A stretch of DNA of 57,277 nucleotides from Opitutus sp. GAS368 (GTDB lineage: Bacteria; Verrucomicrobiota; Verrucomicrobiia; Opitutales; Opitutaceae). The notes under the pieces are model-generated. The model was not told the DNA's origin, did not search any database, and was given only the letters and a program-made list of their open reading frames with translations. Below, one piece after another: positions 1 to 57,277 of the stretch (position 1 is its first letter; every line of letters begins with the position of its first letter). Location: contig CAMBUJ010000002.1 of the NCBI GenBank assembly GCA_945871005.1, forward strand, positions 1 through 57,277, written 5' to 3'. Position numbers and translations under genes: made by a program.

Positions 1-148
1 TATCCGAGACGCGCATGTCTGCCGGGCCGACTTCGCGAAATCTAAAACCGGCTTGCTTACCCACCCACCAATCCTATCACCAACCCACCCTCAGGGTGGC
101 TGGTTTTGAAGTGACCACAACTGGCCGGTTTTGAAGTGACCGCTGACA
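1..148 (-). mobile_element. Terminus of an IS21-like insertion sequence (rest lies outside the window)
   Basis: Reverse complement from 148 reads TGTCAGCGGTCACTTCAAAACCGGCCAGTTGTGGTCACTTCAAAACCAGCC: TG terminus plus two copies of GGTCACTTCAAAACC, typical of IS21-family multi-site ends; tniQ homology stops here. Confidence 0.6.
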
Positions 149-494
149 AATTAACCTCACGACGCCACATTACCAAGGACGCAGCCGGCTCCGCATCACT
201 TAGCATAACAGTTTGGATGCGTTGGACCCTTTCAGCTAAAAAAAATGGCGCGATTACCGGAACCATAGTTGTTCGCTCAATAAAATCTGCCCCAGATAAA
301 CCGATCCTGTTTCCGATACTATCTTCCAAGGAGGTCAGGTAGTTTGGGAAATCGAAATGAACAACAGCCTTTTTCCGTCCAAGTAAGTACTGATTGAATT
401 GGGATCGCGTTGGGCCAATTAGTCGGGCGTAAATTCGTGCGAGAAACCCAAACATGGGTTCATCAAAATATGGACCTTCAACAAAAGAGATCAT
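149..494 (-). pseudogene. tniQ: TniQ/TnsD-family N-terminal fragment, interrupted by IS end
   Basis: ORF 57..494 begins MISFVEGPYFDEPMFGFLARIYARLIG (TniQ-like N-terminus); follows tnsC; frame runs into the IS end repeats. Confidence 0.65.
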
Positions 495-1921
495 CGATTG
501 AGTCCAAGTTGCCCCCTTCGAGCAAGGCGGCCTTTTGCATCGGAAATGCTTTTAGCCCCGATCAAACTTGTATCCGAGTTCTCTTGGGCGGTGGCAGCAG
601 TGATGATCTCAACAGGAGGCGCAGGCTTAGCATCTGCAAAGATAACAGTCGCACCGATCCGACTACATTCCTCGTTCGCGTGTTGCATGAATTCTTCGTT
701 TGCACCTGCTAACGTACGAGCGAGACCAGCAGAGGCGGGCACTGTGCCTTTAATTTCATCGATTCTGTTACGCACGGAATACAGAAGCAGATCGGCTGTT
801 TGTTTAATCACCGATTTATCGATGACTTCGGACTTCTTTCCGAAGAGTCGTAATTGTATCAATAAATACAGCTTAACGACCAAGTCTGGTATACCTCCGG
901 TCAATTCAAGAATGAGCTCATCAAGGCCATCCACTGCAGTATAGCAATTGAGATACTGGTAACGCCAAAGCTCCTTAATAAACTGCGTCCACATAACCCC
1001 TTTAACAAATGGAGTAAATGCAGGGATGTTCCCAAGAAATCTCCTGGATGCAGCAAGGTCCGCATCAATCAGAGCACGTGCGGTATTAGTACCAATAAGC
1101 GCAACTGGAACGCCGACAGTATTCATGATTCGTACAAAATAACGGAGTACAGTAGCGTAATTATCACCGAGCGCCGAAATATTCTGTACTTCGTCCACCA
1201 CAATCATTCCTACGCAATACTCCATACATGCAAGGTAGATTCGAGACTGTATGTCATTACGATTACATCGATCTATTCCCCACTTTTCGCGTACTGGCTC
1301 GTTAACCGTAGCGCTCAATTGATTGAAAAACTCAATACCTAGAGCCTTTAATGATGCATCCTGAAACATGTTTAACTTCAAAACGGTGACTTGCTTAAAT
1401 GCAATATTGGCCCCGCTCACTTCGTAACAGTGATTAATAACCTGCGGGTAATTACTAATACCGCATTCGAACGACATGGTTTTACCCGTTCCGGCCGGCC
1501 CCATAGCAGCAGTACCAAGTTGAATGCCAGTACGAAATCTTTCAGGTGGCACGTTATTATTTTTTAACAGCATCTTATCCCTTAAAACCTGCCGACGATA
1601 GTTAAGGTCAAGTGGATTTCTATGTACATAGCCCTGACGTAACAATATATCGATCTCTGCGACGACGGAAGTGTGCTGCGGCGTGGGAACAAAAAGTCTC
1701 CTCATCGAAAATGCCGCGTGAGGCCTCAAATGGGTCGCTAGACTCCGCTCCGATTCATCATATGCCGGCCGAATGGTAAGCAGTTCCTGAATCTGCTTAC
1801 CTGTTAATATTGGCCCAAGTGAACCGATTAATGGATTATTGCGATAGGACATTATTGGGTCATCCCTATTTAGCCACTGATCCGTAAATACTTGATTGAT
1901 AGAATTTGTTTCAGTATACAT
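491..1921 (-). CDS. tnsC: TnsC-like AAA+ transposition ATPase
   Basis: Walker A GPAGTGKT, Walker B-like GMIVVDEVQN, located downstream of tnsB. Confidence 0.9.
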   Translation of the reverse strand: MYTETNSINQVFTDQWLNRDDPIMSYRNNPLIGSLGPILTGKQIQELLTIRPAYDESERSLATHLRPHAAFSMRRLFVPTPQHTSVVAEIDILLRQGYVHRNPLDLNYRRQVLRDKMLLKNNNVPPERFRTGIQLGTAAMGPAGTGKTMSFECGISNYPQVINHCYEVSGANIAFKQVTVLKLNMFQDASLKALGIEFFNQLSATVNEPVREKWGIDRCNRNDIQSRIYLACMEYCVGMIVVDEVQNISALGDNYATVLRYFVRIMNTVGVPVALIGTNTARALIDADLAASRRFLGNIPAFTPFVKGVMWTQFIKELWRYQYLNCYTAVDGLDELILELTGGIPDLVVKLYLLIQLRLFGKKSEVIDKSVIKQTADLLLYSVRNRIDEIKGTVPASAGLARTLAGANEEFMQHANEECSRIGATVIFADAKPAPPVEIITAATAQENSDTSLIGAKSISDAKGRLARRGQLGLNR

Positions 1922-1931
1922 AATAATTAAC

Positions 1932-4211
1932 CTAATGTTTTAGGTTCGCAATGATCTCAGCTTCTTCCTCACTTATGATTGGATTGCCTGTTAGTGCAGG
2001 CTTTGCGGTGCGTGGCACCTTGGCCGCCTTGATGATTTTCTGCTGATCTGCGCGTTCAGCAGGTTTATCGATTTTCTCCCGGCGTCTTTGTGCCACCGTT
2101 CCGCGCGCTTGCTCGGTTTTCGCGGCAGCCTCCTGTACAATTTTATTTTGCTGGCCCTCCAATGCAGCTAAAGCAGGAATAGCCACCGATTCCGCCACGG
2201 CACGTCCCACCGACTGCTCAAATTTGTGGCCATCCAAATCCGCAAAGCTCCAGTGAATATATACACGAGATTCCGCGGAGAGATGCATAGGAATTAATCT
2301 CCCGTCGAAATGGAGCCAAAGTTCATTAAGATCGATTGGGCTATAGGTTATTTTTTCTGGCCATGTATTACGCTCCGTGCGCTGAACACACCAAGATTCA
2401 AATTCAGGTAGCACTGGCCCGTTTGGTTCATAAACAAGCCCATTGAATTCCAAGCCACGCCTAGTGATATGACCTTTTCCTGTTGGCAGGATTATCCGCT
2501 TTAGTTTTTCCATGGGCCACTGACACCTAAGTCCCCCGAGGTTTGGAATACCCCACCTCCATAAATTTAACGGAGTGGGAACCACTCCATCTGCTATCAT
2601 TTCCTGTGTTAATTTATAGTTTTTTATTACCCTCCGGTTCGCCTGTCGAATCCAAGAAATCACAATTTGATTGACCTCATAATAATCCAAAACCGCCATG
2701 GCATCAGGACTTATTTCAGCTCGCTTGCGAGGCCCGCAAGTATGACCAGGAAGATGGCGCGCCTTTTTTGCGGCGGCACCTAAGAGGGCCTCAACTAAAC
2801 CCTTAAGATCCGCCCGATAGGCAGGCACAATAGTTAATTTCATTAAATCCTCTTGAACCAAAGCGTGCGCCCGCAGAGAGGAAAGTTCGCTATCTGCTAG
2901 TAAACGGCCGCATAGGCATGCAACCGGCCACTCTTCCTCCGATATTTCTACGCCGAACCGCCGACAAAGTGCCACTTTATTTTCGGCAGCACTAAGTAAC
3001 GCTATACTTGCAGGATCAAATCCCGGATTGCCAACATGCACAAAATACCCGACAATCATATGAGTAAAAACATCGACAACTAAGTAGAGTATAATTCGGC
3101 CAATTGGTCGACGCGTAACCCGATGTACTATAACAACATCAAATGGAGTTGGGTCCACTTGGAAATGGCTTCCTGGTCCGGTGGCCTTGGTTTCCGTTCG
3201 CTCATTCAGTTTTCTGTTTTTAAGGTTAAACTGCCGCTCTCCGTGTCGTTTTTTTATAAGCGCCAGGATACGTGTATCATGCCTAGCATGATACATGAAC
3301 TGCACCAAGGAAGGATATGTGTCAGGCTTGTACTTTTCGAGTTGCTCATCGAGCGAAACACTTGATGAAAAATCCACCTCAATATAATAATCACACAATG
3401 TAAGGAGCCATGCACGTTTCCATACCCCGCCTTGCGGAGTATGAAAGTATTTAACTGCGCCCGCCACGACTTTATTAACGTCCGCAAAATTCATGCGAAA
3501 AGTGGGATAACCGTCCAGCCTAAGTCTCCCCGCTTTTGCCATCCGCGTTTTATTTGATCCATCGACGCGATTACCACTCACAGTTCGGGTGAACCATCGA
3601 CCAGCAAGCGCATTTTTCTGCATTCCACCCTGAAAATATCGCCGCATAAGACGATATATTTCATTCGGCCGCAGCTTCTTAGATTCGCATATACGCTTAA
3701 TTACAGTCCACCGCTTACTCGCATCAAATATGTCTTCACCAAGATCAATTAAAGGCTTAATTATTTCGTAGTTTTTATCCCTGCAACTTAACTGTTTTTG
3801 CGACAGGTCGGATTCAGCAAACCCCAATAATTTTATTGGCTCTGTCAAGCTTACGACCCACATACGATTCATAACGCATTCACTCGCATCGGAAATTGGA
3901 ATCCGGATATCTAAACCACAAGGATCTTCAATCCAAATAACCCTGACAAACTCAGAGGCCACTTGCAGTATCCTTAAATATATCCGTTCTGGTACTGGGC
4001 AAGACACTCCATTAACAGTACGCCGTATCTTCCGTATATTAGTGCAGATTTTACGAATCGATTCCGGGTTCGTGTCCCGGAAGACCATTCCACGTACAAA
4101 TTCGCCCCCTCCAGTGGAGGTAAAAATAGGTGCTTCAAATCCCGCCAATGCTGTCGCGGATATAAGTCTTTTCTTTGAACGATTCGCATAATTATCCTTT
4201 AAGTTATCCAT
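1932..4211 (-). CDS. tnsB: TnsB-like DDE transposase
   Basis: 759 aa; rve core HFQVDPTPFDVVIVHRVTRRPIGRIILYLVVDVFTHMIVGYFV; Tn7-like gene order. Confidence 0.9.
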   Translation of the reverse strand: MDNLKDNYANRSKKRLISATALAGFEAPIFTSTGGGEFVRGMVFRDTNPESIRKICTNIRKIRRTVNGVSCPVPERIYLRILQVASEFVRVIWIEDPCGLDIRIPISDASECVMNRMWVVSLTEPIKLLGFAESDLSQKQLSCRDKNYEIIKPLIDLGEDIFDASKRWTVIKRICESKKLRPNEIYRLMRRYFQGGMQKNALAGRWFTRTVSGNRVDGSNKTRMAKAGRLRLDGYPTFRMNFADVNKVVAGAVKYFHTPQGGVWKRAWLLTLCDYYIEVDFSSSVSLDEQLEKYKPDTYPSLVQFMYHARHDTRILALIKKRHGERQFNLKNRKLNERTETKATGPGSHFQVDPTPFDVVIVHRVTRRPIGRIILYLVVDVFTHMIVGYFVHVGNPGFDPASIALLSAAENKVALCRRFGVEISEEEWPVACLCGRLLADSELSSLRAHALVQEDLMKLTIVPAYRADLKGLVEALLGAAAKKARHLPGHTCGPRKRAEISPDAMAVLDYYEVNQIVISWIRQANRRVIKNYKLTQEMIADGVVPTPLNLWRWGIPNLGGLRCQWPMEKLKRIILPTGKGHITRRGLEFNGLVYEPNGPVLPEFESWCVQRTERNTWPEKITYSPIDLNELWLHFDGRLIPMHLSAESRVYIHWSFADLDGHKFEQSVGRAVAESVAIPALAALEGQQNKIVQEAAAKTEQARGTVAQRRREKIDKPAERADQQKIIKAAKVPRTAKPALTGNPIISEEEAEIIANLKH

Positions 4212-4237
4212 GATTTTATTTATGTGGTTAAACTACG

Positions 4238-5035
4238 TCACAAATATTTCATACTTGGGCACGGATGGATCGGCTTCGTAAGGTCAACTGGGATTATTCC
4301 GCGAACCATTAAATGGTACGCAACACCAAGAGAAGTCCCCGGCTCGAAACGCATTTGACTGTCACACCTAGTGCATAACGTAGTTAAGACCACGCCCTTT
4401 TCCATGTGCGGGGCAATCCACGCCAAAATTAGCTGCACGACCTCCTTACTAGCAGCAATCATATGCTCAGAATACCAATCACTGAGTATTTGCATATTTT
4501 TAACAACGACCATTGGCAATTCCGTGTCCAACATTAGCGTCCATGCAATTTTTCTGCGCTCCCAGTAGACTCGATCAATTTCGAGTTTTTCAAAAACGCG
4601 TTCTGTCAAATCCGCTTCCCGCTTAAATGATATAGCGGTCCTGCGTAAACCACTACCGTCGTCCTCAACAATGACGAAATCGGTGGACATAATAACATCC
4701 GCACCACGAATCGCAGGATGTTTTACACCCAAGTCCCTTGCAATGGCCCTAGTTTCGTCGGGCAACTGAGCGACTTGTTCGTAGATTGCTTTCACGGGGC
4801 GAATGCCGGAATGCAAATACAGCACCGTGTTAAGCTCCCCTTCTGAAAGGAGTTCAATCGGACGCTCAGCAATCCAGCTATACCATGAAGTGCGAAACCC
4901 CTCGGAAGAAAAATCCACAATCCCAATCAAAGGTTTATAGTCCTTACAGGGAGCATAAATGAGGCACTTACCCTTCTCGACGACTTGCCGATCATAATCC
5001 TCGGCCAAATAAAACGGACGGTATCGTCCTCTCAT
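4238..5035 (-). CDS. tnsA: TnsA-like endonuclease
   Basis: TnsA pattern: SEGFRTSWYSWIAERPIELLSEGELNTVLYL...VKAIYEQ..LP..ETRAIARDLGVKHP..MSTDFVI...KLEIDRVYWERRKIAWTLM; precedes tnsB. Confidence 0.85.
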   Translation of the reverse strand: MRGRYRPFYLAEDYDRQVVEKGKCLIYAPCKDYKPLIGIVDFSSEGFRTSWYSWIAERPIELLSEGELNTVLYLHSGIRPVKAIYEQVAQLPDETRAIARDLGVKHPAIRGADVIMSTDFVIVEDDGSGLRRTAISFKREADLTERVFEKLEIDRVYWERRKIAWTLMLDTELPMVVVKNMQILSDWYSEHMIAASKEVVQLILAWIAPHMEKGVVLTTLCTRCDSQMRFEPGTSLGVAYHLMVRGIIPVDLTKPIHPCPSMKYL

Positions 5036-5399
5036 AGCCCCTCCTTATTAAGCCATGTCGAGACATAAGCTTCCATAGCATTATCTAATCTCAATGGAGC
5101 GCCAGAGTGTACGCAGTTAACAAAGCTACGAAGAAATGACAATCGCCTTATGGCGTAAGTAAATAAATTCATGAGAGAACATGGAGTGAATTTCCACAAT
5201 GGTTAATTCCGCAAAACCCCGGCCTTCGCGGAATAAAAAAAGCTTAAGCCGCTATTATATAGCAGGATACAGCTTACGCTTAAAACGAATTAACGCAGTA
5301 CTTGACTGCGCATCGCGCACGTCCATTCTCCCTAATGTTGCAACAAAAAGCTGCAACACTAAGTCGAAAGACGAAGTAGGTCCGAATAGGCCCTTATTT

Positions 5400-5447
5400 G
5401 TTAAGCCAGCGTCTTCTTTAGCGAGAGCGGCGCTGGCTTAACTTTTT
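5400..5447. terminator. Perfect 12-bp inverted repeat followed by T-tract
   Basis: GTTAAGCCAGCG-N19-CGCTGGCTTAAC then TTTTT. Confidence 0.6.
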
Positions 5448-5458
5448 AATGAGATTGA

Positions 5459-6019
5459 TTAGACTGGTGTGGATATTGTCATATATTCGTGTGAACTTCC
5501 CGCCGGTCCCTTGTTGCTATGTTTAGCAAGACCAGCGAGTCTGGCGGAGTAAATTTCCTGTGATAATCTTGCGCCACTAATTTTTACCGATAGAGCAGGA
5601 AAGTGAGTATCTAAATACGCCCGGATATCTATCGCCTTCCAGTGCGTTGTTTGTGCAATAATTGCAGCCCTTACCGCACAACGCGCTCCATTTCTAGTTG
5701 TTGCATATTTATTCCCAGGCATATCTACCGCGTCACCATTTAATGATTCCGGCACTTTGCGGGGATTTTCTTTTATGGCAGGCACTCCGCCTTCCACCCT
5801 CGGAACTGAATGTAGCTCAAATGTATCTTCCGCATGCTTCTCAACACCCAAAATTAGCAATCTCAAAACCTCTAAATCTTTGGCCATAATCTCCACTTTA
5901 ACCCTTAATCCCGCAAGGACAACATCTTTGCTGCTCAAGGGCTTTATAGTGGAGGGCATCATAAATTCTATAACAATAGGAATACACCCACCCCCATTAT
6001 GACAAGCACTTTTTACCAA
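5459..6019 (-). CDS. Hypothetical protein next to the Tn7-like module
   Basis: 186-aa ORF with ordinary composition; no family recognised. Confidence 0.5.
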   Translation of the reverse strand: MVKSACHNGGGCIPIVIEFMMPSTIKPLSSKDVVLAGLRVKVEIMAKDLEVLRLLILGVEKHAEDTFELHSVPRVEGGVPAIKENPRKVPESLNGDAVDMPGNKYATTRNGARCAVRAAIIAQTTHWKAIDIRAYLDTHFPALSVKISGARLSQEIYSARLAGLAKHSNKGPAGSSHEYMTISTPV

Positions 6020-6087
6020 AGCCTATCAATTACCCCCTCACCCCTCACAATCCAACTCATCTCGCCTCCTTTAAAATAAAATTTATA

Positions 6088-6790
6088 TCTGACTTCAAAA
6101 CACACTTTATGCACGCTTCATATTTATCTCCACCTTAATTTAATTTCAAAAACTCCAGATTTAATCGCACACAAAAACTTATCCTGAACTCACTTTATTC
6201 AAACTTCTTTCAACCTATATTCTAAGTTCTAAACACATTAATCGCGCCCCCTAACCTCCCCGCATCTGCTTTCTTCATTCATTTTTACAGAATTTAACTC
6301 ACTTAAAATTTCACCCAAAGACGCATTTAATGCACCGCCTCTTCGCCACAAATTTAGAATTCAAACACACATTCAATCGGATTTTATTTTTTCACCTATC
6401 CGCATTTTCATCTTTTTTCGACTTAAAACGTATTTCAAAAATTCACCCCGCTTATTATAATTTCAAAAAAGCTTCAGATTTAATCGCACGCAAAAACTTA
6501 TTCCGAACTTACTTTAGCCAAACTTCTATTAACTTATATTTTAAAACCTCAAACACATTAATTCCGCCCCCCAATTCCCCCCTCATCCGTTTTCTTCATT
6601 CATTTTCACAGAATCTAACTCATTTTAAATTTCACCCCAAAACGCATTTAATTCAGCTACTCTTCATCAAAAATCTAGAATTTGAACGCACATTCAATCG
6701 GATTTTATTTCACTCCCTGTCCGTATTATTTTTGACTTTAAACGCATTTTTTAAATTTACCCTGCTCATTTTATCACAATTTACCTGCGA
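6088..6790. repeat. Imperfect tandem repeat, ~320-bp period (about 2.2 copies), G-poor on the plus strand
   Basis: TTAATCGCAC at 6161 and 6480; ATTCAATCGGATTTTATTT at 6371 and 6692; TTCATTCATTTT(T)ACAGAATYTAACTCA in both copies. Confidence 0.75.
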
Positions 6791-7049
6791 CATAATTTTC
6801 AACTTAAACACATCTCCACATGGCCTTCCGTCACCCCGCCCCCATCCACTACACATTTCTCAACAACAACTTAAAATAATAACCTTAACTTCATACTCTC
6901 TTCCCGCAGATCCCTTCAATGCTTAAAATCACCCCAAAAGCACGTAGATGACCTCTTGCCACACCCGCATTCAGAAGCTTACTCATGCAACGAAATACTG
7001 ATTGACCACGCTGCATTTCGAGTTCTGAGTCTCGCCCGCACCCAGTAAA

Positions 7050-7083
7050 AAGCCCGGGACGCCTTACGGCATTCCGGGCCTAC
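7050..7083 (-). terminator. Rho-independent terminator-like hairpin
   Basis: AAAAAGCCCGGGACGCCTTACGGCATTCCGGGC: stem with A-tract on plus strand (U-tract on minus). Confidence 0.5.
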
Positions 7084-7204
7084 CTGAGAGCCACTGTTAC
7101 GCGACTGCCAAGCTGTGAGAGGCCCAATACATCGCGGACCGGTTGGCTGGATTCAAGGGGAAAGTGCCCGCCCCTGTTTATATCGTCAGGATCATCCAAC
7201 ACCC

Positions 7205-7444
7205 ATGAGTAAGCCTCAAGACAGAGTCGTCAGCAAACGCCCAGACGGACAGTGGGCAAATCAACGCAATGATGCCGCTCGCGCTTCGAGCGTTCACGAA
7301 ACCCAACGCGCCGCCATCGACGCCGCTCGTGGCAACCTCCGCAACCAAGGGGGCGGCGAAGTCACGATCCAAGGGCGTGACGGAAAGTTCCGCGACAAGG
7401 ACACCATCGCGCCCGGCAACGATTCGTTCCCTCCGCGTGGCTAA
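7205..7444 (+). CDS. DUF2188-like small protein
   Basis: MSKPQDRVVSKRPDGQWANQRNDAARASSVHETQRAAIDAARGNLRNQGGGEVTIQGRDGKFRDKDTI, typical DUF2188 pattern. Confidence 0.75.
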   Translation: MSKPQDRVVSKRPDGQWANQRNDAARASSVHETQRAAIDAARGNLRNQGGGEVTIQGRDGKFRDKDTIAPGNDSFPPRG

Positions 7445-7471
7445 CTCGTCGCATCCCCGCCCGCCCTCCCC

Positions 7472-8059
7472 ATGAAACCCGCGCAGGCCCAACTTCATGA
7501 GGTCGCCACGGTATCGCTCGGCATCACTTTGCGTGGTGCCGACGCATCCCGGCACGACCCCGAGGGCACTCACCAGCTCATCCGCATCGGCGATCTCACC
7601 GAGGATGGCACGCTCGTACCCGGCGAGCCCAACCTCATCAAACTCGATGCCGACACCGCCCACCGCTCCGCCCTCCGTCACGGCGAAGTGCTCTTGGCGG
7701 CTCGCGGCAATCGTATGACCGCTGCCGTCTTTGAGGGCGCTTACCCCGCTGTCGCCGGAGGTCAGTTTCTGGTCATTCGCCCGCAGGAGGACGTGCTTTT
7801 GCCCGGCTACTTGCGCTGGTTTCTTAATCTCCCCTCCACGCAGGACAGCCTCGCCGGACGCGCACGCGGTTCCTACGTTCGCTCGCTTCCGGTGAGCGCC
7901 CTAGCCGAACTCGAAATCCTGCTCCCTCCTCTCCCTCGCCAGGCCATCATCACCGAACTTCACGCCCTTCGCCTCCGCGAAAAAACCCTCATGTCCACAC
8001 TCGCCGCCCGCCGCGCCACCCTCATCGACCAGAGTCTCCGCCACTCGCTCCTCGCCTAA
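7472..8059 (+). CDS. Short type I restriction specificity (HsdS-like) protein, single TRD
   Basis: 195 aa; VLLAARGNRMTAAVF...YLRWFLN...VRSLPVSALAELEILLPPLPRQ, HsdS half-like. Confidence 0.7.
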   Translation: MKPAQAQLHEVATVSLGITLRGADASRHDPEGTHQLIRIGDLTEDGTLVPGEPNLIKLDADTAHRSALRHGEVLLAARGNRMTAAVFEGAYPAVAGGQFLVIRPQEDVLLPGYLRWFLNLPSTQDSLAGRARGSYVRSLPVSALAELEILLPPLPRQAIITELHALRLREKTLMSTLAARRATLIDQSLRHSLLA

Positions 8060-8105
8060 CTTTCCAGCCAGCCGCTGCACTCCCTTTAACAACGACCTGC
8101 TCCCC

Positions 8106-9596
8106 ATGCCCTCCGTCAACCAATCCGAAATCAACGTCCTCGCCTGGAAAGCCTGCGACACCTTTCGCGGCACCCTCGACCCTTCCGACTACAAGAACTA
8201 CATCCTCGTCTCCCTCTTCTTAAAATACATCAGCGACGTCATCAAAGACCACCGCGCAGCCTACCTGCTCGAATACGCCGGTGACGAAGCCCGTGTTGCC
8301 CGTCGCCTCGCCCGCGAGCGCTTCCTCCTTCCCGATGGGGCCGACTTCGACAGCCTCTACGCCCAGCGCAACGAGGCCGACATTGGCCAACGCATCAACC
8401 TCGCCCTCGAAAAGATCGAGGAAGCCAACAAGGCCAAACTCGAAGGCGTGTTCCGCGAGGTAGACTTCAACTCCGAGGGCAAGCTCGGCCAGACCCGCGA
8501 CCGCAACACCCGTATCAAGGGCCTGCTTGAAGTGTTCGCCGACCCCAAGCTCGACCTGCGCCCCTCCACCGTCGGAGACGAGGACGTGATCGGCAACGTC
8601 TATGAATACCTGCTCGAACGTTTCGCTTCCGACGCCGGTAAAAAAGCCGGTGAATTCTACACCCCCGGCCAGGTTTCCTCGCTCCTCGCCCGCCTGCTCA
8701 AACCCAAAAAAGGCGACACCCTCTGCGACCCCACCTGCGGCTCCGGCTCCCTCCTCATCAAGGTCGGTCGCCAGGCCGACGCCCGCGACTTCGCCCTCTT
8801 CGGCCAAGAGAGCAACGGCACCACCCACGCCCTCTGCCGCATGAACATGTTCCTGCACGGCATGGACAGCTTCCGCATCGAGTGGGGCGACACCTTGCGC
8901 AATCCCCGCCTCGTCGAGGGTGACCGCCTCATGCAGTTCGACATCGTCGTCGCCAATCCGCCCTTCTCGCTCGACCAGTGGGGCATCGAGGACGCCGAGG
9001 CCGACCCCTTCCACCGCTATCACCGGGGCCTCCCGCCTAAGGGCAAAGGCGACTACGCCTTCATTACCCACATGATCGAGACCGCCCGCGCTAGCACCGG
9101 CCGCATCGGCGTGGTCGTCCCCCACGGCGTGCTGTTTCGTGGTGCCGCCGAGGGCCGCATCCGCCAAAAACTCATCCAGGAAAACCTCCTCGAAGCCGTC
9201 ATCGGCCTGCCCGCCAACCTCTTCTTCGGCACCGGCATCCCCGCCGCCATCCTCCTCTTCAACAAGGGTAAAACCCACGGTGACGTGCTCTTCATCGACG
9301 CCTCCCGCGAGTTCGCCGACGCCAAGAACCAAAACCTCCTCACCGAGGCCCACCTCGACAAAATCGTCGCCACCTACACCGCCTTCCAGTCGGTCGATAA
9401 ATACGCCTACCGCGCCACCGCCCAGGAGATCGCCGACAACGACTTCAATCTCAACATCCCCCGCTACGTTGATACCTTTGAGGAAGAGGCCGAGATCGAC
9501 CTCGGGGCCGTTAAACAGGAGATTGCCCAACTGGAAAACGAACTCGTCGTCGTCCGCCAAAAGATGGACAGCTACCTCAAGGAGCTCGGGCTATGA
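8106..9596 (+). CDS. hsdM: Type I restriction-modification DNA methyltransferase subunit M
   Basis: GEFYTPGQVSSLLARLL, DPTCGSGSLLIK, VANPPFSLDQWG motifs. Confidence 0.95.
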   Translation: MPSVNQSEINVLAWKACDTFRGTLDPSDYKNYILVSLFLKYISDVIKDHRAAYLLEYAGDEARVARRLARERFLLPDGADFDSLYAQRNEADIGQRINLALEKIEEANKAKLEGVFREVDFNSEGKLGQTRDRNTRIKGLLEVFADPKLDLRPSTVGDEDVIGNVYEYLLERFASDAGKKAGEFYTPGQVSSLLARLLKPKKGDTLCDPTCGSGSLLIKVGRQADARDFALFGQESNGTTHALCRMNMFLHGMDSFRIEWGDTLRNPRLVEGDRLMQFDIVVANPPFSLDQWGIEDAEADPFHRYHRGLPPKGKGDYAFITHMIETARASTGRIGVVVPHGVLFRGAAEGRIRQKLIQENLLEAVIGLPANLFFGTGIPAAILLFNKGKTHGDVLFIDASREFADAKNQNLLTEAHLDKIVATYTAFQSVDKYAYRATAQEIADNDFNLNIPRYVDTFEEEAEIDLGAVKQEIAQLENELVVVRQKMDSYLKELGL

Positions 9597-10426
9597 ACGA
9601 CACCACCTCGGCCAATTCTAGCAGAATCGAGGCAATCATTGAAGCCGCACTGGCCAAACAGGCAAAGTATGGATCTTGGGCACTGGAGACGTCACTGACC
9701 AACGCATGGATGGTCGAGTTGAATGCAGCCGGGGTGACACGACCAAACACGGATGAATCCGCAGTCATGTTTAATTGCCATGAATTCCACGGTGCCCGGG
9801 AAACCGCCCACGGAGACATTGGAATCTTGGTGAAGCTCACTATGCCAGACGGTCGTAGCGTCAAAGGCTTTACGGCTATCGAAGCCAAACGCTCCCAAAA
9901 CACCGGTGAGAAATACTCCGAGCTAAAGTTCGACCAGCTTGAGCGCCATCTGAAACACACCGCCCATCACCATGTGCTACTTTACTCTAAGCAAAGCGTG
10001 ATGCTTCCCAGTGGCGGAACCGCAGTTCATGCTGTGCTAGTTCCTACGCGTCTCGTCTTAGCGTTGCAGGATAAAACCGCTATTTTGGAAAATGCCGGCA
10101 TTCGGTTCGGAGCCCAACTGGAACGTATGTTTTTGGGCCATGATCTTGATTTTTCCAAAGACACTGTGGCTGCCGTTCTCAACGGAAAAAAGCCTTACCG
10201 CAGCCTGCTGACAGCTCATTTTTCTTATTCCAAAGATAGTCCAGATGATGGGGACATGGTGCCGAGCTCTAACTGTTACCGAAAACTCACCAAGGCAACC
10301 CTTGCCCAGTCGTCCTACTCGAAAGCCACAACCGAACGGCATATTCGAATTGGCGAACAACCGGGTGATTCCGTTTCGTTACTACCTGACCCTAAATCAG
10401 CCCGTAGAGGAGGCCCATCCCGATGA
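9593..10426 (+). CDS. Hypothetical protein with PD-(D/E)XK-like motif
   Basis: GDIGILVKLTMPDGRSVKGFTAIEAKRS (D...ExK); ATGA overlaps with hsdM and with the next gene. Confidence 0.65.
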   Translation: MNDTTSANSSRIEAIIEAALAKQAKYGSWALETSLTNAWMVELNAAGVTRPNTDESAVMFNCHEFHGARETAHGDIGILVKLTMPDGRSVKGFTAIEAKRSQNTGEKYSELKFDQLERHLKHTAHHHVLLYSKQSVMLPSGGTAVHAVLVPTRLVLALQDKTAILENAGIRFGAQLERMFLGHDLDFSKDTVAAVLNGKKPYRSLLTAHFSYSKDSPDDGDMVPSSNCYRKLTKATLAQSSYSKATTERHIRIGEQPGDSVSLLPDPKSARRGGPSR

Positions 10427-11466
10427 ACGACCCTGGCGAACTCCTTCTTTTTCAAACTGAGGACGGGCAGACGCGGATCGACGTCCGCCTCGTCGGCGAA
10501 ACCGTCTGGCTCTCCGCCGGGCAGATCGCAGACCTCTTCCAGCGCGACAAATCCACCATCTCCCGTCACATCCAAAATGTTTTTGATGAAGGAGAACTGA
10601 AGCCGGAGGGAACTGTTGCACTTTTTGCAACAGTTCAAAGTGAGGGCGGACGCGAGGTCACCCGCGACATCGAGCACTACTCCCTCGATGTCATCATCTC
10701 CGTCGGCTACCGGGTAAAATCCCATCGCGGCGTCCAGTTCCGCGTTTGGGCCACCCAACAGCTCCGCGATTACCTCGTTAAAGGCTTCGTGCTCAATGAC
10801 GAGAAATTCAAGCAGGGCAAGGCCAGCAACTACTTCGACCTGCTTCTCGCCCGCATCCGCGACATCCGGTCATCGGAAAAGGAGTTCTGGCGAAAAGTGC
10901 TGGAGATCTACGCCACCAGCATCGACTACGATCCCCGTGCCGCGCCCTCGCAGCAGTTCTTCTGCACAGTGCAAAACAAGATGCACTGGGCCATCCACCG
11001 CCACACCGCCGCTGAGCTGATCGCTGAGCGCGCCGACGCCGGTAAACCGCACATGGGCCTGACCGGCTGGCCCAAGGGTCAAGCCGCTCCGCGCAAGTCC
11101 GACATCGCCATTGCCAAAAATTATCTAACCGCTGAGGAGCTGAACCAGCTCAACCTCATCGTCGCCGCCTACCTCGATTTCGCCGCGCTCCAGGCCACCA
11201 ACCAACGGCCCATGTATATGCGCGACTGGATCACCAAGCTCGACCAGTTCATCCAGCTCAGCGAACGCGAGATCCTCACCCACGCCGGCAAGATCACCGC
11301 CGAGGCCGCCCGCGCCCTGGCCGAACAAGAATACGTAAAATACCGCCGCACTCTCGACGCCCAGCCGTCACCGGTGGAGGTGCATTTCGACGAAGCCGTA
11401 AAAAAAGCGAAACAGTTGGCGCAGCCGAAGAAGAAGTCGGGGAAGAACGCGGAGGGCGGGCAATGA
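10423..11466 (+). CDS. RhuM-family protein
   Basis: RIDVRLVGETVWLSAGQIADLFQRDKSTISRHIQNVFDEGEL...YSLDVIISVGYRVKSHRGVQFRVWATQQLRDYLVKGF. Confidence 0.9.
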   Translation: MNDPGELLLFQTEDGQTRIDVRLVGETVWLSAGQIADLFQRDKSTISRHIQNVFDEGELKPEGTVALFATVQSEGGREVTRDIEHYSLDVIISVGYRVKSHRGVQFRVWATQQLRDYLVKGFVLNDEKFKQGKASNYFDLLLARIRDIRSSEKEFWRKVLEIYATSIDYDPRAAPSQQFFCTVQNKMHWAIHRHTAAELIAERADAGKPHMGLTGWPKGQAAPRKSDIAIAKNYLTAEELNQLNLIVAAYLDFAALQATNQRPMYMRDWITKLDQFIQLSEREILTHAGKITAEAARALAEQEYVKYRRTLDAQPSPVEVHFDEAVKKAKQLAQPKKKSGKNAEGGQ

Positions 11467-12653
11467 AACGTAATTGGCCATACTCACCTCTCGGTGAACT
11501 CGTTAAAATGCGCTCGGGCGGAACGCCATCACGAGAAAATCTCGCATATTGGAACGGCACGATACCATGGTTTTCCGGTAAAGATCTTAAGTCTTTCTAC
11601 CTCAGAGACTCTATAGAACACATCGCCGAGAATGCTGTAGGGAAAGGAACGCGGACAGTCGGCGCTGGTGCTCTCTTGGTATTGGTACGCGGCATGACGC
11701 TCATGAAGGAGGTACCGGTGGGAGTCACACTACGAGACGCGTCCTTCAATCAGGACGTGAAGGCACTTCTTCCTGATCCAAAAAAAATGGAAGTGCGATT
11801 CCTCGGCTACTTTCTTCGCTGTGAAAACCATCGGTTGAGGAATTGTGTAACCACAGCCGGTCACGGGACGGGGCGCCTACCTTTAGAGTCATTGGCAGAG
11901 TATCCCATTCCAACGCCCCCGCTCCCCGAACAACAAAAGATCGCCGACATCCTCGGCACGTGGGATGAGGCGCTGGAGAAACTCGACGCGCTCATCGCCG
12001 CCCAAGACCGCCGCAAACAGGCCCTCATGCAGCAACTGCTCACCGGTCAACGTCGATTGCCGGGGTTTAGCAAGCCATGGACGCACGCCAAACTAGGAGA
12101 CCTTTTCGAAAACCGAACCGAACCCAACCGACTCGATCTTACGCTACTATCGATCACTGCGGACCGAGGAGTTATCCGTCGCGATACCTTGGTGAAGCGC
12201 GACACCTCGTCAGAGGATAAATCAAAATATCTCCGCATAGCCCCAGGCGACATTGGCTACAACACGATGCGCATGTGGCAGGGTGTATCCGCGCTGTCTT
12301 CGCTGGAAGGCATCGTCAGTCCGGCCTACACGATTTGTGTCCCGACGAACCGCATAGACGGTAAGTTCGCCGCCCATTTCTTTAAACTCCCGCACACCAT
12401 TTCTCTGTTTCACCGACACTCACAGGGCCTGGTCGATGATACGCTGAACCTAAAATTTCATCACTTCGCTACCATCGAAGTCACCATCCCTGCTGACACA
12501 GCAGAACAGCGTAAGATTGCGTCGATCCTACATACCACTGACTCCGAACTTCGCATCCTCCACCAGCAACGCACCGCGCTAGACCAACAAAAACGCGGCC
12601 TGATGCAGCACCTCTTGACCGGCCGCATTCGCGTAAAAACCACTTCATCTTAA
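11463..12653 (+). CDS. hsdS: Type I restriction specificity subunit S, two TRDs
   Basis: Two repeats ending PLPEQQKIADILGTWDEALEKLDALIAAQDRRKQALMQQLLTGQ and EQRKIASILHTTDSELRILHQQRTALDQQKRGLMQHLLTGR. Confidence 0.95.
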   Translation: MKRNWPYSPLGELVKMRSGGTPSRENLAYWNGTIPWFSGKDLKSFYLRDSIEHIAENAVGKGTRTVGAGALLVLVRGMTLMKEVPVGVTLRDASFNQDVKALLPDPKKMEVRFLGYFLRCENHRLRNCVTTAGHGTGRLPLESLAEYPIPTPPLPEQQKIADILGTWDEALEKLDALIAAQDRRKQALMQQLLTGQRRLPGFSKPWTHAKLGDLFENRTEPNRLDLTLLSITADRGVIRRDTLVKRDTSSEDKSKYLRIAPGDIGYNTMRMWQGVSALSSLEGIVSPAYTICVPTNRIDGKFAAHFFKLPHTISLFHRHSQGLVDDTLNLKFHHFATIEVTIPADTAEQRKIASILHTTDSELRILHQQRTALDQQKRGLMQHLLTGRIRVKTTSS

Positions 12654-12657
12654 CATC

Positions 12658-13602
12658 ATGGCAAAAAAACTTACTCGCATGGCCATCGCCTATGATTTCG
12701 ATGGCACCCTCGCTCCCGGCAACATGCAGGAGCACTCCTTCATCCCTAATTTAGGCACCACCAAGGAAGAGTTTTGGAAAGAGGTAAAAGCCTACGCCAA
12801 GGATCAGGACATGGACGAGATCCTGGCCTACATGCGTCTCATGCTCCACAAGGCCAGCTATGCCCAAGTCAGCGTAACCAAAGACAGCTTTCGTAAGCAC
12901 GGACGTCGCATTCAGTTTTTCCCCGTTATCAACGATTGGTTTGCTCGCATCAACGCTTATGGCCGTGCCCACGAAATCCGCATTGAGCACTACATCATCT
13001 CCTCCGGTCTCCGGGAGATGATCGAAGGCACATCGATCTATAAGGAATTCGATTACGTTTTCGCATCGGGTTTCGCCTACGACTCCAACGACGTGGCCAT
13101 CTGGCCCGCGCTTGCGGTAAATTACACGAACAAGACCCAACATCTTTTCCGCATCAATCGCGGCATCAAAAACGCCTACGACAATGCCACAATCAACACG
13201 GTGCAGGCGGAAGACGAATGCTACATTCCGCTTCAACGCATGATTTACATCGGCGATGGCGAAACCGATGTGCCGTGCATGTCACTTTTGCGCAATCAAG
13301 GCGGGACGGCTATCGCGGTTTACAACCCACAGAAACGTAAAACGAAGCAGATCGCCCAAGACTTGATTGATAATGGTCGGGCCGATTTCTCAATGGCCGC
13401 AGACTACTCCGACGGCCTGCTTTTAGACCAAACCGTCAAAGCCGTCATCGACCGCACTGCCGCCGAAGTGCGCTTACAGAACATCAAGCGCGGACGCAGT
13501 CCCCGTAAGACCGCCTCACCAGCGGACGAACGCACCGGCGTGGAAGAAGCAGAAATTACGCTGCCGGCGAAATCCCCCGTTCACAATCCTAGATCAAACT
13601 AG
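12658..13602 (+). CDS. HAD-family phosphatase
   Basis: DFDGTLAPG (motif I) and YIGDGETDVPCM (motif IV). Confidence 0.85.
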   Translation: MAKKLTRMAIAYDFDGTLAPGNMQEHSFIPNLGTTKEEFWKEVKAYAKDQDMDEILAYMRLMLHKASYAQVSVTKDSFRKHGRRIQFFPVINDWFARINAYGRAHEIRIEHYIISSGLREMIEGTSIYKEFDYVFASGFAYDSNDVAIWPALAVNYTNKTQHLFRINRGIKNAYDNATINTVQAEDECYIPLQRMIYIGDGETDVPCMSLLRNQGGTAIAVYNPQKRKTKQIAQDLIDNGRADFSMAADYSDGLLLDQTVKAVIDRTAAEVRLQNIKRGRSPRKTASPADERTGVEEAEITLPAKSPVHNPRSN

Positions 13603-13610
13603 AAGCGTCC

Positions 13611-14114
13611 ATGAATACGATTATTGGTGAACTTAAGGCGGAGGCTGAGCGCCTAGAATGGGACTCCCTTTACACGATGAAAGGGCACTTCAACGCGGCC
13701 ATGTTCTGGAACATCGCTCACTACTCGCTAGGGCTTGCCGCAGTCGGGTTCGGTGCTCTCGCCGGTCAGCAATTCGTCAACGACCACAACGTCGTTGCTT
13801 CGGTAATCACCGCGATCTCCGCCGCGCTTACCGCAGTAATCACCTTCCTCAAACCATCCGAGAAAGCCCAGCCCCACCACGAATCGGGCGTATTCTGCTC
13901 CGAGATCAAACGTAAGGCACGCATGTTTCAAAACATCTCGGCCGCACTCGAAACAGATGCTCGCGTGCTCCAACAGGAGCTAAACGAGTTGGTGGCCTCG
14001 TATCACGAGCATCAAAGAACGGCACCGCCGGTGCCTTGGATCGCGTATCAGATTACCCGGAGCGGCGTCCGCAAGGGCGAGCACACCTATAATGAAAAAG
14101 GGGAGAAAAAATGA
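13611..14114 (+). CDS. Two-TM protein, SLATT-like candidate effector
   Basis: Two adjacent hydrophobic helices (NIAHYSLGLAAVGFGALAG / VVASVITAISAALTAVITFL) and an alpha-helical tail; ATGA overlap with the nucleotidyltransferase gene. Confidence 0.7.
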   Translation: MNTIIGELKAEAERLEWDSLYTMKGHFNAAMFWNIAHYSLGLAAVGFGALAGQQFVNDHNVVASVITAISAALTAVITFLKPSEKAQPHHESGVFCSEIKRKARMFQNISAALETDARVLQQELNELVASYHEHQRTAPPVPWIAYQITRSGVRKGEHTYNEKGEKK

Positions 14115-14929
14115 GCGCCAACGGTTATATCACGCGGCTCGCCGCCGAAGCCCACGTTCGAGAATTAGAAGATGTGAACATCGGGCGATCATTGGAAACG
14201 CTTCGAACCAAAATCGATCAACACTTTGCAGGCACCCTGCTCACCGGAAAGCCGGTGAAGAGTCACTTCGCTTTTGGTTCATACACACGCGGCACGATGT
14301 TGCCGCGAAGCATGGATGCTGAGTCGGACATCGACTACATGATCGTTTTTTCCGACTCCGATGCAAAGCCCCAAGCCTATCTGGATCGCCTCCGCCGCTT
14401 TGTCGAAGCCCGTTATCCGCGTTCCGATATTGCCCAGTCCACGCCTACCATCGTTCTATCGCTGAACCACATTAGGTTCGAATTGGTTCCTGCTATTGAA
14501 GGGCTTTGGGGTGGACTAAAAATCCCACTGCGATCCAGCGGATATCAATCGTGGCAGGACACCGAACCCAATGCGTTCAACGCACGGCTCACGGAGAAGA
14601 ATAAAAACTACAGTAACCTTATCAAACCCTTGGTGCGCCTGCTCAAGTATTGGAACGCACGCAACGGATATCCCTTTGAATCCTACAAGCTTGAACAAGA
14701 CATTGTGAATCACACTCCACTCGGCGTAATCCTCTTGGGAGGAAACCTATGGAGTCTTCTTGCCAGCTTTGTAGAGGATTTAAGCCCTTCGTGGGGTGAC
14801 CCAGCATTCAAGCGTGAAGCCATCACACGCGCCCAGAACTTAGTCTCAGAAATCAAAGCCCACGAAAGCCGCACGGAAGAATACCAAGCTCAACGAAAAA
14901 TTGAGCGTTTACTACCGCCAATCGGCTGA
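14111..14929 (+). CDS. CD-NTase / SMODS-like nucleotidyltransferase
   Basis: FGSYTRGTMLPRSMDAESDIDYMIVF (GS...DxD) and HIRFELVPAIE (third acidic position). Confidence 0.8.
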   Translation: MSANGYITRLAAEAHVRELEDVNIGRSLETLRTKIDQHFAGTLLTGKPVKSHFAFGSYTRGTMLPRSMDAESDIDYMIVFSDSDAKPQAYLDRLRRFVEARYPRSDIAQSTPTIVLSLNHIRFELVPAIEGLWGGLKIPLRSSGYQSWQDTEPNAFNARLTEKNKNYSNLIKPLVRLLKYWNARNGYPFESYKLEQDIVNHTPLGVILLGGNLWSLLASFVEDLSPSWGDPAFKREAITRAQNLVSEIKAHESRTEEYQAQRKIERLLPPIG

Positions 14930-14939
14930 CGTCTACGCC

Positions 14940-17900
14940 ATGAACACCCCCAACTTCCTCGAATCGCACGTCAGCCAGATCCCGGCGATTCAGTTCCTGC
15001 AAAAGCTCGGCTTCGCCTACCTCAATCCCGAGGAGGTGGCCGTTGAGCGGCGCGGGAAACTGGGGCACGTGCTTCTGGAAACGGTCCTGGCCACCCAGCT
15101 ACGCCGGATCAACCGGGTCCGCGCCAAGGGCCGCGAACTGCCGTTCACCGACGATGCCATCGCTCAGGCCATCGAAAAACTGCGCAGCGTCCCGTTCGAT
15201 GGCCTCTGCCGCACCAGTGAAAAGCTCTACGACTTGCTCACCCTCGGCGTGAGCATCGACCAGACCATCGACGGTGAAACCAAGGGCCGCAGCCTGCGCT
15301 TCATCGACTGGGAACACCCGCATAATAACAGCTTCCACGTCACCGCCGAGTTCAAGGTGGCCCGCACCGCCAGCCACGAAACCCGCCGCCCTGACCTGGT
15401 GTGTTTCGTCAACGGCATTCCGCTGGTCGTCATCGAGTGCAAACGCCGCGACGAAAAAGACGCCCTTCTCGCCGCCATCAAACAGCACCGGCGCAACCAG
15501 GAGGACGCGGAGATTCCTCACCTTTACACCTATGCGCCCGTGCTGCTCGCCCTCAATAAGGACGACGGCAAATACGCCACCACCGGCACCTCGGAAAAGT
15601 TCTGGGCCGAGTGGAAGGAGCTGTATGACTCGACGCCCGAGATCAAGGCGCTGCTAGCCCTGCCCCCTCGCCGGGAGGACCACGACCGGCTCTTCACCGG
15701 CGAATTCACCTATGCCCGCGATTATTTTGAAACCCTCGCTGCTGCCGGTCCTCGTGAGATCACCGGCCAGGACCGCTTGCTGCATGCGCTCTGCCGTCCG
15801 GAGCGGCTGATCGAACTGGTCCGGCAGTTTACCCTTTTCGACGAGGGGGGCACCGTGCGGAAAATCGCGCGGTATCAGCAGTATTTTGCCATCCGCAAGG
15901 CGATGGAGCGCATCCGCCTCAAGGACGCCGAGGGGCGTCGTCGGGGTGGCGTGATCTGGCACACCCAAGGCTCGGGCAAGTCGCTCACCATGGTTATGCT
16001 GGCCAAGGCGCTGGCACTCGATACCGCCATCCCTAATCCGCGTATCGTGCTCGTCACCGACCGGATCGACCTCGACGAGCAAATCTGGAAAACCTTCCAT
16101 CAGTGTGGCAAGGAGCCTGCGCAGGCCAAGACCGGCAAACACCTGATCGAACTGCTGGAGGACGACCGGGTGGCCGTCATCACCACCGTCCTGGATAAGT
16201 TCGGCGCGGCGTCCAAGGCCAACGACTCCTTCCGCAACCTCAACGCCGACCTCTTCGTTTTGGTGGACGAAAGCCACCGCTCCCAATACGGCGAGGCCAA
16301 CATCCGCATGATGAAGGCGCTGCCCAACGCGTGTTTCATCGGCTTCACCGGCACGCCGCTGATGAAGAAGGAGAAAAACACCGCGCAAAAATTCGGCGGC
16401 ATCATCGAGCCGCCCTACACCATCCGCGACGCCGTGGCCGACAAGGCGGTCGTCCCGCTCCTCTACGAAGGCCGCCACATCTTGCAGGAGGTGAACCAGA
16501 AGGCGGTGGACCGCATGTTCGAGGAGTTGTGCGAGGGGCTGAACCCCGAGCAAAAGGCCGACCTCAAGCGCAAGTTCGCCTCCCGCGACGAACTCACCCG
16601 CATCGACAGCCGCCTCTACCTCATAGCTTGGAACGTCTCCCGGCACTTTGCCGACACCTGGAAAGGCTCCGGTTTCAAGGGCCAGCTCACCGCCCCCGGC
16701 AAGCGCGAGGCCTTGTTGATCAAACGCCACCTCGACCAGATGGGTAAAATCACCTCCGAGGTGCTCATCTCCGGTCCCGATGACCGCGAGGGTGAAGGCG
16801 ACACGACGTCCGACGAAAACGTGCAGACCTTCTGGAAGGCGCAGATGGCCAAGCACGGCAACGAGAAGGACTACAACCGCAACGTCATCGAGGCGTTTAA
16901 GAAGGGCGACGACCTCGAGCTGATCATCGTGGTGGACAAGTTGCTCACCGGCTTCGACGCACCGCGCAACATCGTGCTCTACATTGCCCGCAGCCTGAAG
17001 GAGCACACCTTGTTGCAGGCCATCGCCCGCGTGAACCGCCTGCACCCCGGTAAGGATTACGGCTACATCATCGACTACCACGGCGTCATCGGCGAACTCC
17101 ACGACGCGCTGGAACTTTACGGCAAACTCGCCGGCCAGCTCTTCGACGCCGAGGATCTCGAAGGGGCACTGACCGACGTGCGCGAGGAACTCAAGGCGCT
17201 GCCCGCAGCGCACGACGCGGTGTGGGATCTGTTCCGCCACCTGCCCAACAAACAGGACGACGAGGCCTATGTGCTCGCGCTGGAAGATCCACTCACGCGC
17301 GAGGAGTTTTACACCCGGGTTTCCCGGTTCAGCCGCCTGCTCAAGCTCGGCCTATCGACCCTCGCCTGGCTCAACACCGCCGACGCCGCCAAGGTGGAAC
17401 GCTATAAGCGGGACGCGGTGCTTTTCCAAAAAATCCGCGCCTCGGCCAAAATCCGCTACGCCGAGGAAATCGACTACAAGGACTACGAGAAGCAGATCCA
17501 AAAAATGCTCTCGACCTACGTGCAGGCCGACGAGGTGATCCAAATCGTCGCCCCGGTGAACATCTTTGAGCGCGAGGCGTTTCAGGCCGAAGTGGACAAA
17601 GCCACCTCGCCCCGCGCCAAGGCCGACGTCATCGCCAACCGCACCAAGAAGACGATCACGGAAAAGATGGAGGAAGATCCCTTCTTCTACCGTAAACTTT
17701 CCCTGCTGCTGCAACAGGCCATCGAAGACTACAAAGCCCAGCGCATCAGCGAAGCCGAGCTACTCGCCCGCGTTACCGCCGTCATGGAGAAGGTGCGCAA
17801 CGGCCAGCATGACGATACCCCGGCAGCGGTGCGCGACAGCGACCTGGCCAAAGCCTTCTTTGGGGAACTCACCAGCCAGCTCGGCGGTGCCTCGAAAGCG

Positions 17901-18233
17901 ACGGCGGGCAGCGGCACCACCGAACCCAGCGATAGCAGTGGTGGTCTAAGCGAAGACCAGTCGGCCTACGACAAACAAGCCCAGCGTGCGTCTGCACCGG
18001 CCCCGATGACTGAGCTGCTGGCGGAAGTGGCCTGCGACATTGAGCGGATCATACGCAGGCACGCGATTGTGCGCTGGCGCGACAACGCCGACGCGCAAAA
18101 CGCCATGCGTAACGACCTGGACGACCTGCTCTTCAGTCTGCAACGCACCAAGAATCTCTCGATTGGTTTCGATCAGATGGACGCCATCCTCGAAGCCATC
18201 CTACGCATCGCCCGCAACCGCTCGGATGTCTGA
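14940..18233 (+). CDS. hsdR: Type I restriction endonuclease subunit R
   Basis: IPLVVIECKRRDE (nuclease motif), HTQGSGKSLTMVMLAK (Walker A), DESHRSQYGE, FTGTPL; start at MNTPNFLESHVSQIPAIQFLQ. Confidence 0.95.
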   Translation: MNTPNFLESHVSQIPAIQFLQKLGFAYLNPEEVAVERRGKLGHVLLETVLATQLRRINRVRAKGRELPFTDDAIAQAIEKLRSVPFDGLCRTSEKLYDLLTLGVSIDQTIDGETKGRSLRFIDWEHPHNNSFHVTAEFKVARTASHETRRPDLVCFVNGIPLVVIECKRRDEKDALLAAIKQHRRNQEDAEIPHLYTYAPVLLALNKDDGKYATTGTSEKFWAEWKELYDSTPEIKALLALPPRREDHDRLFTGEFTYARDYFETLAAAGPREITGQDRLLHALCRPERLIELVRQFTLFDEGGTVRKIARYQQYFAIRKAMERIRLKDAEGRRRGGVIWHTQGSGKSLTMVMLAKALALDTAIPNPRIVLVTDRIDLDEQIWKTFHQCGKEPAQAKTGKHLIELLEDDRVAVITTVLDKFGAASKANDSFRNLNADLFVLVDESHRSQYGEANIRMMKALPNACFIGFTGTPLMKKEKNTAQKFGGIIEPPYTIRDAVADKAVVPLLYEGRHILQEVNQKAVDRMFEELCEGLNPEQKADLKRKFASRDELTRIDSRLYLIAWNVSRHFADTWKGSGFKGQLTAPGKREALLIKRHLDQMGKITSEVLISGPDDREGEGDTTSDENVQTFWKAQMAKHGNEKDYNRNVIEAFKKGDDLELIIVVDKLLTGFDAPRNIVLYIARSLKEHTLLQAIARVNRLHPGKDYGYIIDYHGVIGELHDALELYGKLAGQLFDAEDLEGALTDVREELKALPAAHDAVWDLFRHLPNKQDDEAYVLALEDPLTREEFYTRVSRFSRLLKLGLSTLAWLNTADAAKVERYKRDAVLFQKIRASAKIRYAEEIDYKDYEKQIQKMLSTYVQADEVIQIVAPVNIFEREAFQAEVDKATSPRAKADVIANRTKKTITEKMEEDPFFYRKLSLLLQQAIEDYKAQRISEAELLARVTAVMEKVRNGQHDDTPAAVRDSDLAKAFFGELTSQLGGASKATAGSGTTEPSDSSGGLSEDQSAYDKQAQRASAPAPMTELLAEVACDIERIIRRHAIVRWRDNADAQNAMRNDLDDLLFSLQRTKNLSIGFDQMDAILEAILRIARNRSDV

Positions 18234-18924
18234 TTCGGCCCAAATCGCCACACCGGCAGGCCCCGCCGTGCTGCGCCGGTCGGAGCGCACCACCCTGGCC
18301 ATCAGTGTTCTACCCGACGGCACGCTGGACCTAGTCGCGCCGCTCGACGCCACTGAGACCGACATCGCCAAAAAAGTCGGTAAACGCCTGCGCTGGATCG
18401 TGCGCCAACGCACCACCTTTGCCGATATGAACCGCAACCGGGTGCCGCCACGCTACGAGTCGGGGGCGACGCACCGCTACCTCGGCCGACAATACCGCCT
18501 AAAAGTCCGCAACGCCGACCCCAGCGGAGTCCGGCTGGTCGGCGGATATTTCCAAATCGCGACGAAGGCTGGCAGTCCACAGGAAGTCGAAGTTGCCCTC
18601 AACGCTTGGCTGAGAGGGAAAGCGGTGGAGCAGTTCACCACCCGGCTGGCCCAATGGGAGCCGTGGTGCGCGGCCCGTAAACTACCTGTGCCGAAGGTGC
18701 GGTTACTGCGGATGCCCAAACGCTGGGGCAGTTCACACCGGGATGGGCGCATCTACCTCAACCCTGAATTGGTGAAGGCACCGTCAATTTGTATCGACTA
18801 CGTGATCGCCCACGAAGTCTGCCACCTCAAACACCCCCAGCACGACCGAGCATTTTTTAAGCTGCTGGATCAGACGGTTCCGAACTGGCGCGCCACCAAA
18901 GCTCGGCTCGAACAACTACAATAG
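18226..18924 (+). CDS. YgjP/DUF45-like zinc metallopeptidase
   Basis: VIAHEVCHLKHPQHDRAFFKLLDQTVPNWR (HExxH...H); start overlaps the hsdR stop. Confidence 0.9.
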   Translation: MSDSAQIATPAGPAVLRRSERTTLAISVLPDGTLDLVAPLDATETDIAKKVGKRLRWIVRQRTTFADMNRNRVPPRYESGATHRYLGRQYRLKVRNADPSGVRLVGGYFQIATKAGSPQEVEVALNAWLRGKAVEQFTTRLAQWEPWCAARKLPVPKVRLLRMPKRWGSSHRDGRIYLNPELVKAPSICIDYVIAHEVCHLKHPQHDRAFFKLLDQTVPNWRATKARLEQLQ

Positions 18925-19108
18925 AGCCTGTCCCGTGACTATAAGTAACTGTGGTTAAATTACTAATGGATTAAAATAGAGGCAAAACCCAAGAGGATTT
19001 CCTGGCTTCGGCCAAAAAACGGCCGCTATAATTGAGTGTGAAAAAACCACAAAACCATTCAGCGGAATGAGTTGCGTGCGGATTTACAGGTTACGTGCCC
19101 ATAGGCTA

Positions 19109-20262
19109 ATGTAGTGTGCGAGAAATAGTGTAACTAAATAAACTGCGGAGCGTCTGTAGCCGAATGAGAAAAGCAGCCCCAATTAGTTTGAAGGAGGAAC
19201 AGAAGGCCGAACTGAGCGCGTTGGCGAACAGAGGCGGCACACCGCAGAAACAGGCTCAGCGGTGCCGAATCGTGCTGCTCGCCGCTGAAGGCAACGGCAA
19301 CGAATGGATCGGAAATAAATTGGGAGTTAGTCGGCAAAAGGTGGCGCGCTGGCGGGAGCGTTATTTGGAAGCGGGGCTGCCGGGACTGCTACAGGACCGC
19401 GCAGGGCGGGGACGGCCCGCCAAGATCAAGCTGGAGGATAAGGCGGAACTGATACGTCGCACGCTGGAGGAAACCCCTCCCATGGCGACGCAGTGGAGCA
19501 CCCGGCGCATGGCAGCAGTCAGCGGACTGGCCGCCAGCAGCGTAGGCCTGATCTGGCGCAACCACGGCGTGAAGCCGCACTTGGTGAGGGGCTTCAAATT
19601 ATCGACGGACAAGCGCTTTGTGGAGAAGCTCGAGGAGATAGTCGGGCTCTATCTTAACGCGCCCGAGCACGCCTTGGTTTTGTGCTGCGACGAAAAAAGC
19701 CAGATTCAGGCGCTGGATCGCAGCCAACCCGGCCTACCCTTGCGACAAGGCAAGGTGGCGACCCAAACTCACGACTACAAACGCCACGGTACTACCACGC
19801 TGTTCGCCGCTCTCAATATGGCTGACGGCAAGGTTATCGGCACCTGTCAAAAACGCCACCGCCACCAAGAATGGCTGAAGTTCCTGCGCCTGATCGACGC
19901 GAGCACCCCGCCAGATAAGCCCCTGCACCTCATCGTGGACAACTATGCCACCCACAAGCACGAGAAGGTCCGCCGCTGGCTGGCCAAGCACCCTCGTTTC
20001 ACGATCCACTACACCCCCACGTCTGCTTCCTGGCTGAACATGGTCGAACGCTTTTTTCGTGATCTTACCGTCAACCGCCTCCGCCGCAGCATCTTCAAGA
20101 GCCTCGACGAACTGCTCGTCGCCATCGAAACCTACTTGGCCGATCACAACCGCTCGCCCAAACCCTTCATCTGGACGGCCAAGGCCTCCGACATCCTCGC
20201 TAAGGTTCAGCGCGCCCGCTCATCCATCAATAATAAGTAACGCTATTTGTCGCACACTACAC
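19109..20262 (+). mobile_element. IS630-family insertion sequence with TA target duplication
   Basis: Left IR (A)TGTAGTGTGCGAGAAATAGTG(TAAC) and right IR, reverse complement (G)TGTAGTGTGCGACAAATAGCG(TTAC), flanked by TA at 19107-19108 and 20263-20264. Confidence 0.85.
19164..20240 (+). CDS. IS630-family transposase
   Basis: CCDEKSQIQALDRSQPGLPL, HLIVDNYATHKHEKV, TPTSASWLNMVERFF (DDE). Confidence 0.95.
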   Translation: MRKAAPISLKEEQKAELSALANRGGTPQKQAQRCRIVLLAAEGNGNEWIGNKLGVSRQKVARWRERYLEAGLPGLLQDRAGRGRPAKIKLEDKAELIRRTLEETPPMATQWSTRRMAAVSGLAASSVGLIWRNHGVKPHLVRGFKLSTDKRFVEKLEEIVGLYLNAPEHALVLCCDEKSQIQALDRSQPGLPLRQGKVATQTHDYKRHGTTTLFAALNMADGKVIGTCQKRHRHQEWLKFLRLIDASTPPDKPLHLIVDNYATHKHEKVRRWLAKHPRFTIHYTPTSASWLNMVERFFRDLTVNRLRRSIFKSLDELLVAIETYLADHNRSPKPFIWTAKASDILAKVQRARSSINNK

Positions 20263-20446
20263 TAATATCAGGGATACACCCATTCTCATTCGACCACAGA
20301 TTGCCCCGCCCCTGAACTCCCGACAGTCCAGCGCTTGCGGATTACCACAAAAGAAGCTGGGGGCAAAAACATCAGCCTGATTCTCTTTCCATAAGTAATC
20401 TTCGTGCTTCACTATTTAAATCAAAGAAGCACCAAGCTGACAAATC

Positions 20447-20767
20447 ATGCCGACACCCCACTATCCCTCCGCCGCCGTGCGGCAAGCACTTGGACGACTT
20501 GGGGCGGATATCCGCGATGCTCGCCGCCGCCGTGGGTTGCCGATGGCGATCATAGCGGACCGTGCGTTTACCTCACGCTCGACCTTACAGCGTGTTGAGG
20601 CGGGAGACCACTCCGTGAGCATCAGCATCTACGCCGCAGTCTTGCATACGCTCGGCCTACTGGAGGGACTGGGCCAGCTGGCGGATCCGGCCAAAGACAC
20701 GGTCGGTCTGGCGCTTGCTGGTGAGGCGTTACCCAAGCGGGTTCACCTGAAGCGGGCGAAAGATTGA
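20447..20767 (+). CDS. HTH (XRE/HipB-like) transcriptional regulator
   Basis: LGADIRDARRRRGLPMAIIADRAFTSRSTLQRVEAGDHSVSISIYAAVLHTLGL. Confidence 0.8.
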   Translation: MPTPHYPSAAVRQALGRLGADIRDARRRRGLPMAIIADRAFTSRSTLQRVEAGDHSVSISIYAAVLHTLGLLEGLGQLADPAKDTVGLALAGEALPKRVHLKRAKD

Positions 20768-20965
20768 CTAGAGCGTTAAAAAAAAACTGTGGCTGCAAGC
20801 GGCAAACCAGTCGGCGACATCGATTAAGGTGGGCCTACCCCAAAGCGTCCGAGCAAGGAGTTCCACTTAAGCCAGCCCATCAGAGTCCCTACAACCGATA
20901 AACCCTACGGTCGCGATCGCAATGCATTGAAATTGGGGCCAAACTCCATAAATTTTACAACTCCA

Positions 20966-21166
20966 ATGAATCCCCCGCAACTTATCGCAATTAAAGATCA
21001 ACTTAAACTCGCCCGCAGTATTGCGGAAGAGACCTTCGGCCCAAACCCACCGCCGGAAGTTATTGCGGCCATTCTAAACGCAATGAGTGCGCGCGAAATA
21101 GGGCTTCAGCTAGAGTCCATGACCAGTGATCTCTGCCGCGCAGCAGCGGTAGCTGCTGGCAACTGA
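20966..21166 (+). CDS. Short hypothetical protein
   Basis: MNPPQLIAIKDQLKLARSIAEETFGPNPPPEVIAAILNAMSAREIGLQLE; protein-like composition only. Confidence 0.35.
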   Translation: MNPPQLIAIKDQLKLARSIAEETFGPNPPPEVIAAILNAMSAREIGLQLESMTSDLCRAAAVAAGN

Positions 21167-21673
21167 ATAAAGCACTTGCCTCCTAGGATTTAGCATGAGG
21201 AAGCGTTCCATTCTTATGCATAACATATAAGTTGCAGACATTGTTTCTGTGTAGACGGCCTGCTTACGCCTTTTCGAGTAGTAGTACAGGGTCAAAAAAT
21301 CAGCAACGCAGTACTAATGACCATGAACATGAGTAAACGCAGCTTCTTGATACTCAAAGATGATGGCGCTCTTCATATTGGTTACCATATGTGACCATCG
21401 GCGATGTCAGAATGGTTACCATTATGACATAGCTCTGGCCCTGCGCTATGCCTCAGGTCGGGGTCGGGGCTCGGCTTGCCGTCAAACAAGCCTCTGCTCG
21501 CCGCCACTCTGGTTCACCTGTTCAACCGGCCGGTCGGCCCCGCTTGGCACACCAAAAGATGCCACGCGCATTTCTATCGAACTAACATCCGAAAACTCGC
21601 TCATCAAAAATGCTATAGATTAATCGGCCATAGTTTGTATTTTCGGCAGAACTGCCGCTACTTACTTAGTCGC

Positions 21674-22081
21674 ATGTCAGCCTTAGACGCATTCCAGGTT
21701 GCCACTTTACCAAATTCTCAAGCGGTCTTGGCTATCCGCACCGGCCTGCCAGCGAAGGCATTTGAAGGGGTCGCAGAGGTTTTTGGCCTTACGTCCGAGG
21801 GATTGGCTCAAAGGCTAGGAATTTCTATACGGACCATTCGCGATCAACGCAAACGGCATGTTCGTTTATCCAGTGAGAACACCGAGAAACTCGTTCGGGC
21901 TGCTCGTATCTACGAAATCGCTCGGTCGGTATTCTCGACCCCTGTTGCCGTATCGCAATGGCTTGCATCCCCTGCGCCGGCCCTTGAGGGGCAATGTCCT
22001 CTTACGCTGCTAGATACCGACATTGGTTCGCGAGAAGTCGAATCAGTACTACATGCTATCGCTTATGGTAACGTAATGTAA
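21674..22081 (+). CDS. Xre/MbcA/ParS-like antitoxin (DUF2384-type)
   Basis: GLPAKAFEGVAEVFGLTSEGLAQRLGISIRTIRDQRKR...LSSENTEKLVRAARIYEIA...WLASPAPALEGQCPLTLLDTDIGSREVESVLHAIAYGNVM. Confidence 0.85.
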   Translation: MSALDAFQVATLPNSQAVLAIRTGLPAKAFEGVAEVFGLTSEGLAQRLGISIRTIRDQRKRHVRLSSENTEKLVRAARIYEIARSVFSTPVAVSQWLASPAPALEGQCPLTLLDTDIGSREVESVLHAIAYGNVM

Positions 22082-22084
22082 TTC

Positions 22085-22198
22085 ATGCGTTTGCACCGCA
22101 AATATTTAGCGATCCATTCAGGATCGGCGGTCACTGCATTTAATGGGCGCGGAGGACTGTTCGATAAAAGTCACTGGTGCACTCAAGGGCGCTACTAA
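22085..22198 (+). pseudogene. Truncated RES-domain toxin remnant
   Basis: Starts 3 nt after the antitoxin stop: MRLHRKYLAIHSGSAVTAFNGRGGLFDKSHWCTQGRY*, resembling the RES N-terminus, then stops. Confidence 0.7.
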
Positions 22199-22923
22199 TT
22201 ACCGCATTAGTATATTCATTGTAATAGCTTATGAAGTTATAACAACTTATAACTAGTTATACGCGTTTTAGCTATAAGTGGGTAGAAATGGTTATAACTG
22301 GTACTCTGAGTCTCATATTGATCTCGCCGCACTCCCAAGGCTGGAGGTTCAGCTTCTGGTGCTACCACCAAGAATCAACAATCAGCGGCCTGCCCCCTCG
22401 GCTTACCTACTACGCGAAGGCCATTTACCTGCAAAAGACAGATCCCACACTGGCGGGCACCTGGCCGAACCCGATTGCGCGCACGTCCAATCCGGTGGTG
22501 CTGACGACGACGACCAATTCGACGGCACCGGTCACCTATGCCCTGCGCAGTGTGACGCAGAATGCAGCGCCAACACCGGGGCCGATCGCCAAGCTCTCAG
22601 GTTCGACGCTGACCATGACCGACCTGCGCACATCTGGACTGGTGGGTATCACGATGTCGGTAGCGGCTACGCGCACGCACAGGGCGAAGTCGGTCGATGC
22701 TGATATAGTGATTTCTGATGGAGGTGCACCGATCACCTTCACGGAAGCGTCGGCCACCCGTATCGTGATGCCAGGGGCACGGGTAAGAGCGAACCAAGTG
22801 CCGCAACAAATCGTCAACGCTTACTCCGATCCGGTGCTCATGGGGCTGGTATCGAGCTATTGGAAAACCGTGAACCCGCAACGCAGCGACGAGATGGTAA
22901 AGTCTCCTTAGGATGCCCCCCTT

Positions 22924-23086
22924 GGTACCCACAAGATGTCGTTTTTTCAGCCCAAAAGGGCGTTTTGACGTCCAAAATGACACTCACAAGATGTCGCTGT
23001 TTTCAAAATGACATTAAGTCGGGTCGCATTTTTCAGATCACCCCCTTTTTCGGAAAGAATGAAAAGACCGACATCTTGTGGGCACC
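22924..23086. repeat. Transposon-end-like cluster, motif CACAAGATGTCG
   Basis: GGTACCCACAAGATGTCG (22924, +), CACTCACAAGATGTCG (22981, +), CGACATCTTGTGGGCACC (23069, -); outer copies form a 17/18 inverted repeat. Confidence 0.7.
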
Positions 23087-23191
23087 AACGTAAACCTCCT
23101 GCAAGTCCCCTCCACCCTAAAGGCAACCTATTGGCACCGGCCACGCACGAAGAATTTGAGCCGTAAGCGAGCATCGCAACGACCCGTGTCA

Positions 23192-23797
23192 TTAAGCCAC
23201 CACACCAAACAAGCTAGCACACGTGGCGCGGAGTAATTGACGGGCGCGATAGAGTCGTGTTTCCACCGCCTTGGCGGAACAGCCCATAACTTGGCTGGCT
23301 TCGGCGTAGCTGAGATCCTCCAACTCAACACAGAGGACGGCTTGCCTGAGATTGTCGGGAAGCGCGTTAACCGCAGTTCTCACGTCTCGGGCGAGATTGG
23401 CCTTTTCGGCCATATCGGAAGCGGGGCGGAGGGAGGTATCGACGGGGTCGAAGCCGCCCGGTTTGGCGATATCCATCGCCTCGATGCTGTCTTCGCGGCG
23501 GCGGAAGCGCCACCGCAGGCGGTTGCGGCCAAGATTGCCCGCAAGGGTGAGCAACCACGGTTTAAAGGCAGCACCAGCGCGGTAGCGGTCGCGCTTTTGG
23601 TAGAGCCTCACGAATGCTTCCTGCGCCACGTCCTCCACGTCGGCGGCGGGCACGCCGAGGCGGAGGAGAAAGGCTTTCACGCCCAGCTCCCACCGGTGCA
23701 TCAACGTGGCCAGCGCTTGGTCGTCGCCGTTTTGCAGCGCTTCCATGAGCGCCTCGTCGGTCACCGCGCCGGGGTCATTTTCCGGCAGGGATGTCAT
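23192..23797 (-). CDS. ECF-type RNA polymerase sigma factor (CnrH-like)
   Basis: sigma70 region 2/4: VEDVAQEAFVRLYQKRDRYR...ALPDNLRQAVLCVELEDLSYAEASQVMGCSAKAVETRLYRARQLLR. Confidence 0.9.
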   Translation of the reverse strand: MTSLPENDPGAVTDEALMEALQNGDDQALATLMHRWELGVKAFLLRLGVPAADVEDVAQEAFVRLYQKRDRYRAGAAFKPWLLTLAGNLGRNRLRWRFRRREDSIEAMDIAKPGGFDPVDTSLRPASDMAEKANLARDVRTAVNALPDNLRQAVLCVELEDLSYAEASQVMGCSAKAVETRLYRARQLLRATCASLFGVVA

Positions 23798-24281
23798 GCG
23801 TGGAGGCCGTGGTGGAATGCAGGTCGAGCGAGGCGGGGCCGGAGTGGTCGAACATCAGCACCCGCGGCAAAACGATGGACAGATACCGGCGGCCTTCTTC
23901 GCCGCCGATCACGGTGGCAACTTCTTTGATGTGCGCCTCGGTGCTGGCGATGCAGCCCGCGTCCATGTCTTTGACCTTGGCGGCGGCGGCTTCGATCTCG
24001 GCCGGCGAGGCACTGGTGTCCTGCAAACGTTTTAGTTCCTTGCGGGACTTGGCGATGGCGATGCAGTGTTCGGCGCAAACTGATTCGTAGGCCTCGTGGA
24101 GCGACTCAACCTTCGCGAGCCTTTCACCGGAGAGTTTGAACTCGTGGCGCACCCACATGAGCGAGTCGTGGTTCTGCTCGGCCGATACCGACATGGTATG
24201 GTGGAAGCAGAGGTAGGACGCGCCTCCGGCCAGAATGGCTAGAGCGATGATCGCACCGGCGGTGATCATGCGGTAGTTCAT
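23775..24281 (-). CDS. Periplasmic heavy-metal sensor (CnrX-like)
   Basis: One TM plus WVRHEFKLSGERLAKVESLHEAYESVCAEHCIAI; lies between anti-sigma-like and sigma genes. Confidence 0.8.
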   Translation of the reverse strand: MNYRMITAGAIIALAILAGGASYLCFHHTMSVSAEQNHDSLMWVRHEFKLSGERLAKVESLHEAYESVCAEHCIAIAKSRKELKRLQDTSASPAEIEAAAAKVKDMDAGCIASTEAHIKEVATVIGGEEGRRYLSIVLPRVLMFDHSGPASLDLHSTTASTHDIPAGK

Positions 24282-24283
24282 GG

Positions 24284-24601
24284 TCAGCGGGTGGAGTTGA
24301 CCTGCTGATGCGGGTCGATGCTCACGACGTAGCGTTGGATGAGCTGTTCACGTTCGCGGGTGGCTTGAGAAGCGGCGAGGAGGCCGCCGCCGGTGCCGGA
24401 AAACACGATACTAGCCGCCGCGCAATAAGATACGCGAGTGAAGTTTAATCTCAACCAACCACTCCAGGTTGCGGGCATGCAGCGGGCGGCCTCGATCCGA
24501 GCCCAGACAGCCGCCCGGAATCCGGGATTTGACTGGGGGGCCACCGTCCAACTGCGCCGAAGCAGCTCGCGGAGGGGTTCATCGTGGGGATGCGTTTTCA
24601 T
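24284..24601 (-). CDS. Anti-sigma-like small membrane protein (CnrY-like position)
   Basis: 105 aa with single TM, first gene of a three-gene operon. Confidence 0.6.
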   Translation of the reverse strand: MKTHPHDEPLRELLRRSWTVAPQSNPGFRAAVWARIEAARCMPATWSGWLRLNFTRVSYCAAASIVFSGTGGGLLAASQATREREQLIQRYVVSIDPHQQVNSTR

Positions 24602-24791
24602 GATGGTTTCTCCTAGTAATACACCGCAGATAGGCCTAACCCCTCACGGTATGGCGTAACTTATGGAAAGAGTTTTATCTCACTTGGCTAAAACGGATAG
24701 GGAAAACGCTTAGCAAGCCCTCTCCGCTGTTCACGGGTTGTCAGGTTGAGACGTGGGGGTAATCTGACCGCCTGTCGTAACCAGCAAACTT

Positions 24792-25331
24792 ATGGATTCC
24801 GCCCGCCCGCTCGATTCGCTTCTCGCCCAACGCTCGCGCTTCCGAGCTTTTCTTATTTCGCGTTTGGGCAACGAAGCCGATGCCGACGATGTGCTGCAAA
24901 ACAGCCTGCTCAAGGCCATGCGTTCGGCGGGAGACGTAGGCGATGAACAAAAGCTGACAGCGTGGTTTTACCGGCTGCTGCAAAATGCGCTGATCGATCA
25001 TGTGCGCAGCCGGACGGCGAGTGCCCGCCGGGATGACGCGTGGATGACGGATACCGTTCCTCGCGATGAGGAGGCGGAAAAAACGGCGTGTGCTTGTGTC
25101 GCGGGTTTGTTGACCGACTTGAAGCCGCGTGACGCCGAGCTGTTACGCCGCGTCGAATTGAACGACGAGGAGGTGGCGGAGGTGGCGCGCTCGCTGGGCC
25201 TGAAAGCCGGGGCCGCCAGCGTAGCTTTGCATCGTGCCCGAACCACGCTACGCCGAAGACTGGAGGAGTTTTGCGGCGACTGCGCGAAGGGGGAGTATCT
25301 GGATTGCGACTGCGCTGACGTCCGGAGTTGA
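24792..25331 (+). CDS. ECF sigma factor with Cys-rich C-terminus (CorE-like)
   Basis: ADDVLQNSLLKAMR, EVAEVARSLGLKAGAASVALHRARTTLRRRLEEFCGDCAKGEYLDCDC. Confidence 0.8.
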   Translation: MDSARPLDSLLAQRSRFRAFLISRLGNEADADDVLQNSLLKAMRSAGDVGDEQKLTAWFYRLLQNALIDHVRSRTASARRDDAWMTDTVPRDEEAEKTACACVAGLLTDLKPRDAELLRRVELNDEEVAEVARSLGLKAGAASVALHRARTTLRRRLEEFCGDCAKGEYLDCDCADVRS

Positions 25332-25341
25332 GGATTGTTCG

Positions 25342-27753
<2,412 letters not shown>

Positions 27754-27984
27754 ACACTAGAGACGGAGGCGTTTACCTGATCTTACACAGCAATCGCGGC
27801 ATTCCCGCATGCGGGGTGGCATCTTATTGAACAATAGCATTTAAGTGAACGAAGATCCTATGGGGTGAACGCCCGCCCTGACTTTTGTTTTCGCCCGTGT
27901 GAGAAAAAACAAAAAATGCTAAGGGTTTCGCAAAAGGTGCGGGGTATTACACGCAGGACAACATCGTCCTTCACCTACAAAATC

Positions 27985-28398
27985 ATGAAAACTCGCTTCT
28001 CCCTCCGCACCGGCCTTGCCGGTCTTGCCCTCGCTCTGGCCGCTGTCTCCGGTGCCACAAGCGCTTTCGCCCACGAAGCACACAAGAAGGACAAGGCTGC
28101 GGCAACCCCCTCTGTGCCCGCTGCCGACTCGGCCGAAGCCAAGGCCTCCTATCCCGTGTCCACGTGCGTCGTCTCCGGCGACAAGCTGGAAGCTGGCGAG
28201 ATGGGACCGATCATTGAGTATATCCATAAGGAAGAGGGTAAACCCGACCGCCTCGTCCGCCTGTGTTGCAAGGGCTGCGTCAAAGATTTCAAGAAAGCCC
28301 CGGCCAAGTATCTCAAGATGATCGACGATGCCGCCGCCGCCAAGGCCAAGGGCGACACGCCCGCCGCCCCCGCCTCCGGCGGGCACACCGGCCACTAA
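27985..28398 (+). CDS. Secreted Cys/His protein with CCKGC motif
   Basis: Signal peptide MKTRFSLRTGLAGLALALAAVSGATSAFA; LCCKGCVKDFKKAPAKYL; His-rich ends. Confidence 0.75.
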   Translation: MKTRFSLRTGLAGLALALAAVSGATSAFAHEAHKKDKAAATPSVPAADSAEAKASYPVSTCVVSGDKLEAGEMGPIIEYIHKEEGKPDRLVRLCCKGCVKDFKKAPAKYLKMIDDAAAAKAKGDTPAAPASGGHTGH

Positions 28399-28511
28399 AC
28401 CCGACGGCGGGTTTCCGCGCCGCGTCCGTTTCTACCGCATACGCCGGCCGGTGCTTTCCCGCATCGGCCGGCGCATAGATTTTTTCCTGATCGCCCGTAT
28501 TTCCGATTCCC

Positions 28512-28955
28512 ATGAACTTCGCCCAACTATTTGGCCGCCTGCACCCGCTGGTGCTGCACTTCCCCATCGCCTTGATCTTACTCGCCGCCACCTTGGAAGC
28601 GGTGCGCCTGAAATGGGATCGTCCGGCCTTAGCGCAACTCGTGCCGTTCCTGCTCTTGGTCGGCGCGCTCGGTGCCGTGGCCTCCAGCGTGACGGGTTGG
28701 GTGTTTGCCTTGGAATCTTACCCGCGCCCATCCCTGCGCTGGGCGCTCAACTGGCATCGCTGGCTCGGCATCACGGCCACGGTGTTGGCGGGTGGCGCGG
28801 CATGGATCGCGCACCGCCACGCCAACGCCGCGACTCCGGGTGGTCGCTGGTTGCGCCGCTCCGCTGTCTGGTTCACCGCCCTCGTCCTTTCCGCGGCCGC
28901 CCACCTCGGGGCGCTGATGGTGTGGGGCGAAGACTACTTTGATACTTCCGAATAA
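28512..28955 (+). CDS. DUF2231-like membrane protein
   Basis: FGRLHPLVLHFPIALILLAATLEAV...four TM segments. Confidence 0.75.
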   Translation: MNFAQLFGRLHPLVLHFPIALILLAATLEAVRLKWDRPALAQLVPFLLLVGALGAVASSVTGWVFALESYPRPSLRWALNWHRWLGITATVLAGGAAWIAHRHANAATPGGRWLRRSAVWFTALVLSAAAHLGALMVWGEDYFDTSE

Positions 28956-28971
28956 CCGTTCATCTTTCCTC

Positions 28972-31302
28972 ATGCCTGCTTACCGCGCCGTTTTGATCGC
29001 CACTCTGGGACTCTTCGTTCCCTCCCTCGCCCTGGCTTGCACCGATTGCGGCGGCAGGGGAGGCGACACCTTCGCCTTGCGCGAACTCGAGCCCAAGGCA
29101 TCCCAACTTTATCCCGACGCGCGCATCGTCGAATACTCGCTCGACATCGCGGAGACCACCTTGTCGCCCGCCGGCAAGCCCGTGCGCGCGCTCACGCTCA
29201 ACGGCTCTGTGCCCGGCCCCACCTTGCGCTTTCGCGAGGGCGAAGTCGCCCGCATCCACGTCAACAACCGCCTCGCGAAAGAAGAAACCTCCGTCCACTG
29301 GCACGGCCTGCTCGTCCCGAATCTGGAAGACGGCGTGCCCTACATCACCACTCCGCCGATCAAGGCCGGCAAATCGCGCACCTTCGAGTTCCTGCTCAAG
29401 CACACCGGCACCTATTGGTATCACAGTCACACCGGCTTGCAGGAACAGCGCGGCATCTATGGCAGCATCGTGATCGAGCCCCGCCAAGGCACGCCGGCGC
29501 GCACCGACATCCCGAAAATCGACCGCGAAGAAGTGCTCGTGCTGTCCGATTGGACGAACGAAAACCCGACCGAGGTGATGCGCACGCTGATGCGCGGCAG
29601 CGAGTGGTATTCGTTGCGCAAAGGCACCGCGCAATCGCTCTGGGGCGCGTGGCGCTCCGGTCACTTGCGCGAATATCTTGACCGGGAAAAAGCCCGCCTG
29701 CCCGCGATGGATGTTTCGGATGTGGCCTACGACGCCTTCCTCGTGAACGGGCAACCGCGCCAGTCGTTCGCCGCCCGCCCCGGTGAGACCGTGCGCCTGC
29801 GCGTCATCAACGCCGCAGCCGCCAGTTACTTTTACCTCAGCGCCGCCACCGGCCCTCTAACCATCATCGCCGCCGACGGCATGGACGTGACGCCCATCCG
29901 CCAAAAAAACCTGCTCATCGGCATGGCCGAAACTTACGACGTGCTCGCCACCATCCCCGCCAATGCGCCCGCCGGACTCGCGTGGGAGGTGCGCGCCACC
30001 GCGCAGGATAACTCCGGCCACGCCTCCCTCCACCTCGGCGATGCCAATGCCGCCGAGGTGCGCGCGGCCCCCGCGCCCGGCCCGCTCAACCCCTACAGCA
30101 TGGACGACACGATGGACGCCATTCTTGGCATGATGGAGGCCGATGGTAACGCGACCGATGAGGAAGCGCTCGCGGAAGAGTTGCCCAGACCGCTCCCGCC
30201 CTACCACCGCCTCCGCGCCGTCGCCCCCACGACCCTGCCCGCCGATGCGCCGGCCCGCGAAATCACGCTGCGCCTCACCGGCGACATGTGGCGCTACCTC
30301 TGGTCGATCAACGGCAAGACTCTCGACGAGGCCGATGTCATCCCGGTGAAGCGCGGTGAAAAGCTCCGCGTCGTCCTCGCCAATGACACCATGATGCACC
30401 ACCCGATGCACCTGCACGGGCATTTCTTCCGCCTGCTCATGCCCAACGGCGTGCCCACCGAGTTTGCACCGCTTAAACACACCGTGGACGTGCCGCCGAT
30501 GAGCCGCCGCGTGATCGAATTCTACGCCAACGAAGATCGCGACTGGCTGTTCCATTGCCATCTCCTGTATCACCACAAATCCGGCATGGGCCGCGTCTTC
30601 AGCTACACGGCCGGCGACATGCTTCCGGCCGAGAGTGCCGACGCCACACCGGCGAACTCCGCGCCCGCACCGTCCGCCACGCCCGCTCAGGCCGGTATGG
30701 GCAAAATGCCCGGCATGTCGCCCGCTGCCGCCGCTTCGCATTCCGCTACGCCGGGCGGTGCCAAAACCGTCGCGCCCAACTACCACGCCAACCTCGGCGA
30801 GCACGCCATGCCGCATCCCTATTTCTGGGCCGACGCCACCGTACAGAGCAACCTGAGCGAAGGCCTCGCCACCGTGCAGGCCGGCCGGCAAAACCTAAAC
30901 CTCGCATGGGAAGCCGGCTGGGAACGCGTCGAGCGCACCGAATACGAAATCGACGCGACCTACTCGCACTATTTTAACACCCGCTGGACTGCCTTTGCCG
31001 GTTACCGACTAACTAACAACGACGGCGGCGAAGATAGCGTGATCGCCGGGGCCACTTATCTGCTACCCTACCTGGCCGCGTTCACCACCACGGTGCAGAG
31101 CAACGGCGATGTCCGCTTCGCCCTCGGCCGCGAAGTGGCGCTCACGGATCGCCTCAGCCTGATCGCACAGGCCTCCTACGATACCGAGCAGGATTTCGAA
31201 TACCAAGTCGGCCTGTCCTACACGCTCACCAAGCGCCTCTCCCTCGTGTCGCTCTACGACTCCGACTACGGCCTCGGCGTCGGCGTCGGCCTGCGTTTCT
31301 AA
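28972..31302 (+). CDS. Multicopper oxidase fused to C-terminal outer-membrane beta-barrel domain
   Basis: HWHGLLVP, YWYHSHTG, HPMHLHGHFF, HCHLLYHHKSGM copper motifs; C-terminal amphipathic strands ending GVGVGLRF. Confidence 0.9.
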   Translation: MPAYRAVLIATLGLFVPSLALACTDCGGRGGDTFALRELEPKASQLYPDARIVEYSLDIAETTLSPAGKPVRALTLNGSVPGPTLRFREGEVARIHVNNRLAKEETSVHWHGLLVPNLEDGVPYITTPPIKAGKSRTFEFLLKHTGTYWYHSHTGLQEQRGIYGSIVIEPRQGTPARTDIPKIDREEVLVLSDWTNENPTEVMRTLMRGSEWYSLRKGTAQSLWGAWRSGHLREYLDREKARLPAMDVSDVAYDAFLVNGQPRQSFAARPGETVRLRVINAAAASYFYLSAATGPLTIIAADGMDVTPIRQKNLLIGMAETYDVLATIPANAPAGLAWEVRATAQDNSGHASLHLGDANAAEVRAAPAPGPLNPYSMDDTMDAILGMMEADGNATDEEALAEELPRPLPPYHRLRAVAPTTLPADAPAREITLRLTGDMWRYLWSINGKTLDEADVIPVKRGEKLRVVLANDTMMHHPMHLHGHFFRLLMPNGVPTEFAPLKHTVDVPPMSRRVIEFYANEDRDWLFHCHLLYHHKSGMGRVFSYTAGDMLPAESADATPANSAPAPSATPAQAGMGKMPGMSPAAAASHSATPGGAKTVAPNYHANLGEHAMPHPYFWADATVQSNLSEGLATVQAGRQNLNLAWEAGWERVERTEYEIDATYSHYFNTRWTAFAGYRLTNNDGGEDSVIAGATYLLPYLAAFTTTVQSNGDVRFALGREVALTDRLSLIAQASYDTEQDFEYQVGLSYTLTKRLSLVSLYDSDYGLGVGVGLRF

Positions 31303-31340
31303 AGCTCTTTTTACGAAACCACCCACCTCCTCTGAAAAAC

Positions 31341-31631
31341 ATGAAAACCAAGATACAAACCAATCGTCTCGCGCTCCTCGCCCTCGGCCTCGTCGCCCTC
31401 TTTTCCCCGCTGGTCGCGGCGGCCAAAGAAGACGCCAAGGGCGCGGTGAAACCCTATCCGCTCAAACTCTGCATCGTCACCGACAACGACCTCGGTTCGA
31501 TGGGCGATGAACGCACCTTCGTATATGAAGGCCAGGAGATCAAAATCTGCTGCAAACCCTGCGAGAAGAAGTTCCTCAAAGATCCGGCCAAGTATCTCGC
31601 CAAGCTCACGCCCGCCGAACCTAAAAAGTAG
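31341..31631 (+). CDS. Small secreted CCKPC protein
   Basis: Signal peptide; KICCKPCEKKFLKDPAKYLAKL. Confidence 0.75.
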   Translation: MKTKIQTNRLALLALGLVALFSPLVAAAKEDAKGAVKPYPLKLCIVTDNDLGSMGDERTFVYEGQEIKICCKPCEKKFLKDPAKYLAKLTPAEPKK

Positions 31632-31797
31632 AACCCATCTTCCGGATTTCCACCCCGGCCCGGTATTGCCCGAGGTGGGCCTCCCAGACATCAGCGGACG
31701 GGAAACACCCCATAGTTTTTTTTTGCACCTAGCGTAAACTCCGCTCGCGAGCGTTGACCAAACTAAAAGCAGACGGCCTTCTTCGCCCATTAACGCC

Positions 31798-33738
31798 ATG
31801 CCAAATCCCGTCGTCTCTCGTCGCCGCTTTCTTCACGCCTCTGGCGCGCTGGGAGCGCTCGCGGTGCTCCATCGGCTCACCCCGACCTACGCTCAGACCG
31901 CAGCTGGAAACCATGCCGGACACGCCGGCATGGCCGGAATGACAGACATGGCCCCTGAGGTTCCGCCGGCTGGCACCACCGCCTACGACCTCGCGATCAG
32001 CCGCGCCAATATCGACCTCGGCGGTACCCCGGCATCGGCCATCACCGTCAACGGCACCGTGCCCGGCCCATTGCTCCGATTTCGCGAAGGCGACGAAGCG
32101 GTTATCCGCGTGACCAACCAACTCGACGGTGAAGACACCTCCATCCACTGGCACGGCATCTTGCTGCCCTCGGCGATGGACGGTGTGCCCGGCGTGAGTT
32201 TCGGCGGCATCAAGCCCGGCGAAACCTTCACCTATCGTTTCCCGCTTAAACAAAGCGGCACCTACTGGTATCACAGCCACACCGGCTTTCAGGAACAGCG
32301 AGGCGTCTTCGGCCCGCTCATCATCGACCCCCGCGCGCCCGCGACCTACGCCTTCGACCGCGAATACGTCGTAATCCTCTCCGACTGGACCTTTACCGAT
32401 CCGCATCTCGTTTATTCGCGCCTTAAAAAACAGTCCAACTACTACAACCGCCAACGCCGCACCTTGCCGGACCTAGTCCGCGACGCCGGTAACGACGGCT
32501 GGGCCGCCACCCTCGCCAGCCGGCGCGAGTGGGCGCGCATGCGCATGGACCCGACCGACATCGCCGACCTCACCGGCGCGACCTACACCTACCTTGTCAA
32601 CGGCCTCCCACCCGCCGCCAACTGGACCGGTCTCTTTCATCCAGGTGAACGCGTGCGCCTGCGCTTCATCAACGCCTCAGCTGCCACCTATTTCGATGTC
32701 CGCATCCCCGGCCTCGCGCTCACCGTTGTCCAAGCCGATGGCAACGACGTGCAGCCCGTCACCGTGGACGAGTTCCGCATCGCTGTGGCCGAGACCTACG
32801 ACGTCATCGTCACGCCCGAAGATCGCGCCTACACCCTGTTTGCCGAGACGATGGATCGCAGCGGCTACGCCGCCGGCACGCTCGCTCCCCGCCAAGGTCT
32901 GATCGCGCCCCTGCCGGCCCGGCGTCTGCGCCCCATCCGCACGATGGCCGACATGGGGATGGATCACGGCTCCGGTGGCGGCACGATGGCCGGAATGCCA
33001 GGCATGGCTGAGAATCCGCACGCCGGCCACGGCCCCGCTTCTGCTCCAGCCGCAGCATCCGCCGCCACCAATCCGCACGCCGGCATGGCGGGCATGGAAG
33101 ACATGGCCATGCCCGCAGCCGCGCCAACCGCCGGTGCTCCTTCCCACGCTGACATGCCCGGCATGACTATGCCTGCCGCATCCGCCGAAGCGTCCGCCCC
33201 CACGCTTCCCCTTGCACCCGTGCCCCACGGCCCGGACACGCACGGCGCGGGGAATTCGATGGTCGCGATGATGCCCCGCAACCGTCTTCACGAACGCGGC
33301 ACCGGCTTGGAGGACGCGCCCCATCGTGTGCTCGTTTATACCGACCTGCGCGGCCTGCACCCGCGCCCAGAGGTGCGCCCACCCGACCGCGAGATCGAGC
33401 TGCACATCACCGGAAACATGGAGCGCTATATCTGGGGCTTTGACGGAAAAACATTCTCCGAAGCCGCCGCGCCCATCGCCTTCAAACTCGGCGAACGCGT
33501 GCGACTCACCTTCGTCAACGACACCATGATGGACCACCCTATGCACCTGCACGGCATGTGGAGCGAACCCGAGAACGGGGCCGGTGCCTATCGCCCGAAA
33601 AAACACACCATCAACGTCAAACCCGCCGAACGCCTCTCGCTCGACATCGAGGCCGACGCCCCCGGCTTCTGGGCCATGCACTGCCACATCCTTTATCACA
33701 TGGAAGCCGGGATGTTCCGCGTCGTCTCCGTCGCCTGA
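31798..33738 (+). CDS. copA: Copper resistance multicopper oxidase, Tat-exported, Met-rich
   Basis: SRRRFLHA Tat motif; HWHGILLP, YWYHSHTG, HPMHLHGMW, HCHILYHMEAGM; MAGMEDMAMP...MPGMTMP region. Confidence 0.95.
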   Translation: MPNPVVSRRRFLHASGALGALAVLHRLTPTYAQTAAGNHAGHAGMAGMTDMAPEVPPAGTTAYDLAISRANIDLGGTPASAITVNGTVPGPLLRFREGDEAVIRVTNQLDGEDTSIHWHGILLPSAMDGVPGVSFGGIKPGETFTYRFPLKQSGTYWYHSHTGFQEQRGVFGPLIIDPRAPATYAFDREYVVILSDWTFTDPHLVYSRLKKQSNYYNRQRRTLPDLVRDAGNDGWAATLASRREWARMRMDPTDIADLTGATYTYLVNGLPPAANWTGLFHPGERVRLRFINASAATYFDVRIPGLALTVVQADGNDVQPVTVDEFRIAVAETYDVIVTPEDRAYTLFAETMDRSGYAAGTLAPRQGLIAPLPARRLRPIRTMADMGMDHGSGGGTMAGMPGMAENPHAGHGPASAPAAASAATNPHAGMAGMEDMAMPAAAPTAGAPSHADMPGMTMPAASAEASAPTLPLAPVPHGPDTHGAGNSMVAMMPRNRLHERGTGLEDAPHRVLVYTDLRGLHPRPEVRPPDREIELHITGNMERYIWGFDGKTFSEAAAPIAFKLGERVRLTFVNDTMMDHPMHLHGMWSEPENGAGAYRPKKHTINVKPAERLSLDIEADAPGFWAMHCHILYHMEAGMFRVVSVA

Positions 33739-33754
33739 AATACCGCCGCCCGCC

Positions 33755-34588
33755 ATGCACCGTTTAATTTCACTTCTCACCGTTGGTATGCTTGCGGCCA
33801 GTCCACTGCTCGCCCAGCACGCTGGGCACGGCGCGCCTGCCGCTTCAGCGGCGGATTCCACCGCCGCGCCCACCGCCGCTCCCATCGCCGCCGGTCAGCC
33901 ACCGCATCTAGCCCAGGGCTGGGTGCCGCCCGTCGAGGATCGCATGAAGTTCAATTACGTGTTGATCGACCGGCTGGAATTCTCCTCAGGCGATGCACCC
34001 GATGCGCTCATTTTGGACGCCGAGGGCTGGTATGGCGGCGACCGGAATAAATTCTGGTGGAAGGCCGAAGGATCCAAACAACTCTCCGGTCCCAGCTCAG
34101 GCGAAGCCGAAGTCCAGGCGCTCTACAGCCGTTTGGTCGCCCCGTTTTGGGATCTTCAGGCGGGCGTGCGTTATGACCGCACCTGGGGGTCCGGCCCGGA
34201 TCGCGACCGCTCTTTTCTCGTGCTCGGTTTCGAGGGGCTTGCACCGTATTGGTTCGAGCTGGAGCCGGCCGTCTTCGTGAGCGAGGACGGCGATGTCTCC
34301 GCCCAACTCACCGCCACCTACGATGTCCTGCTCACGCAGCGCCTCATCCTCCAGCCGCGTCTCGATCTTAACGCCGCCGCCCAAGATGTGCCTGAGTTCG
34401 GAGTCGGCAGCGGCCTTAACAACGTTGAGTTAGGGTTGCGCCTCCGCTACGAGATTCGCCGAGAGTTCGCGCCATATATCGGATTAAATTGGATACGCCA
34501 AATCGGGGATACGGCTGACCTCGCGCGCGCCTCTGGCGATCCCGTGGACGATCTGCGTTTCGTGCTCGGTCTGCGTCTGTGGTGGTGA
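33755..34588 (+). CDS. copB: CopB-like outer membrane protein
   Basis: VEDRMKFNYVLIDRLEF...GWYGGDRNKFWWKAEG...YSRLVAPFWDLQAGVRYD; ends LGLRLWW. Confidence 0.9.
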   Translation: MHRLISLLTVGMLAASPLLAQHAGHGAPAASAADSTAAPTAAPIAAGQPPHLAQGWVPPVEDRMKFNYVLIDRLEFSSGDAPDALILDAEGWYGGDRNKFWWKAEGSKQLSGPSSGEAEVQALYSRLVAPFWDLQAGVRYDRTWGSGPDRDRSFLVLGFEGLAPYWFELEPAVFVSEDGDVSAQLTATYDVLLTQRLILQPRLDLNAAAQDVPEFGVGSGLNNVELGLRLRYEIRREFAPYIGLNWIRQIGDTADLARASGDPVDDLRFVLGLRLWW

Positions 34589-34791
34589 TTCTTGCGCGCG
34601 CACAAAAGGCGCGCTCATTTCGCGTACCGGGGGGTGGAGCGATGAAAGGAAACGGGGAACACCCCATATGATTTGCTGCGTATCAGAAGCATAATAGCGC
34701 CGCAATGATCGGCATTCACGGAGGCGGTTCGAGCGGCGTGAGCCAAGGCCTACTTCCAAGCCGGATCCACTATCGTCAGCCATAAAAAATC

Positions 34792-35196
34792 ATGAAAATG
34801 AAAACCAATCCCATCAGCCTCCTTCTCGCTACCGTAGCTCTCGGGCTGCTTACCTCCACCTCCTATGCCGGGCCCGGCCCTCAATACTGGGAGAATCGCA
34901 CCAAGGCCATTACCACTTTCTCGGAGGCTCAAAAAATGGGGCCCGACGACATGGCCATGATGCAGTGTAAAGGTTGCAAAACCGCCATGGTCCATACCTC
35001 CAAAAACGTCGGTCCTCGCGGCAAAGGGCACGATGTTTGGTTCAAGGTCGGCTCCAAGCACACCTGCGACGAGTGCAAGGGCGAGATCACCGTGGTCAAA
35101 GACAAGACCGAGGACTCCATGCAGCTCGACTGCGCCAAGTGCGGCGAAGGCGCGGTGAGTTGCAGTATGGTCATGGCTAATAAAGCAACCCCATGA
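34792..35196 (+). CDS. Secreted Cys-rich protein with AGPGxQYW motif
   Basis: Signal peptide then AGPGPQYWENR; CKGC, CDEC, CAKC pairs. Confidence 0.7.
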   Translation: MKMKTNPISLLLATVALGLLTSTSYAGPGPQYWENRTKAITTFSEAQKMGPDDMAMMQCKGCKTAMVHTSKNVGPRGKGHDVWFKVGSKHTCDECKGEITVVKDKTEDSMQLDCAKCGEGAVSCSMVMANKATP

Positions 35197-35327
35197 AGTC
35201 CACCAACGCCTTCATCAGCCTAGCCCTTTCCCTGGCTCGTGCGCGCTGGCTCCAGCCTGCGCTGTGCGCGCTGGTTCTCATCGCCCTCGTCCTCGGCGCG
35301 AGCGGCTGCAGCTCGCCCCACCACTGA
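35193..35327 (+). CDS. 44-aa putative lipoprotein
   Basis: MKSTNAFISLALSLARARWLQPALCALVLIALVLGASGCSSPHH*; ATGA overlap with previous gene, lipobox GASGC; below the ORF-track length cutoff. Confidence 0.5.
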   Translation: MKSTNAFISLALSLARARWLQPALCALVLIALVLGASGCSSPHH

Positions 35328-35421
35328 CCTACCTACCCAACTAACCGCCGGCTCACTCCGGTGGCGTCGAGGCCTCGCCGAGCCCAGCCTGGTGACCGTG
35401 CCCGCCCCCTCCCGCCGTATC

Positions 35422-35640
35422 ATGAACGAGCCTACGCCCTCTGCCGATCCCGACACCTGTGCCGTTTGCGGCAAAGTCACCGCCAACGGACGTGGCTATA
35501 TGCAGCTCCAAGTTGAAGGCCGTATGATCGAGCTTTGCTGCCCCATGTGCCTGAGGGTTTATGAGGAGCGGGTCGCTCGCGCGGAGGAGGAAAAACGCAA
35601 TGGCGGCGCGAGGGAAATCAGGTGGAACGAAAAATGGTAG
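35422..35640 (+). CDS. Small Cys protein (YHS/TRASH-like)
   Basis: DTCAVCGKVTANGRGYMQLQVEGRMIELCCPMCLRVYEE. Confidence 0.65.
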   Translation: MNEPTPSADPDTCAVCGKVTANGRGYMQLQVEGRMIELCCPMCLRVYEERVARAEEEKRNGGAREIRWNEKW

Positions 35641-35784
35641 CGGTGGATGGAAGCAGACGTTTGAGATCGTCGAAAAATTCAGATGAGGGTTTTTGATTTC
35701 TGCGGGGTAAGGTGAGCAGAGGGCAATCGGCCAGACACTCAGTCGGACCAAGCGCCCTTAGAAAAATCTAAACCTAATCCCGCA

Positions 35785-36042
35785 ATGAAAACCATCCGTC
35801 TCTCCCTTATCTCTCTTGTCGCGGTCGCTTCCGCCTCTGCCTCCTTTGCCGGCCCCGGCATCCAGTATTGGAATGCCCGCCTCGCCGACCGTGCAGCCGC
35901 CAAAGTGGAAGTCACCGCCCCCGCTGCTCCTGTGGAAAAATGTAAAACCATGACGGTGACAGACGGAAAAATCACTCGGTCGGTATCATGCACCGGTGCC
36001 GTCGCCGAAACCGCCAAGTGCAAAGCCGCCTGCGGTTTCTGA
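35785..36042 (+). CDS. Small secreted Cys protein with AGPGxQYW motif
   Basis: Signal peptide then AGPGIQYWNAR; four Cys. Confidence 0.65.
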   Translation: MKTIRLSLISLVAVASASASFAGPGIQYWNARLADRAAAKVEVTAPAAPVEKCKTMTVTDGKITRSVSCTGAVAETAKCKAACGF

Positions 36043-36047
36043 AAATA

Positions 36048-36083
36048 AAAAGCCCCGAGGCGAATATGCCTTGGGGCTTTTTT
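36048..36083 (+). terminator. Rho-independent terminator
   Basis: AAAAAGCCCCGAGGCGAATATGCCTTGGGGCTTTTTT. Confidence 0.85.
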
Positions 36084-36104
36084 GTGCCGATCGGGTACGC
36101 AGGC

Positions 36105-36320
36105 TCAGGGTTTGAACGAGTCGTTGGGTTTGCCATCGTCTACGAGGTCACCGAAGTGGTTCACGGCATCTTTGAGCAGGGAGGCGGCGGCGAAAACCGT
36201 CAGGCCGATCGGAGTGCCGGAGAGGGGGCCGGCGATGGTGAGGGCGAGGCCAGCGGCTTTGCCAAGGAAGGAGAGGATGCGGAGGAGTTTGGTGGGCATA
36301 CCTCCGTGGGACGGTGTCAA
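36105..36320 (-). CDS. Hypothetical small membrane protein
   Basis: 71 aa with hydrophobic segment; no family recognised. Confidence 0.35.
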   Translation of the reverse strand: MTPSHGGMPTKLLRILSFLGKAAGLALTIAGPLSGTPIGLTVFAAASLLKDAVNHFGDLVDDGKPNDSFKP

Positions 36321-36482
36321 CCGGCGGAGGACGGCAGGCCGGAATCAGTCTTCGGGGGCGGGCTTGGCGTTGCGGTCGCATAGTTGTGACCGGTTGCGCC
36401 CATTGGGTACCTGCACCCGATCACCCCTGATCGTCCGATTCGGGGCCGCTCCGCGCAGAGCGACAATATTCGCGCTTCCGAG

Positions 36483-36761
36483 CTATTTCACGGCGGTGCG
36501 GCGGAGGAAGTAAACTAGCGTGTCAACGCCAACCATGAGGCCTACGTAGGCGTTGAGGCGTTCGAGGGTGGCCGCAGTGCGCACGCCGGTGGCGGACTGT
36601 ATCTGTTGAATTTCCATCGTCTGGCGCTCGGCGGAGGCCGCGGCGCGGGACGGGAAGTTTTTGCGGATGCGCTTGCCGTCGAGCCAGCCGGTGAGGAGGA
36701 AAACGATTTTCCCTGAGGGATTCGTGAATTCGGAAATGACGAACTGAGGAGCCTGGGACAT
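36483..36761 (-). pseudogene. Tyrosine-integrase N-terminal-like fragment
   Basis: ISEFTNPSGKIVFLLTGWLDGKRIRKNFPSRAAASAERQTMEIQ resembles integrase arm-binding N-terminus; no catalytic domain follows. Confidence 0.5.
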
Positions 36762-37107
36762 TTAGGATTTTCCACGTCAACTGGAAAATCGGTTATCGCT
36801 AAAACTAAGCCGTTTTAAACAAGCGACTTAATTGGTGCGGGCAGAGGGGGTTGAACAAGTTTTTCCCGTGCCGACTAAGTTGCTTTAAAGAACTAAATTA
36901 GTTGATCATTAGTTAGTTATGACGTTAATAGCGAAGCAGTTGAATGCAGCTAAAGGAAGCTTGAAACAGGATTTTGGACAACCTTTGGGCAACCTAAACG
37001 GGAATGCCGAATTTAGCCCTGCCCGACCTCGGCCCGATTCGCATAAGCCGTTTTTTATGTTGTCATGACCGTTCCTTCTACGCTGTCTGGCTCCACCGTA
37101 TTTTAAG

Positions 37108-37494
37108 GTGAATCGCATTTTCCCATTTTTCGCGTTTTTGCTGTTGGCGCTTTGGCTGCCAGCCACGCTGCACTGCGATCTCGAAGCCGCAAACGTCGGC
37201 GTTTGGAGTGAGGGCGAACATCATGGGGATTCGTGCCAAGCCGTTTGCATCGATGATGCCTGCCACATGATCGAAGGAGAGTCTTATGTGAAATCCGATA
37301 TCGGACTCCGTATGCAGCCGACGCCGTTGGTCTGCACGATTTCGTTCCTGAACCTTTTGGCCGACCTCGTTTGGGTCGAACACACGCCAGTTTATCTGGC
37401 CGGCCATTCAGTCCCCATCCAGGCGCTAAATCGCACCTGGGCGTTTGTCCGCCGTACCGCGTTGCCGGTGCGCGCGCCGTGCTTCTTGGCTTAA
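37108..37494 (+). CDS. Secreted Cys protein preceding the RND operon (family A)
   Basis: LLLALWLPATLHCDLEAA; paralogue of 44523..44951. Confidence 0.6.
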   Translation: MNRIFPFFAFLLLALWLPATLHCDLEAANVGVWSEGEHHGDSCQAVCIDDACHMIEGESYVKSDIGLRMQPTPLVCTISFLNLLADLVWVEHTPVYLAGHSVPIQALNRTWAFVRRTALPVRAPCFLA

Positions 37495-37603
37495 ACCGTC
37501 CCTGCGCGGACGGGATTTAGCGTCTGATTCTGGCCTGCTGGTGCCTGCGCGCACCAGCCGAGCCCTTTGCACCTCCCCCGTGTCAGTATTTCTCCAACTT
37601 ACC

Positions 37604-38896
37604 ATGTCCCTATTTATTCGTTTATCCCGGTCCGGCCCATCGCTCGGCCTGGCTTTCCTAGTCACCGCATCGCGAGTGATAGCCCAAGAGGCACCACCGT
37701 CACCGCTGACCTTTAACGAGGCGCTGCAACGCGCCGCCGAACACAATCCCGCCCTCGCTGCGCAAGGCTACGCAGAACGCGCCGCCGAGGCGTTGATCGA
37801 ACAAGCCTCCCTGCGGCCAAACCCAACCCTCGACGTCGCGCTGGAAAACTTCGGTGGCACCGGGGCGTTTCGCGGCGCTGACGGTATCGAGTCAACGGTG
37901 CAAGCGAGCCAGGTTCTTGAACGCGGCGGCAAGCGTGCCAAACGCGTGGCTTTGGCCGGTCGCGAACGCGACGTCGCCGCCAAAGAGTATGCGGTTCACC
38001 GCGCCGAGGTTCTTGGCTCAACAGCCTCCGCTTACGTTGCCGTTCTGGCCGCCCAACAGAGCCTCGCGCTCGCGGCCGAGCCGCTCAAGTTGGCCCGCGA
38101 AACCGTCGCCGCCGTCGATATCCGATTAAAGGCCGCCGTCGCTTCACCAGCTGAACCCGCCCGCGCCCGCGCCGCACTGGCCTCGGCACACGCCGATGTT
38201 GCCCGCGCCGAGGCCGTGCTCGTCAACGCCCGCACGACCCTCGCCGCAACATGGGGCGGCCGACCAGCCGACGTGGGCCGAGTCGCAGGCGGATTACACA
38301 TCCCCGCCGCCCTGCCACCCGAAGATGAGTTTCTGGCCAAACTCGCATTGCACCCGCGCCTCGATTTCCAGCAGGCGGTCATCGCGGGTCGCCGAGCCGC
38401 ACTCACGCTGGCGCATGCCCAGGCCAAGCAGGATGTCACTGTCGGCGGCGGGGTCCGCTTTATACGCGAAGGCAGTGACGCCGCCTTCGTGGCAGGCGTA
38501 TCCGTGCCGCTCCCGTTTAGTAATCAAAATCAGGGCAACATCCGCGCCGCACGGGAAACTCTAGCCGGTGCCGAGCAATCTGTGCGCGCCGTTGAGGCCG
38601 AGTTACGCGTGGCGTTCACGGCCGCTTGGCAGGATCTCGTTGCGGCCCACACCGCCGCGCAAAACCTGCGCCGTGAGGCGCTACCGGCCACCGAGGAGGC
38701 CTACGCCGCCGTGCGTTCCGCCTACGAGCAGGGGCAACTCCCGCTGATTGACGTGCTCGACGCGCAACGCGCCCTCATCGGGCTGCGGCACCAGTTGCTC
38801 GAAGCCGAGACCGCCTACGCCGCCGCCCTCGCCCGTGCCGAGGCGCTTACCCATGCGAGCTTCCCCTCGCTTGGCAACCTGCTCAACCGTTCCTGA
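37604..38896 (+). CDS. TolC-family outer membrane efflux protein (CusC/CzcC-like)
   Basis: LTFNEALQRAAEHNPALAAQ; coiled-coil repeats; followed by adaptor and RND pump. Confidence 0.9.
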   Translation: MSLFIRLSRSGPSLGLAFLVTASRVIAQEAPPSPLTFNEALQRAAEHNPALAAQGYAERAAEALIEQASLRPNPTLDVALENFGGTGAFRGADGIESTVQASQVLERGGKRAKRVALAGRERDVAAKEYAVHRAEVLGSTASAYVAVLAAQQSLALAAEPLKLARETVAAVDIRLKAAVASPAEPARARAALASAHADVARAEAVLVNARTTLAATWGGRPADVGRVAGGLHIPAALPPEDEFLAKLALHPRLDFQQAVIAGRRAALTLAHAQAKQDVTVGGGVRFIREGSDAAFVAGVSVPLPFSNQNQGNIRAARETLAGAEQSVRAVEAELRVAFTAAWQDLVAAHTAAQNLRREALPATEEAYAAVRSAYEQGQLPLIDVLDAQRALIGLRHQLLEAETAYAAALARAEALTHASFPSLGNLLNRS

Positions 38897-38919
38897 TTTT
38901 TAAAACTCTAGCTCTTTAC

Positions 38920-40218
38920 ATGAAACTTAAACTTCCTCTCACCATCCTCGCGGTCCTCGCCCTTGGCGGCGGCCTTGCCTTCTACATTATTGAAAGTGGC
39001 CACGGCCACTCTGCCGAAACTGCAGGTGGCCACGACGACCACGCTGGCGAGGCCCCAGGGGCCCACGGCGAAAAAGCAGGCGACGAAGGGGCCAAGGGCC
39101 CGCATGGCGGACGCCTCCTTGCCGACGGCGATTTCACCATCGAACTCGCGATCGCCGAACAAGGCTTGCCACCCGAATTCCGCGCCTGGTTCACGCAGGC
39201 TGGCAAACCCGTCGTTAATTCAGCGGTTAAACTCACCGTCGTGCTCAAGCGTCCCGGCAACGTCACCGATACCTACACGTTCACTCCTGAGGGCGATTAC
39301 CTGCGCGGTAACGCCGAGGTCTATGAGCCTCACTCCTTCGCCTACACCGTCGTCGCCGAGCACGCCGGTCGCACTCACCGCTGGGAATTCGACGCGCCCG
39401 AGATGCAGGTGACGATCACCGCCGATGCCGCCACGCGCGCCGGAGTCGTCGCCGAGGTCGCCGGCCCCGCCACCTTGGATGAAACGCTCTCCGTTTATGG
39501 TCAGGTGAAACTCAACGCCAACCAAGTCGCCCGCGCCGTGCCGCGTTTTGGCGGCATCATCCGCGAGGCCCGTAAAGCCCTCGGCGATTCCGTGAAGGCA
39601 GGCGAAGTTGTCGCCATTCTCGAAACCAACCAGTCGCTCGCCACCATCGAGGTGAAATCGCCCATCGCCGGCATCATCGTGGACCGTGACGTGAACGCCG
39701 GTGAAACCGTCACCGACGGTGCCGTGCTCTACACCATCGCCGATCTCTCCGATGTGTGGGTCGATCTCAACGTCCCCAAGCGCGACCAGGCCCGCGTCAA
39801 AGTCGGTCAATCCGCCGTCATCCACGCGGATGACACCGGCACCGATGCCACTGGCACCGTCTCATGGATTTCGCCGATCAGCTCCGCCGAGGCGCAAACC
39901 CTCGTCGCCCGTGTCGTCCTCTCGAACGCCGACCAACGCTGGCGTCCGGGCCTCTTTGTGAAGGCCAAAATCACCCTAGCCCAAGAAACCGTGCCCGTGG
40001 CGGTGAAGGAATCGGCCCTCCAGTCGTTGTTCGACTTCACCGTGGTGTTCTCGCAGCACGACGACCTCTATCAGGCGCGCCCGCTTGAGCTGGGCCGTCG
40101 AGGCGGCGGTTTCGTCGAAGTGCTCAAAGGACTCAAGGCCGGCGAGCGCTACGTCACCGAAAACAGCTTCCTCATCAAGGCCGACATCGGGAAGTCCGGC
40201 GCCGCCCACGATCATTGA
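38920..40218 (+). CDS. RND periplasmic adaptor (CzcB/CusB-like)
   Basis: GPHGGRLLADGDF N-terminal domain, VRARVPRFGGIIREARKALGDSVKAGEVVA-type lipoyl region (sequence VARAVPRFGGIIREARKALGDSVKAGEVVAILE), SPIAGIIVDRDVNAGETV. Confidence 0.95.
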   Translation: MKLKLPLTILAVLALGGGLAFYIIESGHGHSAETAGGHDDHAGEAPGAHGEKAGDEGAKGPHGGRLLADGDFTIELAIAEQGLPPEFRAWFTQAGKPVVNSAVKLTVVLKRPGNVTDTYTFTPEGDYLRGNAEVYEPHSFAYTVVAEHAGRTHRWEFDAPEMQVTITADAATRAGVVAEVAGPATLDETLSVYGQVKLNANQVARAVPRFGGIIREARKALGDSVKAGEVVAILETNQSLATIEVKSPIAGIIVDRDVNAGETVTDGAVLYTIADLSDVWVDLNVPKRDQARVKVGQSAVIHADDTGTDATGTVSWISPISSAEAQTLVARVVLSNADQRWRPGLFVKAKITLAQETVPVAVKESALQSLFDFTVVFSQHDDLYQARPLELGRRGGGFVEVLKGLKAGERYVTENSFLIKADIGKSGAAHDH

Positions 40219-40248
40219 TCCGTCACCCAACTAAAAAGGAGACCCATC

Positions 40249-40590
40249 ATGAAAGAAATCACCGCCATCATCCAGCCGCACACCCTGACGCGCGTCATGT
40301 ACGCGCTGCACGCGTTGCCGCATTTCCCCGGCGTCACCCTGCTCGATGCCCACGGCCAAGGCCGCGGTCGCGGCACGGGCGGAGCATTCCGCCCCACCGA
40401 AGACAATTTCACCTTCCATAAAAAAACCGTGCTCCTCGTCACCTGCGAGGCCGCGCAGGCCGACTCCATCGTTGCCGCAATCGTTCAGTCCGCCCGCACC
40501 GGCAACAAAGGCGACGGCGTCGTCACGATCAAAGACGTTTCTCGCGTCATCCGCATCCGCACCGGCGAAACCGCCCGCGAAGCCCTCTAA
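40249..40590 (+). CDS. PII-like protein in RND operon
   Basis: MKEITAIIQPHTLTRVMYALHALPHFPGVTLLDAHGQGRGRG...ARTGNKGDGVVTIKDVSRVIRIRTGETAREAL. Confidence 0.85.
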   Translation: MKEITAIIQPHTLTRVMYALHALPHFPGVTLLDAHGQGRGRGTGGAFRPTEDNFTFHKKTVLLVTCEAAQADSIVAAIVQSARTGNKGDGVVTIKDVSRVIRIRTGETAREAL

Positions 40591-43812
<3,222 letters not shown>

Positions 43813-43918
43813 ATCATAAGAAACGCTGTTCCCCTCGGCTGCCCATTCCCCGCCGGCGACCTTCACAGTCTTCGGCGGGAACCAGGTTGCCGCACACTAA
43901 CACTCCACTGAAAAAAAC

Positions 43919-44353
43919 ATGAAATCCGTAACCCTGATCCTCACTCTGACTGCGCTTACGCTGAGCGGTTGCACCACCCCGCGCCAGTCCTCCGCCACCG
44001 CCCCGAACATCCCCCTGCAAATCGAAGACTGTGACCACGTGGTCATTGGCTCGGCCCGCATAGAAAAGACTGCCCGTGGCACTGAATTGGTAGGTACTGT
44101 GCGCCGTGCCTATGTCAACAAACCCACCGCAGGCACGCACATCGACATCACGATTCAAGGGCCGGCCACCCAGCCGCCACAAGTCGAGCGATTTTCACCT
44201 GGCGAAATCGGCTATTCGCCACAATTCCCGCGCCGCGTCGCCCGCTTCCGAATCCTGCTCGCGCCTGGCACAGGACCGATCACGGCGATCACCCTGCGCG
44301 CACATGACGAAGCGGATGTTGAGCTCACACCACCCGTTATCCCCGCAACCTAA
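43919..44353 (+). CDS. Putative lipoprotein
   Basis: Lipobox LTLSGC after signal peptide; 144 aa. Confidence 0.6.
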   Translation: MKSVTLILTLTALTLSGCTTPRQSSATAPNIPLQIEDCDHVVIGSARIEKTARGTELVGTVRRAYVNKPTAGTHIDITIQGPATQPPQVERFSPGEIGYSPQFPRRVARFRILLAPGTGPITAITLRAHDEADVELTPPVIPAT

Positions 44354-44522
44354 ATCCGGAGCGTATTCGCCATGGACAGCATGCACTCTGATTTTAGGGA
44401 AACCCGCTAAAATGCCTGACGCATACGGTGGGATTCTAAAGGCGTGCCACCTGCGTTTGCGGAGTTTCTTCGGCGCGGTTCGGCTCCCAACACCCCAAAG
44501 TCTCTAGATAAAAACTCAGCCC

Positions 44523-44951
44523 TTGACAAAATATGCGCAATCAAAGTCGGTTAGTCGCGTGGCATTTTTTCGTCGCATCATCGCAATCATGTTTCTGGCC
44601 CTGTGGTTACCAGCGACACAGCATTGCGGTCTTGAGGCGGCAGGCTTGATCGCTGCGGAGGCCCAGCACGCCTCTCCCGCTCAATGCTGCGACACCAGTA
44701 CCCGGTGCGCCCATGACGGCTGTAACGTGATTGAAAACGGGTTAATCAAACCCGCCAGCGAAGCAAAAGTACTCGCACCTGACCTGTCCGGCTGCCTGTG
44801 CTTCATTTGTTTGCAACTTGCTCAGCCGGGCATGCTGGATGAGTCCGCATTGGTGGTGGCAGACCCCAATGATCCGCTCGATTGGGTGCCCATTTGGCAG
44901 TTTATGCGTCGGGCTGCGCCGCTGGCGCGGGCACCTTCGCTGCTTGGTTGA
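44523..44951 (+). CDS. Secreted Cys protein preceding second RND operon (family A)
   Basis: MFLALWLPATQHCGLEAAGLIAAEAQHASPAQCCDTSTRCAHDGCNVIENG; paralogue of 37108..37494. Confidence 0.65.
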   Translation: MTKYAQSKSVSRVAFFRRIIAIMFLALWLPATQHCGLEAAGLIAAEAQHASPAQCCDTSTRCAHDGCNVIENGLIKPASEAKVLAPDLSGCLCFICLQLAQPGMLDESALVVADPNDPLDWVPIWQFMRRAAPLARAPSLLG

Positions 44952-45073
44952 TTAGTCCCCGCGCGGATTAATCGACCTTTTTTCCATTCCATCCCGTGGC
45001 GGGACGCCTGCGCGCGTCTGCTTTTTCGGGGTGTTCCGTCCGATCCCAGTCATTTTCCGTCCATTCACTTTTC

Positions 45074-46387
45074 ATGAAATCATCTGTTTCTTCCCGTCAT
45101 ACTCTCGTCAGCCCGGCTTATGGGTTGATCTTGTTTGCACTCGCCACGGGCTTGCGCGCTCAACCTGCGCCGGCCGAAGCCACTCCGCCCGTCTCGCTTT
45201 CCGCGCTTGTCGGTGAAATCACTGCAAAGAACCCCGAGCGGCAGTTCTATCAAGAGGAAATCAACGCGGCCAAAGCGGGCTTGCGACTCTCATCTCGTCT
45301 CAACGACCCCGAACTCTCGTTCGATATAGGCCGTAAAAGCCTCAAGGACTCTACCGGCGTGCGCATCGACGAGGGCGCGGTCTGGTCGGTGTCGGTCACG
45401 CAAACTTTCGAGTGGCCCGGTCGCCTATCACTGCGCAAGGCCATCGCCAACCGACAGCTCGAACTCGCCGAACTGGGTGTCGCTCGTTTTGAAAATGCGT
45501 TGAGCGCCCGCGCTCGCAGCCTCGCCTTCGGTCTTTATTCGGCAAACGCCAAAGCCGACGCGATCCGCCAAGTATCCGACCGATTCGCCGCCCTTAAGGA
45601 AACCTTCCTCTCCCGTGATCCGGCGGGAGTCACACCGCTATTGGAGACGCGTGTGATCGAGGCCAGCGAACTCACCCTCCAGCGTCGTGCCACCGAGGCC
45701 GAACTCGCGGTGCAGAGCGCGCTCATCGAGTTGAATCAACTTCGTGGCGTGGCACCCGACGCGCCGCTTCGCGTCGCGGCCTCGGCGCTGGCTTTTAACA
45801 GCGTGCCCGAAACGACCACGCTGCTCGCCGCCGCGCGCGAGAACAACTTCGACTACAAGATGCGCCGCGTGGAACTGGAGCAACAGGGCTACGCAGTGAG
45901 GCTCGCCCGTAACGAACGTTATCCCGGTATTAGCGTCGGCCCTTTCCTCTCGAAGGATAATGTCGGTGATCGTGAAACCATCGTTGGCATCGGCCTGAGC
46001 GTGCCATTGCCCATTTCCGGCCGCACCGGAGCTAACGTGGACATCGCTAGCGCACGTCGTCGGCAGGCAGAAACCGCCGTGCTCATCGCGCTGCGCGAAC
46101 TCGACCGCGAGGTCATGACCGCCGCCCAGGCGTTCGCCATCAAACGCTCCGAGTCCGGCCGATGGACGCCGGATGCGGCCGTTAAATTCCGCGAAGCCGC
46201 CGAACTGGCTGACCGCCATTATCGTCTCGGCGCGGTGCCCATCGCCACCTACGTCGAGTTGCAAAAGAGCTATCTCGACGCCGTCGAATCCCTGCTCGAC
46301 ACGCAGAGCGAAGCGCTCGCCGCCGGTCTCAAGCTCCAACAGCTCACCGGCCTCGACCTCAACCCAGTCCAGATTTCCCAACCATGA
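45074..46387 (+). CDS. TolC-family outer membrane efflux protein (CzcC-like)
   Basis: SALVGEITAKNPERQFYQEEINAAKAGLRLSSRLNDPELSFDIG; precedes adaptor and RND pump. Confidence 0.9.
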   Translation: MKSSVSSRHTLVSPAYGLILFALATGLRAQPAPAEATPPVSLSALVGEITAKNPERQFYQEEINAAKAGLRLSSRLNDPELSFDIGRKSLKDSTGVRIDEGAVWSVSVTQTFEWPGRLSLRKAIANRQLELAELGVARFENALSARARSLAFGLYSANAKADAIRQVSDRFAALKETFLSRDPAGVTPLLETRVIEASELTLQRRATEAELAVQSALIELNQLRGVAPDAPLRVAASALAFNSVPETTTLLAAARENNFDYKMRRVELEQQGYAVRLARNERYPGISVGPFLSKDNVGDRETIVGIGLSVPLPISGRTGANVDIASARRRQAETAVLIALRELDREVMTAAQAFAIKRSESGRWTPDAAVKFREAAELADRHYRLGAVPIATYVELQKSYLDAVESLLDTQSEALAAGLKLQQLTGLDLNPVQISQP

Positions 46388-46839
46388 AAACTCTCCTTAC
46401 CGTCGTCCTTCTTTCCACGCTCACCTTCGCCCTTAGCGGTTGCGGAGACTCTCAAGCCGCCTCCAAGCCGCAAGCCGAACCCACGCCCGCCTCGACCTAC
46501 AAGGCCGGCCACGGCGTCCAGCTCACCGAGACCGGCCGCAAATTCGTCGGCGTGCAAACCGGCGAAGTCGGTTCACACGCTTTCGCGGGCGCGACCGAAG
46601 TGCCAGCGATTCCGGCCGACGCGCTCTTGCGCACCGTAAAAGGCGATTTCGTCTATGTAGCTAATGGCGATTGGTTCCTGCGAACGCCCGTGACGGTTGG
46701 TGGCGCCGATGGCACACACGTCGAAATCAAAGACGGTCTCTATGAGGGTGACACCATCGTCGTCAAAGGCGTGCGCGGTCTCTCTCTCGCTGAAATTCAG
46801 GCACTAAATGGAGGCGTCGGCTGCGCCGACGGACACTGA
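46384..46839 (+). CDS. Minimal RND adaptor (C-terminal domain only), lipoprotein
   Basis: LSGC lipobox; VPAIPADALLRTVKGDFVYVANGDWFLRTPVTVGGADGTHVEIKDGLYEGDTIVVKG matches adaptor C-terminal domain. Confidence 0.75.
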   Translation: MKTLLTVVLLSTLTFALSGCGDSQAASKPQAEPTPASTYKAGHGVQLTETGRKFVGVQTGEVGSHAFAGATEVPAIPADALLRTVKGDFVYVANGDWFLRTPVTVGGADGTHVEIKDGLYEGDTIVVKGVRGLSLAEIQALNGGVGCADGH

Positions 46840-49800
46840 TGCTTGAATGGCTCATTGATTTCTCTCTTCGCAAACGCGGGCTGATTGTTTGCAGCGCGCT
46901 CACCCTTTTGGGAGTCGGCCTTTGGGCGGCCACGCGGCTCGGCGTCGATGCCGTGCCGGACATCACGAACCCGCAGATCCAGATCAACACCGAGGTGGCG
47001 GCGCTCGCCCCCGAGGAGATCGAGACCTTGGTCACGGTACCGGTGGAAATGGAGATGGCCGGCCTCCCCGACATGACCGAACTCCGGTCCCTGTCAAAAT
47101 TCGGGCTCTCGCAAATCACGATGACGTTCAAGGACGACGTGGACATCTATCGTCTACGCCAACTCGTCACCGAACGCCTTGGTCGCGCCCGCGACCGACT
47201 GCCGGCCAAGGTGACGCCTGCGCTTGCGCCGATCAGCACCGGTCTGGGGGAAATCGTTTATTACACCCTGCGCTACAAGCCGGGCGCTCCGGGAGCCCCC
47301 GTAGACCGGGCGGAGCAACTTCGTCAGCTCCGCCTGCTTCACGACTACACGCTCAAGCCCCTCCTCCGCTCTACGCCCGGACTGGCCGAGGTGAACGCCA
47401 TCGGCGGCTATGAAAAGCAAATCGTCATCGCACCCGATCCGGCCAAGCTGGAGCAGGCCGGCGTGAGCTTTGAGCAACTTGTCGCGGTCGTGCGCAACAG
47501 CACGGAAAACGCCGGCGGCGGCGTCCTCGAAATGGGCGGCGAAGCCGTCGTGGTGCGGGCCAATACACGCGCGAAAACAGCGGAAGACCTGGGTGGTTTG
47601 CCGGTCAAGTTCGCGGGTGCGGCCCGCCCGCTGCTCATCCGCGATCTGGCGGAAGTCACCATCGGGTCGGCGGTGCGCACTGGTGCCTCGACCGAAGATG
47701 GCGAGGAAACCATCACCGGCGCGGCAATCATGCTGGCAGGCGAAAACGCCCGACTGGTCGCCCAAGCGGTCGTCGAGAAACTGAAGCACATCCAGGAAAA
47801 GCTTCCGCAAGGCATCGAGATTCGAGTCGTCTATGATCGCTCCGATCTGGTCAACGCGACGATCCATACGGTGGAGAAAAACCTTTTCGAGGGCGCGGTG
47901 CTCGTGGCCGTCATCCTCTTCGGCTTCCTCGGCAACTGGCGCGCGGCCTTGATCGTGTCCCTAGCGATTCCGCTTTCGTTTCTCTTCATGCTCACCGGCA
48001 TGGTGGAGGCGAAAATCACCGCCAACTTGATGAGCCTCGGCGCGATCGACTTCGGTCTCATCGTGGACGGAGCGATTGTGATGGTGGAAAACATCCTCCG
48101 CCACATCGCGGAGAAACAGCACGCGCTCGGTCGAAAGCTCACGCCTGCCGAGCGGCTGACCGAGGTGCGCCTCTCCGCACGAGAAGTGGCGCGGCCTATG
48201 TTTTTTGGCGTGCTCATCATCACGCTCGTTTACGTGCCGATTCTGGCACTCACCGGCATCGAGGGTAAGATGTTCCGGCCAATGGCGGTCACCGTGATGT
48301 TCGCGCTCGTGGGCGCGCTCGTGCTCGCGCTGACGCTCATGCCCGCCCTCTGCTCGTGGTTCCTTCGTGGCAACATCAGCGAGAAGGACAACTGGGCGGT
48401 GCGCGGCGCGAAGGCGCTCTACACTCCCTTGCTTGCGTGGGCGCTGCGTATGCGGTGGCTGATCGTTGCCGCCGCCCTCGCGCTCTTTGCGGTCTCAGGC
48501 TGGATTTTCACCAAACTCGGGGCCGAGTTTATCCCGCAACTCGATGAAGGCTCGATGTCCATCCAGATGATTCGCGGCAACAGCGTCGCCTTGGGCGATT
48601 CAGTCGAGTTACAACGGGCGTCTGAAAAGCTCCTCATGGAAAAATTTCCCGAGGTCAGCCATATCTTCTCCCGCATCGGCACGGCGGAGATCGCGACCGA
48701 TCCGATGGGACCGAACGTTTCCGACACCTACCTCTTCTTTACGCCCTTGGATAAATGGCGCGAGGTGGACGGACGCAAAATCACCAAGCCCGAACTGATC
48801 GAGCTCATGCGTCGGGAACTCGTGGCCGCCGCACCGGGCCAGACGTATCTTTTCACCCAGCCGATTCAGATGCGTTTTAACGAAATCATGGCCGGCGCAC
48901 GCGCCGACTTGTCCTTGAAAATCTACGGCGACGACTATGCCGAGTTGGAGCGCCTCGCAACCGCAGCCCGCGACGTGCTGCGCGGCGTGACCGGCGGAGG
49001 AGATGTCGAGTTCGAAGCGCTCGGCCGCGTGCCCATGCTTGAAATCACCCCGAAGCGCGAAGCCCTGCAACGGCTCAACCTGCACGCCGACGAAATCAAT
49101 GCCGTGGTCGGCACCGCTCTTGGCGGCGAAGAGGCCGGCTCATTGATCGACGGCAGCAAACGCTACGATGTCGTGGTGCGACTGTCGGAGGCGGAACGCA
49201 TGAACCTCGCAGGGCTCAGGCAACTGCCGGTGATCGGCGGCGAAGGCGCGCACGTGCCGCTTGAGCGTGTCGCCGACATCACCGTCGCCGACCGGGTGGG
49301 CACGATCAACCGCGAGGACACACAACGCCGGGTCGCCATCCTCATCAACGTGCGCGGTCGCGACACCGAAAGCTTCGTATTGGAAGCGCAGGCGAAGCTT
49401 AACGAGCGGGTAAAGTTTCCGCCGGGCTACTTCTTCGAGTTCGGCGGGCAATTCGAGAACCTTCAGGCCGCGCGCGCGCGCCTGATGATCGTCGTCCCCG
49501 CCGCGCTCCTGCTGATCTTCGGCCTCATCTACGCGAGCTTCGGCAGCGCACGGCAGGCGACGCTTATCTTCCTTTGCGTGCCCTTGGCCGCGACCGGCGG
49601 TGTGATCGCGCTGTGGGCGCGCGGCATGCCCTTCACCATTTCCGCAGCAGTAGGCTTCATCGCGCTGTCCGGCATCGCCGTGCTTAACGGCATCATGCTG
49701 ATCAGCTTTATCAACCAGCTCCGCGCTGAGGGCAGCGATGTGCGCAAGGCGGTAATCGAAGGAACCCTGACGCGACTGCGCCCGAAATTAATGACCGCTC

Positions 49801-49991
49801 TGGTGGCGTCCCTCGGCTTCGTGCCGATGGCGTTGTCCACCGGAGCCGGGGCCGAAGTGCAACGCCCGCTGGCGACCGTCGTTATCGGCGGCGTCATCAC
49901 CTCAACCTTTCTTACGCTGATTCTTCTACCCGTGCTTTACGACTGGATGGAGCGTCGGAGCGAGAAACCTCCCGTTAGTTCAACCCACTAA
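46839..49991 (+). CDS. Heavy-metal RND efflux pump (CzcA family), second copy
   Basis: 1050 aa; [53 protein letters not shown]. Confidence 0.95.
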   Translation: MLEWLIDFSLRKRGLIVCSALTLLGVGLWAATRLGVDAVPDITNPQIQINTEVAALAPEEIETLVTVPVEMEMAGLPDMTELRSLSKFGLSQITMTFKDDVDIYRLRQLVTERLGRARDRLPAKVTPALAPISTGLGEIVYYTLRYKPGAPGAPVDRAEQLRQLRLLHDYTLKPLLRSTPGLAEVNAIGGYEKQIVIAPDPAKLEQAGVSFEQLVAVVRNSTENAGGGVLEMGGEAVVVRANTRAKTAEDLGGLPVKFAGAARPLLIRDLAEVTIGSAVRTGASTEDGEETITGAAIMLAGENARLVAQAVVEKLKHIQEKLPQGIEIRVVYDRSDLVNATIHTVEKNLFEGAVLVAVILFGFLGNWRAALIVSLAIPLSFLFMLTGMVEAKITANLMSLGAIDFGLIVDGAIVMVENILRHIAEKQHALGRKLTPAERLTEVRLSAREVARPMFFGVLIITLVYVPILALTGIEGKMFRPMAVTVMFALVGALVLALTLMPALCSWFLRGNISEKDNWAVRGAKALYTPLLAWALRMRWLIVAAALALFAVSGWIFTKLGAEFIPQLDEGSMSIQMIRGNSVALGDSVELQRASEKLLMEKFPEVSHIFSRIGTAEIATDPMGPNVSDTYLFFTPLDKWREVDGRKITKPELIELMRRELVAAAPGQTYLFTQPIQMRFNEIMAGARADLSLKIYGDDYAELERLATAARDVLRGVTGGGDVEFEALGRVPMLEITPKREALQRLNLHADEINAVVGTALGGEEAGSLIDGSKRYDVVVRLSEAERMNLAGLRQLPVIGGEGAHVPLERVADITVADRVGTINREDTQRRVAILINVRGRDTESFVLEAQAKLNERVKFPPGYFFEFGGQFENLQAARARLMIVVPAALLLIFGLIYASFGSARQATLIFLCVPLAATGGVIALWARGMPFTISAAVGFIALSGIAVLNGIMLISFINQLRAEGSDVRKAVIEGTLTRLRPKLMTALVASLGFVPMALSTGAGAEVQRPLATVVIGGVITSTFLTLILLPVLYDWMERRSEKPPVSSTH

Positions 49992-50001
49992 ATCCAAAAT
50001 C

Positions 50002-50439
50002 ATGAAACTGAAATACATCACGTTCGCGGTGGCCGCTCTTTGTGCCACCGCTTCCCTCCACGCCGAAAAAATCGTTGCCGGCCCAAAAGGCGGACGACTT
50101 CTTGAAGCCGAACCACTCAAGGCGGAGTTCTTCGTCAATGCGGAACGCAAGGTCGAGGTCACGTTCTACGACGCGGCGCTCAAGCCTACCGATCCGGGCG
50201 CTCAAACCGTCACGGTCACGGCCGAGCCTGCCAGTGGTAAAACCAAGCTTGAGCTGGAAAAAACCGCCACTGGGTTTGTCTCCAAGACAGCCCTGCCGGC
50301 AGGCGAGCCGTATCGTGTCGTGGTGCAAGCCCGCGCCAGCGCGGACGCGAAGCCCAAAAACTTCCGCGTCGATCTGAACCTCGCCACCTGTGGAGGGTGC
50401 CAGAAGTCAGAATACGCCTGCGTCTGCGATTCGCACTAA
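50002..50439 (+). CDS. Secreted stand-alone adaptor N-terminal-like domain with Cys tail
   Basis: Signal peptide; GPKGGRLLEAEPLKAEFFVNAERKVEVTFYDAALKP; tail CGGCQKSEYACVCDSH. Confidence 0.65.
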   Translation: MKLKYITFAVAALCATASLHAEKIVAGPKGGRLLEAEPLKAEFFVNAERKVEVTFYDAALKPTDPGAQTVTVTAEPASGKTKLELEKTATGFVSKTALPAGEPYRVVVQARASADAKPKNFRVDLNLATCGGCQKSEYACVCDSH

Positions 50440-50469
50440 GCGAATATTCGCCCATATAATGCCCCTACG

Positions 50470-52452
50470 ATGAGCGCTCCACACGAACACGCCTGCGATC
50501 AGGAAGCCAAAGCGCATCACGATCACGGTTCGTGCTGTTGCGATCATGGCGACGACAACGGCAGCGGTTGGGAAAGCCGCAGTCTCGCCCTGTCTGGCGT
50601 ATTGGTCGGCGCGGGCCTGCTGCTTCGTTGGACGGACTTGGCTCCCGCCCCGGTTCAAACCTCGTTGTTCGCCGTCGCCATCGCGGCGGGAGGCTGGTTT
50701 CTGCTTCCCGCCGCATGTCGCGCCTTGCGGCAGCTCCGCCCCAACATCGCGCTGTTGATGGTTATCGCTGTCATCGGCGCCGCCGTCATCGGCGAGTGGG
50801 CCGAAGCCGCCACAGTCGTCTTTCTCTTCGGCATCGCCGAATGGCTCGAAGGCTGGGCGGATCGGCGTGCGCGCCGCGCCACCGAGGCCCTGCTGCAACT
50901 CGCCCCGAAGATCGCCGTGGTGAAGCGCGACGGCGCGTTCATCGAAGTGCCGGTCGATCAAGTCGCAGTTGAAGAGACTGTCGCCACAAAATCCGGTATG
51001 AGCATTCCGCTCGATGGGGTCGTCATCAGCGGCGAATCTGCTGTTAACCAAGCACCGATCACCGGTGAGTCCGTGCCGGTGGACAAGAAGCCGGGCGACA
51101 CCGTGTTTGCCGGCACGATCAACGGCGAAGGCTCCTTGGAAATTCGAGTCACCAAAGCCTCCGGTGATACGACGCTGGCGCGCATCATCCGCCTCGTCGC
51201 GGAAGCACAGGAACAAAAAGCGCCGACCCAGCGTTTTGTAGATGTGTTCGCCCGTTATTACACGCCCGCCGTGACGGTATTGGCGTTGCTGATTTTTCTC
51301 ACGCCGCCTCTTTTCATGGATGGGGACTGGAGCGTATGGCTCTACCGCGCCTGCGTGCTGCTCATTATCGCCTGTCCGTGTGCGTTGGTCATTTCCACGC
51401 CGGTCAGCATCGTAGCGGGACTGACTGCACTCGCCCGGCTTGGGGTGCTCGTGAAGGGGGGCGCTCACCTCGAAACCATTGGAGGGCTCAAGGCGCTGGC
51501 GGTGGACAAGACCGGCACCATCACGGAAGGAAAACCCATGGTGCAAGGGGTTGAGTTGGTCAACGCGCAGTCTGTCTCGGATGTGCTGCGTATCGCCGCC
51601 GCAATCGACGATCACTCGGCCCATCCGCTCGCCAAGGCGGTGGTCGCTTACGCCAAGGAGCAGAAAGTCGCTTTTAATCGCGCGGAAAAATACCAGAATA
51701 ACAGCGGTCGTGGTGCGGAAGGCGTGGTGGATGGACACGCTTATTTTGTCGGGAATCATCGTTTCGCCCACGAACTCGGCGTGTGCAACGCAGACATCGA
51801 GCGCCGTCTCACATCCATTGAAGGGAAAGGCCAGTCGGTCGTTGTCGTCGGGCATCGTCCGCATGATGGCTGTACGGGTGAGGTGATTGGCATCATCGCG
51901 ATTGGTGATACGCTGCGCCCCAATGCCAAGGCGGCGATTGCGGAGCTTCATGCGGCGGGCATCATCCAAATCGTGATGCTTAGCGGCGACAATCAGCGCG
52001 CCGCAGATTTTATCGCCCGCCAGGTCGGCATCGATGAGGCGCGCGGCGATTTGCTCCCCGAAAACAAGGTTTCGGCTGTGAAGGCATTGCGAGACAAGCA
52101 CGGCGTGGTCGCCATGGTGGGAGACGGCGTGAATGATGCGCCCGCGATGGCGACGGCAAATATAGGCATCGCGATGGGCGCGGCCGGCACCGATGCCGCA
52201 ATCGAAACGGCGGACATCGCGCTGATGCAAGATGACCTGGGGAAAATCGCGGAGACGGTGCGTATCGGGCGGCGCACGATGGGCATTATCCGCTTCAACA
52301 TCACCTTCGCTTTGGGGCTGAAGGGATTGTTTCTGGTTCTTACGCTGATCGGTCACGCGAGCCTTTGGATGGCGATCATGGCGGATACAGGGGCCACGTT
52401 GCTTGTGGTAGCGAACGCCTTGCGCCTACTGAGGGCCGTCAAACCAGTTTAG
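50470..52452 (+). CDS. zntA: Zn/Cd/Pb-type P1B ATPase
   Basis: [38 protein letters not shown]; His/Cys-rich N-terminus HEHACDQEAKAHHDHGSCCCDHGDD. Confidence 0.9.
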   Translation: MSAPHEHACDQEAKAHHDHGSCCCDHGDDNGSGWESRSLALSGVLVGAGLLLRWTDLAPAPVQTSLFAVAIAAGGWFLLPAACRALRQLRPNIALLMVIAVIGAAVIGEWAEAATVVFLFGIAEWLEGWADRRARRATEALLQLAPKIAVVKRDGAFIEVPVDQVAVEETVATKSGMSIPLDGVVISGESAVNQAPITGESVPVDKKPGDTVFAGTINGEGSLEIRVTKASGDTTLARIIRLVAEAQEQKAPTQRFVDVFARYYTPAVTVLALLIFLTPPLFMDGDWSVWLYRACVLLIIACPCALVISTPVSIVAGLTALARLGVLVKGGAHLETIGGLKALAVDKTGTITEGKPMVQGVELVNAQSVSDVLRIAAAIDDHSAHPLAKAVVAYAKEQKVAFNRAEKYQNNSGRGAEGVVDGHAYFVGNHRFAHELGVCNADIERRLTSIEGKGQSVVVVGHRPHDGCTGEVIGIIAIGDTLRPNAKAAIAELHAAGIIQIVMLSGDNQRAADFIARQVGIDEARGDLLPENKVSAVKALRDKHGVVAMVGDGVNDAPAMATANIGIAMGAAGTDAAIETADIALMQDDLGKIAETVRIGRRTMGIIRFNITFALGLKGLFLVLTLIGHASLWMAIMADTGATLLVVANALRLLRAVKPV

Positions 52453-52676
52453 CCCGGTGGAGCCCAGGCGGAGTGCTGGGGCACATCGTCTAACCTCCGA
52501 AGGCTAACTCCACCTGGGAGATGGTCGCAGTCGCACTGGAACAGTCGTCTGCTACTGGCTTGTGCGTCAGGGTATTTCTGCACCGGCCCAAGCCGTGAAT
52601 AAGATGCATTCACTTATCGGCTACAAAATAGAGGATTTTCAACCCTACGTCGGAAAATGCTTAGATGCGTTCAAAC

Positions 52677-52768
52677 GGGGTCGGTCTGTTACATGGATAC
52701 ATTGAGAGTCGGATTTCACGCTTTTAAAGTTGGCTAATGATTATGTATTCATGTAACGACCCGACCCC
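52677..52768. repeat. REP/MITE-like inverted repeat
   Basis: GGGGTCGGTCTGTTACATGGATACAT (52677) and reverse complement GGGGTCGGGTCGTTACATGAATACAT (52743-52768). Confidence 0.7.
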
Positions 52769-52769
52769 A

Positions 52770-53099
52770 TTTCAGCGCCGCACCGTCACCACGCCGCAGA
52801 TCATTTTGTTCGGTCTCACCGGCGGACTGCTCCCGTGCCCGGCGGCATTTACTATCCTGCTGGTGTGCTTGCAGGTGAAGCAGGTCACCCTCGGGTTTGC
52901 CCTCGTGCTGTGTTTCAGCCTCGGGTTGGCGCTGACGCTGGTCGCCACTGGCACGCTGGCGGCGTGGAGTGTTCACCACGCTTCGAAACGCATCAAAGGC
53001 TTCGGCGAGTTCGCGCGAAAGGCCCCGTATTTCTCCAGCGCCTTACTGGTGGCAATGGGCCTGTTCATCGCGATTCAGGGCTGGCGTCACCTGAGCTGA
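52770..53099 (+). pseudogene. C-terminal fragment of RcnA/NicO-like Ni/Co exporter
   Basis: TTPQIILFGLTGGLLPCPAAFTILLVCLQVKQVTLGFALVLCFSLGLALTLVATG...RKAPYFSSALLVAMGLFIAIQG; N-terminal half absent. Confidence 0.75.
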
Positions 53100-53231
53100 C
53101 CCCGCCATCGGGCTTGCAATAGCTGAAATGAGGTAGGCACGGACCTACCGGAGCTACAAGGTTGGACGGAAAGTCCGTGCGCTATTTCGGAATAAGGGTA
53201 ACTGAACGCCCCTTAACGCACGACACCGAAG

Positions 53232-53484
53232 CGACAACTTGTAGGGTCCAATCAGTGCGGACTTTTCAGAAAAAACAATTCCTGAATTCTCAACCATCAC
53301 GACAGCAAGACTATGAAGTAAAAGTACAATCGACGAATTCTCGTTTCGTCGATGAAATGAGCGACATTTCGTGATGACCCAAAAAATCCCCACAAGATGT
53401 AACTTTTTTCGCTGAAAAGCTGGTCACTACAAAATGTCGCACCGGTTTGGTCACCACAAGATGTCGTTTTGCGACATTCTAACA
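53232..53484. repeat. Second transposon-end-like cluster of the CACAAGATGTCG motif
   Basis: CGACAACTTGTAGGGTCC (53232, -), CGACATTTCGTGATGACC (53362, -), CCCACAAGATGT (53388, +), GGTCACTACAAAATGTCG (53422, +), GGTCACCACAAGATGTCG (53449, +). Confidence 0.7.
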
Positions 53485-53678
53485 TGACTTTACCACGAGA
53501 CGATTTCGCAGTGTTTGCAGCGGTATTTGTTATCTCAAATAGATGCTGGGGCAGCGATGGCGTCGCTCATCAACACAGCGTCGAGTTCCGGCCTTCAGAC
53601 CGAATACCAAACGATCATCGCTCAAAAGGTCGCTGACGTGGCGGCTGCTGCGGCGTCAGAGGGTGGACGGCAGGCGGG

Positions 53679-54182
53679 CTAGCCAAGAGCCACACTGGTG
53701 GGTTTGTCGGGGATGGTGCGATCCATCCAGCGGGCAGTGAGCAACGGTTCGAGGTAGGTCTGCCGGAAGTGTTCGCGATTTTGCAGGCCCAGCGCGTCTT
53801 GCAGATGCTCGCGGATGGGGGGGACGGCGGCGGCGCGGAGCAGCTTGCCGACTTGCGTGGTGGGCTGACCAAGCGCGACGTAAAGTTCATTCAAGGCGAT
53901 TGATAGCAGGAGCTTATCTTGCATGGTAGCTTGCGTGGTCGAGGGGTCGGCGGGGAGCGGAGCCGGACGCCAGAGGGTCTGCACGAAATGGCCTTCGTCT
54001 TGGCGAAACCCGGGGACGACTTGCCCGGTGACTTGTCCGGCGTGGGCGATCCATGACTTTAAGCCAATTGATACAAGCTGGTTAAGGCCATCATCGACTT
54101 GTCCGGTATCTTGACCGTTAACAGGGTGCCAACCCCTTAGGCGTGCGGACCTGCTAAGGTTTTTAAATCGGCGAGAGGCCAC
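53679..54182 (-). pseudogene. C-terminal winged-helix-like remnant of an ATP-binding/Fic-type regulator
   Basis: NREHFRQTYLEPLLTARWMDRTIPDKPTS resembles the C-terminus of such regulators; no N-terminal domain. Confidence 0.45.
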
Positions 54183-54188
54183 TCGGAC

Positions 54189-54896
54189 TTACTTCTTACT
54201 AGGCACCAAAATTTTATCCGTTGCAGGACCGTTTTGTAGGATTGCTGTGTGGGCTGCTAAATCGATCAGGACGTGATTCGGCACGGAGGCATGAGGATTA
54301 TCTCCAGCGGCGTTGAGACAGAGCGCACGTCCACACTTCGCCTGCCATTTCGTCGCCGTATGGACGTGTCCACTTAGCACCAGTTGCGTGCGAGCGCCCC
54401 AAGCTGGCGAAAGTGCTGCGAAAAGGTCGTCACTGCCGAAATCCATTGGCTGGCCACCGTAGTCGGAACGTCCTAAGCCACACTCGGTCGGTGGCGCGTG
54501 GTGCAGCCATATGTCGGCTTGTAGCACTTCCGTCCGCAAAAACGCTTGCGCTTCACTACCCCAAGGGAGGCAGGTGATCGAGCGGTCGCCGAAAACGCCA
54601 ATTCCACCGTCGACCGTAACACCTGGCCGTGCGAGCGCCCGCAGCCAGTCGGCATTGTCATCAAGTACGATGTCATGATTTCCGCTGCACAGAAAAAGGG
54701 GGAAGTCTGCCGAGCGCACCCAGACGCTGATCCAATCCATTTGCCGCTTCAATGCACTGCTTGCTTGGTGGGCATCGGCGTCGACCAAATCACCCGAAAT
54801 GGCCACGGCGCAGCCCGTGGCTCTGGCTTGTTTGGCGACCCAATCAAACCAGGTTTTATTACCGTGGAGATCGGAGAGGTGGAGTAGTTGGTTCAT
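54189..54896 (-). CDS. Metallophosphoesterase
   Basis: LLHLSDLHGN, ISGDLVDAD, CSGNHD, LSGHVHTA motifs. Confidence 0.9.
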   Translation of the reverse strand: MNQLLHLSDLHGNKTWFDWVAKQARATGCAVAISGDLVDADAHQASSALKRQMDWISVWVRSADFPLFLCSGNHDIVLDDNADWLRALARPGVTVDGGIGVFGDRSITCLPWGSEAQAFLRTEVLQADIWLHHAPPTECGLGRSDYGGQPMDFGSDDLFAALSPAWGARTQLVLSGHVHTATKWQAKCGRALCLNAAGDNPHASVPNHVLIDLAAHTAILQNGPATDKILVPSKK

Positions 54897-55311
54897 TCAG
54901 AGGAAGTCGGGAACTCGGTGGTGTTAGGGGGAAAGAGGGGGGCGCAAGTGCGGGTGGGTTAGCTGCCTGCCCTTCCACCGATGGCATGAGGGTAATCCGG
55001 CCATTACGTAAAATGCGTTACGTTACTTAACGTAATGAGTAAGTGGGCGGATCCAATTCGACTGCCTCAGTTCTATCTATTTCTACCCACTTCTAACTAC
55101 GTCTACCTGAAATCGAGTATAAGTTATTATTATTCCATAAGCTGCTAGTTAGCAGAATTCTGGATCGTGCTCAGCGGTCAATCCGATCTATTATGGCATG
55201 AGTGTGGTGTATTGGAAAAAAGATTTAAATTTACCGTTAAGGTCCACCCAGCGCCGGAAATAACATCGGCGAGAATCAACAGGGCCCCATTCCCATCGCA
55301 GCATTGTAGCC

Positions 55312-55779
55312 CTATCCAATATATGGCTGCTTCGGAGTGGGCTTTGGCGAAAGCTTTTCGATTTCACGCCGAAGCTTACGTTGCGATGCACGTTTGGTGC
55401 GAAGTTCTTTGAGTACGTTGGCTAGGTGCTCTTCTTCGGGCAGATCCGCATCACCACAGGACAAGCGGAGCCACACGGCGCGTTTTAGGTCAGCGATCTT
55501 ACTCGCCTCCAGATACTTGGCGCGTTGCTCCGCGACCCGGTTTTCGGCCTTCTCTTTGAGCTGAGTGTTGGTGAGGTCGGCAAGGTCGAAGCGGGCGGGC
55601 GTTTGCTGGCGAATCGACTCCCATACGGCGATGGGGATTTCCACTTTAATGCCACGGTCACTGGCCTCAAAGGCACATTTATTCAGCTCAAGCCAAACTG
55701 ACTTCCCGTAACCGAAGCACTCGGTGTAAAGGTGGAAGCTGTTGTCTTTGCTATAAGCTAGGGAATTTTTGGTGGACAT
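55312..55779 (-). CDS. Hypothetical protein
   Basis: 155-aa ORF with charged C-terminus; no family recognised. Confidence 0.5.
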   Translation of the reverse strand: MSTKNSLAYSKDNSFHLYTECFGYGKSVWLELNKCAFEASDRGIKVEIPIAVWESIRQQTPARFDLADLTNTQLKEKAENRVAEQRAKYLEASKIADLKRAVWLRLSCGDADLPEEEHLANVLKELRTKRASQRKLRREIEKLSPKPTPKQPYIG

Positions 55780-55803
55780 AATAATGAGCGGGACCGCATC
55801 GGG

Positions 55804-56205
55804 TTAAGGGCGTATGCTGGCTCTTATTGCTTTTGCAGGTGAATCACTCCGTGGCTTAACGCGAGCCAGCCAGTCGGCATCGCGAATCTTTGAGTCACGA
55901 ATGAAGCAGGTGGTTTGCAGCCGCGCAAAATACCCTGCCGGGAGTCCGAAGTAGCGGTCGAGTGCGAGGGACAAGTCGAAGCCGATAAAGCTATCTTCGT
56001 CGCCCCTGGCAAAGTCGGCGATTTCCAAGGCGTAATCACGATCGGGATCATCAGCACTTCGAGGTAGGGCCTTGGCGATCTTGGAAGCGGTCAATCCGAG
56101 TGGGCGCATGAAGTCTTCGCGGAGAATCTCGCCCGCATAAACGGCAAGGAATTTGGGGCCCCTTTTTTCGGGTATCCGTTGAGTCGGTTGGTGCTTTTTT
56201 AGCAT
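55804..56205 (-). CDS. HigA-like HTH antitoxin
   Basis: AGEILREDFMRPLGLTASKIAKAL...LSLALDRYFGLPAGYFARLQ. Confidence 0.65.
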   Translation of the reverse strand: MLKKHQPTQRIPEKRGPKFLAVYAGEILREDFMRPLGLTASKIAKALPRSADDPDRDYALEIADFARGDEDSFIGFDLSLALDRYFGLPAGYFARLQTTCFIRDSKIRDADWLARVKPRSDSPAKAIRASIRP

Positions 56206-56480
56206 CTAATTTTTAAAGCTGTCAGCGTTGAGGGGTCTTCAAGGTGCGCCTCCACGCGCTATAGTCCCACGGATAAAAGGCGTCTTGTTCGGATTGGGGG
56301 AGCCCATCGATCCACGGGCAGGCAGACCCATAAAGCCACTCGGTAAAAGGGGCTCGTTCGGCTTCGGGAAGATCTCGCATGCGCGGCCAAGATGGTTTTG
56401 CCGAGTTGCTCGGTTGGGGTGCAGGTGTGTCGTCCATGGTTACTGTTTTGGTTATGGGCCCGGTATCGCTCAAATTGGCC

Positions 56481-57023
56481 TCATTGACCCAGTTGCCAGG
56501 CCTCGATGAAGAGCCGCTGTTTGTCGTTTTCCGGGGTGGGACGGAAATCCTCGATTTTGTCGCCGATGAGCGCGTGCATGTGAGCCACGGCCTGCGTCGG
56601 CGTGGCCAAACCATGGCGCACCAGCCAGCAGCAGACAATGGTGCCGGTTCGGCCCCGACCGCCCCAGCAGTGCACATAGCCCACGCCGCCACGTTGCAGG
56701 GTGGCGTCGATTTCATCGAGGATGGCGCGCACCACGTTTGGAGTGGTGGTGGAGCCATCCACGATCGAATACCTGCGTCCTTCCACGCTCCGTCCCATCG
56801 CGGCGGCGGTGAGTTTGGCATGCGAAAGGTAATCGTAAAACGGAACCCCATCGTGGTTGTTTTCCGTGGTGTACATGAGGTTAATGATATCGGTGACCCC
56901 GATATCGAGCAGCGCCTGGATTTTGGCTGCGGAGGATTCGCTAGTCCTGCCGGCCGGGTAGGCACCGGCCAGAAGTTTGCCTGGGACGACCCAATAACTG
57001 CGTTGGTAGGGAGCGGGTTTCAT
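56481..57023 (-). CDS. Dual-specificity / tyrosine phosphatase-like protein
   Basis: YVHCWGGRGRTGT (CX5R) active site. Confidence 0.85.
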   Translation of the reverse strand: MKPAPYQRSYWVVPGKLLAGAYPAGRTSESSAAKIQALLDIGVTDIINLMYTTENNHDGVPFYDYLSHAKLTAAAMGRSVEGRRYSIVDGSTTTPNVVRAILDEIDATLQRGGVGYVHCWGGRGRTGTIVCCWLVRHGLATPTQAVAHMHALIGDKIEDFRPTPENDKQRLFIEAWQLGQ

Positions 57024-57059
57024 TGTTGTGAGTTTTCCTGTTTATAATGAATTTATGGA

Positions 57060-57269
57060 TCATGCGTTAGGCCAGAAGTGGTTGATCGCCCATATCAGGC
57101 CAAAGACGATCGCGCCGATTCCACCGACCGCCCAGCACGCGCCAAATACGAGGTGTGCGATCATGTGGTTGTCTCCAGGCCCGCGTTTAACGGCGATGCC
57201 CATATTTATGACCGCCCCGAGAAGCCCGAAGATTGCGACGCAAAGCGAGATGATGAAGTAGGTATGCAT
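57060..57269 (-). CDS. Small two-TM membrane protein
   Basis: 69 aa, two hydrophobic helices. Confidence 0.5.
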   Translation of the reverse strand: MHTYFIISLCVAIFGLLGAVINMGIAVKRGPGDNHMIAHLVFGACWAVGGIGAIVFGLIWAINHFWPNA

Positions 57270-57277
57270 GTTGAGGG

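Follow-up and report, generated by a model that had tools for sequence, protein, structure and literature searches.

A putative MP-only adaptor lipoprotein in a heavy-metal RND operon of Opitutus sp. GAS368

Organisation of the operon

The window, i.e. the whole stretch of DNA that was analysed, comprises 57,277 nt of Opitutus sp. GAS368 (GCA_945871005.1, contig CAMBUJ010000002.1, positions 1 to 57,277, forward strand). The operon considered here encodes a CzcA-type RND pump, a TolC-like outer membrane factor (OMF) and, between them, a lipoprotein of 151 residues, hereafter the mini-adaptor or mini; loci with its homologues are called mini loci. MP denotes the membrane-proximal domain of RND adaptors. 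Operon 1 of the same window carries a longer adaptor (38920-40218). The features are:

44523..44951, + strand, small Cys-rich protein, first gene of the operon; in most mini loci BLAST places it 5' of the OMF gene
45074..46387, + strand, TolC-like OMF; Pfam OEP in two stretches; adjoins the mini gene in relatives
46384..46839, + strand, MP-only mini-adaptor, a lipoprotein of 151 aa whose lipobox Cys20 is encoded at 46441-46443
46492..46587, + strand, first half of the MP domain, residues ~37-68; contiguous alignment with the SilB MP construct 5a4g and with short adaptors
46597..46806, + strand, second half of the MP domain, residues ~72-141; TIGR01730, and 5a4g and CusB by fold
46807..46836, + strand, C-terminal tail NGGVGCADGH with possible metal ligands; invariant or nearly so in the alignment
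46839..49991, + strand, CzcA-type heavy-metal RND pump; TIGR00914, relay motif DFGLIVDGA
50002..50439, + strand, secreted protein with a weakly CrdA-like fold; profile and fold comparison
50470..52452, + strand, P1B-type heavy-metal ATPase; TIGR01525; a neighbour in only some relatives

The coordinates and length of the mini in the initial annotation, its lipobox (LSGC20) and the gene overlaps at 46384 and 46839 were all correct on rechecking: the start of the gene overlaps the OMF stop (ATGA, 46384-46387) and its stop overlaps the pump start (TGATG, 46837-46841). The start codon of the OMF at 45074 was picked by alignment. Sequence searches with the OMF gave no relative of solved structure, and the small Cys-rich protein had no Pfam matches. 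Positions 52737-53099, 3' of the ATPase gene, hold an open reading frame with similarity to NicO-like nickel transport. A small lipoprotein family is represented upstream of the operon (43919-44353), and its members lie between the pump and the secreted protein in L006, L007, L094 and L095.

Domain content of the mini-adaptor

The mini had been described as the C-terminal part of an adaptor. The alignment to adaptors is indeed solid in this region: TIGR01730 (RND_mfp) matches residues 59-133 over profile positions 236-313 (E 6e-11; 41.8 bits, below the curated cut-off of 94.9), and hhalign against full adaptors gave a probability of 96%. The description falls short in that an N-terminal MP segment (residues ~37-68) is present as well, so that the protein comprises a whole MP domain. 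As had been noted, the 151 residues contain no hairpin, lipoyl or barrel segments; a Pfam scan gave nothing useful, with no lipoyl or hairpin match.

A profile of the mini (14 homologues) aligned contiguously over residues 41-130 with 5a4g, and the AlphaFold model (mean pLDDT 83.8) returned 5a4g as the top Foldseek match, followed by CusB from the CusBA complex. 5a4g is a 180-residue SilB construct described as an N-terminal metal-binding site plus the MP domain. The two MP halves are far apart in a full adaptor (plasmid SilB, L119) and adjacent in both the mini and 5a4g, and because of this we infer that 5a4g is an artificial fusion of the halves. Although it lacks barrel, lipoyl and hairpin regions and scores below the curated cut-off, the mini is clearly derived by descent from RND adaptors.

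Conservation and distribution

Of the 15 loci detected in a scan of GTDB species genomes, 14 are mini and one (L018) is a longer form. Among 250 Opitutaceae genomes, 23 mini loci were present in 22. Longer forms were numerous too, and both kinds occur together in six genomes (G064, G681, G726, G783, G800 and G829). Two minis lie outside the Opitutaceae, one in G354 (L050) with the same gene order and one in G409 (L086), which belongs to another class. The latter (L086:6742-7200) is a mini without the lipobox Cys whose pump groups with the mini clade, by transfer or shared descent. Two full-length mini loci occur in one genome (G727:C9), and L004 and L007 likewise come from one species.

Wherever the contig suffices, the gene order in mini loci is small Cys-rich protein, OMF, mini, pump, secreted protein. 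The mini gene stands in an operon with the RND pump and the OMF, the OMF adjoins it in nearly all loci, and the TGATG overlap between mini and pump is found in 12 of the 13 loci checked. Values of pN/pS for the mini (0.13-0.47) indicate purifying selection. In 14 aligned minis the tail NGGVGCADG(H/K) varies little or not at all, its Cys being invariant; it deviates in two outlying minis (L099 and L100). Frames are broken in L013 and L015. At L015:4581-9934 (the L103 site; Candidatus Synoicihabitans palmerolidicus) the OMF, pump and secreted-protein genes are fragmented, through decay or sequencing indels.

The initial annotation had regarded the protein as minimal and hairpin-less and not as a product of random decay. 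This is upheld by its occurrence in many genera, the purifying selection, the conserved overlaps and the grouping of the pumps in one clade (below). None of the relatives examined in this pump clade has a full-length adaptor at this position.

Short adaptors and the pump tree

Elsewhere in Verrucomicrobiota the same operon encodes adaptors of ~230-275 aa, consisting of MP and barrel only. These short adaptors mostly have a lipobox, after which come two MP segments with a barrel-like segment between them, and then a tail, in most cases Cys- or His-rich. TIGR01730 matches each of the 19 short adaptors scanned; their Pfam matches do not include the lipoyl family. Against full adaptors their alignment is limited to the barrel and the C-terminal MP segment (probability 99.1). 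The mini profile aligns with them over all 151 residues (probability 100, E 5e-51) with a single gap of ~90 residues, corresponding to the absent barrel.

A tree of 66 pumps was calculated by a quick search with SH-aLRT support only. The pumps with short adaptors, with minis and with no adaptor form one clade (support 100), and those with minis are one clade nested within it (support 90). Outside lie the RND1 pump of the window, 11 plasmid CzcA-type pumps with lipoyl-bearing adaptors, L057 (other Verrucomicrobiota) and the outgroup SilA; the full-adaptor pumps are thus a small, mostly plasmid-borne sample. Since this outside sample is small, the order of losses suggested by the tree is taken as a working reading.

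Two Sphingomonadales plasmid pumps within the clade directly follow an OMF gene with a 4-base overlap. No adaptor gene is annotated nearby, and no adaptor-like frame was detected beside them at E <= 10. These adaptorless pumps are located at L106:3176-7689 and L107:3248-7671, on Polymorphobacter and Sphingomonas plasmids. A search of 72,556 plasmids gave no short adaptor with >=80% query coverage, and a spread of short adaptors on plasmids is accordingly not supported. At L090:5829-13225 a single short adaptor precedes two tandem RND pump genes.

The RND pump

The pump scores 1234 bits against TIGR00914 (CusA/CzcA), above the cut-off of 701. The relay motif of TM4 (DFGxxxDGA) is present as DFGLIVDGA and is near-identical in all mini pumps, in which no long clade-specific insert was found; judged from these features, the mini-clade pump looks intact. 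The methionine triad of CusA (M573/M623/M672) is replaced, mostly by Q, V or T and in the mini clade by E, which leaves the pump without the Cu(I)/Ag(I) triad of the CusA type. Because of this replacement the sequence points to a divalent metal as the substrate.

The secreted protein

According to the initial annotation the adaptor is split, with the N-terminal domain of the operon 1 adaptor encoded separately behind the pump. This holds for the N-terminal accessory domain, found as the separate protein 50002-50439; barrel, lipoyl and hairpin regions are missing and not relocated. Profiles of 42 secreted homologues and eight adaptor N-terminal domains matched in hhalign with a probability of 93.7% (E 2e-7), while two control profiles gave 5-8%. 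Comparison of single sequences was too weak and profiles were needed; it is on the strength of the profile-profile match that the link holds. Within the operon no reading frame for a barrel, lipoyl or hairpin region was found, and BLAST with the operon 1 adaptor across the mini loci gave no further adaptor-like frame.

A sequence search with the secreted protein gave no relevant match. Its best Foldseek match is the copper-binding CrdA of H. pylori, and this is weak (E 8e-3, TM 0.46/0.59, 14% identity).

The adaptor of operon 1

The operon 1 adaptor keeps lipoyl, barrel and MP regions. Like the mini, with which it had been compared, it has no alpha-hairpin: its lipoyl halves are ~7 residues apart, as against ~70 columns in L111, which alone among ten aligned adaptors contains the hairpin block. 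Lipoyl, barrel and MP without the alpha-hairpin are likewise found in the plasmid relatives L108, L109, L110, L112-L115 and L118. Hairpin-less sequences have been reported from spirochetes and, rarely, from proteobacteria such as Legionella, by Greene et al. (PMC3807786); L108 and L115 are Legionella examples.

Discussion

In models of tripartite pumps, the hairpin, lipoyl and barrel parts of the adaptor join the pump to the outer membrane channel. Given the observed domain content, conservation, gene order, series of reduction along the pump tree and intact pump, we tentatively regard the 151-residue protein as the cognate periplasmic adaptor of the CzcA-type pump, evolutionarily reduced to the MP domain, at slightly less than even confidence. 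With similar reserve, the clade may be one of working metal RND pumps with an MP-only adaptor, in which pump and OMF are coupled without a bridging ring and adaptors shrink stepwise (MP plus barrel, then MP only) or are absent from the operon.

The MP domain is the pump-contacting part of known adaptors (PMC13328181). Lipid-anchored copies of the mini could dock onto the porter domain, at the place where CusA contacts the MP domain of CusB, and the mini would then be a gating and metal-handing subunit. Its tail, to judge from the Cys and His residues, might bind a divalent metal (Zn/Cd/Co-like, perhaps Cu) and pass it into the periplasmic cleft of the pump. As a free counterpart of the adaptor N-terminal domain, the secreted protein would bind metal in the periplasm. 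With no ring of barrel, lipoyl or hairpin parts as a bridge, contact between OMF and pump would have to be direct or only transient.

The missing bridge could also mean that there is no sealed OMF channel at all and that the pump moves metal loosely from the inner membrane or periplasm, the mini being a metal-sensing regulator or metal donor and not an adaptor. The loss of every bridging domain, the conserved Cys/His tail and the metal-binding-like secreted protein of the same operon fit such a pump; the genes for OMF and mini nevertheless stay neighbours at almost every locus, and we consider this reading unlikely. Alternatively, a longer adaptor encoded elsewhere might act in trans and bridge to the OMF, with the mini filling part of the adaptor sites as in two-adaptor pumps. 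Such help is possible because several longer adaptors are present in each of the 16 genomes tested, and the genome of the window itself has at least 10 HlyD_D23 matches. However, the mini operon is not consistently accompanied by any one longer adaptor: one like that of operon 1, with the N-terminal domain, occurs in only one of the 16 genomes and is absent from G651, whose pump is 97% identical, so that the operon 1 adaptor is rejected as an obligate partner. Together with the two pumps of the wider clade that have no adjoining adaptor gene at all, this makes a partner in trans rather improbable.

The mini falls well below the length of every described adaptor, as would be expected of a decaying or mis-assembled gene of this genome. 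Decay or deletion in a single genome is, however, ruled out by its conservation in many genera, pN/pS well below 1, the near-invariant tail and the conserved overlaps, and the chance that the gene is such an artefact is minute.

That an MP-only adaptor is kept intact across many species, in Opitutaceae and a few relatives, suggests that pumps of this kind can work without the parts thought to link inner and outer membrane. Such a natural series, in which the linking parts are lost and pump and channel conserved, separates the jobs of the adaptor, and it is the MP domain that selection keeps. Mini operons are ready minimal systems for asking if an MP domain is sufficient to activate an RND pump and if the channel can contact the pump directly.

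In the open-access literature searched, loss of the hairpin (BesA) and of the MP domain (EmrA) is described, and reduction to the MP domain was not found. The mini shares its operon slot, the MP domain and the metal pump partner with CusB, SilB, ZneB and CzcB, but these have ~320-530 aa and possess the barrel, lipoyl domain and hairpin that it lacks. BesA of Borrelia burgdorferi is likewise a lipoprotein with an RND partner and a natural loss of the hairpin; unlike the mini, which has the MP domain only, it retains lipoyl, barrel and MP (PMC3807786). IhpB-type adaptors, represented by that of operon 1, are also hairpin-less metal RND adaptors with a C-terminal MP segment, and their N-terminal domain is related to the secreted protein 50002-50439, but they retain the lipoyl and barrel regions. 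The CrdA-CrdB-CzcB-CzcA copper efflux system of H. pylori has a similar gene set, i.e. a small secreted copper-binding protein, an OMF, an adaptor and a CzcA pump (PMC12319023 and PMC9182242); the comparison of its adaptor with the mini is at the level of the gene set, and the secreted protein resembles CrdA weakly, in fold.
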